Source: Verrucomicrobiota bacterium JB022
GTDB lineage: Bacteria; Verrucomicrobiota; Verrucomicrobiia; Opitutales; Oceanipulchritudinaceae
DNA length: 64,000 nt
NCBI GenBank assembly: GCA_030673845.1
Contig: JAUTCQ010000015.1
Location: 186,001 to 250,000 of the forward strand
Direction: 5' to 3'
The notes below the pieces were generated by a model. The model had not been told where the DNA came from. It searched no databases and worked only from the letters and a program-made list of their open reading frames with translations. Below are positions 1 through 64,000 of this stretch, piece by piece. Positions within the stretch are counted from its first letter, which is position 1, and the number at the start of each line of letters is the position of its first letter. Made by a program: the position numbers and the translations under genes.

Positions 1-61
1 ACTCAGCGCGGCTGAGCTGCTGGACGTCGGCGGGACCTTCGATCTTTTCAAGAATGGCCAT
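1..61 (-). CDS. dxs: 1-deoxy-D-xylulose-5-phosphate synthase, N-terminal fragment (cut by window edge)
   Basis: Only the first 20 codons are inside the window. They read from an ATG at 61-59 and include the segment IEGPADVQQLSRAE, which matches the conserved Dxs N-terminus (ID/EGPADL-xQLS). Dxs condenses pyruvate and glyceraldehyde-3-phosphate in the first step of the MEP isoprenoid pathway. The start lies 7 bp after the xseB stop, and xseB followed by an isoprenoid gene is a common bacterial arrangement. The call rests on a short stretch, so it is good but not certain. Confidence 0.75.
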   Translation of the reverse strand, partial: MAILEKIEGPADVQQLSRAE

Positions 62-68
62 GGTGGAC

Positions 69-335
69 TCACTCGCCGCCCTGCGGGAGTTGCATCGGTT
101 CAAAAGACACGTTGTCGCCGCCTTCCCGCAGCTTTTCAATCTTCAATTCAGCATCCTTGAGCCGCGCTTCGCAAACTTTCACCAGTTTGCTGCCCTCTTC
201 ATACTTCGCGACCAGCGTGGCCAGCGGCAACTCGCCCGCCTCCATCGCAGTCACGAGCGCTTCCAGCTGATCCAGCGCCGCCTCAAACGCGAGCGGCTGG
301 TCTTCGGCCTGTGCAGACTCTTTTGCGGACGACAT
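69..335 (-). CDS. xseB: Exodeoxyribonuclease VII small subunit
   Basis: This 88-residue protein fits the XseB family in size and pattern: FEAALDQLEALVTAMEAGE, then LATLVAKYEEGSKL, then a charged helix. XseB associates in several copies with XseA to form exonuclease VII, which degrades single-stranded DNA. The ATG at 335 is preferred. A TTG at 371 would add 12 residues with no family support. It lies directly upstream of dxs on the same strand with a 7 bp gap, so the two are probably co-transcribed. No xseA is visible in the window. Confidence 0.9.
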   Translation of the reverse strand: MSSAKESAQAEDQPLAFEAALDQLEALVTAMEAGELPLATLVAKYEEGSKLVKVCEARLKDAELKIEKLREGGDNVSFEPMQLPQGGE

Positions 336-519
336 ATTATCTTTGTATGACAGATTTTCTGCCGCCGACAAGCTGGAATCCCTCGGACGGTGTGGGGTTC
401 TGCTTGGCCTAGTGCCGCTGGCGCTTGAGAGCGCCTACGCGGTTGTTTGCGATAATTAGGGTTGCTCCTTCAGAAAAGTCGCGTGTTAGATGGGGCATAA
501 CCGTCTTCTACACTAGATA

Positions 520-2664
520 ATGCCTCCTTTTGCTTCACTTTTTCGCCGCTTCTGCTGGAGCGGCCTGATTTTTGGTGCTTCGCTTACGTGCTCGGCCTAC
601 GACGCCCTTATTCTCGGTAGTGAGGCGGTGGGCTTCTGGGCTCCAGACGATCTCAAGGCGCCCTATTACCGCGATTTGGTGCGGACGTTCGGTACCGGGG
701 TGGGCCTGCGTGAAAATAGGGAGCTGGTTTTCTGGGCAGGGAGGAATTACGGCTTCCAATACCACTCTACGGTTCAGAATGTAAGAGATTTTCGTTACCC
801 TTTCGTTCTGAAGGAAGACGGAAGGGTGTTCCGTCTGGTAAGGCGTTCGGGTGCACTGCTCATGGAAGCCGAAGCGGTGGACGTGGGGGGACAAGCTCTC
901 CAGATTCTCACCATCGGTGGGGAAGGCCTTTTGGTGCTGCGCGTGGATGGAACCGTAGCGGCCTATGACAAGACCGGGGCGGTCATACCCCAAAAATTGC
1001 GCCCGGGAAAGGCAATCGCTTGCACGGAAGGCGAAGTCGCGGCGGTCTTGCATCTCGACGGGACCGTGACGGCGTTCAACCTGAACAACGGCAACCGTCT
1101 GGCGTGGGCTGATGAGTTGCGGAACATCTCCCAGATCAGCGCCGCAGATGACTTGGTCGCCTTGGATGCAGAGGGTAAGATAGCGCGATGGGGCGATAAT
1201 ATCGGGGCGCCGACTGAAGTCGAAGATTTTGTCCAGATCGGGAGTTTTTCTGGCCTCAATGTGGCTGAGAAGGAGATCCGCTGCCACTATGGCCTGAGGT
1301 CTGACGGCCAACTCGAAGTGTGGGGTGCTGGAGCCGACGATTCGGCGCTGAAGGGGCTGACGAACGTCGTGCATGTCTGGGACGGGGGTGCCCGCCTCGC
1401 CAATGGTGATATAATAGCCGAGTGGCCATCGACTTATTGGAGGGGTACGCAGGCCGTTTTACCTGCTTATTTGCGTGGCGTTCAGGACGTACAAATCAGC
1501 AACGGACACGGCATCGCTTTATTGGAGAATGGCACTGTGCGCACGTGGCGCAGCGGTGGGGCTATTGAAGTCGATGTGCCAGCAGACCTGAATAATGTGT
1601 TGCAGGTTGCGGTGGGCCGATCTTTTTGGCTCGCGCTGGATGACAGCGGTACCGTTCATGGCTGGGGTTCCAACGAATTTGGACAGCTCGACCTCCCGGT
1701 TGATCGTGGACCCGCTTCTTTTATCTCTGCCGGACGTGATAGCAGCCTGATCACCTACGAAGATGGCACCGTAGCACACCTCGGCGCTGGTGCCAGCGCG
1801 CTCCCTCAAGGTCTGGCTCTGGTGAAAGAGGCAGTCACTAACGGCGATTACAGCTTTGCACGCCACGGAGATGGTACCCTTACCGGCTGGGCGGTGCACC
1901 CCCGCGCGTTGCCGCCAGGCCTTGGAAAAGTGACGAAGATCGGGATTTCCGACTATATGGCTACGGCTATCGATACCGCAGGTGCCGTACACTACTGGTG
2001 GGCGGCCTATGACGAAGCATATGGAAACGACGGCTATGATGATGGCAAAGGGGATATTAGCTTTGCTCCTGAGGGTGAGGCTTATGTAGATGCTGCCTAT
2101 GCCGGGTTCGTGGGCGACGCGACGATCATGGTAAGAGCCGATGGGACTGTGGCAGGATTTCCCGACGAACCGGTTCTAGGGATGGAGCGCCCGACCGATC
2201 TGCCGCCAGTCAGCCGGGTTGAAGCCCAGTTTGGCGTGGCCATCTTTCTCTACGAGCCAGATGCCGACAACGATGGTCTGCCCGACGCCTGGGAGCTGAA
2301 CCACTTTGGTGACCTCTCCGCCACACCGGATGCGGACGATGATCACGACGGCCATTCCAACGATTTCGAGTATCTGCTGGGCCTGGATCCGCGTGACCCG
2401 ACCAGCCGCATCCGCACCATCGTCCAGAATGGCACGGTGTATTTCGGCCCTCTTTCCGGCCAGGAAGGGCTGACCTACCGCCTCTGGTGGAGCAACGACT
2501 GGGGCCAGACCGGTTGGAGCGAGTTCTCCGACGCCGATCTCGCGGTTGACACCGTAGAGGGGCACACCGCGCTTTACGGTAAAATCCCGCTCGACTCGCT
2601 CCTGAGCGACGATCAGCCGACAGCCTCGCAGCTCTGGCTGACCGTGACGCCGGCTGAAGAGTAG
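520..2664 (+). CDS. Secreted RCC1-like repeat protein with C-terminal Asp-rich (DxDxDG-type) segment
   Basis: A 714-residue protein. It starts with a signal peptide (basic start, hydrophobic run, cleavage near TCSAYDA). Most of the rest consists of RCC1-like blade repeats of about 50 residues; recurring forms are DGTVxxW and WGSNEFGQLDLP near residues 385-395. Such repeats normally fold as a seven-bladed propeller. Near residues 600-650 is an acidic calcium-binding-like stretch (DADNDGLPDAWE, DADDDHDGHSNDFEYLLG) of the kind found in secreted Verrucomicrobia and Planctomycetes proteins. The remaining C-terminus resembles a small beta domain. The target is unknown. It stands alone, with xseB divergent upstream. 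Composition is slightly less GC-rich than its neighbours. Confidence 0.75.
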   Translation: MPPFASLFRRFCWSGLIFGASLTCSAYDALILGSEAVGFWAPDDLKAPYYRDLVRTFGTGVGLRENRELVFWAGRNYGFQYHSTVQNVRDFRYPFVLKEDGRVFRLVRRSGALLMEAEAVDVGGQALQILTIGGEGLLVLRVDGTVAAYDKTGAVIPQKLRPGKAIACTEGEVAAVLHLDGTVTAFNLNNGNRLAWADELRNISQISAADDLVALDAEGKIARWGDNIGAPTEVEDFVQIGSFSGLNVAEKEIRCHYGLRSDGQLEVWGAGADDSALKGLTNVVHVWDGGARLANGDIIAEWPSTYWRGTQAVLPAYLRGVQDVQISNGHGIALLENGTVRTWRSGGAIEVDVPADLNNVLQVAVGRSFWLALDDSGTVHGWGSNEFGQLDLPVDRGPASFISAGRDSSLITYEDGTVAHLGAGASALPQGLALVKEAVTNGDYSFARHGDGTLTGWAVHPRALPPGLGKVTKIGISDYMATAIDTAGAVHYWWAAYDEAYGNDGYDDGKGDISFAPEGEAYVDAAYAGFVGDATIMVRADGTVAGFPDEPVLGMERPTDLPPVSRVEAQFGVAIFLYEPDADNDGLPDAWELNHFGDLSATPDADDDHDGHSNDFEYLLGLDPRDPTSRIRTIVQNGTVYFGPLSGQEGLTYRLWWSNDWGQTGWSEFSDADLAVDTVEGHTALYGKIPLDSLLSDDQPTASQLWLTVTPAEE

Positions 2665-2679
2665 AGCTTGTTCGGTCCT

Positions 2680-3003
2680 ATGTTTGCCTTTTTTGCCTGG
2701 GTATTTCTCGCCGTGCTTTGGGTGCTGGTGACGAGTATCCACGTCTACCGTCTCAAGTGGAGACTGGAGCGGCGCGCTCGGGAGCTTGGGGTCGCGTTGC
2801 CCTACCGAGACGGAGCCCAGTTTTCGGTGCAAATCCAATGGCAGGTGGAAGACTTCTTTTTGCCTGGCGCCCCGTCCGAGATCACCGCGCAGAAGGAGCA
2901 AATCGTCGGCTGGTATGCGCGCGCATGCCGCTATGGCCTCAGGGCCTCGCTGTTGTATCTGGCCCTTTTGCTGCCGGTGGAGATGGTTTGCTGGCTGGCT
3001 TGA
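2680..3003 (+). CDS. Small two-pass membrane protein of unknown function
   Basis: About 107 residues. The N-terminus is one membrane segment (MFAFFAWVFLAVLWVLVTSI). A positively charged region with KWRLERRARELG follows, then a soluble middle and a second hydrophobic segment at the C-terminus (LLYLALLLPVEMVCWLA). I do not recognise a family. The ATG at 2680 is chosen over a TTG at 2668 that lies only 3 bp after the preceding stop. Close spacing to the RCC1-like gene suggests co-transcription. No clear ribosome binding site is seen. Confidence 0.55.
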   Translation: MFAFFAWVFLAVLWVLVTSIHVYRLKWRLERRARELGVALPYRDGAQFSVQIQWQVEDFFLPGAPSEITAQKEQIVGWYARACRYGLRASLLYLALLLPVEMVCWLA

Positions 3004-3014
3004 TTGCCCTGGCG

Positions 3015-3830
3015 CTACTTCGCCGGAATCGTAAGCGGCTTTAAGAGCGTACTGCGGCGGCCGAGCAGGAAACCGGCAAAGTCGTCGTTGGTCTGCATCG
3101 TGCGGTAAGCGCGGAACACTTCCAGTTGGGCCGGCGTGAGCACGTCGCGAGCGGCTTCGACCACTGTGGCGTCAAACTCGCGCAGCGTCTCCAGTTGGGT
3201 GTCGATTTCCTTCTGCGTGTGGTTCTCGACTCCGCCCACGAGAGGGTGTGGGCGATGAAACGCATTTTCTCGGTGCAAAACCGTCACTAGGCCCTCGAAC
3301 TGCTCAGGCGTCAGGGCGTTGGCGGGTGCGAGGCAGGTGCCGTAGTCTTGCAGCTCCTTGCGATAGGTCAGGGAGCGCTCATAGCCGAGCAGTGTCTGAA
3401 AGTCCCCTTCGTGGTTAAGGAAAGAGCGGAAAACCTTGTGGCGCTCATCACTGAGGGCCTGCGCCTGGGCCACAATGTCCTGATCATCCGCATCCGACTG
3501 GTGGTGCTGACGGATCACCTCCCGGTTGCGGTAGTCGTAGTATTGGAGTGCAGCATAGAAGTATTCTTGCTCTTCCTGGGTGAAGTTGAAGCTTTGCACC
3601 AACGGCTGGTAGTCGCGCTGCAGCCTCAGGCGACCGCGGCTGTTGGCGAGCTCTAGAAACGTCTCATCGGCTTGCATCAGTTTGGCGCGCTCGTCGAAGT
3701 AGCGTTGCCGAGCTTCGGCCCCGCCGGTAACCTCGGCCGTGGACGGCGCTGCATCGAGGGCAGGGGCGAGCGGCGTGAAACCGGCAGTGAATAAAAGCGC
3801 AAGGCAAGAGATGCGTGGGAGATGGACCAT
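3015..3830 (-). CDS. Exported helical protein, paralogue of the adjacent upstream gene
   Basis: A 271-residue protein with a signal peptide (SCLALLFTAGFTPLAPALDA). It shares blocks with the neighbour at 3859-4776: a middle RLRLQRDYQPLVQSFNFT, then QEEQEYFYAALQYYD, and a C-terminal LTPAQLEVFRAYR. The composition is strongly helical and charged, with no cysteine pairs and no recognised enzyme motif. Both genes run on the minus strand 28 bp apart, consistent with tandem duplication and co-expression. The function is unknown; a periplasmic structural or regulatory role is only a guess. Confidence 0.65.
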   Translation of the reverse strand: MVHLPRISCLALLFTAGFTPLAPALDAAPSTAEVTGGAEARQRYFDERAKLMQADETFLELANSRGRLRLQRDYQPLVQSFNFTQEEQEYFYAALQYYDYRNREVIRQHHQSDADDQDIVAQAQALSDERHKVFRSFLNHEGDFQTLLGYERSLTYRKELQDYGTCLAPANALTPEQFEGLVTVLHRENAFHRPHPLVGGVENHTQKEIDTQLETLREFDATVVEAARDVLTPAQLEVFRAYRTMQTNDDFAGFLLGRRSTLLKPLTIPAK

Positions 3831-3858
3831 ATGAGGAAGGGGATGGAAATAGTAAGGA

Positions 3859-4776
3859 TCAGGGTTGATAAAACTCTCTCATGCCGCGCGTGTGCAGCAT
3901 CTCAGCGAGGTCTCGATGAGTCCGGTGTAGACGATCGCGGCGGAAGACTTCCAGCTGTTCGGGACTCAGGGAGCTACTGACTGCTTCGATAATCTTTTCG
4001 TCGTGCGCGCGAAGTTCAGCCGCAAAGCTCTCCAATTCGTCGTCGCTGAAGTTGAAAGACTTCTCCTGATCCATCTCCGGGCGCTTGTGCTGCGTTTCAG
4101 CTGCGTAGACGGTATCGATCACTTCATCGAGCGCATCTGGAGTGATGGATACGTCTGGTGGCAGGGCGTCGGTAAAAGACCCGATCAAGTAGCGAGTATG
4201 CCGCGTTTTTTCGTAGTGCCGAAACGCCTCATAGTCTTCCTCCCGGTTGAGGAAAGTGCGAATCTGTTCGTTGCGCTCGGCTTCAAACGCTTTGGCTTCC
4301 CGGTAGCTCTGCTGGGCTTCGTCCCTTGGAAGATGGGGGGCGATCAGACGCATGTAATCCATTGCCTGGTCACGACTCTGCACCAGATCATAGAAATATT
4401 CCTGCTCCTGCGCCGAAAGGCGAAAGCGTTCCACAAGCGGATGGTAGGCATTGTAAAGCCGCAGGCGTTTGCCGCTCGCATCCAGTTCCTGAAAGTGCGG
4501 ATCGAGCTTGATGTTTCTCATGCGCTCGATCATCGCGTTGCCCGTTACGACAGGTGGGGGCGCAGGGGGCGGAGTGTCTGGGGTCAAGCGCGTTGTTTTC
4601 AACTGTTCGTTCAAACGCTCGACTTCGCGGGCAAGCATCAGGGGTTCGGTGGCAGGGGGCGGGACGGTAGCCGCTTGCAGGCTCTGAATTTGACGGTGTT
4701 GGTAAAACGCGAACAGCGCAAGGCCGGCGCAGAGCAGGCTGGGGATAACCTGCAGCAGAAGACGGGGACGGGACAT
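3859..4776 (-). CDS. Membrane-anchored helical protein, paralogue of the downstream gene
   Basis: A 305-residue protein. It has one N-terminal membrane segment (VIPSLLCAGLALFAFYQH) followed by a probable coiled coil (VERLNEQLKTTRL) and a short proline stretch. The body matches the downstream paralogue: RLRLYNAYHPLVERFRLS, AQEQEYFYDLVQ, and LSPEQLEVFRRDR. It looks like an anchored copy of the same domain that the neighbour exports. No known family is recognised and no catalytic motif is visible. It is the first gene of the two-gene minus-strand unit. Confidence 0.65.
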   Translation of the reverse strand: MSRPRLLLQVIPSLLCAGLALFAFYQHRQIQSLQAATVPPPATEPLMLAREVERLNEQLKTTRLTPDTPPPAPPPVVTGNAMIERMRNIKLDPHFQELDASGKRLRLYNAYHPLVERFRLSAQEQEYFYDLVQSRDQAMDYMRLIAPHLPRDEAQQSYREAKAFEAERNEQIRTFLNREEDYEAFRHYEKTRHTRYLIGSFTDALPPDVSITPDALDEVIDTVYAAETQHKRPEMDQEKSFNFSDDELESFAAELRAHDEKIIEAVSSSLSPEQLEVFRRDRLHRTHRDLAEMLHTRGMREFYQP

Positions 4777-4904
4777 GGGAACACGGGTTTGGAGTGGTGC
4801 ACCATCTTTACCCCGTAATTTACAAAGCGCCAGCCAAAAGTCTCGCTCCTCTCACGTTTGAATGAAGTGCATGAAAAACGCTATTAAGCGTTGATCGGCT
4901 GGCA

Positions 4905-4941
4905 CAAAAAAGCGCCCTCTATGATGCGGGATAGAGGGCGC
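4905..4941 (-). terminator. Rho-independent terminator before the sugar-transferase gene end
   Basis: A perfect 11-bp stem, GCGCCCTCTAT with ATAGAGGGCGC, around an 8-base loop (4912-4941) is followed on the minus strand by six to seven U residues. It sits 25 bp past the stop of the gene at 4966-6492, so it terminates that transcript. Confidence 0.9.
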
Positions 4942-4965
4942 GGCGGTAGCAGAGTGTAAACAACC

Positions 4966-6492
4966 TCAATACGCGTTTTCCTGCTTCAGGAAGGTCATCA
5001 CGCAGATATAGATATCGAGGAAAATGTTCCAGTTCTCGATGTAGTAGATGTCGTAGCGGATGCGGTCATCGAGGCTGGTATTGCCGCGCAGGCCGTTGAC
5101 TTGCGCCCAGCCGGTCAAGCCGGGCTTGACGATATGGCGATGGTTGTAGTGCTGGATGTTGCGCTCGAAATCGACGATCAACTCCGGGCGCTCCGGGCGG
5201 GGGCCGACGAGGCTCATGTCGCCCTTGATCACATTCCAGAACTGAGGAAGCTCGTCGATGTTCCACTCGCGCATGAAGGCGCCGACTTTCAAGCGGCGGG
5301 GGTCGTTCTCCACCGCCCACTGTGCCTTGCCGTTTTCGGCGTTCTGCCTCATCGAGCGCAGCTTGTAAATGGTGAAGGGCTTGCCGTTGCGACCGGTGCG
5401 GGTCTGGCGGTAGAGGATGGGGCCCGGGTCTTCGCGATAGATCATGATTGCGAAGGCAGCCATGATCGGCAGAGAGCCCATGAGGCCCACCAGGCCGCCC
5501 CCGATGTCCATCAGGCGCTTGGCCACCTGGTTGAAGGGGTGGTGCACGGCCAGCTCTTCGATACCCAGCAGCGGACGGCCGGAAACGGTTTCGAGCCGCA
5601 GGCCGGAGAGGAAGATCTGGAACATGGTGGGCACGATCTTCATTTGCACGTAGTGGATCTCGCAGAGCTTGGCGATCTGGCCCAGCTGCTCCTTGTTCAT
5701 GTCGAGATCCGCAATCACGAGCATATCGGGCTGCTGCTCCTGCAGGACGGTTTCAAGGTCGTCCAGATTGCCCAGCACCGGGTAAATCGTCTCGGGTAGG
5801 TCGTTCTCGGCCTCCGGGCGGGTGCCATGGAGGAGCCCTTTGATGCTGTAGGGGTGCGAGCTGTCCTTGTAGATCGCGTCGGTCAGGATGGCGGATTCCT
5901 CGTTCCAGCCCAACACGACGATGCTCTGAACGAGGTGGCTGCGGATCTTCGAGCCCTGGACGATGCGGTAAAAGCTGTACTTCCAGAGAATCATCATCCC
6001 CAGCACGCTGAACCAGGAGATGACCATGAAGAAGCGCGAGATCGAGGGCTCGAACTTCAGCACAATCGAAAAACACGCGAAAACGACAAACCAGAACGTG
6101 GTGCCCTGGATCGTCAGGGGCAGGAAGCGCCTGGGCCGCAGCAGGATCTTCCAGGAGTAGAGGTTTAGATAGGCGTTGGTGAGGATGACGAAAATGACAG
6201 CGAGCGCGAGCAGCGGTTGGTAGTCAGCGAAAGTCAACCGGTCGGCGGCTACACCCAGCTCTTTGAGCGGGGTGTGGAAGCGGAGAAAAAAGCCTAAGCC
6301 GAGGCCAAGATAGGAGAACACAATGTCTCCCAGGATCATGAAGATGACCAGGCGCTGTTGAAGGCTATGGGCATGTGCCCGTTCTGTTGTGCGTGAGAAG
6401 GTTCCTAGAGCCACTGTAGATTGCATGACCTGCGAAGGTGTAGGAGGGAGACCAGAGCTAGATGAGCGTGCAATAGCATGCTCCGACCTCAT
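4966..6492 (-). CDS. Polyprenyl-phosphate sugar-1-phosphate transferase (WcaJ/CpsE type)
   Basis: A 508-residue membrane protein. The N-terminal third has four to five membrane segments. A cytoplasmic Rossmann-like domain follows (about 180-295), then another hydrophobic helix (about 335-355). The C-terminus is a full bacterial sugar transferase domain, with FTIYKLRSM, the acidic WNIDELPQFWNV, DMSLVGPRPERPE and KPGLTGWAQVNG. These are the hallmarks of enzymes that load a hexose-1-phosphate onto undecaprenyl phosphate to begin exopolysaccharide or capsule synthesis. The exact sugar cannot be read from sequence. No glycosyltransferase or polymerase genes surround it, which is unusual. It ends at a strong terminator. 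Confidence 0.9.
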   Translation of the reverse strand: MRSEHAIARSSSSGLPPTPSQVMQSTVALGTFSRTTERAHAHSLQQRLVIFMILGDIVFSYLGLGLGFFLRFHTPLKELGVAADRLTFADYQPLLALAVIFVILTNAYLNLYSWKILLRPRRFLPLTIQGTTFWFVVFACFSIVLKFEPSISRFFMVISWFSVLGMMILWKYSFYRIVQGSKIRSHLVQSIVVLGWNEESAILTDAIYKDSSHPYSIKGLLHGTRPEAENDLPETIYPVLGNLDDLETVLQEQQPDMLVIADLDMNKEQLGQIAKLCEIHYVQMKIVPTMFQIFLSGLRLETVSGRPLLGIEELAVHHPFNQVAKRLMDIGGGLVGLMGSLPIMAAFAIMIYREDPGPILYRQTRTGRNGKPFTIYKLRSMRQNAENGKAQWAVENDPRRLKVGAFMREWNIDELPQFWNVIKGDMSLVGPRPERPELIVDFERNIQHYNHRHIVKPGLTGWAQVNGLRGNTSLDDRIRYDIYYIENWNIFLDIYICVMTFLKQENAY

Positions 6493-6550
6493 TTTTTGAC
6501 AAGGAGAAAAGGGCTCGGGGCGCTCGCGCTAACCGCTAATGGAGACGGTT

Positions 6551-7627
6551 TTACGGTTTAATTACGAGGCTCTCTTCCGTCGGGTGTTGCAGCTCAATAC
6601 TTTGGGTAGTGGTATCCATTTCAACGATTCTCCACCCTCCTGTATCGGCAATGTAGTTTCCTTTACGATACAGAATTCCGTCAATCGAGAGCGTAGGAGG
6701 TTGCGTATTCACCCACTGTGCCCGCGCAAAAAGTAGTTCCAGTTGCGCAACTTGCGCATAAGGTGTTTCGGCTACTTCGGCCTCGGTAAATGCTTTATTT
6801 TCAGTCGGCGATGCTGCTGCCCCCTGTGTTTCCGCTACGGGTTGGGGGCGGGGCGTTTCTACTCTCGGGGTCGTTGGCTCCGGCGTGCTGGTTGCCAGTT
6901 GAGGAGGCTGTCTCATGACCAGCCACCAGTAAGCGCCTGCGCCGATTAAAAGCAGCACTAATAACAATGGCAGCAGGGGGGAAGATTTGGGCTTTGCTCC
7001 GGGCGGTGGAGGGCTCTTGGCGGTAGATTTGCCCTTGGGCCTGCTCTTTTTCTGCTTCTTGGGCGTGGGAGAATGAAGGTCGTCGTTCTTCTCGAAGATA
7101 GCGGTAACCGGCGCTTCCAGATCCTCGTCGTCGTCTCCGTCGGCGTTGGCGACGTCAAACTTCTGGCCGCGCAGCTGGATCTTGCGCTTGGCTCCGGGGT
7201 CGTTGCCCGCCGGGCCGTCGTTGGCAAACAGCGGCGGCTCGGGCGGCAGTTCGGAGAGGCCTTGCTCCTTCAACGGGTTTTCCGCCAGTTGGCGGTCGAT
7301 GTCTTCGGCCGCAGGCGGCGGCGCCTCCGGCAGCTGCATCCGAAAGAGGTCGACCTCCGATGGGCGGTCGGACGGGGGGAGCGGCGGTGGGCTGGGCGGC
7401 TGGTCGCGCAGGAGGTCCTCTTCCTCGGGCGTCAACTCCGGCAGCTTGGCCGGGGGCGGGGGGACGGGAGGCGTCGATTCACGGCGCAGGCGCAAGGGGC
7501 GGCGCTGCTCTTCGGCAGCCGGTTCATCGCGAAAAAGCGGTGGCTCTTCCGGTGTTTCGGCCGGGTCGGGCCGGCGCAATACCAGCTTGCGTTTCGGCGT
7601 TTGGTTCTCGTCGGCAGAATCGGGCAT
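6551..7627 (-). CDS. Proline-rich single-pass membrane protein with GspB-like C-terminal domain
   Basis: A 358-residue protein. The N-terminal ~200 residues are rich in Pro, Glu and Arg (likely disordered, cytoplasmic). One membrane helix follows (LLPLLLVLLLIGAGAYWWLV), then a Pro/Thr linker. The compact C-terminus has TLSIDGILYRKGNYIAD and GWRIVEMD, resembling the small periplasmic domain of GspB/PilP-like secretion proteins. It is last in the operon 9832-6551, 3 bp after the preceding gene. The role is inferred from context: assembly or regulation of a secretion or pilus-type envelope machine. Confidence 0.55.
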   Translation of the reverse strand: MPDSADENQTPKRKLVLRRPDPAETPEEPPLFRDEPAAEEQRRPLRLRRESTPPVPPPPAKLPELTPEEEDLLRDQPPSPPPLPPSDRPSEVDLFRMQLPEAPPPAAEDIDRQLAENPLKEQGLSELPPEPPLFANDGPAGNDPGAKRKIQLRGQKFDVANADGDDDEDLEAPVTAIFEKNDDLHSPTPKKQKKSRPKGKSTAKSPPPPGAKPKSSPLLPLLLVLLLIGAGAYWWLVMRQPPQLATSTPEPTTPRVETPRPQPVAETQGAAASPTENKAFTEAEVAETPYAQVAQLELLFARAQWVNTQPPTLSIDGILYRKGNYIADTGGWRIVEMDTTTQSIELQHPTEESLVIKP

Positions 7628-7630
7628 GGC

Positions 7631-8338
7631 TCAGCGATTACGGTCGGCGGGGAAATCCGGTTCGTCCAATGCGTCGAGGGCGGAGAGGTTGTCCGTGGCT
7701 TCCGCTTCCTCATCCTGCGGCTTTTTCACCCGCAGGCGCAAGGGTGAGCGCGTGTGGCGGGCGGTGCTGCGGTCGTCGTCATCCTCCTCCGGCTGGGAGG
7801 CGAATGGGGCGCGGGTGGCGGGGAAGTGGGGCTGGTCGCGGTCCGGTGGGTGGCGGGCGATGAGGGGACCGTGGTCGGGCTCTTCCGGCGATTCGTCGCC
7901 GGCGGCGCTGCGGAGCAGCTCTTCCATGCTCATCTCTTCCACCGGGGGCTCTTCCTTCGGGCGCGAGGGGGGCTGCTGTTGTTGAGACAGCTGCTTGAAG
8001 GAAGGGAAGTCGGGCTCGTCGGATTTCAGGTCGCCAATCGGTTCGTCGGCGGTGCCGAAGACCTCGTTGAGGAAGGCGTCGGTCTCGTCCGGCGAAGCTT
8101 CGGGGGCGGGTGCGACGGGCATGGGCGGGCGCGTGTTGCGTGGCTCCGCCTTGCGCGGGGGCGGCGGGGCGCTCAGGGGGTTGAGCATGGGGGCCGGGGC
8201 CTGCGTCTTTTCGCCGAAATGGGCCAGCGGGTCGGCCTGGGCCACCGAGGTCAGCGACTGGTCGCGAAAGACCAGTTTGGGGATCCAACGCCCGGCTGGG
8301 CCTTGGCTAGTAGCGCTTGGTGTAGGTGACTCCGCCAT
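7631..8338 (-). CDS. Proline-rich low-complexity protein in GspA/GspB-like operon
   Basis: A 235-residue protein very rich in Pro, Glu, Asp, Arg and Ser, with no membrane segment and no recognised domain. One conserved-looking N-terminal stretch (RWIPKLVFRDQSLTSVAQAD) precedes the low-complexity part. Its start overlaps the end of the GspB-like gene by 32 bp, and it ends 3 bp before the next gene, so translation is probably coupled. It is supported as a real gene by tight packing and frame continuity rather than homology. It probably acts as a cytoplasmic linker or adaptor. Confidence 0.5.
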   Translation of the reverse strand: MAESPTPSATSQGPAGRWIPKLVFRDQSLTSVAQADPLAHFGEKTQAPAPMLNPLSAPPPPRKAEPRNTRPPMPVAPAPEASPDETDAFLNEVFGTADEPIGDLKSDEPDFPSFKQLSQQQQPPSRPKEEPPVEEMSMEELLRSAAGDESPEEPDHGPLIARHPPDRDQPHFPATRAPFASQPEEDDDDRSTARHTRSPLRLRVKKPQDEEAEATDNLSALDALDEPDFPADRNR

Positions 8339-9026
8339 GATCGTGGAATTTTACCTGGTTTGCGGCAATCTCGGCAATGGTGATCTGTGGGTTGAGGCTC
8401 ACCACGTCGCCGACGGCAAAGGCGCGGCTACGCTCGGCCGCCGGGTCGAAAAGCAGGATCTTGCTGCCACCGCTCATGACGCCGCGCACCTCGATGTTGG
8501 CAATATAGGCCGCTACCTCGGGTAGCTGGGTGGTGCGGGTTGGCTCCGGGGCAGCGGCGGGAGGCTGCACGGCAACAGGTTGGGCCGGCGCGGGGGCAAT
8601 GGCCTGTGGTGCGGGCTCGTGCGTCGGCGGCTCCGGCTGTTGAGCGCTTAGCGGGGTGTAGCGGATCGGCTCCAGCAGCGGTGCCGGTTCGGCCTCGGCT
8701 ACCGGGGCAGGGGGCGGGGTGGTGACGGCTACGGCGGGCTCCCGGGCGGGCGTTTGCACGGTCGCCGGCGCGGCGACAGGGGGAGGCGTCTGGGCGACTT
8801 CGGGGGCGGGCTTGGCCGGTTGCCGCAACACCAGCCAGAGGATGCCACCGGTGACGAGGGCGGCGACGAGCGCGCCGACTACGATGCCGATCACGATCCC
8901 GCCTCCGCCCGAGCGATTGGGCACGAGCATGCCAGCCGTCTGCTGCGGGCCTTGACCGCCGGGGCCGGTATTCTGGCGGGCCTGATCGGCCTGCGCTTTT
9001 TTGAGAGCTTCGTTGATCAGGCTCAT
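8307..9026 (-). CDS. GspB-like general secretion / pilus assembly protein
   Basis: 239 residues from the ATG at 9026, which overlaps the upstream stop as ATGA. The N-terminus MSLINEALKKAQADQ is typical of GspB/ExeB-type proteins. A Gly-rich segment and one membrane helix follow (GIVIGIVVGALVAALVTGG), then a long Pro/Ala linker. The C-terminal domain has IANIEVRGVMSGGSKILLFD and VGDVV, matching the periplasmic GspB/PilP fold. GspB with GspA remodels peptidoglycan to let the secretin assemble. A longer reading frame starting at 9119 would overlap the ATPase gene by 97 bp and is not supported. Confidence 0.7.
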   Translation of the reverse strand: MSLINEALKKAQADQARQNTGPGGQGPQQTAGMLVPNRSGGGGIVIGIVVGALVAALVTGGILWLVLRQPAKPAPEVAQTPPPVAAPATVQTPAREPAVAVTTPPPAPVAEAEPAPLLEPIRYTPLSAQQPEPPTHEPAPQAIAPAPAQPVAVQPPAAAPEPTRTTQLPEVAAYIANIEVRGVMSGGSKILLFDPAAERSRAFAVGDVVSLNPQITIAEIAANQVKFHDHGGVTYTKRY

Positions 9027-9832
9027 TTCAGTTCGCACTCCCGGATGGCGCGGCCCACTTCGTGGTAGCCCACTACGTCCTGATTGCGGACGTAGGCGGC
9101 GAGCAACGACTTGTCGCACAGGTTGTTGATAATGCGGGGGATGCCCTGGCTGCGGCGGTGAATGCGCGCAATCGCCCGGGGCGTAAAGACGGGGCGGCCC
9201 TGGCAGCCGGCCAAGGTCAGGCGGTGCTGGATGTAGTGTGCCACCTCGTCTCGGGAGAGGCGGCGCAAGTCGTAATGCACCAGCACGCGCTGGCGGAGCT
9301 GGCGCAGGCGCTCTTCCTTCAGGCGCTCGCGCAGCTCGGGCTGGCCGATGAGGATGATCTGCAACAGCTTGTGCGAATCCGTCTCCAGGTTGGAGAGCAG
9401 GCGCAGCTGTTCGAGCGTTTCAAAACTCAGGTTTTGCGACTCGTCGATCAGTACCACGATGTTGCGCCCCTCGAGGATGAGCGCCAGCAGGTGCCGGTTG
9501 AGCTGCTCCAGCAGGTGGTGCTTGGAGCCGTGGACGGGCGTTTGCCCCAGCTCGGTCAGGATCGCCTCCAGCATCTCCGTCTCCGTGAGGCGCGGATTGA
9601 GGATGAGGGCGGTTTCGACGTTTTGCCCGGCCAGCTCGTTGAGCAACTGGCGGCAGATGGTCGTCTTGCCGCAGCCGACCTCGCCGGTGAGCACGATGAA
9701 GCCCTTCCGCTCGTTGATGCCGTAGCGCAAGTGTGCCAGAGCCTCCTGGTGCGTGGGGGCCAGGTAGAGGAAGCGCGGGTCCGGCGTGATGTGGAAGGGC
9801 ATCTCCCGCATGCCGTAAAACTGCTGATACAT
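9023..9832 (-). CDS. ExeA/GspA-type AAA ATPase
   Basis: 269 residues beginning MYQQFYGMREMPFHITPDP, the standard start of the ExeA/GspA and exosortase-associated ATPase family. It has Walker A GEVGCGKTT near residue 50, Walker B VVLIDESQN, sensor-like IILIGQPELRERL, and an arginine-rich C-terminal lid (GIPRIINNLCDKSLLAA). In GspA the ATPase works with GspB to insert secretins through the cell wall. The periplasmic peptidoglycan-binding domain of full GspA is absent, so this is the short form also seen beside exosortase/EPS loci. First gene of the operon 9832-6551. Confidence 0.85.
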   Translation of the reverse strand: MYQQFYGMREMPFHITPDPRFLYLAPTHQEALAHLRYGINERKGFIVLTGEVGCGKTTICRQLLNELAGQNVETALILNPRLTETEMLEAILTELGQTPVHGSKHHLLEQLNRHLLALILEGRNIVVLIDESQNLSFETLEQLRLLSNLETDSHKLLQIILIGQPELRERLKEERLRQLRQRVLVHYDLRRLSRDEVAHYIQHRLTLAGCQGRPVFTPRAIARIHRRSQGIPRIINNLCDKSLLAAYVRNQDVVGYHEVGRAIRECELK

Positions 9833-10015
9833 AGAGATGAGCCTTAGCCGCGTTAACGGCGGATCGGAGCTCCATTTAAGGCGGGCCGCGTCGCATTGGG
9901 CAATCCTTAAGCGTGCCTCCCGTTGCGAGACCGTTGGGCAAGGCCCCGGCCGTCAACCGCTTCCGCCGGGCGGGCCGGGCTTGCGACCCAGCCCAGGCGC
10001 GCGTAAGAAAAAGAG

Positions 10016-10555
10016 ATGGAAACTTACGTCGCCTGGCTCCGGGGCATCAACGTCGGAGGTGCCAACAAGCTGCCGATGAAAGAACTGCAGCAACTCTTGA
10101 CCGAGTTGGGCCTGCTAGAGGTGAAGACCTACATCCAGAGCGGCAATGCAGCCTTTCGCGCCGCCGAGGCCGATCGCGCGGTGCTGGAGCAGCGCATTAC
10201 CGAAGCTATCCGCCTGCAATATGAGTTTACCCCGCAAGTGATGGTGCTCACCGCTGGACAACTGGAGGAAGCCGCCCGCCGCAATCCCTTCCCCGAGGCG
10301 GAGGCCGATCACAAGACGCTGCACCTCAGCTTTCTCGCCGCCACGCCCACCGAGCCCGAGTTGGACAAGCTGGAGGCCGTGCGAGGAGAGAACGAGCGCT
10401 TCCAGCTGATCGACCGTGTCTTTTACCTGCACGCGCCCGGCGGCATTGGCCGTTCCAAGCTCGCCGAGCGTGTCGAGCGCTGCCTCGGCGTCCCGGCGAC
10501 CAGCCGCAACTGGCGCACCGTCTGCCAGATGCGCGAGATCGTGGCCAAAATGTAA
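10016..10555 (+). CDS. DUF1697 family protein
   Basis: A 179-residue protein starting METYVAWLRGINVGGANKLP, with VKTYIQSGNAAFRA, the signature of the DUF1697 family; length is typical. The family has two ferredoxin-like subdomains and no established biochemical activity. It is divergent from the ExeA-like gene. The 183 bp between them (9833-10015) is GC-rich and should hold both promoters, but I see no clear -35/-10 pair. A purine-rich AAGAAAAAGAG directly before the ATG may serve as ribosome binding site. It is followed by a mobile-type repeat. Confidence 0.85.
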   Translation: METYVAWLRGINVGGANKLPMKELQQLLTELGLLEVKTYIQSGNAAFRAAEADRAVLEQRITEAIRLQYEFTPQVMVLTAGQLEEAARRNPFPEAEADHKTLHLSFLAATPTEPELDKLEAVRGENERFQLIDRVFYLHAPGGIGRSKLAERVERCLGVPATSRNWRTVCQMREIVAKM

Positions 10556-10575
10556 CGCCAAGTGTTGCTTCGAGT

Positions 10576-10798
10576 GGTGGCACCCCTCCAGGGTGCATTC
10601 CCGAGTTTGGAAAAACCCGGGGTGTCGATCCGCTATGGCGGATCTCAACCCCGCGCTAAGGGCTGGCAAGCCTCTGGCTTGCTGGATGATGCAGCATCCC
10701 GGAGGGATGCCATCCCTAAGCCGGTGGTTGAGGACGCATTGCGTCCGACACCACCGGACTATACCGTACCGGTGACTGCACCCTGAAGGGGTGCCACC
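10576..10798. repeat. ~223-bp intergenic element with terminal inverted repeats and nested hairpins (copy 1)
   Basis: The ends are 22-bp inverted repeats differing at one base: GGTGGCACCCCTCCAGGGTG at 10576 and its complement ending at 10798. Inside is a row of further hairpins: ATCCGC/GCGGAT flanked by GGGGT/ACCCC, GCAAGCC/GGCTTGC, GCATCCC/GGGATGC, and CCGGTGGT...GGACGC/GCGTCC...ACCACCGG. A second copy lies at 37783-38044 with the same internal order. No coding capacity. It behaves like a non-autonomous MITE or large REP-type element between convergent genes. Confidence 0.8.
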
Positions 10799-10823
10799 TC
10801 TGATCAGTCCGCTCAATGAAACA

Positions 10824-11513
10824 TTACAGCCGCGCCGAGCCCAGATCCCGGAGCTGGACCGGGCGACCGAGGCGGTGGCGGATGCGGGCGCAGAGCAGGA
10901 TGAAGACTTCCGCTGTGGTATAGGCGTCGCCGGAGGCGGTATGGCGGGCGTGGACGGGGAGGTCGAGGTTGGAGCACACTTCGTCGAGCGTGGGCGGCTT
11001 TTGGTTGGGGTAGCCGGAGCGGCGGAAGGCCTCCAGTTCCTGCATCGCGAGCAGCGCCGTGTCGATTGCGCGGTGGCGCAGACGCACGTTGAAGTGTTTG
11101 TGCGCCGCGCGGTCGAGCATGCCCAGGTCGAACGCGATGTGGTGGCCCACGACGAGGTGGGTGCCGAGCAATGGCAGCAGCTCGCCCAGCACTTCTTTTT
11201 CGGGCGTGCCCGCTGCCGTCTCGGAGGGCAGGATGCCGTGCACGCTCACGGCGGCATTGGCGGCGGCCTCGGGCTGGTAGACGATCCACTCCTGCGAGCT
11301 GGCGATCAGGATCTCGCGCTCTTTTACCTCCACCGTGGCGACCGACAGGATGCGGTCGCGCGCGAGATCGAACCCGGTCGTCTCGGCATCGAGCACCACG
11401 ACGGGCAGTTGGGCCAGCGGGGCCTTGCTGTTGAACTTGTAGCGCGACTGGTCGAGGTATTGCCGGGCGACGGGCTCTAGCTTGCCCCGGCGGCGGAACA
11501 GCTTGCCGATCAT
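10824..11513 (-). CDS. DEDDh 3'-5' exonuclease (DnaQ-like)
   Basis: 229 residues from ATG 11513, which overlaps the stop of the upstream gene as ATGA. Exo motif I is VVVLDAETTGFDLARD (catalytic D and E). Motif II contains LVVGHHIAFDLGML, and motif III has RHTASGDAYTTAEVF (H and D). This is the proofreading-exonuclease fold of PolC/DnaQ relatives. The pairing with an upstream cNMP-binding/CBS/DUF294 protein is a recurring arrangement in bacteria, where the exonuclease is a stand-alone partner of unknown substrate. A longer in-frame extension upstream would overlap the DUF294 gene extensively and is rejected. Confidence 0.85.
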   Translation of the reverse strand: MIGKLFRRRGKLEPVARQYLDQSRYKFNSKAPLAQLPVVVLDAETTGFDLARDRILSVATVEVKEREILIASSQEWIVYQPEAAANAAVSVHGILPSETAAGTPEKEVLGELLPLLGTHLVVGHHIAFDLGMLDRAAHKHFNVRLRHRAIDTALLAMQELEAFRRSGYPNQKPPTLDEVCSNLDLPVHARHTASGDAYTTAEVFILLCARIRHRLGRPVQLRDLGSARL

Positions 11514-13456
11514 CGGTTGCGGGGTTCGAGGTGGAATTCGACCTGCAGGTTGCGTTGGCCCATGCGCACGACGTCGAACACGCTGGAGAGGTAGGTGCGC
11601 TCCATCTTGGTCAGCGCGTTGGGCTCGATGTAGCGCCCGGTGTCGCCACGCTTCAGGCCGGTGAGGATCCGCAGGCGCAGGAGGAAGTCGTAGGAATCGT
11701 AGGCGAGGCTGGCCCACTCCTTCAGGCGCGGCACCTCTTCCTGGATCTGCTGGAGGCGGCCCCCGGTGGAGTAGTGGCGGGTGAGGCGATACTTGAGCGC
11801 GAGCGCGCGGGTGGTGTCGCGGATCGGCGAGAGCGCGCGGCCCTTGATGTCGAGCTTGCCCGTCTGGCTGCCCTTCTTTTCGACCACAAACTTGCCCCAG
11901 AAGTTGAGCGGCGGGGCGACTTCGAGCACCAGCTCGGCAATGCGGCGCTGGAGCGGATCGTTGGCGGCCACGGCGTCGAACACCACCTTGCGGATGCGTT
12001 CGCAGATGTCGCGGTTGCCGGCCACGTAGCGCAAATCGTAGAGTACCAGGGCGCGCAGCATCGCCTCGCCATCGTAGGAATTGAAGCCGAGGATCTCTTC
12101 GCGCCATTCGGCTTCGCTGCGGCACCAGCGGGGGTTGGAGGCCATCACGCCGCCCTGGCAGCGCGAGAAACCGCACTCCACCATCATCTCGACCACGCGC
12201 GAAGTGAGTTGCAGGAAGATCTGACGGTTGCGCTCGTCTTCCGCTGGATCGCCGGTCGAGGCAAAGATGAAGGCGTTGTCCATATCCGTCCGCAGCACCT
12301 GCTCGCGGCGGCCGTCGCTGCCCACCGTCATCCACGCCCATTCCAGCTCCGGCAGCACTACATTGGCTGCGGCCAGCTCGTCGGTGGCGAGCGTTACCAA
12401 TCGCTCGACCAGCTCGTCGAACAGTTCGGCGCAAATCTGGCCGAGGATGATGCCCGAGATACCGGCCTCCACGTAGCTGCGGGCAATTTGCTCCACCTCG
12501 TCGCACAGCTCGCGCAGGCGCTGGGTGCTCTTGGCAAAGCGGATTTCGCGCAGCAGCCCGGCCGGGTGGTGACCGCTCTGCGCCAGCAAGTCTTTGTGCG
12601 TGCAGACGTCGAGGGCCTTGCTCTTGGGCGTGCCGTCTTCCGTCACGCAAATCTGGCCCACCCGCTGGCGCAACATCAGCAGCATGGCCGAGGTGGCGCT
12701 GGTGGTGGGCGAGACGGTGTAGACCGGGCTGGCCATCACTTCCTTGACCGGGGCGTCAATGCTCAGGCCCTGCACCATGCCCCATTTGACGAGGTTGACG
12801 CTCGTCACCATGCCCAGCGGGCGACGCTCGTTGTCGACCACGAGAATCGAGGGCACGCGCTTGGCCACCATGAGGGTCGAAGCCTGGCGGATGGTCTCCG
12901 TCGGCAGGCAGGTCAGCAGACGCTCGACCGGGCGGATCTGGACCATTTGCGCGCCGTCAAGGTGGGCCTGCAGGATGGTACGCTTGGCCTGGAGCTGGGC
13001 CTCGTGCTGGTCGGGTACCTTGCCGCCCACGCGGGTGGCCCAAAAAAGGTGGCGCCGGGCGTAGTGGCGAGCCTCGTCGTGCTCCTGCAACAGCTTGCGC
13101 ATCACCTCGGCGGAGAGCACATACAGCAGCGCGTCCTCGACCACTACGGCGGTTACGCGAAACGGCTCTTGTTGCATGATGGCGGTCAGCCCCAACAAGT
13201 CGCCCATGTCGCGCACGTCGACGAGTTCCTGCCCGTGCCCGTTGTCCCAATGGTATTCCACGCGTCCGCGCGCGAGGAAGTAGAGCTCGTCTTGCGGCAG
13301 CTCGCCCTGCTTCCACACGATCTCCTCTGCCACCAGCGCGCGCACGCGGGCCTGCTCGGCCAGCCGCTGCACGACGTCTTCGGGTAGCATGGTGAAGGGT
13401 GGGTAGCGCCCCAGGGCGGAGGCAATACGGTCGGGGATAACATTCGCGCGCTGCAT
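11510..13456 (-). CDS. cNMP-binding / CBS / DUF294 nucleotidyltransferase-like regulator
   Basis: A 648-residue multidomain protein. A cyclic-nucleotide-binding domain occupies about 20-140 (LPQDELYFLARGRVEYHWDN). Two CBS domains follow at about 160-290 (VPSILVVDNERRPLGMVTS; VKEVMASPVYTVSPTTSA). A DUF294 putative nucleotidyltransferase domain spans about 330-460, with GSDGRREQVLRTDMDNA carrying the GS and DxD residues. A DUF294 C-terminal domain completes it. Proteins of this build are thought to sense nucleotides and may uridylylate or adenylylate a partner, but no substrate is established. It is translationally coupled to the downstream exonuclease. Confidence 0.88.
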   Translation of the reverse strand: MQRANVIPDRIASALGRYPPFTMLPEDVVQRLAEQARVRALVAEEIVWKQGELPQDELYFLARGRVEYHWDNGHGQELVDVRDMGDLLGLTAIMQQEPFRVTAVVVEDALLYVLSAEVMRKLLQEHDEARHYARRHLFWATRVGGKVPDQHEAQLQAKRTILQAHLDGAQMVQIRPVERLLTCLPTETIRQASTLMVAKRVPSILVVDNERRPLGMVTSVNLVKWGMVQGLSIDAPVKEVMASPVYTVSPTTSATSAMLLMLRQRVGQICVTEDGTPKSKALDVCTHKDLLAQSGHHPAGLLREIRFAKSTQRLRELCDEVEQIARSYVEAGISGIILGQICAELFDELVERLVTLATDELAAANVVLPELEWAWMTVGSDGRREQVLRTDMDNAFIFASTGDPAEDERNRQIFLQLTSRVVEMMVECGFSRCQGGVMASNPRWCRSEAEWREEILGFNSYDGEAMLRALVLYDLRYVAGNRDICERIRKVVFDAVAANDPLQRRIAELVLEVAPPLNFWGKFVVEKKGSQTGKLDIKGRALSPIRDTTRALALKYRLTRHYSTGGRLQQIQEEVPRLKEWASLAYDSYDFLLRLRILTGLKRGDTGRYIEPNALTKMERTYLSSVFDVVRMGQRNLQVEFHLEPRNR

Positions 13457-13545
13457 ACCCCTATCATGCAGTTGCCCACGCCCTTAGCAACGGCGAAGGT
13501 GAGGGCGGAGGCAGACTGCACGTCGGCAGTTCTGCACCCAGCTCG

Positions 13546-14916
13546 CTAGGCTGCCTTGGGTCCGCCGGAGAGCTTGCCTACGCCCCATTTGGCGACGTTG
13601 AAGGCGCAGAGGGCCAGCAGGGTGAGGCCGACGGTAGGCATCATGATGCCGAGCAGGATGATCACGGCGACGATGGCTTTGGGTACCTCCTCGTTGCGCG
13701 TCTTGCGGGGCGCACCGAACTTGCCCGCCGGGCGGCGACGCCACCACATCCACACCCCTGTGAGGCTCATGCCCACGATCACGAGGCAGGAGAGCAGGGC
13801 GATGATCTTGGTCGGCATTCCGAAGATGCGACCGGTGTGGATCGAGTAAAAGAGCAAGGCGGCCTTGGCCCCCGGCTGGAGCGTGCTGAAATGAATCACG
13901 TCCAAGGTCGCGCCGGTGGAGGCGTCGAGATAGACGGCCCCTTCCTGCAGGCTGCCGTCCTGGCTGTTGCTGAAGATCGTCCAGCAATCACCCGGCTCGT
14001 GAGGCGCGGCGAGGTAAAACTGCTCGAAGGCGTAATGCGTGCGCGCCTCGGCCATGATCTCGTCGACGGTGGCGGGGGTAGCACCGTCGGCCAGTTCGCT
14101 CGATTTGGGCGGGCTGACGTAGGCGGCGGGCAGCTGCTTGCCAAAATACAGCCCGGCAAAGAACGCGTTGCCCCAGATCTGCGTATAGAGCAGCCCCGTG
14201 CCCATGATCGTGACGATGAAGAGCGCGAGGTAGACGCCCGGGATGGCGTGCAGGTCGCGCAAGGTCGTCTTCAGGCCCTTGTCGAGGCGCGGTTTCCAGA
14301 CGCCTGCGGCCTTGTTCTTGCCCTTGCCGCGCGGCCACCAGAGCAGCAGCCCGGTGAGCATCGAGACAATGCCCCAGCAGGTCGCGATCTCCACCAGATA
14401 GCGCCCGAAGGTGCCACCGAGCAGCGTGCGGTGCAGCTTGAGCACGGTGGCGAAAAAGCCGTCGGTGCTGCCGCGCTGGCCGAGCACTTCCCCGGTGTAG
14501 GGGTTGACGAAGACACTGTGGTGCTCGTGATGCCCGTGCGCGTCTTCCTCCCCGCTGAAGACGATTTCGTCCGCCCGGTCGGCCCCCACGTAGCGGGAGA
14601 TGTCGGTAAAGTGCCAGCCTTCGGGCGCGGCTGTTTGGGCCGCCGCCACCCGTTGGGAGACGGGCAGCATTTCTCCACTTGCGGGCACCTCCACCTGATG
14701 CATCCCCGGCTCCACCACCGGGGCGAGCTCGTATTCGAAGACGAAGAGCGCCCCGGCCAGCGAGACGATCACCAGCACGGGGGTGATGAGCAGCCCCATC
14801 CAGAAGTGCCAGCGCCAGACGGCCGGGTAGATCGCAGCCAGCCAGGAGCGGGTCTTTTTGACCGCCTCGGGTGTGGGTTGAACGACAGGCTCGGGGGCAG
14901 TGGTAGTGGTGCTCAT
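13546..14916 (-). CDS. PepSY-associated transmembrane protein
   Basis: A 456-residue protein with four main membrane segments in PepSY_TM order. These are WRWHFWMGLLITPVLVIVSL near 34, LVEIATCWGIVSMLTGLLLW near 165, LHAIPGVYLALFIVTIMG near 215, and IIALLSCLVIVGMSLTGVWM near 370. A periplasmic PepSY-like region carries the HxxHR-type histidines. The family often accompanies TonB-dependent siderophore receptors and some members act as ferric-siderophore reductases with heme. Here it lies 13 bp downstream of a receptor gene, so an iron-acquisition role is likely. A His-rich insert (GHHEHH) in the periplasmic part could bind metal. Confidence 0.85.
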   Translation of the reverse strand: MSTTTTAPEPVVQPTPEAVKKTRSWLAAIYPAVWRWHFWMGLLITPVLVIVSLAGALFVFEYELAPVVEPGMHQVEVPASGEMLPVSQRVAAAQTAAPEGWHFTDISRYVGADRADEIVFSGEEDAHGHHEHHSVFVNPYTGEVLGQRGSTDGFFATVLKLHRTLLGGTFGRYLVEIATCWGIVSMLTGLLLWWPRGKGKNKAAGVWKPRLDKGLKTTLRDLHAIPGVYLALFIVTIMGTGLLYTQIWGNAFFAGLYFGKQLPAAYVSPPKSSELADGATPATVDEIMAEARTHYAFEQFYLAAPHEPGDCWTIFSNSQDGSLQEGAVYLDASTGATLDVIHFSTLQPGAKAALLFYSIHTGRIFGMPTKIIALLSCLVIVGMSLTGVWMWWRRRPAGKFGAPRKTRNEEVPKAIVAVIILLGIMMPTVGLTLLALCAFNVAKWGVGKLSGGPKAA

Positions 14917-14929
14917 CGCTGGCTAGGGG

Positions 14930-17173
14930 CTAGTAGTTCGCTTCGAAGCCGACGCCGATTACGCGCGGGCGGCCCACGATGGCACCGTAGGTCGAGCCGG
15001 CGTTGGCGGTTTCCGACCAGAGGCGGTTGATGTAGTCATCGTCCAGCAGGTTGGTGCCGAAGACGTAGACCGACCAATGGTCGAGGCTGAAGCCGAGCTT
15101 GGCGTCCAGCAGCAGGCGCTCGCCGAGGTAGAGATTCGGCTCGTTCTTTTCGCTCGCCCAGGCGTTGTCGATGTAGGTGAGGCTCGCATTGCCAAACCAG
15201 CCGCTGTCGTGCCGGTAATTGGCCCCGGCTCCCAGCGTCCAGTGCGGAGCCTGCGGGAACTCGTTGTCGCTGAGGGAAACTGCGCCGACGTTGAAGTCGC
15301 GGAAGTTGGTGTGGGTATAGCCGATGTTCTGGTAAAAGCTCCAGCCGTTGAGGAACCATTCCTTGAGTTCGATTTCGAAGCCGTAGTATTCCGACTCAGC
15401 CGCGTTCACGACCTCACTGTCATAGACGTCGCTAGAATACTGATAGCTGATCTGCTGATCCTCCCACAACGCGTAGAAGGTGTTGGCATTGAGCGTCACG
15501 CGGTCGTCGAGCCACTGGGAGCGGAACGACAGCTCAAAGTTGTGCGTGAATTCCGGGTCGAAGGGCACGATCCGGCCCTGCGCCATGTTGAAGCTCACCC
15601 CGCCGGAGCGGTAGCCTTGGGAATAGCTGATCCCGGCGCTCATCTTCTCCGTGATGTTGTAGGTAAGCCCGATGGCGGGCAGCACGGTGTAAAAGTCTTC
15701 GCTGCCGGAGTCCTGGGAAGAGGCCTGAGCGGCCAGCCCGGCGATCAGGATGTCTGCCGGGGTTCCGGCGGGGATGCCGAGAGAGGGCACATCGACCAGC
15801 GAAACCGCGTCGGGGAAGCCTTGCAGCAGGGAAACGTTCTGGTTGGTCTGGCGGTCTTTCTTTTCGTAGTCGAGGCGCAGGCCCACGGTCAGCGTCAGCT
15901 CGGGAATGATGTCCCAGTCGCCATTGAAGAACAGGGCCGCATTGTCGGTCTCGATGGCGTAATCGGACTGGTTGTCGAGCAACACGCGGGAGGGGTTGGG
16001 CAGGCCGAAAAGGGGAGGGTAGGCGGAGGGCAGCGTGTAAAAGAACGGGCCCGACGAATTGCTGGAAATCTCTTCGGTGGCCAGATACAAGCCGCCAGTC
16101 ACGCGCCAGGTATGGCCTCGGCCCAGGATGCGCAGCTCTTCGCTCAGGTTCTTGTTGTCGTAGCCGTAGCCGTAGAGCAGGTCGTCTTGCCCCGGGCCGC
16201 TGGGCGTGCGGTCGCCATCGTAGGAAGAGGAGCTGGTGAAGTCGCTCCAGGACGTGGTGGAGCTGAGCTGCCAGCCCTCCCAGAGCGGCTGCTCCATGAT
16301 CAGCGAGGCCAGGCGGCTGCGACCGTCGAACTCATTGCGGGTGTTTTCCCACGCCAGGCGGTCGAAGAGACCGTCCCAATCGTTGGCGTAGGCATAGGCG
16401 CGATCGTTGAAATCGCTTTCCGACTGCTGATACATCAGGCGGGCAGTGAAGCCGTTCCACGACTTGGGGGCAAAGAGCAGCTTGCCACGCACCGTGAGGC
16501 TGTCGGTGCGGTCCCAGTCGTCTTCGTTGCGGGTGGTGTTGGTGATGGCACCATCGCTCAGCTGCTGGTCGACGGAGATGCGGAAGGCGAGCCAGTCGTC
16601 TACAATCGGGCCGCCAACGGCCGCTGCCAGCTGGTAGGTCTCCAGCTCGGCGTAGGTGGCGCGCATCTGGCCGGTCCAGTCAAAAGTCGGCTGCTTGGTC
16701 GTCACGACCACCGCGCCAGCGAGGGAGTTACGGCCCTGGCTGGTCGATTGCGGGCCGCGCAGGATCTCCACCTGCTCGATGTCCCACAGCGTGAGCCCGT
16801 CGAGCGTCAGCATCTGGGAGTCGACGCGGGCACCGTCGAGCAAAACGGTCGCCAGTTCGCTGCCTTCGGAGTTGGTCAGGCCGGTGTTGCGGATCCCGCG
16901 GATGCTGAAGTTGCCATCGTAGGCGTAGGTGTTGGCCGACATCTTGAAAACGTCGCCGATAGACGTCACGGGCGTGTTTTGCAGGGTGCTGGCCGAAAAG
17001 AACGACACGCTGGTCTGCGTTTCCTGCAGCGTGCGGCCCAGCTTTTCGCCGGTCACGATAAATTCCTCCAGCTCGAACACCTGCCCTTCGGCAGGGGCGG
17101 TCGAGCTTTGAGCAAAGAGCGAGACAGTGGTGGACAGCAGTGCCAGCGAGGTCAGCAGCTTGGACGATTTCAT
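14930..17173 (-). CDS. TonB-dependent outer membrane receptor
   Basis: About 747 residues from the ATG at 17173. A TTG at 17212 is possible but would place 13 residues before the signal peptide MKSSKLLTSLALLSTTVSLF. A TonB-box-like segment EEFIVTGEK follows, then a plug domain with SIGDVFKMSANTYAYDGNFS, IRGIRNTG, VLLDGARVD and VEILRGPQS. A beta-barrel with many aromatic/glycine strands completes it, ending in a terminal aromatic (FEANY). It imports a ligand across the outer membrane, driven by TonB/ExbBD. The adjacent PepSY protein suggests a ferric siderophore or similar substrate. No Fur box was recognised. Confidence 0.92.
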   Translation of the reverse strand: MKSSKLLTSLALLSTTVSLFAQSSTAPAEGQVFELEEFIVTGEKLGRTLQETQTSVSFFSASTLQNTPVTSIGDVFKMSANTYAYDGNFSIRGIRNTGLTNSEGSELATVLLDGARVDSQMLTLDGLTLWDIEQVEILRGPQSTSQGRNSLAGAVVVTTKQPTFDWTGQMRATYAELETYQLAAAVGGPIVDDWLAFRISVDQQLSDGAITNTTRNEDDWDRTDSLTVRGKLLFAPKSWNGFTARLMYQQSESDFNDRAYAYANDWDGLFDRLAWENTRNEFDGRSRLASLIMEQPLWEGWQLSSTTSWSDFTSSSSYDGDRTPSGPGQDDLLYGYGYDNKNLSEELRILGRGHTWRVTGGLYLATEEISSNSSGPFFYTLPSAYPPLFGLPNPSRVLLDNQSDYAIETDNAALFFNGDWDIIPELTLTVGLRLDYEKKDRQTNQNVSLLQGFPDAVSLVDVPSLGIPAGTPADILIAGLAAQASSQDSGSEDFYTVLPAIGLTYNITEKMSAGISYSQGYRSGGVSFNMAQGRIVPFDPEFTHNFELSFRSQWLDDRVTLNANTFYALWEDQQISYQYSSDVYDSEVVNAAESEYYGFEIELKEWFLNGWSFYQNIGYTHTNFRDFNVGAVSLSDNEFPQAPHWTLGAGANYRHDSGWFGNASLTYIDNAWASEKNEPNLYLGERLLLDAKLGFSLDHWSVYVFGTNLLDDDYINRLWSETANAGSTYGAIVGRPRVIGVGFEANY

Positions 17174-17324
17174 AAGCGATGTGGTTCTGAGACTCAGATT
17201 CAGGCGTGTCAATGCTATCGAGACGCGGTATCAAAATAGGGTATTTTTAGCCATGCCGGATTTCCTGCAATTGGGTCGACTTTTGAAAATGGAGGCTCTT
17301 TAGCTGGAGGGCTTTGGGGGAAGT

Positions 17325-18215
17325 ATGGAGACGTCTGTCTTTTACGCGCTGGCGGTGGTCGCGGCGCTGATCTACACGGTGGCGAGCCTGTTGCAAAAGC
17401 AGGCGCTGGAGTTCCACGTGGGCGCGATGCGCGTGCTCTTTGTCAGCCACTGGCTGTTCTGGCTGTGCGTGCTGCCGGCTGGGCTGCTGGCCCCGGGGCA
17501 GGTAGACGGGAGCCTGTGGTGGGCGGTGCTCGTCACGGGCCTGCTCTCGTCGGCTGGCGCCACCTTCAGTGTGTTGGCGATCAAGTATGGCGACGTCTCG
17601 GTGGCGATGCCGCTGATGGGGATCAAGGTGCTGGCGGTGGCCGTGCTGTCGGCCATCTTTCTGGCGCAGCCGGTGCCGCTGGCCTGGTGGCTGGCGGCGG
17701 TGCTCACGGTGGTAGCCGTTTATCTGCTCGGGCGGAGGCGCAGCCACTCCGGCAAATCCGTCTGGCTCACCGTGCTGCTTGCCACGCTGGCCAGCCTCAC
17801 CTATGCGGGGATGGACGTGATGTTTGGAGCCTTTGCGCAACGCTTCGGGTTCTTCCAGTTTGTGGCGGCCAAGCAGACGGTGGTGGTCGCTTCGTCGTTT
17901 GTGCTGTTGCCGTTTTTCTCCGGCCCGCTGCGCTCGATCCCGGTCAAGGCGTTTCGCTGGATCGTCCCGGCCGTCATGCTGATGGCGGTTCAATTTTACA
18001 TGATGACTTACAGCGTCTCGGCCTCGGGCGACCCAACTGCCATCAACATCCTCTACAGCTCACGCGGCATGTGGTCGGTCTTGCTCGTGGCGCTGGTGGG
18101 GCATTGGTTCGACAACCGCGAGAGCCATGTGGGCCGCACGGTGATGATCGAGCGGTTTGTCGGGGCGGGGCTTTTGCTGGTTGCCATCGGCATTGTGATG
18201 GTGACAGGCAATTAA
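17325..18215 (+). CDS. DMT superfamily (EamA) transporter
   Basis: A 296-residue protein with about ten membrane helices in two homologous EamA halves. The first half covers about 1-135 (AVVAALIYTVASLLQKQALE; VAMPLMGIKVLAVAVLSAIF). The second covers about 145-290 (SLTYAGMDVMFGAFAQRFGF). Substrate cannot be predicted; the family exports amino acids and other metabolites. It is 3 bp upstream of dtd on the same strand and probably co-transcribed. Its promoter must lie in the 17174-17324 region shared with the divergent receptor gene. Confidence 0.85.
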   Translation: METSVFYALAVVAALIYTVASLLQKQALEFHVGAMRVLFVSHWLFWLCVLPAGLLAPGQVDGSLWWAVLVTGLLSSAGATFSVLAIKYGDVSVAMPLMGIKVLAVAVLSAIFLAQPVPLAWWLAAVLTVVAVYLLGRRRSHSGKSVWLTVLLATLASLTYAGMDVMFGAFAQRFGFFQFVAAKQTVVVASSFVLLPFFSGPLRSIPVKAFRWIVPAVMLMAVQFYMMTYSVSASGDPTAINILYSSRGMWSVLLVALVGHWFDNRESHVGRTVMIERFVGAGLLLVAIGIVMVTGN

Positions 18216-18218
18216 GGT

Positions 18219-18674
18219 ATGCGAGCAGTCGTCCAACGCGTTCACTCCGCCTCCGTGGCGGTCGACGGGCAAACGAAGGCCGCCATTGGGCGCGGTCTGC
18301 TGGTCTTCCTCGGCGTGTGCGCCGAAGACACCGCCGAAGAAATCCCGTGGCTGGCCCACAAGCTGCCGCACCTGCGCATCTTCGAAGACGAAGAGGGCCG
18401 TATGAACCGCAGCCTGCTCGACATCGGCGGCGAGATCCTGCTCATCAGCCAGTTCACGCTCTACGGCAACCTCAAGAAAGGCACGCGCCCGTCCTTCAAC
18501 CGCGCGGCCCCGGGTGCCCAGGCGCGCGACCTCTACGAACAATTTCACCACGCCCTCGAGGTCGAGCTCGGCCAGCCCATCGGCACCGGCGAATTCGGCG
18601 CCGAGATGCGCATCCCCGCCGACAACGACGGCCCCGTCACCCTGATCATCGACACCAAGCAGCGGGATCTTTGA
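18219..18674 (+). CDS. dtd: D-aminoacyl-tRNA deacylase
   Basis: 151 residues, the normal Dtd length. It begins [17 protein letters not shown], carries the active-site motif ISQFTLYGN near residue 80, and has the second motif [11 protein letters not shown] near the C-terminus (canonical SQFTL and GPVT). Dtd hydrolyses D-aminoacyl-tRNAs and mischarged Gly-tRNA-Ala, preventing D-residue incorporation. It starts 3 bp after the DMT transporter stop. No unusual features. Confidence 0.96.
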
Positions 18675-18688
18675 GGGGGAGAGGGGGG

Positions 18689-19621
18689 CTAGCTATAGCG
18701 AGTATAAGACAACTGCTCCATGAGCGGAGCAAGCCGATCCTCCAATAGCTTGGCTTCTTCCAATGGCAGGTAGTCGCTCCAATTCTTGGTTTTGGCCATG
18801 ATCTCCCCGCCTGTATAGGTATGGTGGTTGCGCTTTTTGCTCGCTTTCTTGGGCATCATGGCCGGATCAAAATCAACCTCTACAAAAGAGCATATTTTTC
18901 GAATCGTTGCTTCGGGCTCTCGGGTTAATGTTTCGTAAGGCAGCACCATGAAGTTGGGACGACCTTGGGCCTGAACGCTGAGAGCCGTATTTACATAGTG
19001 CTCGTAGCGGGTGGCAAAGTCTTGCCACGATATCCCGAGCCAAGAGCTTTTGGCTTTTTCCCCAATCGTTTGAATTTCCACCTGCAGGCGTTTACGATAA
19101 GAGCTGAGCACATCGACCGGATGGCGGTAGATAAACATGCACTTCGCGTCTGGGTATGTCGCCCAGATTTCAGGAAGATATAAAATATGATTGGGTGTTT
19201 TTTCGACCGGGCGTTGAATTTTCCGAACTTTGCGGGCTTGATCGAAGAACGTACGAAGAGCGACAGGATTTCCACCAAGACGATAAGTTAGGGCGACCAA
19301 GGCCGACTGGGACGCCATGAACTTCTTCACTACACGGTAAGGCAGATTCCCGATCGTCTGATAAGTGCGGAGGCTCTTCGTCTTTTTATGAAGTTCCTCA
19401 ATCGTGTCCTCGTCCAGCAATAGATATTTTGATGATCCGCCACGTCGGTTATAAATCGATCGCGGATGTCGAAAGCAGCCGGCTTCGGCCATCAGGCGCT
19501 CCATGGGCTCATCGACACCTGGCTTAAAGACGGAATGCTCCAGGAGAGTTGTATAGACGAGAGTGGTCCCGCTTCGAGGTACTCCCGTTACGAAGACAGG
19601 GGTCGTTGACAGAGCGTTCAT
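18689..19621 (-). CDS. Sulfotransferase family protein
   Basis: About 310 residues from the ATG at 19621 (an ATG at 19705 would add 28 residues, partly hydrophobic). The N-terminal P-loop-like 5'-phosphosulfate motif is VFVTGVPRSGTTLVYTTLL. A 3'-phosphate-binding segment YRHPVDVLSSYRKR lies near residue 175. These define PAPS-dependent sulfotransferases that modify carbohydrates, lipids or proteins; the acceptor is unknown. By eye the gene is clearly more AT-rich than dtd and the flanking DNA, a possible sign of transfer. It is convergent with dtd (14 bp between stops). Confidence 0.85.
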   Translation of the reverse strand: MNALSTTPVFVTGVPRSGTTLVYTTLLEHSVFKPGVDEPMERLMAEAGCFRHPRSIYNRRGGSSKYLLLDEDTIEELHKKTKSLRTYQTIGNLPYRVVKKFMASQSALVALTYRLGGNPVALRTFFDQARKVRKIQRPVEKTPNHILYLPEIWATYPDAKCMFIYRHPVDVLSSYRKRLQVEIQTIGEKAKSSWLGISWQDFATRYEHYVNTALSVQAQGRPNFMVLPYETLTREPEATIRKICSFVEVDFDPAMMPKKASKKRNHHTYTGGEIMAKTKNWSDYLPLEEAKLLEDRLAPLMEQLSYTRYS

Positions 19622-19819
19622 TAGCAGAGAGAAAAGTGCTAGCAACGGTAAAATCGCTACCTGGTGTGGCAAGGTTAAAATCTGTGACCAAGCGGCTTGT
19701 TTCATGGCAATAGCGAGCTCTAGCGTAGTGGTTCATGCTGTTTTCGCTACAGGATCGTCAGATAGGCTTGATCCACGTCAATGACCCCTTGTTCAATGGG
19801 TGGTAAGCTACGACGCATC

Positions 19820-20344
19820 ATGAAAGACACCCTGCGCATCCTACCTTTTACGTTGATCCTGGCCGGTGCGGCTGCCTTGAGCGGCTGCGGCGACAAGCCC
19901 CAAACCAGCGATTCTGCGGCGGAGACGCCCGTCTTGCATCTGGCGCAGATCGACAAGGCGCCGGAGGCGAGCTTCACCATCACGGCCAACGACCAGATGA
20001 AGTTCAACCTCACGCGGATCGAGGCCAAGCCGGGTCAGGTGCTCTCCATTACGCTCGACAACATCGGCAAGATGCCGAAGGCCTCGATGGGGCACAACCT
20101 CGTGGTGCTGCACGACGGCGTCGACCCCAAGGCCTTTGCCTCGGCGGCCGCCCGTGCGTCGCAGCACGAATACCTGCCGCCGAGCGAAGCCGCCTCGATC
20201 CTTACCGCGACGCGTATGCTCGGCGGCGGCGAGAGCGACACGATCGTCTTCCAGTTGCCCGACAAGCCGGGGCTGTATCCCTTCGTCTGCTCCTTCCCCG
20301 GTCACTTTTCCGCCGGCATGAAGGGCGTGATCGTGGTCCAATAG
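19820..20344 (+). CDS. Azurin-like blue copper lipoprotein
   Basis: 174 residues from ATG 19820. A lipoprotein signal peptide ends at AALSGCGDK (lipidated Cys). The mature part is a cupredoxin: His in MGHNLVVLH, and the C-terminal loop VCSFPGHFSAGM supplying Cys, His (+5) and Met (+10), the complete type 1 copper ligand set of azurin. Azurins shuttle electrons in the periplasm; lipid anchoring would hold this one to a membrane. It is convergent with nnrS, which would fit nitrogen-oxide or copper redox chemistry, though co-function is inference. A longer in-frame start at 19781 would disrupt the signal peptide. Confidence 0.9.
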   Translation: MKDTLRILPFTLILAGAAALSGCGDKPQTSDSAAETPVLHLAQIDKAPEASFTITANDQMKFNLTRIEAKPGQVLSITLDNIGKMPKASMGHNLVVLHDGVDPKAFASAAARASQHEYLPPSEAASILTATRMLGGGESDTIVFQLPDKPGLYPFVCSFPGHFSAGMKGVIVVQ

Positions 20345-20359
20345 AAAGCCGATCTTTCT

Positions 20360-20448
20360 AACAGAAGTAAACGAAGAGAACAAAGGAGGTGAATAGGGCG
20401 CCATGACGCTCTCCACCTCCTTTTTTGTTTCCTTTGTTCTCCTCTGTT
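20360..20448. repeat. Intergenic inverted repeat between convergent genes; probable bidirectional terminator
   Basis: AACAGAAGTAAACGAAGAGA on the left is mirrored by the complement of ...TTTGTTCTCCTCTGTT on the right. The core stem is AAAGGAGGTG / CACCTCCTTT followed by TTTTG, a good terminator for the azurin gene. On the minus strand the arm precedes the end of nnrS. The arms belong to a family also seen at 33824 and 44183. Confidence 0.7.
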
Positions 20449-20464
20449 AACGCGAGTCTTGTTC

Positions 20465-21688
20465 TCAACCGTCTTCCCGCAGGCGTGGGAGCAGCAGGGC
20501 GAGCCAAAGCAGGGTGGCCACGATCCAGGCGGCTGCCGCGTAGATAAGGTGGCTGTCGCGGATGGCGGGCAAGGCTTCGGCTACTACGCGCGTGGCCATG
20601 GCGAGGGCCCAACCCCCGGCGCAGATCCAGAGCAGCGGCCAGTTGCGCAATAGCCGTTGCTTGCGGCCTGCGTGGGCGAACGCCACCCAGGTGCCCACGC
20701 ATACCACGATCCATTGAAAGCCGGTGATCACGAGCACGTGCCGCAAGCCAATCCGCAGCTCCGGCCAGATAGCCTCGGCCAAGGGAGCAAGGACGAGGCA
20801 GAGCAGCGAGGCTTGCGCCAGGCGGGCGAGCGTGGACGCACGCGGGTAGCGCCACGGCACCTGGGTCAAAATGAATCCCGCTGTAAAGGCTGCTTTAAGC
20901 AACGCGCCGCTACGGAACAACCCCGCCCCTTGCAGGGCGATGCCGCCCACGATCCCCGCGCCCAGCAGCAGGCAGATCCCGGCTTGTTGCCGCCAGCGGA
21001 CATCGGGTTTGCGAGCATCGAGGGGGCTGTGCTTGGGCTCCAGCCCGCCGAAGCGGCCGAGAAAAAACGGAGCTACCCCGAGGATCGGCAGGAGGATGTA
21101 GGCCTCAATTAGGAAGTTGCGCCCCAAAAACCACACCGCGTAGGGCAGGTGGGGTTGCAGCCATGGCATTTGGGTGAGCGCACCCAGCACGGCACCGAGG
21201 GACCCGAGCCCGACCAGGACGAAGCCGGGAGGAGGCAGCCCCTCGCGTTGGCCACAACGGCGTGCAAGGCTGAGCCCGAAGAGCATCATCGCTGCGACGA
21301 AGCCCAGCTCGGCCCAATTTGCCCAGCCGATGAGCGACGCAACTTGCCCGGTGGCCCAGAGTCCGCCGACGAGGCCCCACTCTCCGAGGCCCAAGGGGCG
21401 AGCGTCGAGCATCCGAGGTCCGGCGGTGCCGAGAAACCCGAGGATGAATGCGGTGAAAAAGCCTTCGACCATCAACCGCACGTGGGCCGGCCCGGGATAG
21501 GCCTCCACCCAGCCAGCATACCACAGCGGCCAGAGCGCAACCCCCACTACGCCTACGACGATGCCCAGCGGGAAAAACGCTCGGTAGGGCTCGGCCGCAC
21601 AGGCGGCAGCAAAGTCGCGCCACCGGATGGTGGGCAAGGTGGGAGAATCGGCGGCGGGAATCGCCTGCGAGGGCAGCGGGCTCATCAT
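20465..21688 (-). CDS. nnrS: NnrS family heme-copper membrane protein
   Basis: A 407-residue, roughly 12-helix membrane protein. An early conserved block is AHVRLMVEGFFTAFILGFLG and TAGPRML. A central LIEAYILLPILGVAPFFLGR and late HVLVITGFQWIVVCVGTW, with conserved histidines, also match the NnrS family. NnrS is a heme- and copper-containing inner-membrane protein linked to nitric-oxide stress and denitrification. No nitrite or NO reductase genes are visible here. It starts divergently from the DUF1353 gene (21689-21809 holds both promoters). Confidence 0.85.
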   Translation of the reverse strand: MMSPLPSQAIPAADSPTLPTIRWRDFAAACAAEPYRAFFPLGIVVGVVGVALWPLWYAGWVEAYPGPAHVRLMVEGFFTAFILGFLGTAGPRMLDARPLGLGEWGLVGGLWATGQVASLIGWANWAELGFVAAMMLFGLSLARRCGQREGLPPPGFVLVGLGSLGAVLGALTQMPWLQPHLPYAVWFLGRNFLIEAYILLPILGVAPFFLGRFGGLEPKHSPLDARKPDVRWRQQAGICLLLGAGIVGGIALQGAGLFRSGALLKAAFTAGFILTQVPWRYPRASTLARLAQASLLCLVLAPLAEAIWPELRIGLRHVLVITGFQWIVVCVGTWVAFAHAGRKQRLLRNWPLLWICAGGWALAMATRVVAEALPAIRDSHLIYAAAAWIVATLLWLALLLPRLREDG

Positions 21689-21809
21689 GCCGGCTATCTT
21701 ACTCGAGACGGCTCCCGCGCGCCTTGATCTGCGTCAAGCGCAGCCTTCAGGAAGATCAGGATTGCCAGGTAAGGCCTTTCTCGACTAAGCTAAAAACCAC
21801 TAGCCTGCC

Positions 21810-22514
21810 ATGAGTAATAACGACGAATTGAATTTTGGCCGTTATACCGGTCGCCTGATCCTCGAGCCCCTGTCGGATGGCCGACGCATGAGGGTGGTGG
21901 AAGACTTCGGCTTTCACGATGTCGATGATGCGGCATGGCCCGTGCCCATCGGGGCGAAAGTAGATGGTGCGTCGATCCCGCGGGCGCTGTGGTCGGTGAT
22001 TGGCGGGCCGTTTGCTGGCAAATATCGAGCCGCCTCCGTCGTGCACGACTTTTATTGCGATGTGCGCAGCAAGCCCTGGAAGTCCGTGCACCGGGTGTTT
22101 TACAACGCCATGCGCGCCTCGGGCGTTTCCGAGCCACAGGCCAAGCTGATGTATGCCGCCGTGTATTTTGCCGGCCCTCGTTGGCCCGAGACCGTCGTGG
22201 ACAATGTCGGCCTCCTCCGCCGCAGCAAGCGCCGGGGTGGCCAGAAGGTCTTCCGCCCGCAGGTTTCCGATGCGATGGAAGCCGATGAAATGCTGGGCAG
22301 CTTCGACCTGGAAGAGCCCGAGACTGAAATCCTCTCGACCAAGGCGGTTTCGCTGGATCTGGAAGCACTACAGGCCCTTATCCAGCGGAATGCGCCGAGC
22401 CTGGCCGACATTGATGAGGCGATCGACAAGGCGACAGACCTGCCGCGCCCTGATGCGGTCCACCTGCAGGAGCGGATCCTCACCGTGAAATCCGGGCGGG
22501 CACCCGAGGAGTAG
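21810..22514 (+). CDS. DUF1353 domain protein
   Basis: A 234-residue protein. Residues about 10-130 match DUF1353: a beta-rich start, then VPIGAKVDGASIPRALWSVI, KYRAASVVHDFYCD (conserved HDxxC-type) and WKSVHRVFYNAMRASGVS. DUF1353 domains occur in phage and bacterial proteins, with unknown activity. The C-terminal 100 residues are a charged extension (EADEMLGSFDLEEPETEIL) without a recognised domain. It is monocistronic and ends before a tRNA gene on the opposite strand. Confidence 0.8.
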   Translation: MSNNDELNFGRYTGRLILEPLSDGRRMRVVEDFGFHDVDDAAWPVPIGAKVDGASIPRALWSVIGGPFAGKYRAASVVHDFYCDVRSKPWKSVHRVFYNAMRASGVSEPQAKLMYAAVYFAGPRWPETVVDNVGLLRRSKRRGGQKVFRPQVSDAMEADEMLGSFDLEEPETEILSTKAVSLDLEALQALIQRNAPSLADIDEAIDKATDLPRPDAVHLQERILTVKSGRAPEE

Positions 22515-22557
22515 GAGAGGGAAGGGGAAGCCTCTCGCGGCCTTTGTTTGCAACCGG

Positions 22558-22597
22558 AAAAAGGAGAAGGCCCGGAGGATTTACCTCTCGGGCCTTC
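22558..22597 (-). terminator. Rho-independent terminator of tRNA-Asp
   Basis: A strong hairpin, GAAGGCCCG with CGGGCCTTC (22566-22597) plus an inner GAGG/CCTC, is followed on the minus strand by TCTCC and five U residues. It lies 4 bp past the tRNA-Asp CCA end. Confidence 0.85.
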
Positions 22598-22600
22598 AAA

Positions 22601-22677
22601 TGGCGGGATAGACGGGACTTGAACCCGCGGCCTCCTGCGTGACAGGCAGGCGCTCTAACCAACTGAGCTACTACCCC
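22601..22677 (-). tRNA. tRNA-Asp (GUC), CCA encoded
   Basis: The minus strand reads GGGGTAG...CTATCCC with a 7-bp acceptor stem, discriminator G and encoded CCA (22601-22603). The anticodon arm is CCTGC-CTGTCAC-GCAGG with anticodon GTC, and the T-loop contains GGTTCAAGTCC. The cloverleaf is complete at 77 nt. Confidence 0.97.
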
Positions 22678-22822
22678 TTTGGGAAAGCTCTCATACAGTC
22701 AAAATGGATTGAATCGGTCAAGCATCTTTGTGGAGGAAAGTGAAAAAAGTTTTCCACCCCTCTCAGGTAACGGTGATGCGCTCTTGCGGACACCCCTTCC
22801 GATGGCGTAGGTTGTCTCCCGG

Positions 22823-23797
22823 ATGGCTGTGGAGCACAACGCCCAAGGCAATGGAGGCGGAAAACCGCCGTTTTGGCTGATCGGCCTGGTGGCGGGGGCC
22901 GCGCTCGCGACCTTCGCCGCCATGCACTACTTCGAGTGGCCTAGCTTCCCCAAAGACGAGCCTGCGCCAGTCGTTGCGGGTGAAGACGCTGCCGACGAGC
23001 CGCTCCTGCATCCGCTCGATGTTCAGGCGATCCTGCGCCAGTGGGAAGAAGCCCACCCCCTGCCGAAGTTGCAGGACCCGCTGGAGCAGATGAACCGCCC
23101 GCCTGCCGCCGCGCCCCGACCGATGGCGGCGACGGCGCCCGGGGCGGCGGACGCTGCCGCTTACCTGATGCGCTCCTGGTTGTCCCCCACGCTCGACGGC
23201 AAGCGCGTGGTGGTGGCGATCGACATGTCTTCGCCGATCAAGCGCAAGCTGGAGGCGCAGGGGGCCGATATGGCGGCTTTGGCAACCGAAGTCGGAGACC
23301 TCTTGGGCGGGTTGACCCCGACGACTGAGGTGGCGCTGCTGCAGTTTTCGCGCAGCTATGCCTGGGCGCAACCGCAGATGGTGCCACTGCAGACGGGGTT
23401 GCCTGGCCTCAATACCTGGCTGAGCGACGGCCTCGTCAAGAGCGGACGGGCGGGGCGAGACTGGCAGCGTGGGAGCCCCGATGGGATTCAGGGCGTGCTC
23501 GACGTAGTCTGGGCGCTGCAGCCCGATGCGGTCGTGGTGATCAGCGACGCCAGCTTTCAATACACCACCGAAAAGGGAGGGGGGCGCAGTGTACCTTGGG
23601 AGGCCCTGACGGAAGATGTCGGCCGCTGGCAGGCGCGCAACCCCCAGCCGGTCGCCCTCTACGGCCTGTGCGTGGATGCAAAGGAAGACGATCTAGCGGC
23701 CTTTAATGTGCTCGCGCAGCAGCATGGAGGCTGGGCGCGGGCGTGGACCCCGGTTGCCAGCTTGGCGACGACGCCAGAGCCTGCTGCCAGTCGCTGA
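22823..23797 (+). CDS. Membrane-anchored vWA-like protein of unknown function
   Basis: A 324-residue protein with one N-terminal membrane helix (FWLIGLVAGAALATFAAMH) and a Pro/Ala linker. The C-terminal domain resembles a degenerate von Willebrand A fold: RVVVAIDMSSPIKRKL (strand plus MIDAS-like DxSxx), VALLQFSRSYAW, and PDAVVVISDASFQYT. The fold assignment is by pattern only. It is monocistronic, and its 3' end overlaps the convergent gene at 23703 by 95 bp. The region 22678-22822 before it holds no gene. Confidence 0.6.
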   Translation: MAVEHNAQGNGGGKPPFWLIGLVAGAALATFAAMHYFEWPSFPKDEPAPVVAGEDAADEPLLHPLDVQAILRQWEEAHPLPKLQDPLEQMNRPPAAAPRPMAATAPGAADAAAYLMRSWLSPTLDGKRVVVAIDMSSPIKRKLEAQGADMAALATEVGDLLGGLTPTTEVALLQFSRSYAWAQPQMVPLQTGLPGLNTWLSDGLVKSGRAGRDWQRGSPDGIQGVLDVVWALQPDAVVVISDASFQYTTEKGGGRSVPWEALTEDVGRWQARNPQPVALYGLCVDAKEDDLAAFNVLAQQHGGWARAWTPVASLATTPEPAASR

Positions 23798-24227
23798 TCT
23801 CGCCCGGATAGGCAGAGTCGGCCAGTCGGCGCGTCAGTTCGATGGCGGAAGGCTCTTGCAAATGCGAGTGCGGATCGCCGGGCAGGGAGGGGGCGGCTTG
23901 CCGCGCGATATGCCAGGCCGCCCACGACCGCGCGCGCCGCAGCGTCTGCCGCTCTCCCCGGTAACGCTCCGCCTGATGCTGGAAGGAGATGCGCGGGTTG
24001 CCGATAAACGAGTCGCCCGGGTGGTGGCGGATGATCCAGCCGATGGCGCCATAGGGCAGGGGGTGGGCGGTCTCGATCACGAGGTCGGCATACAAGGCGC
24101 GGGCCAGGGCCAGCAGCGCGCGGGCAGATTCACCCCGCTGCCACAGGTATTGCCCGTAATGCAGCGCGGTCAGAAAAAAGGCCTCGCCACGGTTTTCGCC
24201 CAACTGGTTCAGGTCGCGATAACTCAT
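23703..24227 (-). CDS. Conserved-looking hypothetical protein
   Basis: 174 residues from ATG 24227, which is preceded by GAGG at suitable spacing; a GTG at 24299 would add 24 weak residues. The first half reads like a compact helical protein (MSYRDLNQLGENRGEAFFLT; GQYLWQRGESARALLALAR), reminiscent of a single TPR-like pair. The second half is rich in Arg, Ala and Trp. No family is recognised. Its C-terminus overlaps the end of the convergent vWA-like gene by 95 bp, so one of the two termini may be unusual, or both are genuinely overlapping. Confidence 0.55.
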   Translation of the reverse strand: MSYRDLNQLGENRGEAFFLTALHYGQYLWQRGESARALLALARALYADLVIETAHPLPYGAIGWIIRHHPGDSFIGNPRISFQHQAERYRGERQTLRRARSWAAWHIARQAAPSLPGDPHSHLQEPSAIELTRRLADSAYPGEISDWQQALASSPSWQPGSTPAPSLHAAARAH

Positions 24228-24377
24228 GCGCGCCTCGGGGCTCAACGTCGGGAGCCAAGGGCACGGCGCCCGAAGGGTAGGGTCTGGCGACGATTTCACC
24301 TTCTTATTATCACCATAAGGGGCAGCTGCATCAAACCTTAAACCGGATTGGGATGCATGCTGCCGCTGTGTGAGGTG

Positions 24378-24686
24378 CTAATCTTCGTTTTCTTCGAGTT
24401 GATCGAGCGAAAAACGGCTTTCTCCACGTCGGACATAGGTAATGATTACGTCCTCTTTTTCCACACGATAGTAGACAAGGATAGGGCGGATGCTGACACG
24501 GCGGTAAATGGTGCCTGTCAATTCTGCTGGTCGTGCGCCGGAGCGGGGAAAGACTGGCAAACGGTTTACTTCGTGCCATACTTCGCGGCCCAGTTTTTTG
24601 GCTGCTGTTGGATTATCTTGAGCAATGAAGCCAAGGATATCTTCAAGCTGGGCGAGCGCGTGTTCAGCCCAGATTAATCGAGCCAC
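24378..24686 (-). CDS. ParE/RelE-type toxin
   Basis: A 102-residue protein with the ParE/RelE layout: MARLIWAEHALAQLEDILGF, then a helical hairpin (AKKLGREVWHEVNRL), and late strands containing YRRVSIRPILVYYRV. Family members either block gyrase (ParE) or cleave mRNA on the ribosome (RelE); the ParE subgroup is favoured by the DILGFIAQDN helix. GTG start. Its start overlaps the antitoxin 3' end by 13 bp, the usual toxin-antitoxin operon. Locally more AT-rich than flanking genes, consistent with an acquired module. Confidence 0.85.
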   Translation of the reverse strand: MARLIWAEHALAQLEDILGFIAQDNPTAAKKLGREVWHEVNRLPVFPRSGARPAELTGTIYRRVSIRPILVYYRVEKEDVIITYVRRGESRFSLDQLEENED

Positions 24687-24931
24687 CGCTTTAAACGTTG
24701 AGCTGCTTCTTCATTCGAAACCACCTTGCCTTCGCGGTAGTCCTGTTCTCCTCTTGCCAGCCCTTCAAGTAGTTCGAGGCGATCTTCGATCCGTTGGTAT
24801 TCTGCGGCGGAAACGAGATAGGCGGCTGTTCGACCGGCTTCTGTAATGGCCACGGTTTCGTTGCTCTCGCTGACCTCCCGGAGTAAGCGGTTTGCTTCCT
24901 GGGCTAAGGCTGTGGCCCTTTCAAATTTCAT
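24674..24931 (-). CDS. Phd/YefM-family antitoxin
   Basis: An 85-residue protein. The N-terminal dimerisation/DNA-binding part has NETVAITEAGRTAAYLVSAA, the classic Phd/YefM strand-helix. The C-terminal charged helix (EEAAQRLKRWLD) would wrap the toxin. It precedes and overlaps the ParE-like toxin gene, and such antitoxins usually repress their own promoter. The radical SAM gene ends upstream on the same strand at 24942, only 10 bp before this start, so read-through from that gene is possible. Confidence 0.85.
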   Translation of the reverse strand: MKFERATALAQEANRLLREVSESNETVAITEAGRTAAYLVSAAEYQRIEDRLELLEGLARGEQDYREGKVVSNEEAAQRLKRWLD

Positions 24932-24941
24932 TTCTCAAGCT

Positions 24942-26396
24942 CTATTTCAAGTCGCTCCTCCTGGCAATCGAGATCGCTTCAGATTTATACACGGGCGAAA
25001 TTCTTTCCTTCATGGATGTTTCCCCTCCCCCTTGCTGCCGGGTGACTTTCGAGAGCACACCTTCGAGTAGCGGGGTCATCAGGTTGAGACGTTTGGCCTG
25101 GATGACGGCGTTCCAGAGCGGTTCGAATTTCTTCCAGCCGCTGGTGTAGAAGAAGTGCTTCAACTGGTGCTTGAGGGTGCCGTGGGAGAGGCTGGCTTCG
25201 AGGATGGAGCCCCAGCGGTAGAAATCGCGGTAGGCGAGGTCGTAACCGGTTTTCAGCTCGTGCGGTGTCATGCGGGTGGGCTGGAAAACGACGTGGCGCG
25301 TGTCGTAGAGGTCCCAGTTGTCGGACAGGAGGCGACCGGCCTGCTGCATCTTAGTGTAAAACGCGGTGCCGGGGTAAGGCGTGGCGATGTGGAAGGTGGC
25401 CGTGGTGATGCCCATTTTGACCGCCCAGTCGACCGTGCGCTGAAAGACGTCGGGGCCGTCCCCGTCGAGGCCGAAGACGAAGCTGCCGTTGATCATGATC
25501 CCGAGGTCGTGCAGGCGGTTGATGGCCTGGGCGTAATCGCGACCGAGGTTTTGACGCTTGTTGCTCTGCTGGAGATTGGCGAGGTCGAGGCTCTCGAAGC
25601 CGACGAAGATGCTGCGCAGCCCCGCTTCTGCCGCGCGCTCGATCAGATCGCCGGTCAGGATCGAATCGACCGTGGCCGCGCCCTGAAAGAGCCGCCCCAT
25701 GCCCTGCATCCCGCTGAAAAGCTCGCGGGCGAAGCGCTGGTGCCCCAGCAGGTGGTCGTCGAGGAAGTAAAGGTGCCGCCCCGGGAGGCGCTCGATCTCC
25801 GCCAGCGCGTCGTCTACCGGCTGGGTATAGGACGACTTGCCGCCCGTGAAAAACGCATCCTTGTAGCAAAACTCGCAATGGTGTGGGCAGCCGCGGGTGA
25901 CGACGATCGAGTTGGGCACGAGGTAGAGCCGCCGGTCGATCAGGTCGCGGCGGATCGGCGGCACGCCGTGTAACGAACGCGTGCGGGAGCGGTAGACCTT
26001 CTCCGGCTGGCCCGCGCGATAGTCGCGCAGGAAGCGCGGGAACGATTCCTCCGCCGGGCCGAGAAAAATCGCGTCGGCGTGGGCCTTGGCCTCTTCGGGC
26101 AACGAGGTGACATGCAGCCCGCCGAGGATTACATACACGCCCTTGCTCCGGTAGTGGTCGGCAATCCGGTAGGCGCGGTAGGCATTGGTGATGTAGACCT
26201 GGATGGCGACAATGTCGGGCCGGTCGTTGAGGTCCAGCGGCTGCACGTGCTGGTCGACGATCTGCGCCTCGTCGTCGGGCGAGAGGTAGGCGGCGAGGGT
26301 GGCGAGCCCCAGCGGCGGGAAGAGCGAGTATTTGATGGGCCGCCAGAAAGGGCTCTCGGCTTCCGTCAACGCGGGGAGGATGAACTTGATCTTCAT
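24942..26396 (-). CDS. B12-binding radical SAM protein
   Basis: A 484-residue protein. An N-terminal cobalamin-binding-like Rossmann domain covers about 1-150 (PPLGLATLAAYL; VYVILGGLHVTSLPEEA). The radical SAM core has the cluster motif TRGCPHHCEFCYKD (CxxxCxxC) near residue 175, followed by TIM-barrel elements (IFVGFESLD, INGSFVFGLDGDGPD, TPYPGTAFYTKM). This architecture is shared by methyltransferases and hopanoid- or lipid-modifying enzymes, but the substrate cannot be named. It is divergent from an acyltransferase gene with paired palindromes between them. Confidence 0.88.
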   Translation of the reverse strand: MKIKFILPALTEAESPFWRPIKYSLFPPLGLATLAAYLSPDDEAQIVDQHVQPLDLNDRPDIVAIQVYITNAYRAYRIADHYRSKGVYVILGGLHVTSLPEEAKAHADAIFLGPAEESFPRFLRDYRAGQPEKVYRSRTRSLHGVPPIRRDLIDRRLYLVPNSIVVTRGCPHHCEFCYKDAFFTGGKSSYTQPVDDALAEIERLPGRHLYFLDDHLLGHQRFARELFSGMQGMGRLFQGAATVDSILTGDLIERAAEAGLRSIFVGFESLDLANLQQSNKRQNLGRDYAQAINRLHDLGIMINGSFVFGLDGDGPDVFQRTVDWAVKMGITTATFHIATPYPGTAFYTKMQQAGRLLSDNWDLYDTRHVVFQPTRMTPHELKTGYDLAYRDFYRWGSILEASLSHGTLKHQLKHFFYTSGWKKFEPLWNAVIQAKRLNLMTPLLEGVLSKVTRQQGGGETSMKERISPVYKSEAISIARRSDLK

Positions 26397-26415
26397 GGTG
26401 GTGCGCCGTTTTGTT

Positions 26416-26459
26416 ATCTGTATCGCAGATTAATTGCCATTAAAATCTGTGATGCAGAT
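26416..26459. promoter_or_regulatory. Two tandem palindromes in a divergent promoter
   Basis: ATCTGTATCGCAGAT (26416-26430) and ATCTGTGATGCAGAT (26445-26459) each have perfect 5-bp arms around a 5-bp spacer and share the trailing TA. Their centres are 29 bp apart. They lie between the divergent radical SAM and DUF374 genes in an AT-rich patch, as expected for a dimeric repressor controlling one or both. Confidence 0.55.
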
Positions 26460-26526
26460 TATTTTTAGGATGCCTCGATCACTCCCAAGGCTTGGCAACT
26501 GCGCGGGCATGCGCACAGTGGTGGGT

Positions 26527-27231
26527 ATGACTGACACGCCGCGTCCGCGCCGACGCGACACCACCCACGCCATTCCGCCGAGCAAACGCTGGCTGCTCTA
26601 CCTGATCGCCTTTGTGGCCGATTGGTGGATGCGCAGCCTGCGGATCAAGATGGATGCGGAATCGCACCGGGTGTTTCGCGAGACTCCGGCGCCGGCCATT
26701 TTTGTGCTCTGGCACAACCGTTGCCTCATCAACCAGGAGATCTACCGCCGCTTCCGCAAGCCGCACGGGCACCGCCTCTGCGGGCTCGTCAGCCGCAGCA
26801 AAGACGGCGCGTGGCTGGCTGCGCTCTTCGAGCTATGGGGCACGCGCCCTGTGCGCGGCAGCACCAAGCGGGGCGGCACCGAGGCCGTGCGCGAGCTCGT
26901 GCGCGTGATCCGCGACGAAAAGCTCGATACGGGCATCACGGTCGACGGCCCCCGTGGTCCGCTCTATCACGTGCACCAGGGTGCGGCGCTCCTGACCGTG
27001 CTCACCCGCGCGCCCATCGTGCTGACGGGCATCCGCTACCATCAGTTTTTCCGCCTGCCCAGCTGGGACGCCTTCTTCGTGCCCCTGCCGTTCAGCAAAG
27101 TCACGCTGACGATGCGCGCGGTCGACAGCGTGACCGACACCTGGGGGCGCGACCGCGACGCCGTCGCCGCCGGAATGGAAGCCGCGCTCAAGGAAGTCTC
27201 TGCAGGGACGGACCCGAAGCGCGGGATCTAG
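26527..27231 (+). CDS. DUF374 lysophospholipid-acyltransferase-like protein
   Basis: 234 residues from ATG 26527; an upstream in-frame start would run through the palindromes and is not used. It has a membrane-proximal helix (WLLYLIAFVADWWMRSL), then AIFVLWHNRCLI (the HxxxxxD-like acyltransferase region), GLVSRSKDGAWLAALFELWG, RGSTKRGGTEAVRELV and TVDGPRGPLYHVHQGA. This is the DUF374 family, related to lysophospholipid and lipid A acyltransferases, and acts at the inner membrane. The acceptor is unknown. It precedes recQ on the same strand by about 100 bp. Confidence 0.85.
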   Translation: MTDTPRPRRRDTTHAIPPSKRWLLYLIAFVADWWMRSLRIKMDAESHRVFRETPAPAIFVLWHNRCLINQEIYRRFRKPHGHRLCGLVSRSKDGAWLAALFELWGTRPVRGSTKRGGTEAVRELVRVIRDEKLDTGITVDGPRGPLYHVHQGAALLTVLTRAPIVLTGIRYHQFFRLPSWDAFFVPLPFSKVTLTMRAVDSVTDTWGRDRDAVAAGMEAALKEVSAGTDPKRGI

Positions 27232-27333
27232 CTGTTTCTGTGCGACCTCACGTTGCTTCCGTTTGCCATGATCGCTTTGGCGCTATTCGATGGTTTACGT
27301 CGGGCCGCATCCGGGTTTGTGTGGAAGGTGAGG

Positions 27334-29439
27334 ATGCGAGAACAAGCAAGACAGGCGTTGGCGCGCCACTTCGGCTTTTCGGCCTTCCGCGCGCCGCAGG
27401 AGGATATCGTGACGGCTGTGCTGGAAAAGCGCGACGTGCTCGTCATCATGCCCACCGGCGGCGGCAAGAGCCTGTGCTATCAGCTGCCCGCGCTGCTGAT
27501 GGAGGGGGTGACGGTGGTCGTGTCCCCGCTCATCGCCCTGATGAAAGACCAGGTGGACGCGCTGCAGGCCCGTGGCATCGCCGCTGCCATGATCAACAGC
27601 AGCCAGAGCTGGAACGACCAGCTCGCCATCCTCGACGACCTGCGCGAGGGGCGGCTGAAGCTGATCTACGTGGCCCCCGAGCGTTTCCGGGCCGAGAGCT
27701 TTCGCCGCGCGCTGCAGGGCATCCCGATCGCACGACTGGCAATTGACGAAGCGCACTGCCTTTCCCAATGGGGGCACGACTTCCGCCCGGATTACCTGCG
27801 GCTGGGCGAGGCCCGCAAGGCGATGGGCAACCCGCCTTGCCTCGCGCTGACCGCCACCGCTACGCCCGAGGTGCGTCGAGACATCCTCGACACGCTGGAG
27901 CTGAGCGAACCGGCGACCTATGTGGCGGGTTTCAGCCGCAAGAATCTCGCCTTCCGCATCAGCCGGGTGGAGAAGGACGAGCACAAGATGGTGCGGATCA
28001 AGAGCCTCGTGGAGGCCCACCGCACGGGCATTATTTATTGCGCCACCCGCAAGAGCACCGAGGCCGTCTCGGAGTGGCTCAACTGCGAGCATATCGACCA
28101 CGTCGTCTACCACGGCGGCCTGAGCGACGACGCCCGCAGCCAGGCGCAAGAGCGCTTCCTGCGTCGCGAAGTGGGCGTGGCGGTCGCGACCAACGCCTTT
28201 GGCATGGGCATCGACCGGGCCGACGTGCGCTTTGTCTGTCACTACGAGCTGCCGGGCAGCATCGAAGCCTATTATCAGGAGGCGGGCCGCGCCGGTCGCG
28301 ATGGCAAGGAGAGTGTGTGCGAGCTGCTTTTTCGCCCCAGCGACCGCCGGGTGCAGGAGTTTTTCCTCGATGGTGCCAACCCGCCACCCGCGCTCGTCCA
28401 CCAGGTCTTTACGACCCTCAAGCTCCATGCCGACGACCAGGGCGAAGTGCTGCTCTCCATCGACGACCTCACGGCAAAGGTCGGGCCCGGCACCAACCCG
28501 ATGGGCGTGGGCACCAGCCTCGGTCTTTTGACCCGGTCGGGCGTGATCGAGCGCTTCGACGTGGCAGGCCAGCGCATCCGGGGCACGCGGTTGAAAAACC
28601 CGGGTATGAAGGCACGCGAATTGCCGCTCGATACCCCGGCGATGGATGAAAAGCGCCGCCGCGATTACCAGAAGCTGGAGCGCATGATCGACCTGTGCCA
28701 CGCGCCGGGCTGTCGCCAGCAGGCGATCCTGCGCTACTTTGGCGAGCAGTCGGGCGAGACCTGCGGCAAGTGCGACCGCTGCGCCCGCCGTTCCGGTTCC
28801 GACCTGCGCGAGGGCAACGCCGAGGAGGTGCTGCAGCTACGCAAGGCATTGAGCGGGGTTGCGCGCATGAGCCGTCGCGAGGACACCTACAGCTTTATCC
28901 CGCGCTTTGGCCGCACGAAGATCATGGCCTGCCTGCGTGGCAGCGAGCGCGAGGATCTCAAGGAGGCCGGCCTGCACGAGCTTTCGACCTACGGGCTGCT
29001 CAAGGACATGCCGCAGGCCCACCTGCGCGCGCTGTTCGACGAGATGGAGGCATCGGGCCTGATCGAGACCAGCGGCGACGAATACCGCCTCGTCGGCCTG
29101 ACCGAGCTGGGCGCGCGCGTCATGCTCGACGGTGACACCGTGAAGCTGCGTTGGCCCGCCACCGCCGCCAGCCCCTCGGGGGAAGACGAGATCGACTACG
29201 ACCGCCACCTCTACGACGAGCTGGTACGCCTGCGCAACCAGATGGCCCGCGAGCGCAAGAACGCCCCCGCCTATACCATCTTTCCCAACCGCGTGCTCAA
29301 GCACCTCGCGGCCAAAAAGCCGCAAACGGCCGCCGAGGCCCAGGAGCTGCCCGGTATCGGCCCCGCCAAAGCCAAGAGCATTCTCCCGCGCTTCCTCAAA
29401 GTGATCCAGGCCCATGCGCGCGGCGGAGCCGTGGCGTAG
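27334..29439 (+). CDS. recQ: ATP-dependent DNA helicase RecQ
   Basis: About 701 residues from ATG 27334, preceded by GGAAGGTGAGG; an ATG at 27280 or earlier start at 27253 is possible. It has helicase motif I MPTGGGKSLCYQLP, motif II DEAHCLSQWG, motif VI-type QEAGRAGRDG, then the RecQ zinc-binding region (CRQQAILRYF, CGKCDRC). A winged-helix RQC domain and a C-terminal HRDC domain (LVRLRNQMARE; ELPGIGPAKAKSIL) complete it. It unwinds DNA 3'-5' in recombination and fork repair. Full-length, no defects. Confidence 0.96.
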   Translation: MREQARQALARHFGFSAFRAPQEDIVTAVLEKRDVLVIMPTGGGKSLCYQLPALLMEGVTVVVSPLIALMKDQVDALQARGIAAAMINSSQSWNDQLAILDDLREGRLKLIYVAPERFRAESFRRALQGIPIARLAIDEAHCLSQWGHDFRPDYLRLGEARKAMGNPPCLALTATATPEVRRDILDTLELSEPATYVAGFSRKNLAFRISRVEKDEHKMVRIKSLVEAHRTGIIYCATRKSTEAVSEWLNCEHIDHVVYHGGLSDDARSQAQERFLRREVGVAVATNAFGMGIDRADVRFVCHYELPGSIEAYYQEAGRAGRDGKESVCELLFRPSDRRVQEFFLDGANPPPALVHQVFTTLKLHADDQGEVLLSIDDLTAKVGPGTNPMGVGTSLGLLTRSGVIERFDVAGQRIRGTRLKNPGMKARELPLDTPAMDEKRRRDYQKLERMIDLCHAPGCRQQAILRYFGEQSGETCGKCDRCARRSGSDLREGNAEEVLQLRKALSGVARMSRREDTYSFIPRFGRTKIMACLRGSEREDLKEAGLHELSTYGLLKDMPQAHLRALFDEMEASGLIETSGDEYRLVGLTELGARVMLDGDTVKLRWPATAASPSGEDEIDYDRHLYDELVRLRNQMARERKNAPAYTIFPNRVLKHLAAKKPQTAAEAQELPGIGPAKAKSILPRFLKVIQAHARGGAVA

Positions 29440-29526
29440 GAGGGAAGCAATCCCATTCCTGCAGGAAACGGAAGCACCAAGGGTGGATGGGCCCCAACCT
29501 GATCTTGATTGGGTGCCAAGACTCCC

Positions 29527-29553
29527 AAAAAATGGAGTTCAGCTCCATTTTGT
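29527..29553. terminator. Bidirectional terminator between recQ and lptE
   Basis: A perfect 9-bp stem, AAAATGGAG with CTCCATTTT, around TTCAG. It is flanked by A-runs on the left and TTTTGTT on the right, placed between the convergent recQ and lptE ends. The rest of 29440-29673 contains a GGCGC/GCGCC hairpin but no gene. Confidence 0.6.
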
Positions 29554-29673
29554 TGCCTGCTTTACAATCCAGATCGGCGCAGAGCGCCGCACTCCATCGC
29601 GCGGTGGAAGGTAGCTACCTTAAATAACCTCTCAGGATAGAGAGTGTCGGCTCCCGTTTCTTTCTTCAACCCG

Positions 29674-30201
29674 CTACTCGCCCCAGCCGAGGGGCTCGGT
29701 GTCGAGGATCTTGCGGGCGAGCTCGTCGAGTGCGTCGGGAGAGAGCTGGTAAATGGCGTCGGGGAGGTTTTGACGCGAAACGAGCAGGCTGGATGCGTCG
29801 ACGCGGGCTTCGTGCAGCACTTCTTCGCTCACGGCGTCGCGCCAGACGATGTCGGCCTGCACGGCCAGCTCAAAAGTCAGGTCGCGCCCGGTGTCTTCGG
29901 GCAGGCTGGCGCGCGGGGTGGGCACGGCCTGGATCAGTGTCACTTCGAGCACGTAGTCGGCGACATCGAGGTCGCCCGAAAGCTTATGCCCGGGGCGGTT
30001 GATCAGGCGCTCTTCGAGGCGCAAAGTCAGGGTGGGTGAGGCCAAGGGCAGGCCGCTCTGGTTGACCACCGGCTCGATATAGACGTGGCTGATCTCCTGA
30101 CGCTGGCCGGCGGCTGCCGTGCCCCATTGGTAATGCTGGCAGCCGGTAAGCGCGGCGAGGCTCAGGCAGAGTCCCAGGGAGGTGAAGCGCAGGAGGCTCA
30201 T
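29674..30201 (-). CDS. lptE: LptE-like outer membrane lipoprotein
   Basis: A 175-residue protein with lipoprotein signal peptide and lipobox LAALTGCQHYQWG. The mature part resembles the LptE alpha/beta fold: ISHVYIEPVVNQSGLP, LTLRLEERLINRPG, and DYVLEVTLIQA. LptE plugs LptD for lipopolysaccharide insertion at the outer membrane. Its start overlaps bamD as ATGA, and it is the last gene of the rpmF-plsX-fabH-bamD-lptE unit, which fits an envelope role. The assignment is by pattern and context. Confidence 0.75.
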   Translation of the reverse strand: MSLLRFTSLGLCLSLAALTGCQHYQWGTAAAGQRQEISHVYIEPVVNQSGLPLASPTLTLRLEERLINRPGHKLSGDLDVADYVLEVTLIQAVPTPRASLPEDTGRDLTFELAVQADIVWRDAVSEEVLHEARVDASSLLVSRQNLPDAIYQLSPDALDELARKILDTEPLGWGE

Positions 30202-31292
30202 TCGACGCGGGCGGCATCGCCTTCGGCAGCCGAAGCGGCCGGGCTGTCCGGAAGGTTGTCGACCGGGCCGGCTTCGACCGGCTGGGAAACCGTTTCACCA
30301 GCAGGGGTGTCGGGCTCGGGTTCGCCTTCTTCGGCGCGGATTTCGGCGATGCGGGCGAGCAGTTCGCGCGCTTCCTGGGCGGCTTCGGAATCGGGCGCGA
30401 GGGTGATGGCCTCGTTCAGGAAGATGGAGGCGGCGGTGTAGTCGTCGCGGTAGCGGAAGAAGTAGCGGCCCAGCACGAGCTTGCTGCGGGCGTTGAGGTC
30501 GAGCATCTCTTCGAGGCCCTGCTCGGCCTGGGAGACTTCGTTCTCGTTGGGGAAAAGGATCAGGTAATCGCGGTAGTAGTTGATCGCTTCGCGGGTCGCG
30601 CCTTGGTCGTAGAGCGCACCGGAGGTCTCGGCGGCGAAGGTGGTGGCCAGTTCGAGGTAGGCGTCGTCGGTCAGCTGCCCGTTGGGGTAGAGGTTGATCA
30701 TGCGGTCGAGCGCGTCCACCGCCTGGATCGTCTTGCCATTATACTGGTAGATCCGGGCCATGTTCATCAACGCCAGCGGGGCAAACTCGCTGTAGGGGGC
30801 GTTGAGCACGATCATCTCGAAGTGCGCAGCCGAGGTATTGTACTTCTTGTAGGGGAAGACGAAGAGGAAGCTCAGGCCCTTGCCCTCGGCTTCGGCCAGG
30901 GCGATCTCGAACTGCAGACGGATGACTTCGTTGAAGTGCGGATATTCCGGGTAGCGCCCGATGATCTGCTGCAGGGCCTCGAAGGCCGGAGTGTATTTGG
31001 CGTCTTCGTAGCGGGCGCGGCCACGCAGGAAGAGCGCCTGAGCGGCGTAGGAGGAAAGGGGGTAGCGGCGGGCGAGGCGCTTCGTCAGGTCGGCCGCTTC
31101 GTCGAAGTCTCCCTTGTCAAACTCACGCTGAGCGCGTTCGAAGAGTGGGCGAGCGGCAATATCCTGCTCATCCGCGCTCATCTGGGCGGGTTCGATGCCA
31201 CGATCGAAGGGGTTCCACCAGGCAGCGTGGGTGTTGGGGGTAAGGGTGGCGGCGGCCAGCCCAAGGAGGGAGATCAGACGGAATCGCACCAT
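30198..31292 (-). CDS. bamD: BamD-like outer membrane assembly protein (TPR)
   Basis: About 364 residues from ATG 31292. Signal peptide FRLISLLGLAAATLTPNTHA, but without a lipobox cysteine, unlike E. coli BamD. TPR-like repeats follow (FERAQREFDKGDFDEAADLT; YPLSSYAAQALFLRGRARY; FAPLALMNMARIYQYNGKTI), typical of BamD/YfiO. The C-terminus is an acidic, proline-rich tail of about 50 residues. BamD helps BamA fold outer membrane beta-barrels. It begins 8 bp after fabH. The missing lipid anchor is a real difference from the proteobacterial protein. Confidence 0.8.
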   Translation of the reverse strand: MVRFRLISLLGLAAATLTPNTHAAWWNPFDRGIEPAQMSADEQDIAARPLFERAQREFDKGDFDEAADLTKRLARRYPLSSYAAQALFLRGRARYEDAKYTPAFEALQQIIGRYPEYPHFNEVIRLQFEIALAEAEGKGLSFLFVFPYKKYNTSAAHFEMIVLNAPYSEFAPLALMNMARIYQYNGKTIQAVDALDRMINLYPNGQLTDDAYLELATTFAAETSGALYDQGATREAINYYRDYLILFPNENEVSQAEQGLEEMLDLNARSKLVLGRYFFRYRDDYTAASIFLNEAITLAPDSEAAQEARELLARIAEIRAEEGEPEPDTPAGETVSQPVEAGPVDNLPDSPAASAAEGDAARVE

Positions 31293-31300
31293 GACGGATT

Positions 31301-32302
31301 TTAGAACCACTTTGCGAGCGTTGCGCCCCAGGTCAAGCCCCCGCCAAAGGCCACCATCAGCAGATAGTCGCCTTTTTGCAGGCGGCCAGCGCGGCGGGCT
31401 TCGTCGAGTGCGAGCGGGATGGAGGCGGAGGAGGTGTTGCCGTAGCGGTCGAGGTTAATGACGATACGGTCCATCGAGACGTTCATTCTTTCGGCCATCG
31501 CCTCGATGATGCGGGTATTGGCTTGGTGGGGCACAAAGAGTTTGAGCTGTTCGGCCGAGACGCCGTGGGCAGCCATCAGGTCTTGCGAGATCTGGCCCAT
31601 CACGCGCACGGCGTGTTTGAAGACTTCGCGCCCGTTCATGTAGATCGTGTCGGGCGCAAACTCGAGATCGACCGGCCAGGTGGGGGCCTGGGTGGGCATC
31701 ATGGGCACGCACAGGATGTGGTTTTCATTCCCGTCGGCACCCAAGCGGGTTTCGAGCAGGCCATAGCCCGGCTCGTCTTCGAGGCCGAGCACGACGGCCC
31801 CGGCGCCGTCGCCAAAGAGCACGCAGGTGGTCCGGTCTTTCCAGTTGAGGATGCGCGACATGACGTCGGCACCGATCACGAGGGCGCGGCGGTGCCCATG
31901 GCGGCGCATCAGCGCGTCGGCCACATCGAGCACGTAAGGGAACCCGGCGCAGGCCGCCTCCAGGTCCATTGCCGGGCAAGGTTTGATGCCCAGTTGCCGC
32001 TGCACAATGGTCGCCACGTTGGGGAAGGCCATGTCGGGCGTGCAAGTGCCCACGACAATCAGGTCGATGTCCTGTGCGGCTACCCCGGCATTGGCCAAGG
32101 CGTTGCGCGCGGCCTCGGTGGCCAGGACGGAGGTGGTTTCATGCTCAGCGGCGATCCGGCGCTCACGGATACCCGTCCGTGGACGGATCCAGGCATCAGA
32201 GGTATCGACAAACTGGGCGAGATCGTCGTTGGTCATCACACGGGCGGGGGCGTAGCTCCCCGTGCCGAGGATGACGACCGACTTGTTCCAGGCACTGCTC
32301 AT
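31301..32302 (-). CDS. fabH: 3-oxoacyl-ACP synthase III (FabH)
   Basis: A 333-residue thiolase-fold enzyme. The catalytic Cys is near residue 118 in DLEAACAGFPYVLD. The His is in LFVPHQANTRIIEAM and the Asn in NLDRYGNTSSASIP, completing the Cys-His-Asn triad. FabH condenses acetyl-CoA (or other acyl-CoA) with malonyl-ACP to start fatty acid synthesis. It follows plsX by 94 bp and precedes bamD, in the conserved rpmF-plsX-fabH order. Confidence 0.97.
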   Translation of the reverse strand: MSSAWNKSVVILGTGSYAPARVMTNDDLAQFVDTSDAWIRPRTGIRERRIAAEHETTSVLATEAARNALANAGVAAQDIDLIVVGTCTPDMAFPNVATIVQRQLGIKPCPAMDLEAACAGFPYVLDVADALMRRHGHRRALVIGADVMSRILNWKDRTTCVLFGDGAGAVVLGLEDEPGYGLLETRLGADGNENHILCVPMMPTQAPTWPVDLEFAPDTIYMNGREVFKHAVRVMGQISQDLMAAHGVSAEQLKLFVPHQANTRIIEAMAERMNVSMDRIVINLDRYGNTSSASIPLALDEARRAGRLQKGDYLLMVAFGGGLTWGATLAKWF

Positions 32303-32396
32303 CTCGGAAAAAGGTCAGCAAGATCGCTTTGCCGCCACCTGTCAAGGAGGCAGGCAGGCGGGGGTGGGCAAGAGGCGCGCTCGGGTGAGGCGCGCA

Positions 32397-33464
32397 TTAC
32401 GCTTCCGACGGGGCGGGAGCGGCTTTCAGGCGCTCATTGGCCCAGAGCACATCGTTGTGCACGTGGGAGATCAGCTTGCGCTCGACCACTTGGGCGGCGA
32501 TGCGGATGGCGTTGGCGATGGCTTCGCGGCTGCTGCTGCCGTGGGCTTTGAGCACGGTGCCGCGCAGGCCGAGCAGGGGGGCGCCGCCGTAGCGTTCGGG
32601 GCTGAGGCGGTGCTTCATGCGGCTGATGGCAGGCTTGAGGAGCAGGCCGCCGATGGCGGTCAAGGGCTGGGCCTTGGCCTCCTGCTTCAGCACGCGGTTG
32701 ATCATCTTGTAGAGCGCCTCGCTCGATTTGAGGACGACGTTGCCGGTAAAGCCGTCGGTCACGACCACGTCCACCTCGCCATTGAAGAGGTGGAAGCCTT
32801 CGATCAGGCCTACGTAGTTGAGGCGGTCGTCCTGTGCGGCGAGGAATTTCAGCAACTCGTGGGTGCGGGAGGTCAGCTCCGTCCCCTTGCCTTCTTCGGT
32901 GCCGATGCTGAGCAAGCCGATGCGGGGCTTTTCGATGCTCAGGGCGTCGCGGGCGTAGGCATTGCCCATCAGGGCGTAGTGCACCAGGTGCTCGGGCTTG
33001 GCCATGGGGTTGGCACCAGCATCGAGCAAGAGAAAGTGGCCGTTTTCGGAGGGCCAGACGGTGGCCAGCGCAGCGCGGTCGACTCCATCCAGCGTGCGCA
33101 GGCGCAGTTGGCCGGCGGCCATCAGGGCTCCGGTGTTGCCGCACGAGATGCCTGCCTGGCAAGTGCCGTCGCGCACCAGCTCGACGGTGCGAACGAGCGA
33201 GGCGTCTTTTTTCTGCCGGATGGCCTGCAGCGGCTTGTCCGACATTTCCACCACCTGCGAGGCGTGGAAGATCTGCACCCGCGAGTCGTTGGCAAGGCCG
33301 GCACCCTTGAGCGCCTCCTGGATTTGGGCTTCGTCGCCGACGATCACCACGCCGTCGAGCGCTTCACCTTTTTTGATGGCTTCGGCCGCACCTGCGACCA
33401 TTTCCTGCACGCCGAGGTCGGCGCCCATGGCGTCCAGTGCGATGGTTCGGGCTGAATCCCCCAT
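32397..33464 (-). CDS. plsX: Phosphate acyltransferase PlsX
   Basis: 355 residues from ATG 33464. It starts MGDSARTIALDAMGADLGVQ (conserved DAMGGD-type motif), with GNTGALMAAG, SIGTEEGKGTEL and VVTDGFTGNVVLKSSE typical of PlsX. It converts acyl-ACP to acyl-phosphate, the first step of phospholipid synthesis through PlsY. It lies 73 bp downstream of rpmF on the same strand and upstream of fabH. Confidence 0.96.
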   Translation of the reverse strand: MGDSARTIALDAMGADLGVQEMVAGAAEAIKKGEALDGVVIVGDEAQIQEALKGAGLANDSRVQIFHASQVVEMSDKPLQAIRQKKDASLVRTVELVRDGTCQAGISCGNTGALMAAGQLRLRTLDGVDRAALATVWPSENGHFLLLDAGANPMAKPEHLVHYALMGNAYARDALSIEKPRIGLLSIGTEEGKGTELTSRTHELLKFLAAQDDRLNYVGLIEGFHLFNGEVDVVVTDGFTGNVVLKSSEALYKMINRVLKQEAKAQPLTAIGGLLLKPAISRMKHRLSPERYGGAPLLGLRGTVLKAHGSSSREAIANAIRIAAQVVERKLISHVHNDVLWANERLKAAPAPSEA

Positions 33465-33537
33465 AATCGGGCAAAAGAAAGCCGGTCTGAGTGAGACCGG
33501 CAAGCTTGTAAAAAGTGACTCCTGAAACCGAGATCGA

Positions 33538-33720
33538 CTAGATCTGGTCGACCTCGATGATCTGACGGCCGCGGTACATCCCGTTGACCGGGTTCACGCG
33601 GTGCGGGCGGAAGGCGGAGCCGTCGGTCGGGTCCTTGGCCAGTTGGGGCGCGGTGTAGCGGTTGCCGCCGCGGCGGGTGCGGGAGCGCTGCTTGGAGGTC
33701 TTGCGTTTCGGCTGGGCCAT
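33538..33720 (-). CDS. rpmF: 50S ribosomal protein L32
   Basis: 60 residues, MAQPKRKTSKQRSRTRRGGN followed by a tail with FRPHRVNPVNGMYRGRQII, matching L32. The paired zinc cysteines present in some L32 proteins are absent, so it is the zinc-free form. It opens the rpmF-plsX-fabH operon; the yceD/DUF177 gene that often precedes it is missing. Confidence 0.96.
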   Translation of the reverse strand: MAQPKRKTSKQRSRTRRGGNRYTAPQLAKDPTDGSAFRPHRVNPVNGMYRGRQIIEVDQI

Positions 33721-33823
33721 GGTCTTGGAAAGTCTTTAGAGATTAAAGAAAAGGAAAGAAAAAATGCCTCCCCGCACTCCCTGTCAAGCGGGAAAATAGG
33801 TACGGGCGGAGGGAAATCGGGTT

Positions 33824-33987
33824 GAACAGAAGGAAACGAAGTAAACGAAGGAGTTTTGGAAAAAGGAATTCTGAACAGAAGAACGCGAAGAGCGCAAAGC
33901 GTGCTTAAAAAACAAAGCTGCCGCACCGGACCTTCGTGTTCTTTGCGTTCTTCTGTTAAAGAAAACTCTTCGTTTCCTTCTGTGAAC
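33824..33987. repeat. Nested double inverted repeat (CAGAAG/ACGAAG family)
   Basis: The outer arms are GAACAGAAGGAAACGAAG... (33824) and its complement ...CTTCGTTTCCTTCTGTGAAC (ending 33987). Inside are inner arms GAACAGAAGAACGCGAAG (33873) and the complement of TTTGCGTTCTTCTGTT (ending 33957). This gives four copies of one motif arranged as two nested hairpins. It fills the space between uppP and rpmF, which are transcribed in the same direction. Confidence 0.75.
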
Positions 33988-33998
33988 CCCCTTCTTTT

Positions 33999-35057
33999 CT
34001 ATCCGGCGATGAGGCCGAAGTAGACGACCACGACCAGCGTGAGACCGAGGCGGTACCAGGCGAAGACGCTCAGGCCGTGGCGGCTGAGGTAGGAGACGAG
34101 CCACTTCACGGCGAAGGCGGCGAAGAGCATCGCCACGATGCAGCCAAAGAGCACCGGCCCGAGGTCGAGCACGCGCATCATGTCGGCCCCGTCCTGGACG
34201 GTCTTGTAGGCGGCGGCGGCGGTCAGGGTGATGAGGCCGAGCAGGAAGCTGAATTCGGCGGCGCGTGCCGGGGAGAGGCCGACCACGTAGCCGCCGACGA
34301 TGGTCATCATGCTGCGGCTGGTGCCGGGCCACATGGCAACGCACTGGAGGAAGCCGATGGTCAGGCTCTGCAACAGGGCGAGGTCGGGCAGGTCGGGGCC
34401 GCTGTCGGGTTTCATCTCGCCATGACGGCGGCGGCGCCATCTTTCGACCCCGAACATCAGCAGCGAGCCCGCGAAGAGGGCAACCGCTACCGGCCAGACG
34501 CCGAAGAGGTAGGCCTCGATCACGTCATTGAAAAGCAGGCCGAGCACGGCGGCGGGCAGGAAGGCCACCCCGAGGTTGAGGGCGAGGCGGAAGCCGCGAA
34601 AATTCTCCTCCGGGTCGCCGATGCGCACGCCAAAGTGGCCCAGCGCCCAGCAAACGCTGCCCTTGGAGGCGTGCCAGATGCGCCGCCAGTAGATCAGCAG
34701 CACGGCGGCGATGGCCCCCCCCTGGATCACGATCGCATAAGCGTCGGCGGCCTGCTTCAAGGTATAGGGCTCGCCCGCGCTGTCGACGATCTGGGCACCC
34801 GTGTCGTCATACATCACATCCTGCAAATCGAGGCCCAGCCAGGCATTGGTCAGCAGCAGGTGCCCGGTGGAGGAGACGGGCAGATACTCCGTCAAGCCCT
34901 CGACCGCGCCGAGGATCAAGGCATCCATATACGTCAACTGCCGGGAGTCGTCCGCCATCACGTCGGGCGGGGTTTCCTCGGGGGCAGTCTCCGCCTGGGC
35001 GGCAAGAGGGCATATGAAGGCAACTAGAGCGAAAACCAGAGCGAAGAGGCGAGCCAT
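33999..35057 (-). CDS. uppP: Undecaprenyl-diphosphatase (UppP/BacA)
   Basis: 352 residues from ATG 35057, longer than the usual ~270. A signal-like N-terminus (FALVFALVAFICPLAAQA) is followed by the first signature ILGAVEGLTEYLPVSSTGHL and the second WPGTSRSMMTIVGGYVVGL, with multiple membrane helices. A charged insert of about 25 residues (YDDTGAQIVDSAGEPY) sits after the first motif. The enzyme recycles undecaprenyl pyrophosphate for peptidoglycan and polysaccharide synthesis. It is divergent from trpD (85 bp apart). Confidence 0.94.
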   Translation of the reverse strand: MARLFALVFALVAFICPLAAQAETAPEETPPDVMADDSRQLTYMDALILGAVEGLTEYLPVSSTGHLLLTNAWLGLDLQDVMYDDTGAQIVDSAGEPYTLKQAADAYAIVIQGGAIAAVLLIYWRRIWHASKGSVCWALGHFGVRIGDPEENFRGFRLALNLGVAFLPAAVLGLLFNDVIEAYLFGVWPVAVALFAGSLLMFGVERWRRRRHGEMKPDSGPDLPDLALLQSLTIGFLQCVAMWPGTSRSMMTIVGGYVVGLSPARAAEFSFLLGLITLTAAAAYKTVQDGADMMRVLDLGPVLFGCIVAMLFAAFAVKWLVSYLSRHGLSVFAWYRLGLTLVVVVYFGLIAG

Positions 35058-35142
35058 GCGCTGCAGGGAAGCGCCTGTTTGGCGATGGCGCAACCTCGTA
35101 GTGGGCTTTTCGCTTGTCCCCCAGCGCATAGGGCAGTAATCC

Positions 35143-36204
35143 ATGCGCGAAATGGATATGTTGCTCGAGCTGACCCAACAGGTGCGGCAGGGAGTCGACC
35201 TCGAACGCGCGCAAGTGGCGGCTGTCGCCCAGGCCTTGGCCTCGGCCGACGCCGATGCGCGCCAGAAGGAAGACTTCCTCGCTGCCCTGCACGCCAAGGG
35301 AGAGACGGTGGCTGAGATCACCGCTTTCGCTGGCGCCTTCCGTGAGATGGCGCTGGACCCTGGGCTGGAGTCGTGGCGAGAGCGCGGCATCGACATCGTG
35401 GGCACCGGCGGTAGCGGCATTGGCGGCTACAACATCTCCAGCGTGTCCGCTATCGTGACGGCGGCGGCGGGCGTGCCCGTGCTCAAGCACGGTGGGCGGG
35501 CGGTGACCTCCAAGAGCGGTGCGGCGGATTTCTTGACCGTGCTCGGCCTGCCCATCCAGTCCGACCCGGCGAAGCTGCAGGCCTCGGTCGAGCAGCTCAA
35601 TTTCTGCTTCTTTTTCGCCCCGGCCTTCCATCCGGCGTTCAAGGAAATCGTGCCGGTGCGCAAGGCTTTGGCCGCCAAAGGCCAGCGTACGATCTTCAAC
35701 ATCCTCGGGCCGCTGATCAACCCCGCCCGCCCGCAGCGCCAGTTGCTTGGCGTCAGCCGGGCCGACCTGATCGAGCCTTTGGCCGATGCGCTGACCATTC
35801 TGGGCCTTACGCGCGGCTATGCCGTGGGCTCTCGCGTGGTGGGCGACAAGATCATGGATGAATTTTCCACTGCCGGCGACAACCTCGTGGCCGGAATTGG
35901 ACAGCTGAAGGATCAGCGCGGCACCTGGACCCCGGAGGAGCAAGGTTTTGCCCGCGCGGAACTGGAAGAGCTTTGTGGGGGCACGCCGGAGGAAAATCTC
36001 GTGCTCTTCCAGCAAATCCTCGACGGCCAGGGCCGCCCGGGATTGATCGACACGATTTGCCATAACGCCGGGGCTGCATTATTTATCGCCGAGGCAGTTC
36101 CCAACTTGCCCGAAGGATACGCCCTAGCCCGAGAGTTGCTGCTGGGAGGGAAGGTCGCCGCGTGGGTGGCCAAGGCACAGGCTTTTTACAGAGAACTCGT
36201 ATGA
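35143..36204 (+). CDS. trpD: Anthranilate phosphoribosyltransferase
   Basis: A 353-residue protein with the glycosyltransferase family 3 layout: helical N-terminus, then the PRPP-binding loop IVGTGGSGIGGYNISS, KHGGRAVTSKSGAAD, and TIFNILGPLINPARPQRQLL. TrpD joins anthranilate and PRPP in tryptophan synthesis. Two motif positions differ from the usual GTGGDG and KHGNR, here GTGGSG and KHGGR, so a TrpD-like enzyme with another substrate remains possible. No other trp genes are near. It overlaps glmM by 4 bp (ATGA), an unusual partner. Confidence 0.82.
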   Translation: MREMDMLLELTQQVRQGVDLERAQVAAVAQALASADADARQKEDFLAALHAKGETVAEITAFAGAFREMALDPGLESWRERGIDIVGTGGSGIGGYNISSVSAIVTAAAGVPVLKHGGRAVTSKSGAADFLTVLGLPIQSDPAKLQASVEQLNFCFFFAPAFHPAFKEIVPVRKALAAKGQRTIFNILGPLINPARPQRQLLGVSRADLIEPLADALTILGLTRGYAVGSRVVGDKIMDEFSTAGDNLVAGIGQLKDQRGTWTPEEQGFARAELEELCGGTPEENLVLFQQILDGQGRPGLIDTICHNAGAALFIAEAVPNLPEGYALARELLLGGKVAAWVAKAQAFYRELV

Positions 36205-37541
36205 AGTATTTTGGTACAGACGGAATCCGCGGAGCAGCCGACAGCGAGCTGCTTGCCCCCGCCTTCGTGCGCCGCTTTGGTCGCGCGCTGGCCCTGCATT
36301 TGCGTGACCAGCACCCGCACGGGTTGATCCACGTGGTGGTGGGTCGCGATCCGCGCGCCTCGGGGCATGCAATCTCTCAGGCGCTCATGCAGGGGCTGGC
36401 GATGCCGTTCATCCGCATTTGCGATTGCCAGGTGGCGCCGACCCCGGCCGTGGCGCTGGCGGTCAAGCAGCTCAAGGCGGCGGCGGGCGTGGTCGTAACG
36501 GCCTCCCACAATCCGGCCAGCGACAACGGCCTCAAGCTGTTCGCCCCCGGCGGGGTGAAGTGGAGCGAAGTCGAGGAAGCCGCCTTCGAGGCTCGCATCG
36601 ACACCCTCGACGAGGTGTCCGCCGGTCCGCTCCCCCCTGTTTACCTGCACGACGCACGCCGCCACTACCGCCAGTTTGCGGAAGAGACCCTTGGGGCGGA
36701 AGCGCTTTACGGCATGGTCATCGCCCTCGATGCGGCCAACGGCGCGACCGCATTGACCACCCGCGAGGTGCTGGAGTCCCTTGGTGCCCGCGTCTACGCG
36801 ATCGGTGTCGAGCCCGACGGCCAGAACATCAACGACGGCGTGGGCAGCGAACACCCGGAGCGCCTGGCGGAGATCGTGCAGGAGCAGAACGCGCGCCTTG
36901 GCATCGCCCACGATGGCGATGGCGACCGTCTGGTGCTGGTCGACGAACACGGCCAGATCGTGGATGGCGACGCGCTGCTCGGCCTGCTCGCGCGCGAGCT
37001 GAAGGCACAGGATCGCCTCGCCCACGACACCCTTGTCACCACCAGCGTGAGCAATCTGGGTCTCGACCTCTCCCTCAAGGCCCACGGCATCAAGGTCGTG
37101 CGCGTCGGGGTGGGGGACCGTCTCGTGTTCCACGAGATGCAGCGCCACGGCTACACGCTGGGCGGCGAAAACAGCGGCCACCTCATCATCGGCGACCGCA
37201 TGATGACGGGGGACGGCTTGGGCGCGGCCCTTGAGGTGCTCAAGGTCATGCGCCGCACCGGTCGTCCCTTGAGCGAGCTGGCGCGCGATATCGAGCTGCT
37301 GCCTCAGCTCAAGGCCAACCTGCGCGTGCAGGAAAAGGTGCCACTCGACCAGTTGCCCGACTACGAGGCTGGCATCCAGCAGCTCGAAGCTGCGCTGGCT
37401 GGCGAAGGCCGCATCCTCGTGCGCTATTCCGGCACCGAGCCCAAGATCCGCCTCCTCGTCGAAGCCAAGGACCCGGCCAAGGCCCAGCAGACCTTCGCCG
37501 CGCTCAAAGAGCTGACGGCGAAGCATCTGAAGCTGGTCTAG
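36201..37541 (+). CDS. glmM: Phosphoglucosamine mutase
   Basis: 446 residues from ATG 36201. It has MKYFGTDGIRGAADSELLAP at the N-terminus, the catalytic serine in VVVTASHNPASDNGLKLF, the metal loop AHDGDGDRLVLVD, the sugar-specificity loop LGGENSGHLI, and the phosphate site RYSGTEPKIRLLVEA. GlmM makes glucosamine-1-phosphate for UDP-GlcNAc, feeding peptidoglycan and lipopolysaccharide. Its start overlaps the trpD stop, and DUF2905 follows after 3 bp. Confidence 0.97.
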   Translation: MKYFGTDGIRGAADSELLAPAFVRRFGRALALHLRDQHPHGLIHVVVGRDPRASGHAISQALMQGLAMPFIRICDCQVAPTPAVALAVKQLKAAAGVVVTASHNPASDNGLKLFAPGGVKWSEVEEAAFEARIDTLDEVSAGPLPPVYLHDARRHYRQFAEETLGAEALYGMVIALDAANGATALTTREVLESLGARVYAIGVEPDGQNINDGVGSEHPERLAEIVQEQNARLGIAHDGDGDRLVLVDEHGQIVDGDALLGLLARELKAQDRLAHDTLVTTSVSNLGLDLSLKAHGIKVVRVGVGDRLVFHEMQRHGYTLGGENSGHLIIGDRMMTGDGLGAALEVLKVMRRTGRPLSELARDIELLPQLKANLRVQEKVPLDQLPDYEAGIQQLEAALAGEGRILVRYSGTEPKIRLLVEAKDPAKAQQTFAALKELTAKHLKLV

Positions 37542-37544
37542 GCC

Positions 37545-37766
37545 ATGGAGCCGCTCGGCAAAGCCATCGTCTGCCTCGGCCTGCTACTCGTCGTAGTGGG
37601 CCTGGTCGTCTGGCTCGCGGGCGGTCGCGGCTGGCTCGACTGGTTTGGCCGTTTGCCGGGCGACGTGCGCTTCGAAAGCGGCAGCACGCGCGTCTACTTT
37701 CCGGTCGTCACCTGCATCGTCGTCAGCATCGTGCTGAGTCTGGTGATGTGGCTGTTCCGGCGGTAG
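37545..37766 (+). CDS. DUF2905 family small membrane protein
   Basis: A 73-residue protein with two membrane helices (AIVCLGLLLVVVGLVVWLAG; VVTCIVVSIVLSLVMWLF) separated by WFGRLPGDVRFESGSTRVYF, the DUF2905 signature. The function of the family is unknown. It starts 3 bp after glmM and is the last gene of the trpD-glmM unit. Confidence 0.9.
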   Translation: MEPLGKAIVCLGLLLVVVGLVVWLAGGRGWLDWFGRLPGDVRFESGSTRVYFPVVTCIVVSIVLSLVMWLFRR

Positions 37767-37782
37767 GCATGGCCAGTGTCAG

Positions 37783-38044
37783 GTTGAGGGGACCTTTTCG
37801 CAGTGGCACCCCTTCAGGGTGCATTCTTGAGGCTTGAAAACCCGGGGTGTCGATCCGCTAACGCGGACCTCAACCCCGGGCTAAGAGATGGCAAGCCGTT
37901 GGCTTGCTGGATGATGCAGCATCCCGGAGGGATGCCACTAGCTTAGCCGGTGGTTGAGGACGCTTGGCGTCCGACACCACCGGATGGTACCGCGCCAGAA
38001 AATGCACCCCGGAGGGCGTGCCACTGCGGCGAGGTCCACTCAAC
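37783..38044. repeat. Intergenic element with terminal inverted repeats and nested hairpins (copy 2)
   Basis: The same element as at 10576-10798: CGCAGTGGCACCCCTTCAGG at 37799 and the matching complement ending at 38028. Here the inverted ends extend outward with GTTGAGKGGACC on both sides (37783 and 38044). Shared internal blocks include GGGGTGTCGATCCGCT, TTGCTGGATGATGCAGCATC, CCCGGAGGGATGCCA and GCCGGTGGTTGAGGACGC. It lies between the convergent DUF2905 and PEP-CTERM genes. No coding capacity. Confidence 0.82.
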
Positions 38045-38088
38045 GCGACACTAGTTGCTCGGCGAGGAGCCCCACCTTTCAACCCTCC

Positions 38089-38126
38089 AAAAATAAAACC
38101 GGACGACTCCTCGGGGAATCGTCCGG
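38089..38126 (-). terminator. Terminator of the PEP-CTERM gene
   Basis: The stem CCGGACGACTCC / GGAATCGTCCGG (38099-38126, one G-U type mismatch) is followed on the minus strand by UUUUAUUUUU. It is 40 bp past the stop at 38168. Confidence 0.85.
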
Positions 38127-38167
38127 CGACATGGATTTGATGGAACTCTGATGAGTAAAGGGGCGTC

Positions 38168-38959
38168 TTAGCCGTTGCGCTTGCGGCGGTAGGCGACGAA
38201 GCCGAGGGTGGCGAGGCCGGCCAGGATGGCGTAGGTGCGCGGTTCGGGCACGGCGGCCAGTTGGGCAATCGCGATGTTCGACATGTAGTCGATCGTCACG
38301 CCGTCGAGCGAGCCGATGGCGAAGGTAAAGTTGTCGAAGGAGATGCCTTGGGCCTCGTAGCCGTCGGTCTGCTCCGGGAAGTAGAATTCGAAGTAGATCG
38401 TTTCACCAGCGGCGATCGGGCGGTCGGAGATGTTGAGGCCCAGCGCGGTGGTGTCGAAGGGCATGTCGCCCGCCGCCCCGCCCGGCACATCAGTGGAGGC
38501 CGTGTAATCGAGGTTGCTGTAATTGCGGTTTGGCGTGCTGCCGTCCGGGTCGATGTAGTTAAACTTCCAGTTGCTGGCCTTGCCGCCGTTATTGCCATGC
38601 CAGTGCTCGGCATCGAAGCCCACGTAGTAGGAGTCGATGGTAAAGCTCAGGTTGTTGGTAAATCCGATGCGGATGGAGGCGGAGTAGCCTTCGTTGGGCA
38701 ACATACCGAAAGAAAAATCGCCGTTGCTGCCGTAGCTGTAGATGCCGCCCAGCTCGCTGGTGCCGTCGCTGCGGCCCAGATAGCCGGGGCCGCGGCTGTC
38801 GCCAGCGCCGATCACGGTCCAGTTCGGCGCAGCGCCGGTGCCGGCGAAATTGTTGAAATTGTCGTAATACGCGAAGTCGGCGCTATTGATGGAGACGGCA
38901 GCAGACAGGGAGGCGGCTGCGGAGAGGGCCAAAAGGCTGAGGGACAGTTGCTTGCGCAT
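38168..38959 (-). CDS. PEP-CTERM sorting domain protein
   Basis: 263 residues from ATG 38959. Signal peptide LSLSLLALSAAASLSAAVS. A beta-rich, Tyr/Asn/Gly-rich ectodomain follows (YYDNFNNFAGTGAAPNWTV; FDNFTFAIGSLDG). The C-terminal tail is VPEPRTYAILAGLATLGFVA then YRRKR, the PEP-CTERM signal processed by an exosortase. The protein is exported and probably released or anchored at the surface, with unknown ligand. No exosortase gene is in the window. The 317 bp upstream (38960-39275, divergent from rpoZ) shows a TTGACA at 39200-39205 but no convincing -10 partner. Confidence 0.88.
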   Translation of the reverse strand: MRKQLSLSLLALSAAASLSAAVSINSADFAYYDNFNNFAGTGAAPNWTVIGAGDSRGPGYLGRSDGTSELGGIYSYGSNGDFSFGMLPNEGYSASIRIGFTNNLSFTIDSYYVGFDAEHWHGNNGGKASNWKFNYIDPDGSTPNRNYSNLDYTASTDVPGGAAGDMPFDTTALGLNISDRPIAAGETIYFEFYFPEQTDGYEAQGISFDNFTFAIGSLDGVTIDYMSNIAIAQLAAVPEPRTYAILAGLATLGFVAYRRKRNG

Positions 38960-39275
38960 ATTGTTTTCGAGTTTGAGTAAGATGGTCGCATGTGTTCCGC
39001 ACCTTTGCGGGACTTGAGCTCCTTTATCCACGGGGCGTGCCAGCTTGGGCCTTCCCACTCCCTAACTCACGGGTGGAAAATGGTTTAGCACCCGGGGTAT
39101 TGCCCATCTTGAGACTGAGGTTCATGCAGAATGCTGCAGGGTGCCAGCCCGTTGGGGTGAGGATCTTGCACGTTGCGCGGGCGAGGGAGGGGATATTGGT
39201 TGACAGTTTTACTTGCTCTTCCCCCGCCCTTTGCACATCTTGTCTGGTTTCGGAACTTTCTTCCATCTAACTGCC

Positions 39276-39512
39276 GTGAGAGACGAATACATCAAAGCCG
39301 CCCAGAAAGTGATCCCGGACCCGAACATCCTCGTCAACGTGGTGTCCCGCCGGGTGAAACAGCTCAAGTTCGGCCAGCGCCCGATGGTCGAGTCCCTGGA
39401 GCGACTGAGCCCCGAAGACATCGCCCTGCGCGAAGTCATCGAAGGCAAGATCACCTACGAACTCTTCGAAGGCGAAGAAGACGAGGAGACCAACGAGGCT
39501 CCGCGCCTGTAG
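39276..39512 (+). CDS. rpoZ: RNA polymerase omega subunit
   Basis: 78 residues from a GTG at 39276 (VRDEYIKAAQKVIPDPNILV, then VSRRVKQLKFGQRP and a C-terminal LREVIEGKITYEL). It matches RpoZ, which stabilises the beta' subunit. An upstream ATG at 39213 would add 21 residues unrelated to the family, so GTG is chosen. A strong terminator follows, then smpB. Confidence 0.87.
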   Translation: MRDEYIKAAQKVIPDPNILVNVVSRRVKQLKFGQRPMVESLERLSPEDIALREVIEGKITYELFEGEEDEETNEAPRL

Positions 39513-39536
39513 GCGACACCCCAGCTGCTTGAAGCA

Positions 39537-39570
39537 GGGCGAGCGTGCAGGCAGCACCCTCGCCCTTTTT
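39537..39570 (+). terminator. Rho-independent terminator of rpoZ
   Basis: The stem GGGCGAG-c-GTGC / GCAC-c-CTCGCCC with loop AGGCA is followed by TTTTT. It lies 24 bp after the rpoZ stop and before smpB. Confidence 0.88.
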
Positions 39571-39607
39571 GCGCTTACCCAGGCGCAACCCCAGAGAGAA
39601 CGCATTT

Positions 39608-40090
39608 ATGGCCCGCAAAAACAGCAAATCCGGTGAGCGGTATTGCGAGATCCGCAACAGCAAGGCTCAGCGCGACTACTTCGTGGACGAGACCCTTGAG
39701 GCTGGCCTGGTGCTGCAGGGCACGGAAGTGAAGAGCATCCGCGCGGGCGGTGCGCAGATCAGCGAATCTTTTGTGCGCATCGACCGAGGCGAGGCGATCC
39801 TCTACCACGCCAACATTCAGGAATACGCCTTCGGCAACTTCCAGAACCACAACCCCTACCGCCCCCGCAAGCTGCTGCTCCACCGCAAGGAGATCCTCAA
39901 GTGGGAGCAGGCGATCAAGGCAGGTGGGCTGGCGATCATCCCGCTCAAGATGTATTTCAAGAACGGCATGGTCAAAGTCCAGTTGGGGCTCTGCCGCGGC
40001 AAGCGCGAGTATGACAAGCGCGAAGACCTGAAGGAAGCCGTCGACCGTCGCGAGATGGACCGCGCGATCAAGGCTCACCTGCACCGCTAA
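39608..40090 (+). CDS. smpB: SsrA-binding protein SmpB
   Basis: 160 residues from ATG 39608. It has the core ISESFVRIDRGEAILYHANI, the family signature LVLQGTEVKSIRAG, HNPYRPRKLLLHRKEI, and a basic C-terminal tail (REMDRAIKAHLHR). SmpB carries tmRNA into stalled ribosomes for trans-translation. No ssrA gene is recognised in this window. It is followed 6 bp later by trmL. Confidence 0.97.
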   Translation: MARKNSKSGERYCEIRNSKAQRDYFVDETLEAGLVLQGTEVKSIRAGGAQISESFVRIDRGEAILYHANIQEYAFGNFQNHNPYRPRKLLLHRKEILKWEQAIKAGGLAIIPLKMYFKNGMVKVQLGLCRGKREYDKREDLKEAVDRREMDRAIKAHLHR

Positions 40091-40096
40091 GCCGCG

Positions 40097-40579
40097 ATGG
40101 ATGCCGAGCCGCGCCTGCACCTGGTGCTCTTTAACCCCGAGATCCCGCAAAATACGGGCAACGTGGGTCGCCTCTGCGCCTTTACCGACTGCCGCCTGCA
40201 CCTGATCAAGCCGCTCGGCTTTACCATTACCGACCGGCACCTCAAGCGCAGCGGCATGGACTATTGGCACGAGCTGGATCTGCACATCCACGACGACTGG
40301 CAGGCTTTTCGTGCCAGTCCGTTGGCTCCACAGCGCCTCTGGCTCTTCACCACGCACGCCACGCAGACGTATTGGCAAGCCCAGTTCCAGCCCGGCGACG
40401 GCCTCGTCTTTGGCAACGAAGGCCACGGCGCGCCTGAATGGTTGCACGACGAGATCGGCCCCTCCCAACGCCTGACCTTGCCGCGCTTCAGTCAAAAGCC
40501 CCTGCGCTCACTCAACCTCTCCACCGCCGTCGGCATTGCCGCCTACGAAGCGCTCCGCCAGTTCGAGTTTGGGGCGTGA
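40097..40579 (+). CDS. trmL: tRNA (cytidine(34)-2'-O)-methyltransferase
   Basis: 160 residues, the usual TrmL length. SPOUT motifs are LVLFNPEIPQNTGNVGRLC, LVFGNEGHGAPEWL (motif 2) and RSLNLSTAVGIAAYEAL (motif 3, SAM knot). TrmL methylates the wobble 2'-OH of tRNA-Leu isoacceptors. It is probably co-transcribed with smpB. Confidence 0.94.
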   Translation: MDAEPRLHLVLFNPEIPQNTGNVGRLCAFTDCRLHLIKPLGFTITDRHLKRSGMDYWHELDLHIHDDWQAFRASPLAPQRLWLFTTHATQTYWQAQFQPGDGLVFGNEGHGAPEWLHDEIGPSQRLTLPRFSQKPLRSLNLSTAVGIAAYEALRQFEFGA

Positions 40580-40605
40580 GAGTTTTGTGGTTTAGAGTTT
40601 CATCG

Positions 40606-40689
40606 AATGGACCTTGCCGCAGTGGCCTCTTCAAGAGACCCCCTTTTGCAGAGATCTCTGAAGGGGTGCTACTGCCGATAAGTTCACTC
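40606..40689. repeat. Degenerate, internally deleted relict of the terminal-inverted-repeat element
   Basis: Both ends of the 10576/37783 element are recognisable: TGGACCTTGCCGCAGTGGC on the left and GAAGGGGTGCTACTGC followed by GTTCACTC on the right. The interior is shortened to about 40 bp. It lies between the convergent trmL and heme oxygenase genes. Confidence 0.5.
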
Positions 40690-40699
40690 GGCTTCGCCT

Positions 40700-41356
40700 C
40701 TATTCCACGCCCAGACGCTCGGCTTCGTCGAAGATCGCGTTGCTGAGGTCGAAGCCGCGTACGGCTTCTTCGAGCACGAGGGAGCGTTCGTTTTCGGTCA
40801 AGGGCGTCTCGTCGATCCAGTTGCGGAACTGCTCCTTGTAGGCATCGAGATCGGGTATGTCGGCAAAGTTGTAGAAGTTGAGACCCACCTCGTCCGGCAG
40901 TTCGAATTGGCGCTGAATGGCTTGACCAATCATCTGACCGCCCGACATGTCGCCGAGGTAGCGCACGTAGAGGTGTGCCAACAGTGCGGCAGGAGTCTCG
41001 GCGGCGATTTCCTCCAGGTGGCGGGCGTAGTGCTGGCCTGCGTAGGGTAGGCTTTCTACCGGTTGCTCGCCGTCCGAAACGTCGGTGAGTTGTTCGATGT
41101 CCTCCGCCAGGGCCACTGCGCGGAAAAGCTCCGGGCGGACGAACTGCGTAAGGGCAGGGTGGGCCGAGTGTGTCCGTAAAGCGGATTCCAGGGCTTGGTA
41201 GGCTACCTGCAGTTCGCGCAGGTAGAAGATGTATGCGGGCAAAGACAGGGGGCCACGGATCAACCGTCTCACAAAGGGAGACCGTTCGGCGGCGCGGTGG
41301 GATTCCGCTGTCAAGGTGCGCAAGGCGGCAGAAAGCTTGACCGACGAAGAGGGCAT
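40700..41356 (-). CDS. Biliverdin-producing heme oxygenase
   Basis: 218 residues from ATG 41356. The proximal heme ligand is the His in LTAESHRAAERSPFVRRL near residue 20. The distal helix is AHLYVRYLGDMSGGQMIGQA, with the GDxSGG signature. This all-helical enzyme opens heme to biliverdin, CO and iron, serving iron acquisition or pigment synthesis. No phytochrome or heme uptake gene is adjacent. It ends convergently with trmL. Confidence 0.93.
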   Translation of the reverse strand: MPSSSVKLSAALRTLTAESHRAAERSPFVRRLIRGPLSLPAYIFYLRELQVAYQALESALRTHSAHPALTQFVRPELFRAVALAEDIEQLTDVSDGEQPVESLPYAGQHYARHLEEIAAETPAALLAHLYVRYLGDMSGGQMIGQAIQRQFELPDEVGLNFYNFADIPDLDAYKEQFRNWIDETPLTENERSLVLEEAVRGFDLSNAIFDEAERLGVE

Positions 41357-41403
41357 CAACCTTACGGTAGATGCCCCTCAACAAGTGTCCAGCCTATATG
41401 ACC

Positions 41404-44163
<2,760 letters not shown>

Positions 44164-44182
44164 GAAAAAATGGGAATTATTT

Positions 44183-44259
44183 GGAACAGGAGTTTGCTGA
44201 GTAAAGGGAGCGGAAACCTTTAGATGTTTGGACTCCTTTTACTCCCTGAACTCCTGCTC
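44183..44259. repeat. Imperfect inverted repeat between the two metH genes
   Basis: GGAACAGGAGTTTGCTGAGT on the left is mirrored by the complement of ACTCCCTGAACTCCTGCTC on the right, about 30 bp per arm with mismatches. It resembles the arms at 20360 and 33824. In the mRNA it would form a large hairpin separating the two metH cistrons. Confidence 0.6.
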
Positions 44260-44269
44260 GAATTTTGAT

Positions 44270-45352
44270 TTACTGGATGACGCTGGCTTCGAGACCGCTC
44301 AGGCGCATGACAGGTTCGAAGCTCGGGATCTGGCGGACGGGGCTTTGCTTGAGGCGCTCGGCAATGGCTTTGATGTGGTTCGGGCGGGTGCCGCAGCAGC
44401 CGCCGACGACGTTCAGCCAGCCTTGGTCGGCGAATTCGCCCAGCACGCCCGCCATGTTGGCCGGAGTGTCGTCGTATTCGCCGAAGGCATTGGGCAGGCC
44501 CGCGTTGGGGTAGCAGCTGGTGTAGCAGTCGGCCAGGCGGTGGAAGTCCTCTACGTGCGGGCGCATGTCAGCTGCCCCGAGCGCGCAGTTGAGGCCTACG
44601 CTCAGGGGCTTGGCGTGCGCGATGGAGGCCCAGAACGCCTCGACCGTCTGCCCGCTCAGCGTGCGGCCCGAGCGGTCGGTAATCGTCACGGAGATCTGGA
44701 TCGGCAGGCTGTAACCGAGATCGTCGAAGAGATCGTAGCAGGCAAAGATGGCGGCCTTGGCGTTGAGCGTGTCGAAGATCGTCTCGATCAGGAGCGTGTC
44801 GACGCCTCCTTCGACGAGGCCCTTGGCCTGCTCGTAATAAGCGGTCTTCAGTTGCTCGAAATTGATCGCGCGGAAGCCAGGGTTGTTCACGTCGGGCGAG
44901 AGCGAGGCCGTGCGGTTGGTCGGCCCGAGGCCCCCGGCCACGAACACCTGGCGGTCCGGGTGCTCGGCCATAAAGTCGTCGGCCACCTTGCGGCACAGCT
45001 GGGCGGCCGTCACGTTCAGCTCCGGCACCAGGTGCTCCAGATGGTAGTCTGCCTGCGAAATGCTGGTGGAGTTGAAGGTGTTGGTCTCGATGATGTCGCT
45101 GCCGGCTTCGAGGAAGCTGCGGTGGATGTTGGCGATCACATCGGGGCGGGTGATGACGAGCAGGTCGTTGTTGCCCTTGAGGTCGCCCTCATGGTCCTGG
45201 AAGCGCTCGCCGCGAAAGTCGTTCTCTTCCAGCTTGTAGCGCTGGATCTCGGTACCCATCCCCCCGTCGAGGAAGACGATGCGCTGGCTTAAAAGCTTGC
45301 GCAGGGCTGCTTCGCGTGCCTTCACGCGCTGGGCATTGGATTGGTCAGTCAT
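44270..45352 (-). CDS. metH: Methionine synthase, homocysteine-binding part (split MetH)
   Basis: A 360-residue homocysteine S-methyltransferase domain: [30 protein letters not shown], and the zinc ligands in VGLNCALGA and [17 protein letters not shown]. In ordinary MetH this is the first ~350 residues of a ~1200-residue protein. Here it stops and the remaining domains follow as a separate gene on the same strand. Its ATG (45352) lies right after a palindrome that overlaps a putative promoter. No Shine-Dalgarno is present, suggesting a leaderless start. Confidence 0.95.
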
Positions 45353-45356
45353 AAAT

Positions 45357-45388
45357 CATATCATCAAAATCTGATGATATGTTGTCAA
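45357..45388 (-). promoter_or_regulatory. Promoter with embedded palindromic operator for the metH genes
   Basis: On the minus strand TTGACA (45388-45383), a 17-nt spacer and GATGAT (45365-45360) form a plausible sigma-70 promoter. A perfect palindrome with 10-bp arms, CATATCATCA / TGATGATATG (45357-45381), covers the spacer and -10. Transcription would start at or next to the ATG at 45352. A repressor bound here would block the promoter. Confidence 0.6.
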
Positions 45389-45555
45389 GCGGGGCAGGTG
45401 GCAACCAACTGTCAATAGTGTCGCGATTTAGACGTTTGGTCAAGTTTTTACATTTTCGACGCAAAAGAAGTGTTGGACACGGGCTGGTACCCTCCCATAC
45501 TTGGGGTTAGTTCATCGGATTCGGGGGCAAGGCTTCATGAACGACAGAAAATTTC

Positions 45556-45585
45556 TTGCACCGTTCCATGAACTCGGTACATAAT
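45556..45585 (+). promoter_or_regulatory. Putative sigma-70 promoter of the second PEP-CTERM gene
   Basis: TTGCAC (45556-45561), an 18-bp spacer and CATAAT (45580-45585), 53 bp before the start codon at 45639. The wider region 45389-45638 holds no gene; two TTCATGAA/CCATGAA motifs flank the -35. Confidence 0.5.
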
Positions 45586-45638
45586 CGTTACATCTTCCTT
45601 CTCAGGTAGATCAACTCTAACTACTCAATAGTTTATCC

Positions 45639-46643
45639 ATGAAACTACCCCAATGTCTCGGTCTGTTTCGTTGGTCCAGTGTCGCTGCGGCTGTCGCCCT
45701 GCTTGGCTCTGCCTCCACTGCCAACGCCGAACTTTTCGCCTACGAAGGCTTCGATAACCCTACGCTCAATGCGCTGCCCACCTTTAACGCGCCTGATGCT
45801 ACGGATCTGAGTGCGGTTGCTTCCAGTGGTTATGGCTTCAGTGGCGGCTGGACGCTTAACAACAAAACTCAGGTCGAAAATTCCAAGTATTACTCCGCCG
45901 GTCTGCAGTACCCGAGCAATTATCCGGGTTCGTTCACGGCTGTAGGTGGCCACGGGGTCAACGCAGCGGGCGGTGCCAATTCAGCTTTCCGCCTTAATTT
46001 CAGCACGGACACCGCTACTGCAGTCAACTCTGCCAGTAAGGTTTATATTTCTTTTCTGGGCCAGCGCCAAGGTCAGATCACTCCGGAAACGGGCCTCAAC
46101 GGATTGGCCGCCCCCGGTACTTATATGAACCCTTACCCCCGCCCGGCTGGGTTCCGTATCCCGCATCAACCGACCAATAATGATAACGGCGCGTTGGGCT
46201 TGTTCGGCACCAACGGGAATAATGCTGAAAATAACGGCTGGGGCGCCTGGGGCTTCAAGGACGCCAACGGTGTTATGAGCGGGGCTGATGTTGATTCGGT
46301 GGACTTCATTGTCGCTGAACTCGATATGGTCACCTCCACCATCAGCTTCTGGGTAAACCCGCAGGTTGACGGTACGTCTGACGGCTACGTTAGCTTCGTT
46401 TATGCCGATGGCGGCGTTGTCCAGCCCATCAGCATGTATGCCTTTGGTGTGGAAGCTGGCAGCGGTAATGCTGAGCGCGCACCGGGCGAGTGGGCTTTCG
46501 ACGAGATTCGTATTGGTGATTCCTGGCAAGATGTCGCTGGCTTCACGGTTAGCGGCCCAGTCGTGCCGGAACCCTCCACCTACGCCGCGTTTGCGGGCGT
46601 ACTGGCGCTGGGCCTCGTGGTCTACCGCCGTCGCCGCAGCTAA
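45639..46643 (+). CDS. PEP-CTERM sorting domain protein
   Basis: A 334-residue protein. Signal peptide SSVAAAVALLGSASTANA. A beta-rich ectodomain starts ELFAYEGFDNPTLNALP and resembles secreted Verrucomicrobia LamG/jelly-roll-like proteins. The C-terminal tail is VPEPSTYAAFAGVLALGLVV then YRRRR. It is exported and likely processed by an exosortase not present here. The start is immediately preceded by a TTTATCC leader without a clear Shine-Dalgarno. It has its own promoter and terminator, so it is monocistronic. Codon use is slightly less GC-rich than neighbours. Confidence 0.88.
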   Translation: MKLPQCLGLFRWSSVAAAVALLGSASTANAELFAYEGFDNPTLNALPTFNAPDATDLSAVASSGYGFSGGWTLNNKTQVENSKYYSAGLQYPSNYPGSFTAVGGHGVNAAGGANSAFRLNFSTDTATAVNSASKVYISFLGQRQGQITPETGLNGLAAPGTYMNPYPRPAGFRIPHQPTNNDNGALGLFGTNGNNAENNGWGAWGFKDANGVMSGADVDSVDFIVAELDMVTSTISFWVNPQVDGTSDGYVSFVYADGGVVQPISMYAFGVEAGSGNAERAPGEWAFDEIRIGDSWQDVAGFTVSGPVVPEPSTYAAFAGVLALGLVVYRRRRS

Positions 46644-46670
46644 AATCGGCTTCAGGTAAACAGGATTTTC

Positions 46671-46700
46671 AGCCGCTCTGTTCATCAGGGCGGCTTTTTT
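46671..46700 (+). terminator. Terminator of the second PEP-CTERM gene
   Basis: AGCCGC(T)CTG / CAG(G)GCGGCT around TTCAT is followed by TTTTTTG, 27 bp after the stop codon. Confidence 0.85.
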
Positions 46701-46718
46701 GTGCCCCAAATCAAAGGT

Positions 46719-47411
46719 CTATCGGGCCGAGCCTGGGCGCAACCCTTGGGGCATTTCGGCCGCAGGGCGCAGATAGAGCTGCCCTTGAGCGGTAAAAAGC
46801 ACCACGTAGAGCGTCTCCGGGCGGGGCTCGATACTCACGCTGCTGCCGTAGATTGCGACGATGCCTTCCGTATCTTTGGCGGTGGCATCGTGGGCGTGTT
46901 CCCAGATCTGCGACCAGAATTGCTGGTTCACCCGCTCGGGCACGGCTGAAAACGCTTCCCGATAGCGTGAAGGAATGCTGGAAGTTTCATGAAATAAGTC
47001 CGCTCCTTCGGCTGGTTTTTCATCATCCCCAAATACGCGCCGCCACAGCAGCAGGGCCCGCTCTTCACCGTCCGATACCAACTGGTTATCGAATTTCACC
47101 ACCACACCCTCCAGGTAGACTTGCCGCCCGAAGATGGTATGGGTCTCGGGCTCAGGCATCGCCTCCCTGCTCGCAGGCTCTTGCAGCACTACGCGCAGAT
47201 GCGGTTCGGTAATCGTCGGTTCAACCTCCAGTGGTAGCACACGCAGGTAGGCGACCACCTCTTCCTGCTGCAGATTGCTCAAGGCGCGCTGCAAGGCCTG
47301 GTTTTCGTGCACCAGCGTTTCCAGCGTATGGGTGCCGGCCCACCAGAAATAGCCGCCCACTGCGGTGATCGTCGCCGCTCCGATCAAGGTCGCCCGTGTC
47401 ATCCACTTCAT
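46719..47411 (-). CDS. Membrane-anchored hypothetical protein
   Basis: About 230 residues from ATG 47411. One N-terminal membrane helix (ATLIGAATITAVGGYFWWAG) is followed by a probable coiled coil (QALQRALSNLQQEEVVAYLR). A soluble domain follows (EVEPTITEPHLRVVLQEPAS; YVVLFTAQGQLYLRP). No family is recognised. It is monocistronic. A start further upstream at 47447 is possible but would put charged residues before the helix. Confidence 0.6.
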   Translation of the reverse strand: MKWMTRATLIGAATITAVGGYFWWAGTHTLETLVHENQALQRALSNLQQEEVVAYLRVLPLEVEPTITEPHLRVVLQEPASREAMPEPETHTIFGRQVYLEGVVVKFDNQLVSDGEERALLLWRRVFGDDEKPAEGADLFHETSSIPSRYREAFSAVPERVNQQFWSQIWEHAHDATAKDTEGIVAIYGSSVSIEPRPETLYVVLFTAQGQLYLRPAAEMPQGLRPGSAR

Positions 47412-47531
47412 GACCCTCAAGATGCCCTTCCTCGCTCCCGGGGGCAAATTCTGACGCGCGGTTTCCGCAGTGAAAGCTTGAGGCCGTCAGGCTTTGCCTG
47501 CAGAGTCGGTCCTGCCTTCGCTGCTGCTACT

Positions 47532-47753
47532 ATGGACTCCGCCGAACACCTCGAATACCACAAAGACGGCTCGCTCTGGGCTCGTGGTCAACGCCTTGGT
47601 GGGACGCCCGTCGGCTACTGGGAGTGGTTCCGCAAAGACGGCACCAAGCTACGCTCCGGCCACTTCGACTCCGCCGGCAATCAAATCGGCGAATGGACCA
47701 CCTACGACCAGAAGGGCGAAGTGTATAAAGTCACGCGAAAGAAGGCAAAGTGA
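47532..47753 (+). CDS. Small MORN-like / YwqK-type repeat protein
   Basis: 73 residues from ATG 47532. Two to three short repeats of the type GYWEWFRKDGTKLRSGHF and GEWTTYDQKGEVYKVTR are seen, as in MORN-variant (YwqK antitoxin-like) proteins, which form small beta-hairpin ladders. Function is unknown. It is divergent from the gene at 46719 and ends exactly at the stop of the convergent gene (47753/47754). Confidence 0.65.
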   Translation: MDSAEHLEYHKDGSLWARGQRLGGTPVGYWEWFRKDGTKLRSGHFDSAGNQIGEWTTYDQKGEVYKVTRKKAK

Positions 47754-48665
47754 TCACCGCACCGTCATCCGATACGCGCTGTAGATCTCCTGATCGTTGA
47801 GCTTCGTTTGGGCCCAGACGATGTAGTTGCCGGGGCGGTCGGGGCGGAAATTGAAGCGTAGGTCGGGGTGCTCGGTGGTTTCGTCTTGCTGCACGTAGGC
47901 GAGGTCGGCGGAGACGGGGTGCAGGTGGGCAAATCCGCGCTTGTCGGCATCGAAGGCCACGACGTGGGCAAAGCTGTCCATGATCTTCTGGAAGCGCAGG
48001 GGCGCGTCGCCCTCAGGCGTCACCTGCAGTGTAAACTCGTAGGTCTCGTTGGGGCGAAATTCGCCGTCGTGGTTGGCGGAGAGGCGCAGGTCGTAGTCGC
48101 CATGGTCGCTCGATTGGCCAAGGTCGACCGCCGGATGCGCGAGGGGATGCTCGTTACCCGTCACCTCCACCTGCTCGGCCAGCAGGATGCGCCGGCCGGT
48201 CTCCAGCATCACAAAGTCGAGAAACACGTGGTAGGTGCCAGGTAGCCGCGGCTGGAACTCCAGCAGATACTCGCCCCCTGCGCCAAGGCCTTGCGGGTGC
48301 ACGTGCTGGTAATCCCGGCCGCTTTGGTCGACCACCATGCAGTGGAGTCGCTTGGTGTGGCTGATCGCGAGATCTTCGTAGCTTACCGGCTTGCCGCTGA
48401 CGGTCTGGAGCTGCAGGCGCACCTGGGCGGGTTCGTCGACGCGTAGCTCGTTCAGCGGCTGGACGGAGGTCGTCAGCGGAAAACGCAGCGCGCCGAGGTC
48501 GAAAAAGTCCACCTCTTCAAAGCCGCAGCCCTCGATCGCCCCCTGTTCGTTGAGGTAGTCGCCGTAGTGCAGGATCTGGCATTTTTCGACCGGAAGCGTG
48601 CGGACGACGGCAAACGCGCCGGCGCAGCCGACGGTGATCAGGGCGATGGAGAGGAAGGGGCGCAT
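47754..48665 (-). CDS. Exported protein with paired HxHP motifs, linked to SCO1
   Basis: A 303-residue protein with an N-terminal signal or anchor (FLSIALITVGCAGAFAVV). It has two beta-sandwich-like halves, each carrying a histidine motif: RDYQHVHPQGLG in the first and RGFAHLHPVSAD in the second. Both halves also have a strand pair of the type PGTYHVFLDF / PGNYIVWAQT. I do not recognise a named family; the layout resembles cupredoxin-like or FixH-type periplasmic domains. It is 13 bp downstream of SCO1 on the same strand, so a role in copper delivery to cytochrome oxidase is a reasonable inference. Confidence 0.6.
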   Translation of the reverse strand: MRPFLSIALITVGCAGAFAVVRTLPVEKCQILHYGDYLNEQGAIEGCGFEEVDFFDLGALRFPLTTSVQPLNELRVDEPAQVRLQLQTVSGKPVSYEDLAISHTKRLHCMVVDQSGRDYQHVHPQGLGAGGEYLLEFQPRLPGTYHVFLDFVMLETGRRILLAEQVEVTGNEHPLAHPAVDLGQSSDHGDYDLRLSANHDGEFRPNETYEFTLQVTPEGDAPLRFQKIMDSFAHVVAFDADKRGFAHLHPVSADLAYVQQDETTEHPDLRFNFRPDRPGNYIVWAQTKLNDQEIYSAYRMTVR

Positions 48666-48678
48666 GGGGCAGGCGGGG

Positions 48679-49512
48679 TTATTTGCGGTCTTGCTGAATC
48701 TTTTTCACGAAGACCTCGGGCGACCACATGGTGCCGGGGAGGCGGTAAATGATGGTACCGGTTGGGTCGACCAACGTAGTGGTCATCGTGTGCTTGATGA
48801 TGTTCTGCTCGTCTTCCTCGGCCAGCACGCCGAGCTGCTTGGTGAGGTTGCGGGTGACCGAGCTGGGCCCGCTGAGGAAAATGTGGCGCGACAGGTCGAC
48901 GCCTTTGTTTTCGGCATACGCGGTCCAGATGCCGGGCGTATCGTAATCGGCATCGAGCGTGATCGAGACCAGCTTCACATCGTCGAGCCCCGCGTCGTCG
49001 AGCAGCGTGTCCAAGGCCTTCATTCGCTCGGTCGCGGCCGGGCACATGTTGGGGTCGGGGCAGCGGCTGAAGATGAAATTGATGACGGCATACTGGCCCT
49101 TGAGGCTCTCGCCGAGGAAGAGGTTGCCGTTATTATCCCAGAGGGCAAAGCGCGGCATCTTTTCGCCCGTGTTGCGGAAGGCCTTGCGTCCGCGCTGGAG
49201 GGTATCGCGCTGCAGCTGGTCGGCCATCAACGTAATTTGCCCCTGGGCGTTGGGCGTGGCGGGCCAGACGGCCTGCAGTCGCGTGATCGAGCCGATTTTC
49301 GCCAGCTCGGCCTCGATCTGGTCGCCTGCTTCGTAGATCGCCGCATCGCCCGCGCCGAGGCGGACGGCCACCGTCTCGCCATCTTCGAGTTCGAGCACGG
49401 CCCGGCCTTGTTCGCGGTCCACCGATTGGAAAGTGCCGGAGACCTGCTCCGCAGCATGAACGAGGGGAGCGGACACCAGGAGCAGCGCAGCCAGCTGCAG
49501 AAGGGGTTTCAT
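48679..49512 (-). CDS. SCO1/SenC-family copper chaperone
   Basis: 277 residues from ATG 49512. Signal peptide PLLQLAALLLVSAPLVHAA. An N-terminal OB-like extension of about 100 residues (GTFQSVDREQGRAVLELEDG) precedes a thioredoxin-fold SCO domain. Its Cys pair is INFIFSRCPDPNMCP and the distal His is in IIKHTMTTTLVDPTG. The Cys spacing is CX5C rather than the usual CX3C, but the Cys-Cys-His copper set is complete. SCO proteins load CuA in oxidase subunit II. It is divergent from the ctaA-coxBACD cluster, fitting this role. Confidence 0.88.
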   Translation of the reverse strand: MKPLLQLAALLLVSAPLVHAAEQVSGTFQSVDREQGRAVLELEDGETVAVRLGAGDAAIYEAGDQIEAELAKIGSITRLQAVWPATPNAQGQITLMADQLQRDTLQRGRKAFRNTGEKMPRFALWDNNGNLFLGESLKGQYAVINFIFSRCPDPNMCPAATERMKALDTLLDDAGLDDVKLVSITLDADYDTPGIWTAYAENKGVDLSRHIFLSGPSSVTRNLTKQLGVLAEEDEQNIIKHTMTTTLVDPTGTIIYRLPGTMWSPEVFVKKIQQDRK

Positions 49513-49582
49513 GCCGACACCTTTACCACCAAACCGCCCCGCGTGCAAAGGAAACCGGATTGGCACGGGAAGCGAACATTTT

Positions 49583-49591
49583 TGCTATACG
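49583..49591 (+). promoter_or_regulatory. Extended -10 promoter of the small-peptide gene
   Basis: TGCTATACG matches an extended -10 (TGnTATAmT-like). No strong -35 is seen at the right distance (TTGGCA lies 20 bp upstream). Transcription would begin near 49598, just before the 5' hairpin. Confidence 0.45.
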
Positions 49592-49618
49592 TTTGTTCCG
49601 TGTTTCTGGTAAAGAAAA

Positions 49619-49776
49619 AGTGTCACCAATGACGGTGACACTGTTCTTAGAAAGGAGGTGGTAAGTATGGATCCATCGTTGTTATTCGCGATGGTCATTC
49701 TGCTTCTGCTGATCGTGGCAACCAAAGCCTAACTTGGTCGTCACTCCCCGGTTTCCAGCCGGGGTCCTTTCTAAGA
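49619..49776 (+). other. Structured small mRNA with sequestered ribosome binding site
   Basis: Three elements are seen. (1) A 9-bp hairpin, AGTGTCACC / GGTGACACT, at 49619-49642. (2) A long-range perfect 12-bp helix between TCTTAGAAAGGA (49645-49656, containing most of the Shine-Dalgarno) and TCCTTTCTAAGA (49765-49776). (3) A hairpin CCCCGG / CCGGGG at 49746-49764 stacked just inside that helix. The helix encloses the whole small reading frame. When formed, it would block ribosome access to the AAAGGAGGTG site. Confidence 0.7.
49667..49732 (+). CDS. 21-residue hydrophobic membrane peptide (candidate type I toxin or small membrane protein)
   Basis: The frame starts MDPSLLFAM, continues VILLLLIVA and ends TKA, a single predicted membrane helix with a short acidic start and basic end. 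The Shine-Dalgarno AAAGGAGGTG is near perfect and 6 nt from the ATG, unlike nearly all other genes in this window, which lack clear sites. The peptide is too short for normal gene callers. Size, hydrophobicity and the RNA structure around it resemble type I toxin genes. A role as a small oxidase subunit or a leader peptide for ctaA (49987) is an alternative. Confidence 0.65.
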   Translation: MDPSLLFAMVILLLLIVATKA

Positions 49777-49780
49777 CTTT

Positions 49781-49808
49781 AATTTAGTCAATCTGCCTCT
49801 TATTTCAA
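49781..49808 (-). promoter_or_regulatory. Possible antisense promoter facing the small-peptide gene
   Basis: On the minus strand TTGAAA (49808-49803), a 16-nt spacer and TAAATT (49786-49781) match 5 and 4 of 6 consensus bases. A transcript would start near 49775, at the edge of the long-range helix arm, and run antisense through the small gene. Confidence 0.4.
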
Positions 49809-49986
49809 GCAAATCCGGCTACGGTGGGGCAGGGTGCATTTCGCTCAGCCTCGTTAATGGCGTTTTTACATTTCATTAGCGACGCTGTTAATACAAGTTC
49901 GTGCTGGTCATGACGGCAGAAGTAGCTTATCTGATGCGGAACGAAAGCGCTGCTACCGGCGATCACCCCCTTTCGTCTGATTTGCT

Positions 49987-51024
49987 TTGCGGTCTTCCTC
50001 TCACAGAACGGTCGAGTTCCAGCCCTGGCTGAGCGGTTATGCTTTCCTGTGCTTTGCCGTGACGTTGATTCTGCTCTATGCGGGCGGCTTCACCACGACG
50101 ATCGGCGCCGGTATGGTGTTCCCCGACTGGCCTTTGAGCAACGGCTCGCTCAACCCGCCCGGGTGGACGACCGACCAGGCCATGATGGCCGAACACGGGC
50201 ACCGCCTCCTGGGCGCGACGGTCGGCAGCCTCTGCATTGGGCTCGTCGTGTGGACACAGTTGCGGGAGGGCCGGAAGTGGGTGCGTCGTCTCGCCATTTT
50301 GGCGTTGGCCTTTGTGATCTTCCAAGGCCTGTTGGGCGGCGCGCGTGTGCTGCTGGTCAATACAGATTTGGCGATGGTGCATGGCATCACGGCGCAGATT
50401 TTCCTCTGTATCCTGGCCTCGGTGGCGGTCTCCTGCTCGCGCTGGTGGCGGCAGATCGAGGTGACGCCCGAGCAGAGTCGCGCATGGTTTGGCCAGCGCT
50501 GCCTCGGTGCCGTGCTCATCCTCCTGACTCTGGCCCAGCTCACCGTGGGCTCCGTCCTCCGCCATGATGGGGTGGGGATGGCGATCCCGTATTTCCCCGC
50601 TGCCACGGCCGACGGCAGCCTTTTGCCTGCCTCCTGGAGTTGGGCGACGGGCATTAATATGACCCACCGCACCCTCGCGCTGTGCATCTTTTTGCTGGCG
50701 CACGTCTGGGCTTGGCGCGTCTGGCGCACCCCAGGCACCACGATGGCGATGAAGGGCTTTGCGCTGGCCTCGCTGGTGCTGGTTTACGTTCAGGTGCTGC
50801 TCGGTGCGAGCGTCATCTGGAGCATTCGCGCGCCGATCCAGACGACCCTGCACGTCCTGAATGGCGCGCTATTCCTTAGTGTAACGTGGGTTTCGGTTTT
50901 TGCCTTCGCCAAACCCTTGCTTTCGCGACGGGAATCTGCTCATGATCTTATAGCTTCTGCTAGTCCTGCTAATAGTGAGTCTTCCGATACATGGCCAACC
51001 CCAGCCATCTCCTCGCGCTCCTGA
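49987..51024 (+). CDS. ctaA: Heme A synthase (CtaA/COX15)
   Basis: 345 residues from a TTG at 49987; an in-frame stop lies at 49978, so no earlier start is possible. It has eight membrane helices with the COX15 His ligands in MAEHGHRLLGATVG, MVHGITAQIFL, NMTHRTLALCIFL and TLHVLNGALFL, and the early GGFTTTIGAGMVFPDWP motif. CtaA oxidises heme O to heme A for aa3-type oxidases. It is first in the ctaA-ctaB-coxBACD-ctaG unit. A TTTACA at 49865-49870 could be part of its promoter. The tail after the last helix is short and variable. Confidence 0.92.
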   Translation: MRSSSHRTVEFQPWLSGYAFLCFAVTLILLYAGGFTTTIGAGMVFPDWPLSNGSLNPPGWTTDQAMMAEHGHRLLGATVGSLCIGLVVWTQLREGRKWVRRLAILALAFVIFQGLLGGARVLLVNTDLAMVHGITAQIFLCILASVAVSCSRWWRQIEVTPEQSRAWFGQRCLGAVLILLTLAQLTVGSVLRHDGVGMAIPYFPAATADGSLLPASWSWATGINMTHRTLALCIFLLAHVWAWRVWRTPGTTMAMKGFALASLVLVYVQVLLGASVIWSIRAPIQTTLHVLNGALFLSVTWVSVFAFAKPLLSRRESAHDLIASASPANSESSDTWPTPAISSRS

Positions 51025-51037
51025 GTTACCCATTTTT

Positions 51038-51949
51038 ATGTCTTCTACCGGTCAAACTTTGGCGCCGGCCACTTCGGTGGCGGGCGAGTCTCGTCTAGGC
51101 GATTACCTCGAGCTGACCAAGCCGCGGTTGAGCCTGATGTCGGTCCTGACTGCCGTGCTTGGCTACTTCGCGGCGGGTCCGCAGGTCGACCAAGGCGTCT
51201 TCTGGTGCCTGCTGATCGGCACGAGCCTGGCGGCGGGTGGCGCGGGTGCGCTCAATCAGTGGGCCGAGCGCGATGCCGACGCCCGGATGCGCCGCACGGC
51301 CAATCGTCCGGTGGCTTCGGGCCGCGTTTCGCCCATGGCCGCCTTTACCTATGGTGCGGGCCTGAGCCTTGGCGGAGTCGCCTGCCTCGCCTTGGGCGTT
51401 AACCTCACGGCCAGCCTGCTCGCGGCGGCCACGGTGTTGCTTTATGTGCTGGCCTACACGCCGCTGAAGAAGGTAACGCCCTGGTCGACCGAAGTGGGCG
51501 CGATCCCCGGCGCACTCCCCCCGCTGATCGGCTGGGTGGCGGCGGGCGCGGGCTTCAGCGCGATGGGCTGGGTGCTGTTCGCAGTGCTCTTTACCTGGCA
51601 GATCCCGCACTTCATGGCCATCTGCTGGAATTGCCGCGAAGACTACAAGGCGGGCGGCTTCAAGATGCTGACGCTGGTCGACGCCGACGGCAGTCGCACC
51701 GCGCGCAAGGCCTTTATCTGGAGCGTGCTGCTGGTGGGCGTAAGCTTCCTGCCACTGATGGAGGGCGAGTTTGGCTGGTTCCTCGGCGTGAGCGCGGCTC
51801 TGCTGGGGGCCTACCTGCTGCGCCCTGCCTGGCAGTTCTGGCGTCAGGCATCGGAGCGCACGGCGACGGCGCGCCCGTTGTTTTTCGCGACGATCGTCTA
51901 CCTGCCGCTCTATCTCTCGGCCCTCGTGGTCGACCGCTTCTTTCTCTAA
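51038..51949 (+). CDS. ctaB: Protoheme IX farnesyltransferase (heme O synthase)
   Basis: 303 residues from ATG 51038. It is a UbiA-superfamily prenyltransferase with LTKPRLSLMSVLTAVLGYF, the first Asp-rich motif NQWAERDADARMRRTANRP, and YTPLKKVTPWSTEVGAIPG plus IPHFMAICW typical of CtaB. It adds a farnesyl group to protoheme to form heme O, the CtaA substrate. The gap from ctaA is 13 bp. Confidence 0.96.
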   Translation: MSSTGQTLAPATSVAGESRLGDYLELTKPRLSLMSVLTAVLGYFAAGPQVDQGVFWCLLIGTSLAAGGAGALNQWAERDADARMRRTANRPVASGRVSPMAAFTYGAGLSLGGVACLALGVNLTASLLAAATVLLYVLAYTPLKKVTPWSTEVGAIPGALPPLIGWVAAGAGFSAMGWVLFAVLFTWQIPHFMAICWNCREDYKAGGFKMLTLVDADGSRTARKAFIWSVLLVGVSFLPLMEGEFGWFLGVSAALLGAYLLRPAWQFWRQASERTATARPLFFATIVYLPLYLSALVVDRFFL

Positions 51950-51970
51950 CCGCTTTCCTGTCTTCTCCCT

Positions 51971-53155
51971 ATGAGCAAATGGTTGCCCCGTATCTGGATC
52001 GCGGCGCTGCTGGTGGTCTTCGCCTTTGCCGTCCCGCAATGTCTTTACACCGAGCACGGCCTCTTTAACCTCGAAGCGCAGCAATCGGCCCTCGACCCCA
52101 AGGGCATGGTAGCGCAAGACCAGGCCGACACGTTTTACCTGATCCTTTGGGTCACGCTGGGCCTCTTTGTAGTGGTGGGCGGCGCGCTGGCCTGGGTGCT
52201 GGTGAAGTTCCGCCGCCGCCCCAACGACGACCCCAATTTCATCCCGCCGCAAAGCCACGGCAATCCGCTGGTGGAGGTGGGCCTTGTCATCGTCTCCGCC
52301 GCCGTGCTGGTGGTGATCGCTTTCCCGACCTTCGCCGGCATCGTGCTGAAGGAGCGCTTGCCGGCCAAGGCCTTCGACGAAGAGCCACTCGTGATCAACG
52401 TCACCGGCTACCAATGGTGGTGGAGCTTCGAGTATCCGGAGGAAGGCGGCTTCTATACGGCCAACGAGATGGTCTTCCCGGTTGGCCGCCCGGTGCAGAT
52501 CAACCTGCACGCCAATGACGTGATCCACAGCTTCTGGCTGCCCAAGCTGGCAGGCAAGAAGGACCTCATGCCCGGCCAGACCAATCACCTCTGGTTTGTG
52601 GCCGACGAAGAGGGCGAATACTGGGGGCAATGCGCCGAATATTGCGGCGACAGCCATGCCTACATGCTCTTCCGCGCACACGCCGTCTCCCCGGAGAAAT
52701 ACACCGAATGGCGCCGCCACCAGGCGAAGGCCACTACGGCGTCCGGCCAGGGCGGTCCGCTGCCCGCGCTGGCTCGGGAGCAATGGGTGGACCCGCAGCG
52801 AGTGGAGCAGGGGGCCCAGCTCTTTGCCGCCAACTGCGCCACCTGCCACAGCCTAGACCCGATGGTGCAGAGCCAAGGCCCCAACCTCGCCCACTTTGCC
52901 GCTCGCAGCACCATTGCCGCCGGCTGGTTTGAGAACGACTGGGAGGTCCGCGACGGCCAGGTGCACAACGAAGACCTGCACCGCTGGATCAAGGAGCCCA
53001 ATGCCGTCAAGCCCGGCAACTTTATGTGGCACGGCTTCTACAGCTACGATCGCTCCACGCACGAGAACTCGCTCGTGATGGAGGGCCTGATCGAGAAAAA
53101 ACTGACCGACGAGCAGGTCGATGCCCTCGTCGCCTACCTTTACAATTTGAAGTAA
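51971..53155 (+). CDS. coxB: Cytochrome c oxidase subunit II with fused cytochrome c domain
   Basis: A 394-residue protein. N-terminal hydrophobic segment, then two membrane helices (FYLILWVTLGLFVVVGGALA; VGLVIVSAAVLVVIAFPTF). The CuA domain has the conserved VTGYQWWWSFEYP and copper ligands in DVIHSFWLPKL and GQCAEYCGDSHAYM. The C-terminal extension is a class I cytochrome c with CATCHSLDP and axial Met in NFMWHGF. This fusion defines caa3-type oxidases. The first cluster subunit gene, 21 bp after ctaB. Confidence 0.96.
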   Translation: MSKWLPRIWIAALLVVFAFAVPQCLYTEHGLFNLEAQQSALDPKGMVAQDQADTFYLILWVTLGLFVVVGGALAWVLVKFRRRPNDDPNFIPPQSHGNPLVEVGLVIVSAAVLVVIAFPTFAGIVLKERLPAKAFDEEPLVINVTGYQWWWSFEYPEEGGFYTANEMVFPVGRPVQINLHANDVIHSFWLPKLAGKKDLMPGQTNHLWFVADEEGEYWGQCAEYCGDSHAYMLFRAHAVSPEKYTEWRRHQAKATTASGQGGPLPALAREQWVDPQRVEQGAQLFAANCATCHSLDPMVQSQGPNLAHFAARSTIAAGWFENDWEVRDGQVHNEDLHRWIKEPNAVKPGNFMWHGFYSYDRSTHENSLVMEGLIEKKLTDEQVDALVAYLYNLK

Positions 53156-53172
53156 CACCTGCCGCCTGCGCC

Positions 53173-55212
53173 ATGGCCTCTACCCACAGCCCCGACACCC
53201 TTTCGCACCCGCAGCCCGGCTCCACGCACGACGAGCCGAAGCACACCGGCATCTGGAAACGCCCGCTGAAGCCCGACGGCCTCGTCGGCTGGCTCACCAC
53301 CGTCGACCACAAGAAGATCGGCATCGCCTACGCGGTGGCCGCGCTCTTTTTCTTCCTCGTGGGCGGCGTGGAAGCGTTGCTGATCCGTCTCCAGCTCTTC
53401 CGCCCCGAGCAAGAGCTGATTACGGCGGAGACGTACAACACGCTCTTCACCATGCACGGGACGACGATGATCTTCCTGGCGGTGATGCCCCTCAGCACGG
53501 CGTTCTTCAACTACATCATGCCGTTGCAGATCGGCGCGCGCGACGTGGCCTTCCCGCGGCTCAACGCGCTCGGGCTCTGGACGTTTATCCTCGGCGGCAT
53601 CCTGCTCAACCTCTCGTGGTTCTTCGGCGGGGCGCCCGATATGGGCTGGTTTGGCTACGCGCCGCTCACGGGCCGCCAGTTCAGCCCCGACATGGCGACC
53701 GACTTCTGGGTGCTCAGCCTGCAGGTGCTCGGTATCGCCTCCCTCGTCGGCTCCTTCAACTTTATCACCACCATCCTGAACATGCGCGCGCCGGGCCTCA
53801 GCATGATGCGCCTGCCACTGTTCACCTGGATGACGCTGATCACGAGCTTCCTTATCATCCTGGCCTTCCCCGCGATTACGATTGCGCTGGTCGAGCTGAT
53901 GTTCGACCGCCACTTCGGCACGATGTTCTTCGACGTGCTGGGCGGGGGTAAGCCGATCCTCTGGCAACACCTTTTCTGGGTGTTCGGTCACCCGGAGGTC
54001 TACATCCTGATCCTGCCCGCGATGGGCATCATCTCGGAGGTGCTGCCGGTGTTTTCGCGCAAGCCGCTCTTCGGCTACCCGCTGGTGGTCTTCTCCGGCG
54101 CGGTCATCGGCTTCCTCGGCTTTGCGGTGTGGAGCCACCACATGTTCACGACCGGCCTCGGGGTGGTCGCCACGAGCGCCTTCGCCTTCCTCACCATGCT
54201 GATCTCGATCCCCACCGGGGTGAAGATCTTTAACTGGATCGGCACGATGTGGGGCGGTCGCATCACCTTTACCACGCCGATGCTCTTTGCGGTCGGCTTT
54301 ATCTGGATGTTCATGCTCGGCGGCTTTACCGGCATCATGCACAGCTCGCCGCCCGTGGACGCCCAGCAGCAAGACACCTACTTCGTGGTGGCGCACTTCC
54401 ACTACGTGCTGATCGGCGGCTCCATCTTCGCGCTCTTCTCGGGCATGTATTACTGGTTCCCGAAAGTCACCGGGCGCATGATGAGCGAGACCTGGGGCAA
54501 GCTGGTGTTCTACACTATGTTCGCGGGCTTCAACCTCGCCTTCTTCCCCATGCACATTCTCGGGATGACGGGTATGCCGCGCCGCACCCACACCTACCAG
54601 ACCGAACTGGGCCTCAACGGGCCCAACCTCTGGAGCACCATCGGGGCGTTCATGCTCGGCTTTGGCGTGCTGATGTTTGTGGCACAGGTGATCTACAGCC
54701 TCAAGAAGGGCCAGAAGTCGGGCCGCGACCCTTGGGACGCGCGCACGCTGGAGTGGGTGACGGACAACCCGCCCAAGTTCTACAACTTTGCCTACACGCC
54801 CATCGTGCACGCCCGCGACCAGTTCTTCGAGAGCAAGCACGGCAAGCCCGAGCGCCGCATGGAAAAGCTGGCCCCCGACGACCACGGCATCCACATGCCC
54901 GACCAGAGCTGGTGGCCGCTGATCCTCTCGATCGGGCTCTTCATCGCCGCTTTCGGCATGGTGGTGCTCGGCCAGCCCCGCGAGGCCTTCCCGCTGATCG
55001 GCGGCATGCTGCCCGAGGGCGACTTCTCGATCTGGGAGTTTACCGTGCCGGGCCTGGCGCTGACGCTCTTTGCCGCTTTTGGCTGGGCTTATGAGGGCCC
55101 GGGCGGCTTCCACGTGCACCCGCCCGCCAGTGAAATCCAGGACGACGAAATGGGCACCGTCTTGCGCACCGCTCCGACGCGCCCCGAGCCCAACGGCCAC
55201 TCCGGTCACTAA
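53173..55212 (+). CDS. coxA: Cytochrome c oxidase subunit I (caa3 type)
   Basis: 679 residues from ATG 53173. It has at least 12 membrane helices, plus two extra at the C-terminus as in long caa3 CoxA. Heme and CuB ligands are in FTMHGTTMIFLAV (low-spin heme a), VFGHPEVYILILP (CuB His and the cross-linked Tyr), WSHHMFTTG (CuB His-His) and HFHYVLIGGSIFAL (heme a3 and a). It contains the oxygen-reducing site and proton channels. The gap from coxB is 17 bp. Confidence 0.97.
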   Translation: MASTHSPDTLSHPQPGSTHDEPKHTGIWKRPLKPDGLVGWLTTVDHKKIGIAYAVAALFFFLVGGVEALLIRLQLFRPEQELITAETYNTLFTMHGTTMIFLAVMPLSTAFFNYIMPLQIGARDVAFPRLNALGLWTFILGGILLNLSWFFGGAPDMGWFGYAPLTGRQFSPDMATDFWVLSLQVLGIASLVGSFNFITTILNMRAPGLSMMRLPLFTWMTLITSFLIILAFPAITIALVELMFDRHFGTMFFDVLGGGKPILWQHLFWVFGHPEVYILILPAMGIISEVLPVFSRKPLFGYPLVVFSGAVIGFLGFAVWSHHMFTTGLGVVATSAFAFLTMLISIPTGVKIFNWIGTMWGGRITFTTPMLFAVGFIWMFMLGGFTGIMHSSPPVDAQQQDTYFVVAHFHYVLIGGSIFALFSGMYYWFPKVTGRMMSETWGKLVFYTMFAGFNLAFFPMHILGMTGMPRRTHTYQTELGLNGPNLWSTIGAFMLGFGVLMFVAQVIYSLKKGQKSGRDPWDARTLEWVTDNPPKFYNFAYTPIVHARDQFFESKHGKPERRMEKLAPDDHGIHMPDQSWWPLILSIGLFIAAFGMVVLGQPREAFPLIGGMLPEGDFSIWEFTVPGLALTLFAAFGWAYEGPGGFHVHPPASEIQDDEMGTVLRTAPTRPEPNGHSGH

Positions 55213-55243
55213 ACCTCACGCAACCCTTTCTCCCGCATCTTTC

Positions 55244-55861
55244 ATGGCACACCCCGCCTCCGCCGACCCGCTCACCGAGCTGAAGCAGACCAACACCGGC
55301 ATCGAGAACAAGAAGCTCGCCATGTGGGCCTTCCTCGCGTCGGACTGCATGTTCTTCGGCACCCTCATCTCGACGCACCTCATCTACCGCCGGGTATATC
55401 CCGACGTGGTGAACCCGCCCGAGATCTTCGACATCGAGCTCACCGGCATCAGCTCGTTCGTGCTGCTCGCCTCGTCATTCTCGATGGCGCTGGCCGTCTC
55501 TTCGGCCCACAAAGGCAACCTCAAGATGGTCCGCATCGCGCTGGCGGCGACGATCTTCGGCGGGTTGGTCTTCCTTGCCGGTCAGGTCTACGAGTTCAGT
55601 CACTTCGTGCACCACAAGCACCTGACGCTCGACAGCAACATCTTCGGGTCGACCTTCTACCTGCTCACGGGCACTCACGGCACGCACGTGGCCATCGGGG
55701 TGCTCTGGCTCACGGCTCACCTGGTCCATACCTTCACCCCGTGGCATGGGAGGCAAAATGCGCTCGATATCGAGAGTACGGGCCTCTACTGGCACTTTGT
55801 GGACATCGTCTGGATCGTGATTTTCACCGCCGTCTACCTTGTTGAATACCTCAACTTCTAA
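55244..55861 (+). CDS. coxC: Cytochrome c oxidase subunit III
   Basis: 205 residues from ATG 55244. Five membrane helices and the family motifs KKLAMWAFLASDCMFFGTLI, GTHGTHVAIGVLWL and ESTGLYWHFVDIVWIVIF. The short five-helix form is typical of caa3 oxidases. It stabilises subunit I. Confidence 0.96.
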   Translation: MAHPASADPLTELKQTNTGIENKKLAMWAFLASDCMFFGTLISTHLIYRRVYPDVVNPPEIFDIELTGISSFVLLASSFSMALAVSSAHKGNLKMVRIALAATIFGGLVFLAGQVYEFSHFVHHKHLTLDSNIFGSTFYLLTGTHGTHVAIGVLWLTAHLVHTFTPWHGRQNALDIESTGLYWHFVDIVWIVIFTAVYLVEYLNF

Positions 55862-55864
55862 GCT

Positions 55865-56215
55865 ATGAGCCACTCTGCCCAGCCCACGATGACGCACAAG
55901 GTGGACGATCACCACCTGATCGAGGAAAACCAGAAGTACTTTACCTTCAACGCGGTTGCGATGGCGCTCGCCTTCATCACGATGATCGAGCTGGTCATCG
56001 TGTACCTGCCGATTGCCGGTTGGATCGTTTTCACCATCCTGACTGTGCTCTCGGTAGTGAAGTTTGCGGCGGTCTGCTGGTGGTTCATGCACCTGCGGTG
56101 GGATAAGATCCTGCTGACGCTGCTCTTTTGCCTGGGCCTGCTCCTGGCTGGCGGCACCGTCATCGCGCTGTTCTTCCTCTTCCAGCAAGACCCGAACGGC
56201 GCCCCGACGTTCTAG
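55865..56215 (+). CDS. coxD: Cytochrome c oxidase subunit IV (CtaF type)
   Basis: A 116-residue protein with three membrane helices (VAMALAFITMIELVIVYLP; FTILTVLSVVKFAAVCWWFM; LLTLLFCLGLLLAGGTVI) and the WWFMHLRWDK motif of prokaryotic subunit IV. It starts 3 bp after coxC. Confidence 0.9.
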   Translation: MSHSAQPTMTHKVDDHHLIEENQKYFTFNAVAMALAFITMIELVIVYLPIAGWIVFTILTVLSVVKFAAVCWWFMHLRWDKILLTLLFCLGLLLAGGTVIALFFLFQQDPNGAPTF

Positions 56216-56234
56216 AGACGGTGAATACCTCGCC

Positions 56235-56296
56235 AGAACACGAAGGCGTACCGCGATAGATTCCTTTCTCCTTTGTGCCTTTGTGACCTTGGTGAG
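56235..56296. repeat. Degenerate member of the CAGAAG/ACGAAG inverted-repeat family
   Basis: AGAACACGAAGGCG on the left and TCCTTTGTGCCTTTGTGACC on the right form a weak, imperfect hairpin between coxD and ctaG. Wording resembles the arms at 20360 and 33824. Low confidence. Confidence 0.3.
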
Positions 56297-56322
56297 AGAA
56301 CCAATCCCAGTTACATTTCTCC

Positions 56323-57159
56323 ATGCTTCGGTGGACCCACTGGCATAACGAGCCTCTCCTGATCGGCGGCATCCTGCTGGTCGTGTGGCTCTATGCCGTG
56401 CTGGTGGGGCCGTTGCGCCGCTGGATCGACCCGGAGGTCAAGTTCCCCAAGCGAGAAGCGTGGTGGTTTGGAGCGGCGATCCTCAGCTTTTACCTCGCGG
56501 TGGGGTCCCCCCTCGATGCGGCGGGCGAGAACTTCCTGTTCAGCGCCCACATGCTGCAGCACAACATCCTGATGTACCTCACGCCGCTCTTCACCATCTG
56601 GGCACTGCCGGAGTGGCTGGTCGACGGGATTCTGGATCGTTCGCGCACGCTGCGGGTGCTGGCGCGGTTTTTTGTGCACCCCGTGGTGGCCGGGTTCCTT
56701 TTCACGGCAGTCTTCAACGGCTGGCACGCCCCCGCGCTCTACGAGCTGGCCCTGCGCCACAAGGACGTGCACACGCTCGAGCACCTGACGATGTTCGTCA
56801 CTTCAGTGCTCATGTGCTGGCCGATCATTGGGCGCAGCGTGCTACTCCCCCGGCTGCATCCCGGGTTGCAGATGCTGTATCTATTCCTGCTCATGGTGGT
56901 GCAGATCCCGCTCTTCGCCATCCTCACCTTCGCGCCCGACGTCTTTTACACCACCTACGAGTATGCGCCGCGCCTCTTTGCCGCGCTCGACCCCTTGGAA
57001 GACCAGCGCCTGGGCGGCCTCATCATGAAGGTGGCCAACATGGTCTTCTCGCTCAGCTTCATCGCCTACGCCTTCATCCTCTGGCAGCGCGAGAGCGAAG
57101 ACAACCTCACGCCCACGCGCGTGCGCATCGCTACGACCACGCGCCACCATATTGCCTAA
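56323..57159 (+). CDS. ctaG: Cytochrome c oxidase assembly factor CtaG (caa3 type)
   Basis: A 278-residue protein with about seven membrane helices. Conserved His-rich loops are SAHMLQHNILMYLTPLF, FNGWHAPALYELALRH and HTLEHLTMFVTSVLMCWPI, matching the Caa3_CtaG family. CtaG is needed to insert copper into or assemble caa3 oxidase. It is the last gene of the oxidase cluster, 107 bp after coxD. Confidence 0.93.
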   Translation: MLRWTHWHNEPLLIGGILLVVWLYAVLVGPLRRWIDPEVKFPKREAWWFGAAILSFYLAVGSPLDAAGENFLFSAHMLQHNILMYLTPLFTIWALPEWLVDGILDRSRTLRVLARFFVHPVVAGFLFTAVFNGWHAPALYELALRHKDVHTLEHLTMFVTSVLMCWPIIGRSVLLPRLHPGLQMLYLFLLMVVQIPLFAILTFAPDVFYTTYEYAPRLFAALDPLEDQRLGGLIMKVANMVFSLSFIAYAFILWQRESEDNLTPTRVRIATTTRHHIA

Positions 57160-57172
57160 GGTGGCGGGGTCG

Positions 57173-57205
57173 AAAAAGGGGGAGAGAGCTGCGTAACCCT
57201 CTCCC
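57173..57205 (-). terminator. Terminator of the tail-collar gene (convergent with ctaG)
   Basis: The stem GGGAGAG / CTCTCCC (57180-57205, 12-base loop) is followed on the minus strand by CCUUUUUCG. It lies 14 bp past the stop at 57219. Confidence 0.65.
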
Positions 57206-57218
57206 TCAACCTGCCGGT

Positions 57219-57923
57219 TCAGGTCCGAGGTGGATACAAGCCCTCGATGCAGATCACGAAGTTGAGACCGAGACAGGGGGGCATGATTGGGAATGGCTCT
57301 GTTTGGCCTGTTTCGTTTCCGCCTGTGTAGCCGTTTGCCACTTCAATCTCCCCGATAACGTTCGCATCGGTCGAAATTATCCCCGTCGCCGTTACGTTGA
57401 CGGAGTCCGCGTGCAGGTTCACGTTCGGCGTATTTTGATTGTACGTCTCGTAGGCGTTAAAGCTGCGACCATTGTCTCCGACGGTGGCAAGGCTTGCCCC
57501 GGGGGTGGCGGCGGTCTGAGTCGCGTTTTGATCGCTGGCATTCAGCGTGGAGCTGGTGGTGATATTGACGGTGATGCCGCCGGTTTTGGCCTTCATTTCG
57601 CCAGTAGCGGCGACGGCTTGGTGAGTGTGGCGAGGCATTTGGGTCGGATCGAGCTGGGTCTCCTCCTGCCCGATCATCTGCCCCAGGAAGCGCTCCGTGA
57701 GTGCGATTCCCCTCCCGGTGCATAAGGGTAGGCGGCCACGCAGATCAGGAAGTGCGAACGTGGTGCGTCCGTCTCCTCCGTAGTTGGTGCTGAGCAGGGA
57801 ATACAGGGCCTCGTTGCCAGCGATAGGAAGGATCTGGCCATAACAAAACGCCCAGCCGCGCGGGGGGTAGGTGTTGGCGCAAATCGAAATTGCGCCGAGG
57901 TAGAAACAGTCGCTAGGTCCCAT
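57219..57923 (-). CDS. Phage tail collar domain protein (MdpB-like)
   Basis: A 234-residue protein. The N-terminal collar domain has AISICANTYPPRGWAFCYGQ, LPIAGNEALYSLLSTNYGGD and TTFALPDLRGRLPLCTGRG, the pattern of microcystin-dependent-protein/tail-collar proteins. The middle is Thr/Ala/Asn-rich, and the end, PFPIMPPCLGLNFVICIEGLY, is also conserved in the family. These are usually isolated bacterial genes of unknown function, not part of a full prophage. No other phage genes are seen here. The lipase gene at 57971 is 47 bp upstream on the same strand. Confidence 0.85.
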   Translation of the reverse strand: MGPSDCFYLGAISICANTYPPRGWAFCYGQILPIAGNEALYSLLSTNYGGDGRTTFALPDLRGRLPLCTGRGIALTERFLGQMIGQEETQLDPTQMPRHTHQAVAATGEMKAKTGGITVNITTSSTLNASDQNATQTAATPGASLATVGDNGRSFNAYETYNQNTPNVNLHADSVNVTATGIISTDANVIGEIEVANGYTGGNETGQTEPFPIMPPCLGLNFVICIEGLYPPRT

Positions 57924-57970
57924 AGTGTCCGTGGATTTGAGGTGGGTTTTGAAACGTTGTCTGGAGGTTT

Positions 57971-59281
57971 CTAAAGCAGGTGGTGCAGGATGTAGTCGAC
58001 GATGGCTTCGATCTCCGATTCCGGGCTCATATAAGTGACGCCCGGCAACAGCTTATAGCCCGGCTGGTTTTCGATCGGCCCCGGGAGGATGAGTTTCACT
58101 TCCTCGTTCCCATTGAGGTAGGCATGGCTGTAGGCGCCCACGTGTTGCCAGCCCAGCTCCTGCAGAAAGGCCGGGAGGCCGTTGAGCGGCATATCCAGCT
58201 CCTTCCCGTTGGGGTCGTAAGGGGGGATCTGCCCGACCACGGTCGAGTTAGTAAAAGGCTGGTTGGGCAACATGGTGTAGGTGATGCCCGAGCTGTTCGC
58301 CCGGCCTTCAGCCTTGCCCACGATCACCTCGAGTTGGGGGGCAAGCAAAGAGCCGGGTGCCCCGTAGAGGCTTTCGATTTGCGTCATGTTGGCGGGGCTG
58401 GATGGCGCCGTCGCCCACGCATGGGGCACCACATCGAGGTGGTTCCAGTGCATCACGTTCCAGCTTGCGTAGGCAGCGTCGAGATCGGTCGAAACCGGCT
58501 TGAAGTTGTCCGCAAAATAGCCCGCAAACTGGCCATTGCCCGGGGTGGCGCCTGCCGTCGGGAAGACCAGCACCTGCCCGAACTTGCCGAGCAGACCCTT
58601 GCGCTGCAGATAAGCGGCCAGGGTGGGGGAGAGTGCGCCCGCGAGGCTGTGGCCGGTGAAAATGAGCGTGGCGGTGCCGGCATCGTCTGCCGGGATCGAG
58701 CTGAGGAAGTCGACCAGCGTCTCGCTGACCCCCAGTGCGCCCTTGTGCGGATACAGCGTGGCGATGTCTTTGACCCCAAGTGCGGTACCCTTGGAGATGT
58801 AGGGCGTAGTCGCGTCGTTGGGCCGGTCGGCGTCCTGAATGTCCTGAGGCTCGAAGGTCGTGAAATCGACCACCTTGTCGACCAACCCATCCTCAACGAT
58901 CCAGTCGATCATCGAGTATGGGTTGGTGGCGGCGATGGCGACCACGTAGACTTTTTGGCCCATGATGCCCTGCCCGGCGGGTGCGGCATCCGTCGAGGAG
59001 GCGACAAAGACGGCGTTTTGTGGGATGCCGCTGTCGGTTTCCGGGCCCTTGACTAGTGGGCCCCATTCCAGCTTCCAGTTGCCGATGGTGGAGATGGAGT
59101 CGGAGCTCGGCTGGAGCACGTATGAGGCGGGCCCGGAGCCCTGCATGTCCATGATCTGAGAAAGGGCGACTTGTAACTGCTCCGTCAGCAGCTCGGCCGT
59201 GCTGCGATACGGGATCAGTTTGTTGGCGTACATCGAAAGGGTGAAGACCCGTTGGAAATAGTCCCAGGAAGGTGTAGACAT
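57971..59281 (-). CDS. Class 3-type lipase family protein
   Basis: A 436-residue alpha/beta-hydrolase of the fungal lipase (class 3) type. The nucleophile elbow TLIFTGHSLAGALSPTLAA holds the serine near residue 210. A later Asp/His region includes HWNHLDVVPHAW. No signal peptide is visible, so export would need another route. It would hydrolyse lipid or polyester esters. It is upstream of and probably co-transcribed with the tail-collar gene, an odd pairing. Upstream 59282-59517 shows no gene. Confidence 0.75.
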   Translation of the reverse strand: MSTPSWDYFQRVFTLSMYANKLIPYRSTAELLTEQLQVALSQIMDMQGSGPASYVLQPSSDSISTIGNWKLEWGPLVKGPETDSGIPQNAVFVASSTDAAPAGQGIMGQKVYVVAIAATNPYSMIDWIVEDGLVDKVVDFTTFEPQDIQDADRPNDATTPYISKGTALGVKDIATLYPHKGALGVSETLVDFLSSIPADDAGTATLIFTGHSLAGALSPTLAAYLQRKGLLGKFGQVLVFPTAGATPGNGQFAGYFADNFKPVSTDLDAAYASWNVMHWNHLDVVPHAWATAPSSPANMTQIESLYGAPGSLLAPQLEVIVGKAEGRANSSGITYTMLPNQPFTNSTVVGQIPPYDPNGKELDMPLNGLPAFLQELGWQHVGAYSHAYLNGNEEVKLILPGPIENQPGYKLLPGVTYMSPESEIEAIVDYILHHLL

Positions 59282-59517
59282 CGGTTTGCTTAGTGAGAGA
59301 CGAGGTGGAAGGGCCTGCGGCGAACGCTTGGTAGCTGCGGGACGCCGGGCCGGCAGATTTGAAATCCAACGCCTAATATAGTCAAGGTTATCCCTCTATT
59401 TATTGAGGCGCTTGTTTTGGCCGACTGCGCAGTGAGGTCCATAACGATCAAGCGACGGTGGCTTTCACTTGAGCTGGGGGGAGAAATGCGTATTATGAGC
59501 ATACGCCCCTAACCCCC

Positions 59518-60231
59518 ATGAAGACTCTACGCTCCCTCCTTTTTGCCGCCGCATGCCTGCTGGGCACTCTTCACGCGGCCACCCCCGAAGGCTTTACGCC
59601 GCCCAAGCTGCAAAACGCCGACGCCATCCGCTACCCCGATCAGTTGACGCGCTACGGCATCTTTGAAGGCTCGGTGGTGTTGCAGCTCGAAATCGACTCC
59701 AATGGCAGCTTGACCGATTGGCTGGCGCTGGCGGCAACACACGAGGGCTTTGTCGACCACCTGCGGCACCGCATCGGCGATTGGCGCTTCAAGGCGGCGC
59801 GCGAAGACGGCGAGCCGGTCGTAAGCGGGCTGCTCGTGCGGGTCGATTTCCGTTACAACGACGTCATCAGCCTCAGCGTGGGCGAGATGGCGGGCGCCTT
59901 CATCAACAGCCTGGGGCCCACCGCGCAGACCAAATCGCGCGTGGCCAAGCTCACCCAACTCGACCAGCCGCTGGAGCCGCTCCACGTCGTCGAGCCGCAA
60001 GCCATCGCGCCTCAAGGCAGCCGTCTCGACGGCCACGCCACCGTCAGCTTTTACGTCGACGAGCAAGGCCACGTGCGCCTACCCGTCGTCACCGATTGGG
60101 AAGGCGACCTCACCCTCATCTCCACCGCCTATACGGCACTGCTCGACTGGCGCTTCGAGCCCCCCACCATCAACGGCCGCCCCACCATCGTCCAAGCACG
60201 CCAGCGGTTTAACTTTTCGCCGGTAGAGTAG
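59518..60231 (+). CDS. Exported protein with two TonB-C-like domains
   Basis: A 237-residue protein with signal peptide SLLFAAACLLGTLHAA. Two copies of a TonB C-terminal-like fold follow. The first has IFEGSVVLQLEIDSNGSLTD and IGDWRFKAAREDGEPV. The second has DGHATVSFYVDEQGHVRLPV and LLDWRFEPPTINGRPT. TonB itself has a membrane anchor and proline-rich linker, both lacking here, so this is likely a periplasmic relative of unknown role. It converges with the DUF115-like gene, stops 6 bp apart. Confidence 0.65.
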   Translation: MKTLRSLLFAAACLLGTLHAATPEGFTPPKLQNADAIRYPDQLTRYGIFEGSVVLQLEIDSNGSLTDWLALAATHEGFVDHLRHRIGDWRFKAAREDGEPVVSGLLVRVDFRYNDVISLSVGEMAGAFINSLGPTAQTKSRVAKLTQLDQPLEPLHVVEPQAIAPQGSRLDGHATVSFYVDEQGHVRLPVVTDWEGDLTLISTAYTALLDWRFEPPTINGRPTIVQARQRFNFSPVE

Positions 60232-60237
60232 GCCTTC

Positions 60238-61101
60238 CTACCTCCCTGCCACCGCGTCAAAATCCACGCGTTCGAAGACCTCGAGCTTGCCGCCGCGGGT
60301 GGCGTTGGCGATGCGGATGCCGTGGAGCTCGCAATAGGTGCGCGCGTGGCGGTAGGCGATCTCCTGCTCTTCCAGGCGCGGGCCTTTGAAGATGTCGCCC
60401 GGCTGGTAATAGTCTTTGCTGAAGTGGCTCTGCTGCCCGGCGGCGACATGGATCTCGTAGTTGCCGAAGCGCTTGGTGTCGTCCGTCTTGGGCGGGGGCG
60501 GGTAGTTGAAGTCGATCCCTAGCAGGTAGATCTCCTTTACGCCCATCCAGACGGCAAACTGGATCATGTGGTAGGTGACGGTCTGCCCCTCCCATGAACC
60601 GGCGAGCAGGTTGTGCGAAAACGGCGTATCGTCGCGCGGCTCCCGGGGCTGCAGGCGGTGGAAAAACGTCGCACCATGATAACGCGGGATGTGGTGCAGC
60701 AAGTCGTAGGGGTAGAAGCGCGGCTCCTGCAGGTGGGGCAGCTCACGGATGCAGTTGAGCGCCGAAAGCTCGTCGGCCACGAAGTAGTAACTGGGCCGCC
60801 AAGGCGTCTCCTTGTAAGCCACGAAGATCTTGTTGGCGGCGAAGCACACCTCGCCCTGCAGGCGGTCGAGATCGGTCGTGCGGAGGCTCGGCCCGTTGCC
60901 GATTATGAAGGCGCGCTGCCCCGCGTGCTTGCCCTTCAGGTCGAGCAGACGAAAGTCGTTATCCGAAAAAGGCACGCCCGCGAGCTGCATCCGGTGGTGC
61001 AGGCCATTGCCCGCCCCGGCTACCCGACGCGCTCCCGCTCGGGCCACCCGACACCCCAATCGCCATGGAGACAGCAATAGACCACTCATGGCGCGCATCA
61101 T
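60238..61101 (-). CDS. DUF115 / MptE-like domain protein (paralogue 1)
   Basis: A 287-residue protein. After about 50 variable residues comes KGKHAGQRAFIIGNGPSLRT, a Rossmann-like nucleotide-binding start, then VCFAANKIFVAYKETPWRPS, YYFVADE and a C-terminal GVKEIYLLGIDFNYP. These match the DUF115/6-hydroxymethylpterin-pyrophosphokinase-like family, often found near flagellin or surface glycan modification genes. The start is uncertain, since several ATGs lie at 61101-61087. The neighbour at 61156 is a paralogue. Confidence 0.75.
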   Translation of the reverse strand: MMRAMSGLLLSPWRLGCRVARAGARRVAGAGNGLHHRMQLAGVPFSDNDFRLLDLKGKHAGQRAFIIGNGPSLRTTDLDRLQGEVCFAANKIFVAYKETPWRPSYYFVADELSALNCIRELPHLQEPRFYPYDLLHHIPRYHGATFFHRLQPREPRDDTPFSHNLLAGSWEGQTVTYHMIQFAVWMGVKEIYLLGIDFNYPPPPKTDDTKRFGNYEIHVAAGQQSHFSKDYYQPGDIFKGPRLEEQEIAYRHARTYCELHGIRIANATRGGKLEVFERVDFDAVAGR

Positions 61102-61155
61102 AGCCCTTGCCTGAGCCGAGGCAAGGCGGCAAGGAAGCGGGCGGCGGGCAAAACT

Positions 61156-61965
61156 CTATTTCGGCACCACCGCGTCGAAGTCCACGCGCGGGAAAACATC
61201 CAGTTTGCCCCCGCGGCTGGCGTTGGCGATCTTCCAGTCGCGCTGATCCATCTCGCGTCGGGCAGCCCGGTAAGCTGCATACTGCTTGCTCACCAGCGGC
61301 TCCAGGTAACGCTGGTTGGGCTCGAAATAGTTGGGGAGAAAGTGGTTGCGCGAATCCTGTTGCTCGCGGATCGTGTATTCGCCCGACTGCCGGGCCACCG
61401 CGTCGTTGGCATACTGGTAATCCCAGTCGACCCCCAGCAGGTAGATCTCCTTGATACCCATGAAGACCGCCCACTGCAGGCAGTCGTAGGTGACGGTGCA
61501 GCCCGTGCTTACGCGCGCCTGCGGCTGATAGGAAAAGGGTGGGGGCTCCTCGTCGGCCGGAGGCGGGCTCTTGCGGAAAAACAGCGCCTTCGGGTCTTCG
61601 CGGTAGTGCTCGAACAGGTCAAACGCGAACAGTTTCTGCGGCCCTTGGGCGGCCATCACCAGCGGGCGGAAATTTTCCGCGTTGAGGTGGTCGACCATCA
61701 CATAATAAGTCGGCCGCCAATCCGTCTGATCAAAGGCCTTGACGATGCCGTTGGTCGCGAAGGTGATCTCGCCCCGCAGCCGCTCCAGGTCGGCGATGCG
61801 CAGGCTCGGCCCGTTGCCGATCACAAACGCCCGCTGCCCCCGGTGCTTGCCCTTGAGCGCGGCCAGCTGCTGCCAGTTGCGGCGCTGCTGCAGCTCCAGC
61901 TCCCGCCCCATCTCCTGACGGCGCAGGTGCCACTGGTGTTTGATCTGGCGTAAAAACTGGATCAT
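61156..61965 (-). CDS. DUF115 / MptE-like domain protein (paralogue 2)
   Basis: A 269-residue protein with the same core as its neighbour: LKGKHRGQRAFVIGNGPSLR, ITFATNGIVKAFDQTDWRPT, YYVMVDHL and MGIKEIYLLGVDWDYQYAND, and a matching C-terminus (NASRGGKLDVFPRVDFDAVV vs NATRGGKLEVFERVDFDAVA). Tandem duplication is clear. The family probably handles a nucleotide-linked sugar or pterin; substrate unknown. It begins 119 bp from tRNA-Ser on the other strand. Confidence 0.75.
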   Translation of the reverse strand: MIQFLRQIKHQWHLRRQEMGRELELQQRRNWQQLAALKGKHRGQRAFVIGNGPSLRIADLERLRGEITFATNGIVKAFDQTDWRPTYYVMVDHLNAENFRPLVMAAQGPQKLFAFDLFEHYREDPKALFFRKSPPPADEEPPPFSYQPQARVSTGCTVTYDCLQWAVFMGIKEIYLLGVDWDYQYANDAVARQSGEYTIREQQDSRNHFLPNYFEPNQRYLEPLVSKQYAAYRAARREMDQRDWKIANASRGGKLDVFPRVDFDAVVPK

Positions 61966-62000
61966 AGCGCGACCTCGCGGGCAAACCTATCACGTTGCCA

Positions 62001-62075
62001 CGACTTTTTCTTGCCAACCCGCCAGAAAAAGTCGATCCTTTACGTTTTGGTGCACACTACGTCCTCGCACCAAAA
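62001..62075. repeat. Two adjacent perfect hairpins upstream of tRNA-Ser
   Basis: CGACTTTTTC / GAAAAAGTCG (10-bp arms, 62001-62034) is followed by TTTTGGTGC / GCACCAAAA (9-bp arms, 62045-62075). They fill the space between the divergent DUF115-like gene and tRNA-Ser. They could be regulatory, tRNA-leader or recombination-related; nothing decides this from sequence. Confidence 0.55.
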
Positions 62076-62084
62076 CCCTGTCAC

Positions 62085-62174
62085 GGAGAGATGCCGGAGT
62101 GGACGAACGGGTCTGACTCGAAATCAGAAGTGCCCGCAAGGGTACCGGGGGTTCGAATCCCTCTCTCTCCGCCA
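62085..62174 (+). tRNA. tRNA-Ser (CGA), CCA encoded
   Basis: GGAGAGA pairs with TCTCTCC, followed by discriminator G and encoded CCA (62172-62174). The anticodon arm is TCTGA-CTCGAAA-TCAGA with anticodon CGA. A long variable arm (GTGCCCGCAAGGGTAC) is typical of serine. 90 nt in total. Confidence 0.97.
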
Positions 62175-62191
62175 GGTTTCTAAATCATTAG

Positions 62192-62213
62192 CCCGCAAGT
62201 AATTGCGGGTTTT
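62192..62213 (+). terminator. Terminator of tRNA-Ser
   Basis: CCCGCAA-GTAA-TTGCGGG (62192-62209) is followed by TTTTGTTGTTT, 17 bp after the tRNA 3' end. Confidence 0.85.
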
Positions 62214-62339
62214 GTTGTTTCTGGGAAGTGCCTATCTAAGAATGAAACTAAGAATATGGCGTCGAGAGGCGAGGGACGGCGTGAATCACGATTTGCCTAT
62301 CCAAAGCCAATTCGTGTCGTGCAGGAGCTAATTCTGCGA

Positions 62340-64000
62340 CTATGCTTGAGCTCCGGCCTCCCTTACTTTCGTGCTGCTGACGGACGCAACATATTCTTCC
62401 CTTTGCTTGTGCAGCTCGCCAAACGTCGGTGGGGGCTCAGATGGGAGATAGTATTTGTCGGCGTAGTTTTTGAAACGAATTAAATCGGCTCTGCCAAATG
62501 TGGTATAGAGTAGAAACTCTGGTAAAAATGCGCCGCTTTGGAGTAGCGGTTTTATTTTTTTTATAAATCCAGGCTTTGCGCTCTTGAGAATGTATTCAAA
62601 CGTATCTTTGTATGTAATTTCTCGGCGATGAGGAAACATCAATTTTGTTGACCACTCAGTATGGTTTCTCAAGTAAATTTCAGGTATAAGAAAGTTCCCA
62701 TTCTTTTTGGCGCAAGCTTGCACTAAGTTTGATAAATATGACGTTCTGTTTACATGGCTAATGAATTCGTTCCATGTTGAATGGGTTGCCTTTTTAGATA
62801 GGTAGGTAAGGTTGTTTAAGACCCTGCAATATAACATAGTTCCCAGCGCGATGTCCACGGGCAATAGAGAGCATGTCAATGCGTATGTACCGGTTTCGAA
62901 AAACGCGTGGGCTATTGTGTTGGTGCAGCCATAGAGGGGTGCGCCCCAGCATGAGCTAAGGATTACTAGAGGGATCTGTGGGAACTGATCGGCGACTATA
63001 TCTCCCGTTAATCTATCACTGCCAATCTGCAATTCGGTTCCGGTTTCGTTCGAAGTATATCTTCCGTGTGTATCGAGGATTAGAAGTTGAGGTCTGAATG
63101 CATTTATCTCTGTTATTAAGGAATCCAAAGTGTCGCAGTAGCAAAGGCGCCATGGCCCTTTGAGTGATTTGGTCGCCTTTGCGAATACTTGTCCAATCGG
63201 ATCGTCTGGCGATGTGCCACAAACGACAAGAGTTTTAGATGGTAGATCCTCTCCGATTTCAAAGTAGCTATGTAGGTTTCTGTTAAAATGGTTAAGGATG
63301 TTTGTAGGACCGGTTTCGGGAATGCGACATACGTCTTTAAGGAAGGATAAAGGAACGCCGTTGAGTCTAGTCCATTCAATGGGTAAGTCCGAAATAGCGA
63401 CTATAGATGTTGTATTTTTCTGTATTTCAATTGCTGTCTCCGTTGCAATCGCATTGGCTAGCAAACTTCCAGTTCTGGCTATCCTGCGGTGAACAGATTT
63501 GGGGGTCGGATTGGATGGGTATTTGTCTGGATGAAAATAGCTTAGGGCATCGTTTAAGGAAGAACCTTTTAGTGGTAGGCGTAGGTAGGGAGAGCATTCA
63601 AAGCTGCTGTGCAAATAGCCAACAAAATCTATATAGTTAGCGTAGTCTGCTTTGGCTTCCATTGCATATATGGCTATTTCAGGTAAAGGTTCTTCAGTGC
63701 CTATTCGCTCAGTAGTACATAAGTAAGTAGCGTGGTCTTGTTCCAGCAGTCTTAGGTGCTTGAATATTCTGAACTGTTCCTTTAGTTCGGGCGGAAACTC
63801 TCTATGCAAAGATCTTATCCATTCGACGAAGTTGCGGTTGATGGAAGGGGATGCAATGATTGAAGAACAGACCCGTTGTTGAAGTTTTTCATTCTCTCTT
63901 GGGCGAATAATCTGAAAGAGCGCATCTTTGGTTAAGTGATGGGTTTGTGCTAGGTGATATGTTCTGCTGCTTATATCGTTGTTGGGTATATTCCATCGAA
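62340..64000 (-). CDS. CHAT-domain (caspase-like) protease, 5' part beyond window edge
   Basis: The frame is open from the window edge to the stop at 62340 (about 553 codons visible), so the N-terminus is missing; internal TTG starts are not genuine. The CHAT core is clear. The catalytic His lies in LLILDTHGRYTSNETG (codon near 63068). The catalytic Cys is 39 residues later in VILSSCWGAPLYG, joined by RLTGDIVADQFPQIPL as in CHAT/TPR proteases. CHAT proteases act in bacterial defence and programmed cell death, usually with a partner gene. The DNA is strikingly AT-rich compared with the rest of the window. Confidence 0.82.
   Translation of the reverse strand, partial: RWNIPNNDISSRTYHLAQTHHLTKDALFQIIRPRENEKLQQRVCSSIIASPSINRNFVEWIRSLHREFPPELKEQFRIFKHLRLLEQDHATYLCTTERIGTEEPLPEIAIYAMEAKADYANYIDFVGYLHSSFECSPYLRLPLKGSSLNDALSYFHPDKYPSNPTPKSVHRRIARTGSLLANAIATETAIEIQKNTTSIVAISDLPIEWTRLNGVPLSFLKDVCRIPETGPTNILNHFNRNLHSYFEIGEDLPSKTLVVCGTSPDDPIGQVFAKATKSLKGPWRLCYCDTLDSLITEINAFRPQLLILDTHGRYTSNETGTELQIGSDRLTGDIVADQFPQIPLVILSSCWGAPLYGCTNTIAHAFFETGTYALTCSLLPVDIALGTMLYCRVLNNLTYLSKKATHSTWNEFISHVNRTSYLSNLVQACAKKNGNFLIPEIYLRNHTEWSTKLMFPHRREITYKDTFEYILKSAKPGFIKKIKPLLQSGAFLPEFLLYTTFGRADLIRFKNYADKYYLPSEPPPTFGELHKQREEYVASVSSTKVREAGAQA

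What the first reader, a model, noticed from the sequence alone, without database searches (positions are those of the whole stretch)
49583..49808. Small membrane-peptide gene with self-sequestered ribosome site and possible antisense promoter: candidate type I toxin-antitoxin or gated small protein
Seen: a 21-codon hydrophobic frame (49667-49732) with a near-perfect AAAGGAGGTG 6 nt before its ATG. There is also a 9-bp 5' hairpin (49619-49642) and an exact 12-bp complementarity between the Shine-Dalgarno arm (49645-49656) and a segment 33 nt past the stop (49765-49776). A GC hairpin sits directly inside that helix. A minus-strand promoter-like pair (49808-49781) would start an antisense RNA at the helix arm. 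Known: type I toxin mRNAs (for example AapA, Hok) use 5'-3' long-range pairing to hide the ribosome site, and an antisense RNA to neutralise. Inferred: this is such a locus, or a translationally gated oxidase-related peptide between SCO1 and ctaA. To my knowledge it matches no named family.
Basis: partly seen in the sequence, partly recalled or inferred. Interest (0 to 1): 0.82.

Follow-up and report, generated by a model that had tools for sequence, protein, structure and literature searches.

The report
Multi-copy toxin-antisense RNA gene family
The window holds one copy of a previously unnamed, repeated gene cassette in which a tiny membrane peptide's messenger RNA hides its own ribosome site and an antisense RNA is predicted from the opposite strand, the layout of a self-poisoning (type I toxin-antitoxin) system, apparently in a bacterial group where none has been described.

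Summary
The 21-codon hydrophobic ORF, its strong Shine-Dalgarno, the 12-bp SD/3'-UTR helix and the minus-strand promoter are all present. The window copy is a lineage-specific insert in the SCO1/ctaA gap without sequence homologues, but an architecture scan of part of the genome found five more loci (one decayed, one tandem pair), and the only held same-genus species has one. Peptides are 21-30 aa and hydrophobic. The six intact loci share the SD arm, a post-stop GC hairpin and an anti-SD arm just 3' of it. All seven have a minus-strand promoter TTGAnn-16-TAnnnT; six have a minus-strand terminator-like hairpin. Helix bases differ between loci, yet each SD arm pairs best with its own partner (rank 1 of 720), supporting a conserved RNA structure. 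Best reading: a multi-copy type I toxin-antitoxin-like family combining Ibs/Sib-like antisense overlap with AapA-like SD masking, matching no Rfam, Pfam, NCBIfam or PADLOC family. Toxicity and transcription are not shown. The oxidase-linked alternative is rejected.

The parts
49555..49874 (.). lineage-specific stretch in the SCO1/ctaA divergent intergenic region
   Evidence: same-genus species aligns up to 49554 and from 49875; between them it carries an unrelated arylsulfotransferase-like gene. Normalised SCO1-ctaA gap 475 nt here versus 176-299 in same-family genomes
49560..49588 (+). weak candidate sense promoter TTGGCA-17-TGCTAT
   Evidence: fraction 0.0012 of positions score as high, so weak
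49619..49642 (-). terminator hairpin of the antisense RNA (AGTGTCACCGTCATTGGTGACACT followed by TTTTCTTT on minus); also the 5' hairpin of the sense mRNA
   Evidence: similar hairpins at 5 of the 6 other loci
49645..49656 (+). SD arm of the long-distance helix (TCTTAGAAAGGA)
49651..49660 (+). Shine-Dalgarno AAAGGAGGTG
   Evidence: anti-SD duplex -12.9 kcal/mol
49667..49732 (+). ORF of the 21-aa hydrophobic peptide MDPSLLFAMVILLLLIVATKA (predicted toxin)
49746..49764 (+). GC hairpin directly 5' of the anti-SD arm (CCCCGGTTTCCAGCCGGGG)
   Evidence: same position at all six intact loci
49765..49776 (+). anti-SD arm (TCCTTTCTAAGA)
49781..49808 (-). antisense promoter TTGAAA-16-TAAATT
   Evidence: TTGAnn-16-TAnnnT in this place at all seven loci, 0.4% of AT-rich windows
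49612..49774 (-). predicted antisense RNA, about 160 nt, covering the SD, the whole ORF and nearly all of both helix arms (predicted antitoxin)
   Evidence: inferred from promoter and terminator; transcription not tested

Best explanation
A type I toxin-antitoxin-like locus, one member of a multi-copy family. The sense mRNA encodes a 21-aa membrane peptide. After transcription its 3' arm, set directly behind a GC hairpin, pairs with the SD arm and keeps the mRNA translationally closed. An antisense RNA of about 160 nt starts at the edge of the 3' arm and ends at the minus-strand terminator in the 5' leader. It covers SD and ORF and would pair with any opened or nascent mRNA, blocking translation and exposing it to RNase III. 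Loss of the antisense RNA, or 3' trimming that removes the anti-SD arm, would release the peptide, which would insert into and damage the cell's own membrane. Shown by sequence: the parts, their shared arrangement across seven loci (one decayed), and cognate pairing at the six intact ones. Inferred: both transcripts, the control mechanism, membrane insertion and toxicity.
For: Same architecture at other loci of the genome: C15:12747 (MNDPFVLVLVLLMILLIIRETNRDRR), C15:11704 (decayed), C17:255464 (MDYLVALFLILLMIFLIVVAVGSITKQRDE), C13 tandem pair (MEYLIVLFLILLVIFLIVLAVGSIIRQKDE, MEYLTILFLILLVIYLIIKQLKEQ), and same-genus G001:C24:2741 (MIELIIVLLLILLILREDRRER). The strict scan gave 7 hits, all ATG, in 2.36 Mb; reversed sequence gave 2, both GTG. 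Arms pair best with their own partner, rank 1 of 720, every row minimum on the diagonal; for 5 of 6 loci at most 1 of 2000 shuffles of the 3' arm reaches the observed energy, target 27 of 2000. The antisense promoter, not used by the scan, is in the same place at 7 of 7 loci against 0.4% expected. Minus-strand terminator-like hairpin at 6 of 7. The decayed copy lost the GC hairpin and 3' arm. Known precedents: AapA SD masking by 5'-3' pairing (PMC6733600); IbsC of 19 aa, reducible to 15 aa with at least 10 hydrophobic residues (PMC8309996).
Against: No expression or toxicity data. The target shares architecture but no significant sequence similarity with the other loci, and its long-distance helix is the weakest of the set. 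Its sense promoter is weak. The same-genus locus lacks a T-run behind its 5' hairpin. At one locus (C17) the SD core itself is hardly closed in the full-length fold, 1.9 kcal/mol. The target peptide has only one positively charged side chain. No homologue was found beyond the genus.
Confidence: 0.77

Rival explanations
1. A non-toxic small membrane protein under antisense and SD-masking control, for example a stress-response peptide, with the same RNA parts.
For: Small membrane proteins need not be toxic; toxicity was not tested. The parts on the RNA level would look the same.
Against: Double negative control, tandem duplication, a decayed copy and rapid sequence turnover fit toxins better; such control is costly for a harmless peptide (inference).
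Confidence: 0.16
2. The functional product is a minus-strand trans-acting small RNA carrying an anti-SD-like stretch (CACCUCCUUUCU); the ORF is incidental.
For: The minus promoter and terminator are the best transcription signals of the locus.
Against: ORF hydropathy is not reached in 10,000 shuffles, and all seven loci have an ATG, a strong SD and a hydrophobic frame although DNA sequences differ. These were scan criteria, but the same-genus locus was first found by peptide similarity.
Confidence: 0.04
3. A leader element of the neighbouring genes: attenuator of SCO1 (terminator upstream on minus) or upstream ORF of ctaA; an oxidase-related peptide.
For: The minus-strand terminator lies upstream of SCO1.
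Against: Relatives keep the SCO1/ctaA pair without the element; paralogues lie beside an ABC ATPase gene and beside RHH and PIN domain genes; promoter-like sites for SCO1 and ctaA lie beyond the two ends of the antisense unit.
Confidence: 0.02
4. A small non-autonomous mobile element whose palindromes are transposition ends, with the ORF a by-product.
For: The locus is a lineage-specific insert, paralogues are scattered, and an imperfect 10-bp inverted repeat flanks it (49555-49564/49809-49818).
Against: No target-site duplication was seen, terminal sequences are not shared between loci, and arms vary in a cognate manner.
Confidence: 0.01

Closest known systems
Ibs/Sib (Escherichia coli type I toxin-antitoxin)
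   Same: Peptide of about 20 residues, almost all hydrophobic; several copies per genome; antisense RNA encoded opposite the ORF (IbsC facts from PMC8309996; overlap layout and copy number from general knowledge)
   Different: No sequence similarity found by the family libraries; here the SD is also closed by a long 5'-3' helix with a GC hairpin beside the anti-SD arm; different bacterial group
AapA/IsoA (Helicobacter pylori)
   Same: SD masked by a long-distance 5'-3' interaction in the full-length mRNA, several loci per genome, cis antisense RNA (PMC6733600)
   Different: IsoA3 is about 80 nt; here the antisense spans about 160 nt including the whole ORF and ends in the 5' leader; sequential metastable hairpins were not demonstrated here
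MsoT1/MsoA1 (Microcystis aeruginosa)
   Same: Candidate type I system found outside Proteobacteria, Firmicutes and Tenericutes by de novo search for features (PMC12390103)
   Different: Different phylum; toxicity tested there, not here
Zor/Orz and Ldr/Rdl (E. coli)
   Same: Tandemly repeated small hydrophobic toxins with RNA antitoxins (Zor: PMC8309996; Ldr from general knowledge)
   Different: Layout of the antitoxin differs and no family match was found

Membership tests
Type I toxin-antitoxin system | toxin under 60 aa, hydrophobic, with a putative transmembrane helix | tested here: met
   21-30 aa, best 14-residue mean hydropathy 3.3-3.9 in the intact loci; C-terminal positive charges present
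Type I toxin-antitoxin system | antisense RNA antitoxin overlapping the toxin mRNA | tested here: inconclusive
   promoter at 7 of 7 and terminator-like hairpin at 6 of 7 loci; no transcript data
Type I toxin-antitoxin system | mRNA structure that hides the SD | tested here: met
   cognate SD/anti-SD helix at all six intact loci; truncating the 3' end lowers the SD-opening cost at 5 of 6
Type I toxin-antitoxin system | peptide is toxic to its host and neutralised by the RNA | not testable with these tools
   needs an expression experiment
Known named families (Rfam, Pfam, NCBIfam, PADLOC) | profile match | tested here: not met
   no Rfam match of note at the target, C15, C17 or C13 loci or the same-genus locus; no match in Pfam, NCBIfam or PADLOC for the peptides tested; PHROGs gives only weak matches (E 0.01 and worse) to unknown-function or spanin families for one paralogue
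6S RNA | covariance model match | tested here: not met
   the genome's 6S gene is elsewhere, C1:106630-106814
SCO1/ctaA-linked oxidase accessory peptide | conserved with the oxidase genes | tested here: not met
   absent from relatives with the same gene pair; paralogues elsewhere

The most novel reading that the evidence does not exclude
A new type I toxin-antitoxin family, in a phylum from which none has been described, in which both strands' RNAs are closed by the same helix and each of several paralogues in one genome has diverged its helix so that its pairing is specific to its own locus.
Probability: 0.62. Interest if true: 0.8.

Novelty: new variant of a known kind. Interest (0 to 1): 0.74.

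Why it matters
A 2025 paper states that type I systems had been found only in Proteobacteria, Firmicutes and Tenericutes, adds a first cyanobacterial case, and blames search methods that rely on sequence likeness (PMC12390103). Here sequence searches with the window's peptide or DNA failed, but searching for layout recovered a family with cognate pairing. It also gives a search recipe (strong SD, short hydrophobic ORF, GC hairpin plus anti-SD arm, antisense promoter with 16-nt spacer) and a natural set of paralogues for testing how such systems stay insulated from each other.

Tried and rejected
Rfam and 6S RNA: no. DNA and peptide searches of relatives with the target alone and a single-sequence covariance model: only self or chance hits; a 33-nt match in G591 lies in another hydrophobic frame without SD or hairpins. 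Degenerate pattern in public genomes and viral contigs: chance matches. GC-hairpin pattern in viral contigs: chance. Plasmid and phage collections: no convincing match. Profile searches of the order: beyond the own genome and same-genus species only weak hits; the fetched ones fail the strict scan. Strand asymmetry of folding: not informative. Idea that the 5' leader forms a metastable pairing with the SD arm as in AapA: cognate rank 376 of 5040, not supported. Antisense-promoter-first scan for more members: not discriminating in this GC-rich genome. Terminal inverted repeats of a mobile element: seen but weak. Verifying the phylum through a verrucomicrobial 16S signature: no 16S in the stretches held.

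Full report
Check of the observation. The 203-nt region folds far better than shuffled sequence (z -7.4). In 10,000 shuffles of the intergenic region no small ORF reaches the hydropathy of the 21-codon frame, and its SD is the strongest of any hydrophobic small ORF in the window. The SD-opening cost exceeds that of all but 3 of 300 versions with a shuffled 3' UTR. Together with the minus-strand promoter it bounds an antisense RNA of about 160 nt over the whole ORF.

Where it lies. SCO1 and ctaA (Pfam) are divergent here and in many genomes of the order, with a normalised gap of 176-299 nt in the same family; here it is 475. The same-genus species aligns on both sides but not between 49555 and 49874, where it has an arylsulfotransferase-like gene instead. 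The element is therefore most likely a recent insert, not part of the oxidase genes. It is single copy by sequence.

Finding the family. Searches by sequence failed. A scan of the rest of the contig for short hydrophobic ORFs with strong SDs gave two further loci, each with a minus-strand terminator just upstream. A peptide search with one of these found a locus in the same-genus species. A scan of more of the genome gave three more, two of them a tandem pair 300 nt apart. Peptides of the six intact loci: MDPSLLFAMVILLLLIVATKA (window), MNDPFVLVLVLLMILLIIRETNRDRR, MDYLVALFLILLMIFLIVVAVGSITKQRDE, MEYLIVLFLILLVIFLIVLAVGSIIRQKDE, MEYLTILFLILLVIYLIIKQLKEQ, and MIELIIVLLLILLILREDRRER (same-genus species). 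In 2.36 Mb the strict criteria gave seven hits, all ATG and all of this kind (one decayed); reversed sequence gave two GTG hits.

Evidence for the RNA structure. At each intact locus a GC hairpin follows the stop codon and the anti-SD arm follows the hairpin directly. Arm sequences differ, for example TCTTAGAAAGGA/TCCTTTCTAAGA (window), CCCTTAACcGGAGG/CCTCCaGTTAAGGG (C15), TACCAAACATAaGGAGG/CCTCCTATGTTTGGTA (same-genus species). Each SD arm pairs best with its own 3' region; the cognate assignment ranks first of 720 permutations. The three C13/C17 copies are related to each other, so independent lineages number about four. The C15:11704 copy keeps terminator hairpin, SD, ORF start and antisense promoter but has lost the GC hairpin and anti-SD arm and its frame runs on past the usual stop, a decayed member.

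Evidence for the antisense RNA. The promoter was not part of the scan criteria, so it is an independent test. All seven loci have TTGAnn-16-TAnnnT in the stretch just 3' of the ORF, beside the anti-SD arm where that is present: TTGAAA-TAAATT, TTGATT-TATGAT, TTGAAT-TATCGT, TTGATC-TAAGTT, TTGACC-TAGGAT, TTGACT-TAAGAT twice. The pattern occurs in 0.4% of AT-rich windows of this genome. Six of seven loci have a terminator-like hairpin on the minus strand in the 5' leader; the same-genus locus has a long hairpin without a T-run.

Mechanism. The anatomy combines two known devices: masking of the SD by a 5'-3' long-distance interaction, as in AapA (PMC6733600), and an antisense RNA over the entire short ORF, as in Ibs/Sib (general knowledge). 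Removing the 3' end lowers the SD-opening cost at five of six intact loci, as expected if 3' trimming activates the mRNA. A metastable pairing of the 5' leader, as described for AapA3, was tested and not supported. Toxicity is inferred from peptide type: IbsC keeps toxicity with 15 residues including 10 hydrophobic ones (PMC8309996).

Known or new. No Rfam, Pfam, NCBIfam or PADLOC match. Type I systems were until recently reported only from Proteobacteria, Firmicutes and Tenericutes, with a 2025 cyanobacterial case (PMC12390103). [quoted passage not shown]

Noticed in passing
window 20364-20448 and 33824-33984: Two long imperfect palindromes between genes share arm text (AACAGAAGnAAACGAAG...), and the second is among the strongest fold-energy outliers of the window; probably a dispersed intergenic repeat or terminator family.
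   Followed up: partly
window 10576-10800: Strongest fold outlier of the window on both strands, with a 12-bp inverted repeat GGTGGCACCCCT; a similar GGTGGCACCCC palindrome lies in L207 (contig C1) behind a promoter-like site.
   Followed up: no
L221 11049-11712 (G000:C13, minus strand): The tandem pair of small-ORF loci lies directly beside a ribbon-helix-helix gene and a PIN-domain gene, a VapBC-like type II toxin-antitoxin pair.
   Followed up: partly
L104 1085-1174 and 1495 (G001:C24): The same-genus member lies about 300 nt downstream of a tRNA-Ser gene, a common insertion spot.
   Followed up: partly
L080 1493-2845 (G001:C34): In the same-genus species the SCO1/ctaA gap holds an arylsulfotransferase-like gene instead, so this gap has taken different inserts in two species.
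   Followed up: partly
L084 11704-12827 (G000:C15): The decayed and intact C15 copies flank an ABC transporter ATPase gene, suggesting duplication around that gene.
   Followed up: no
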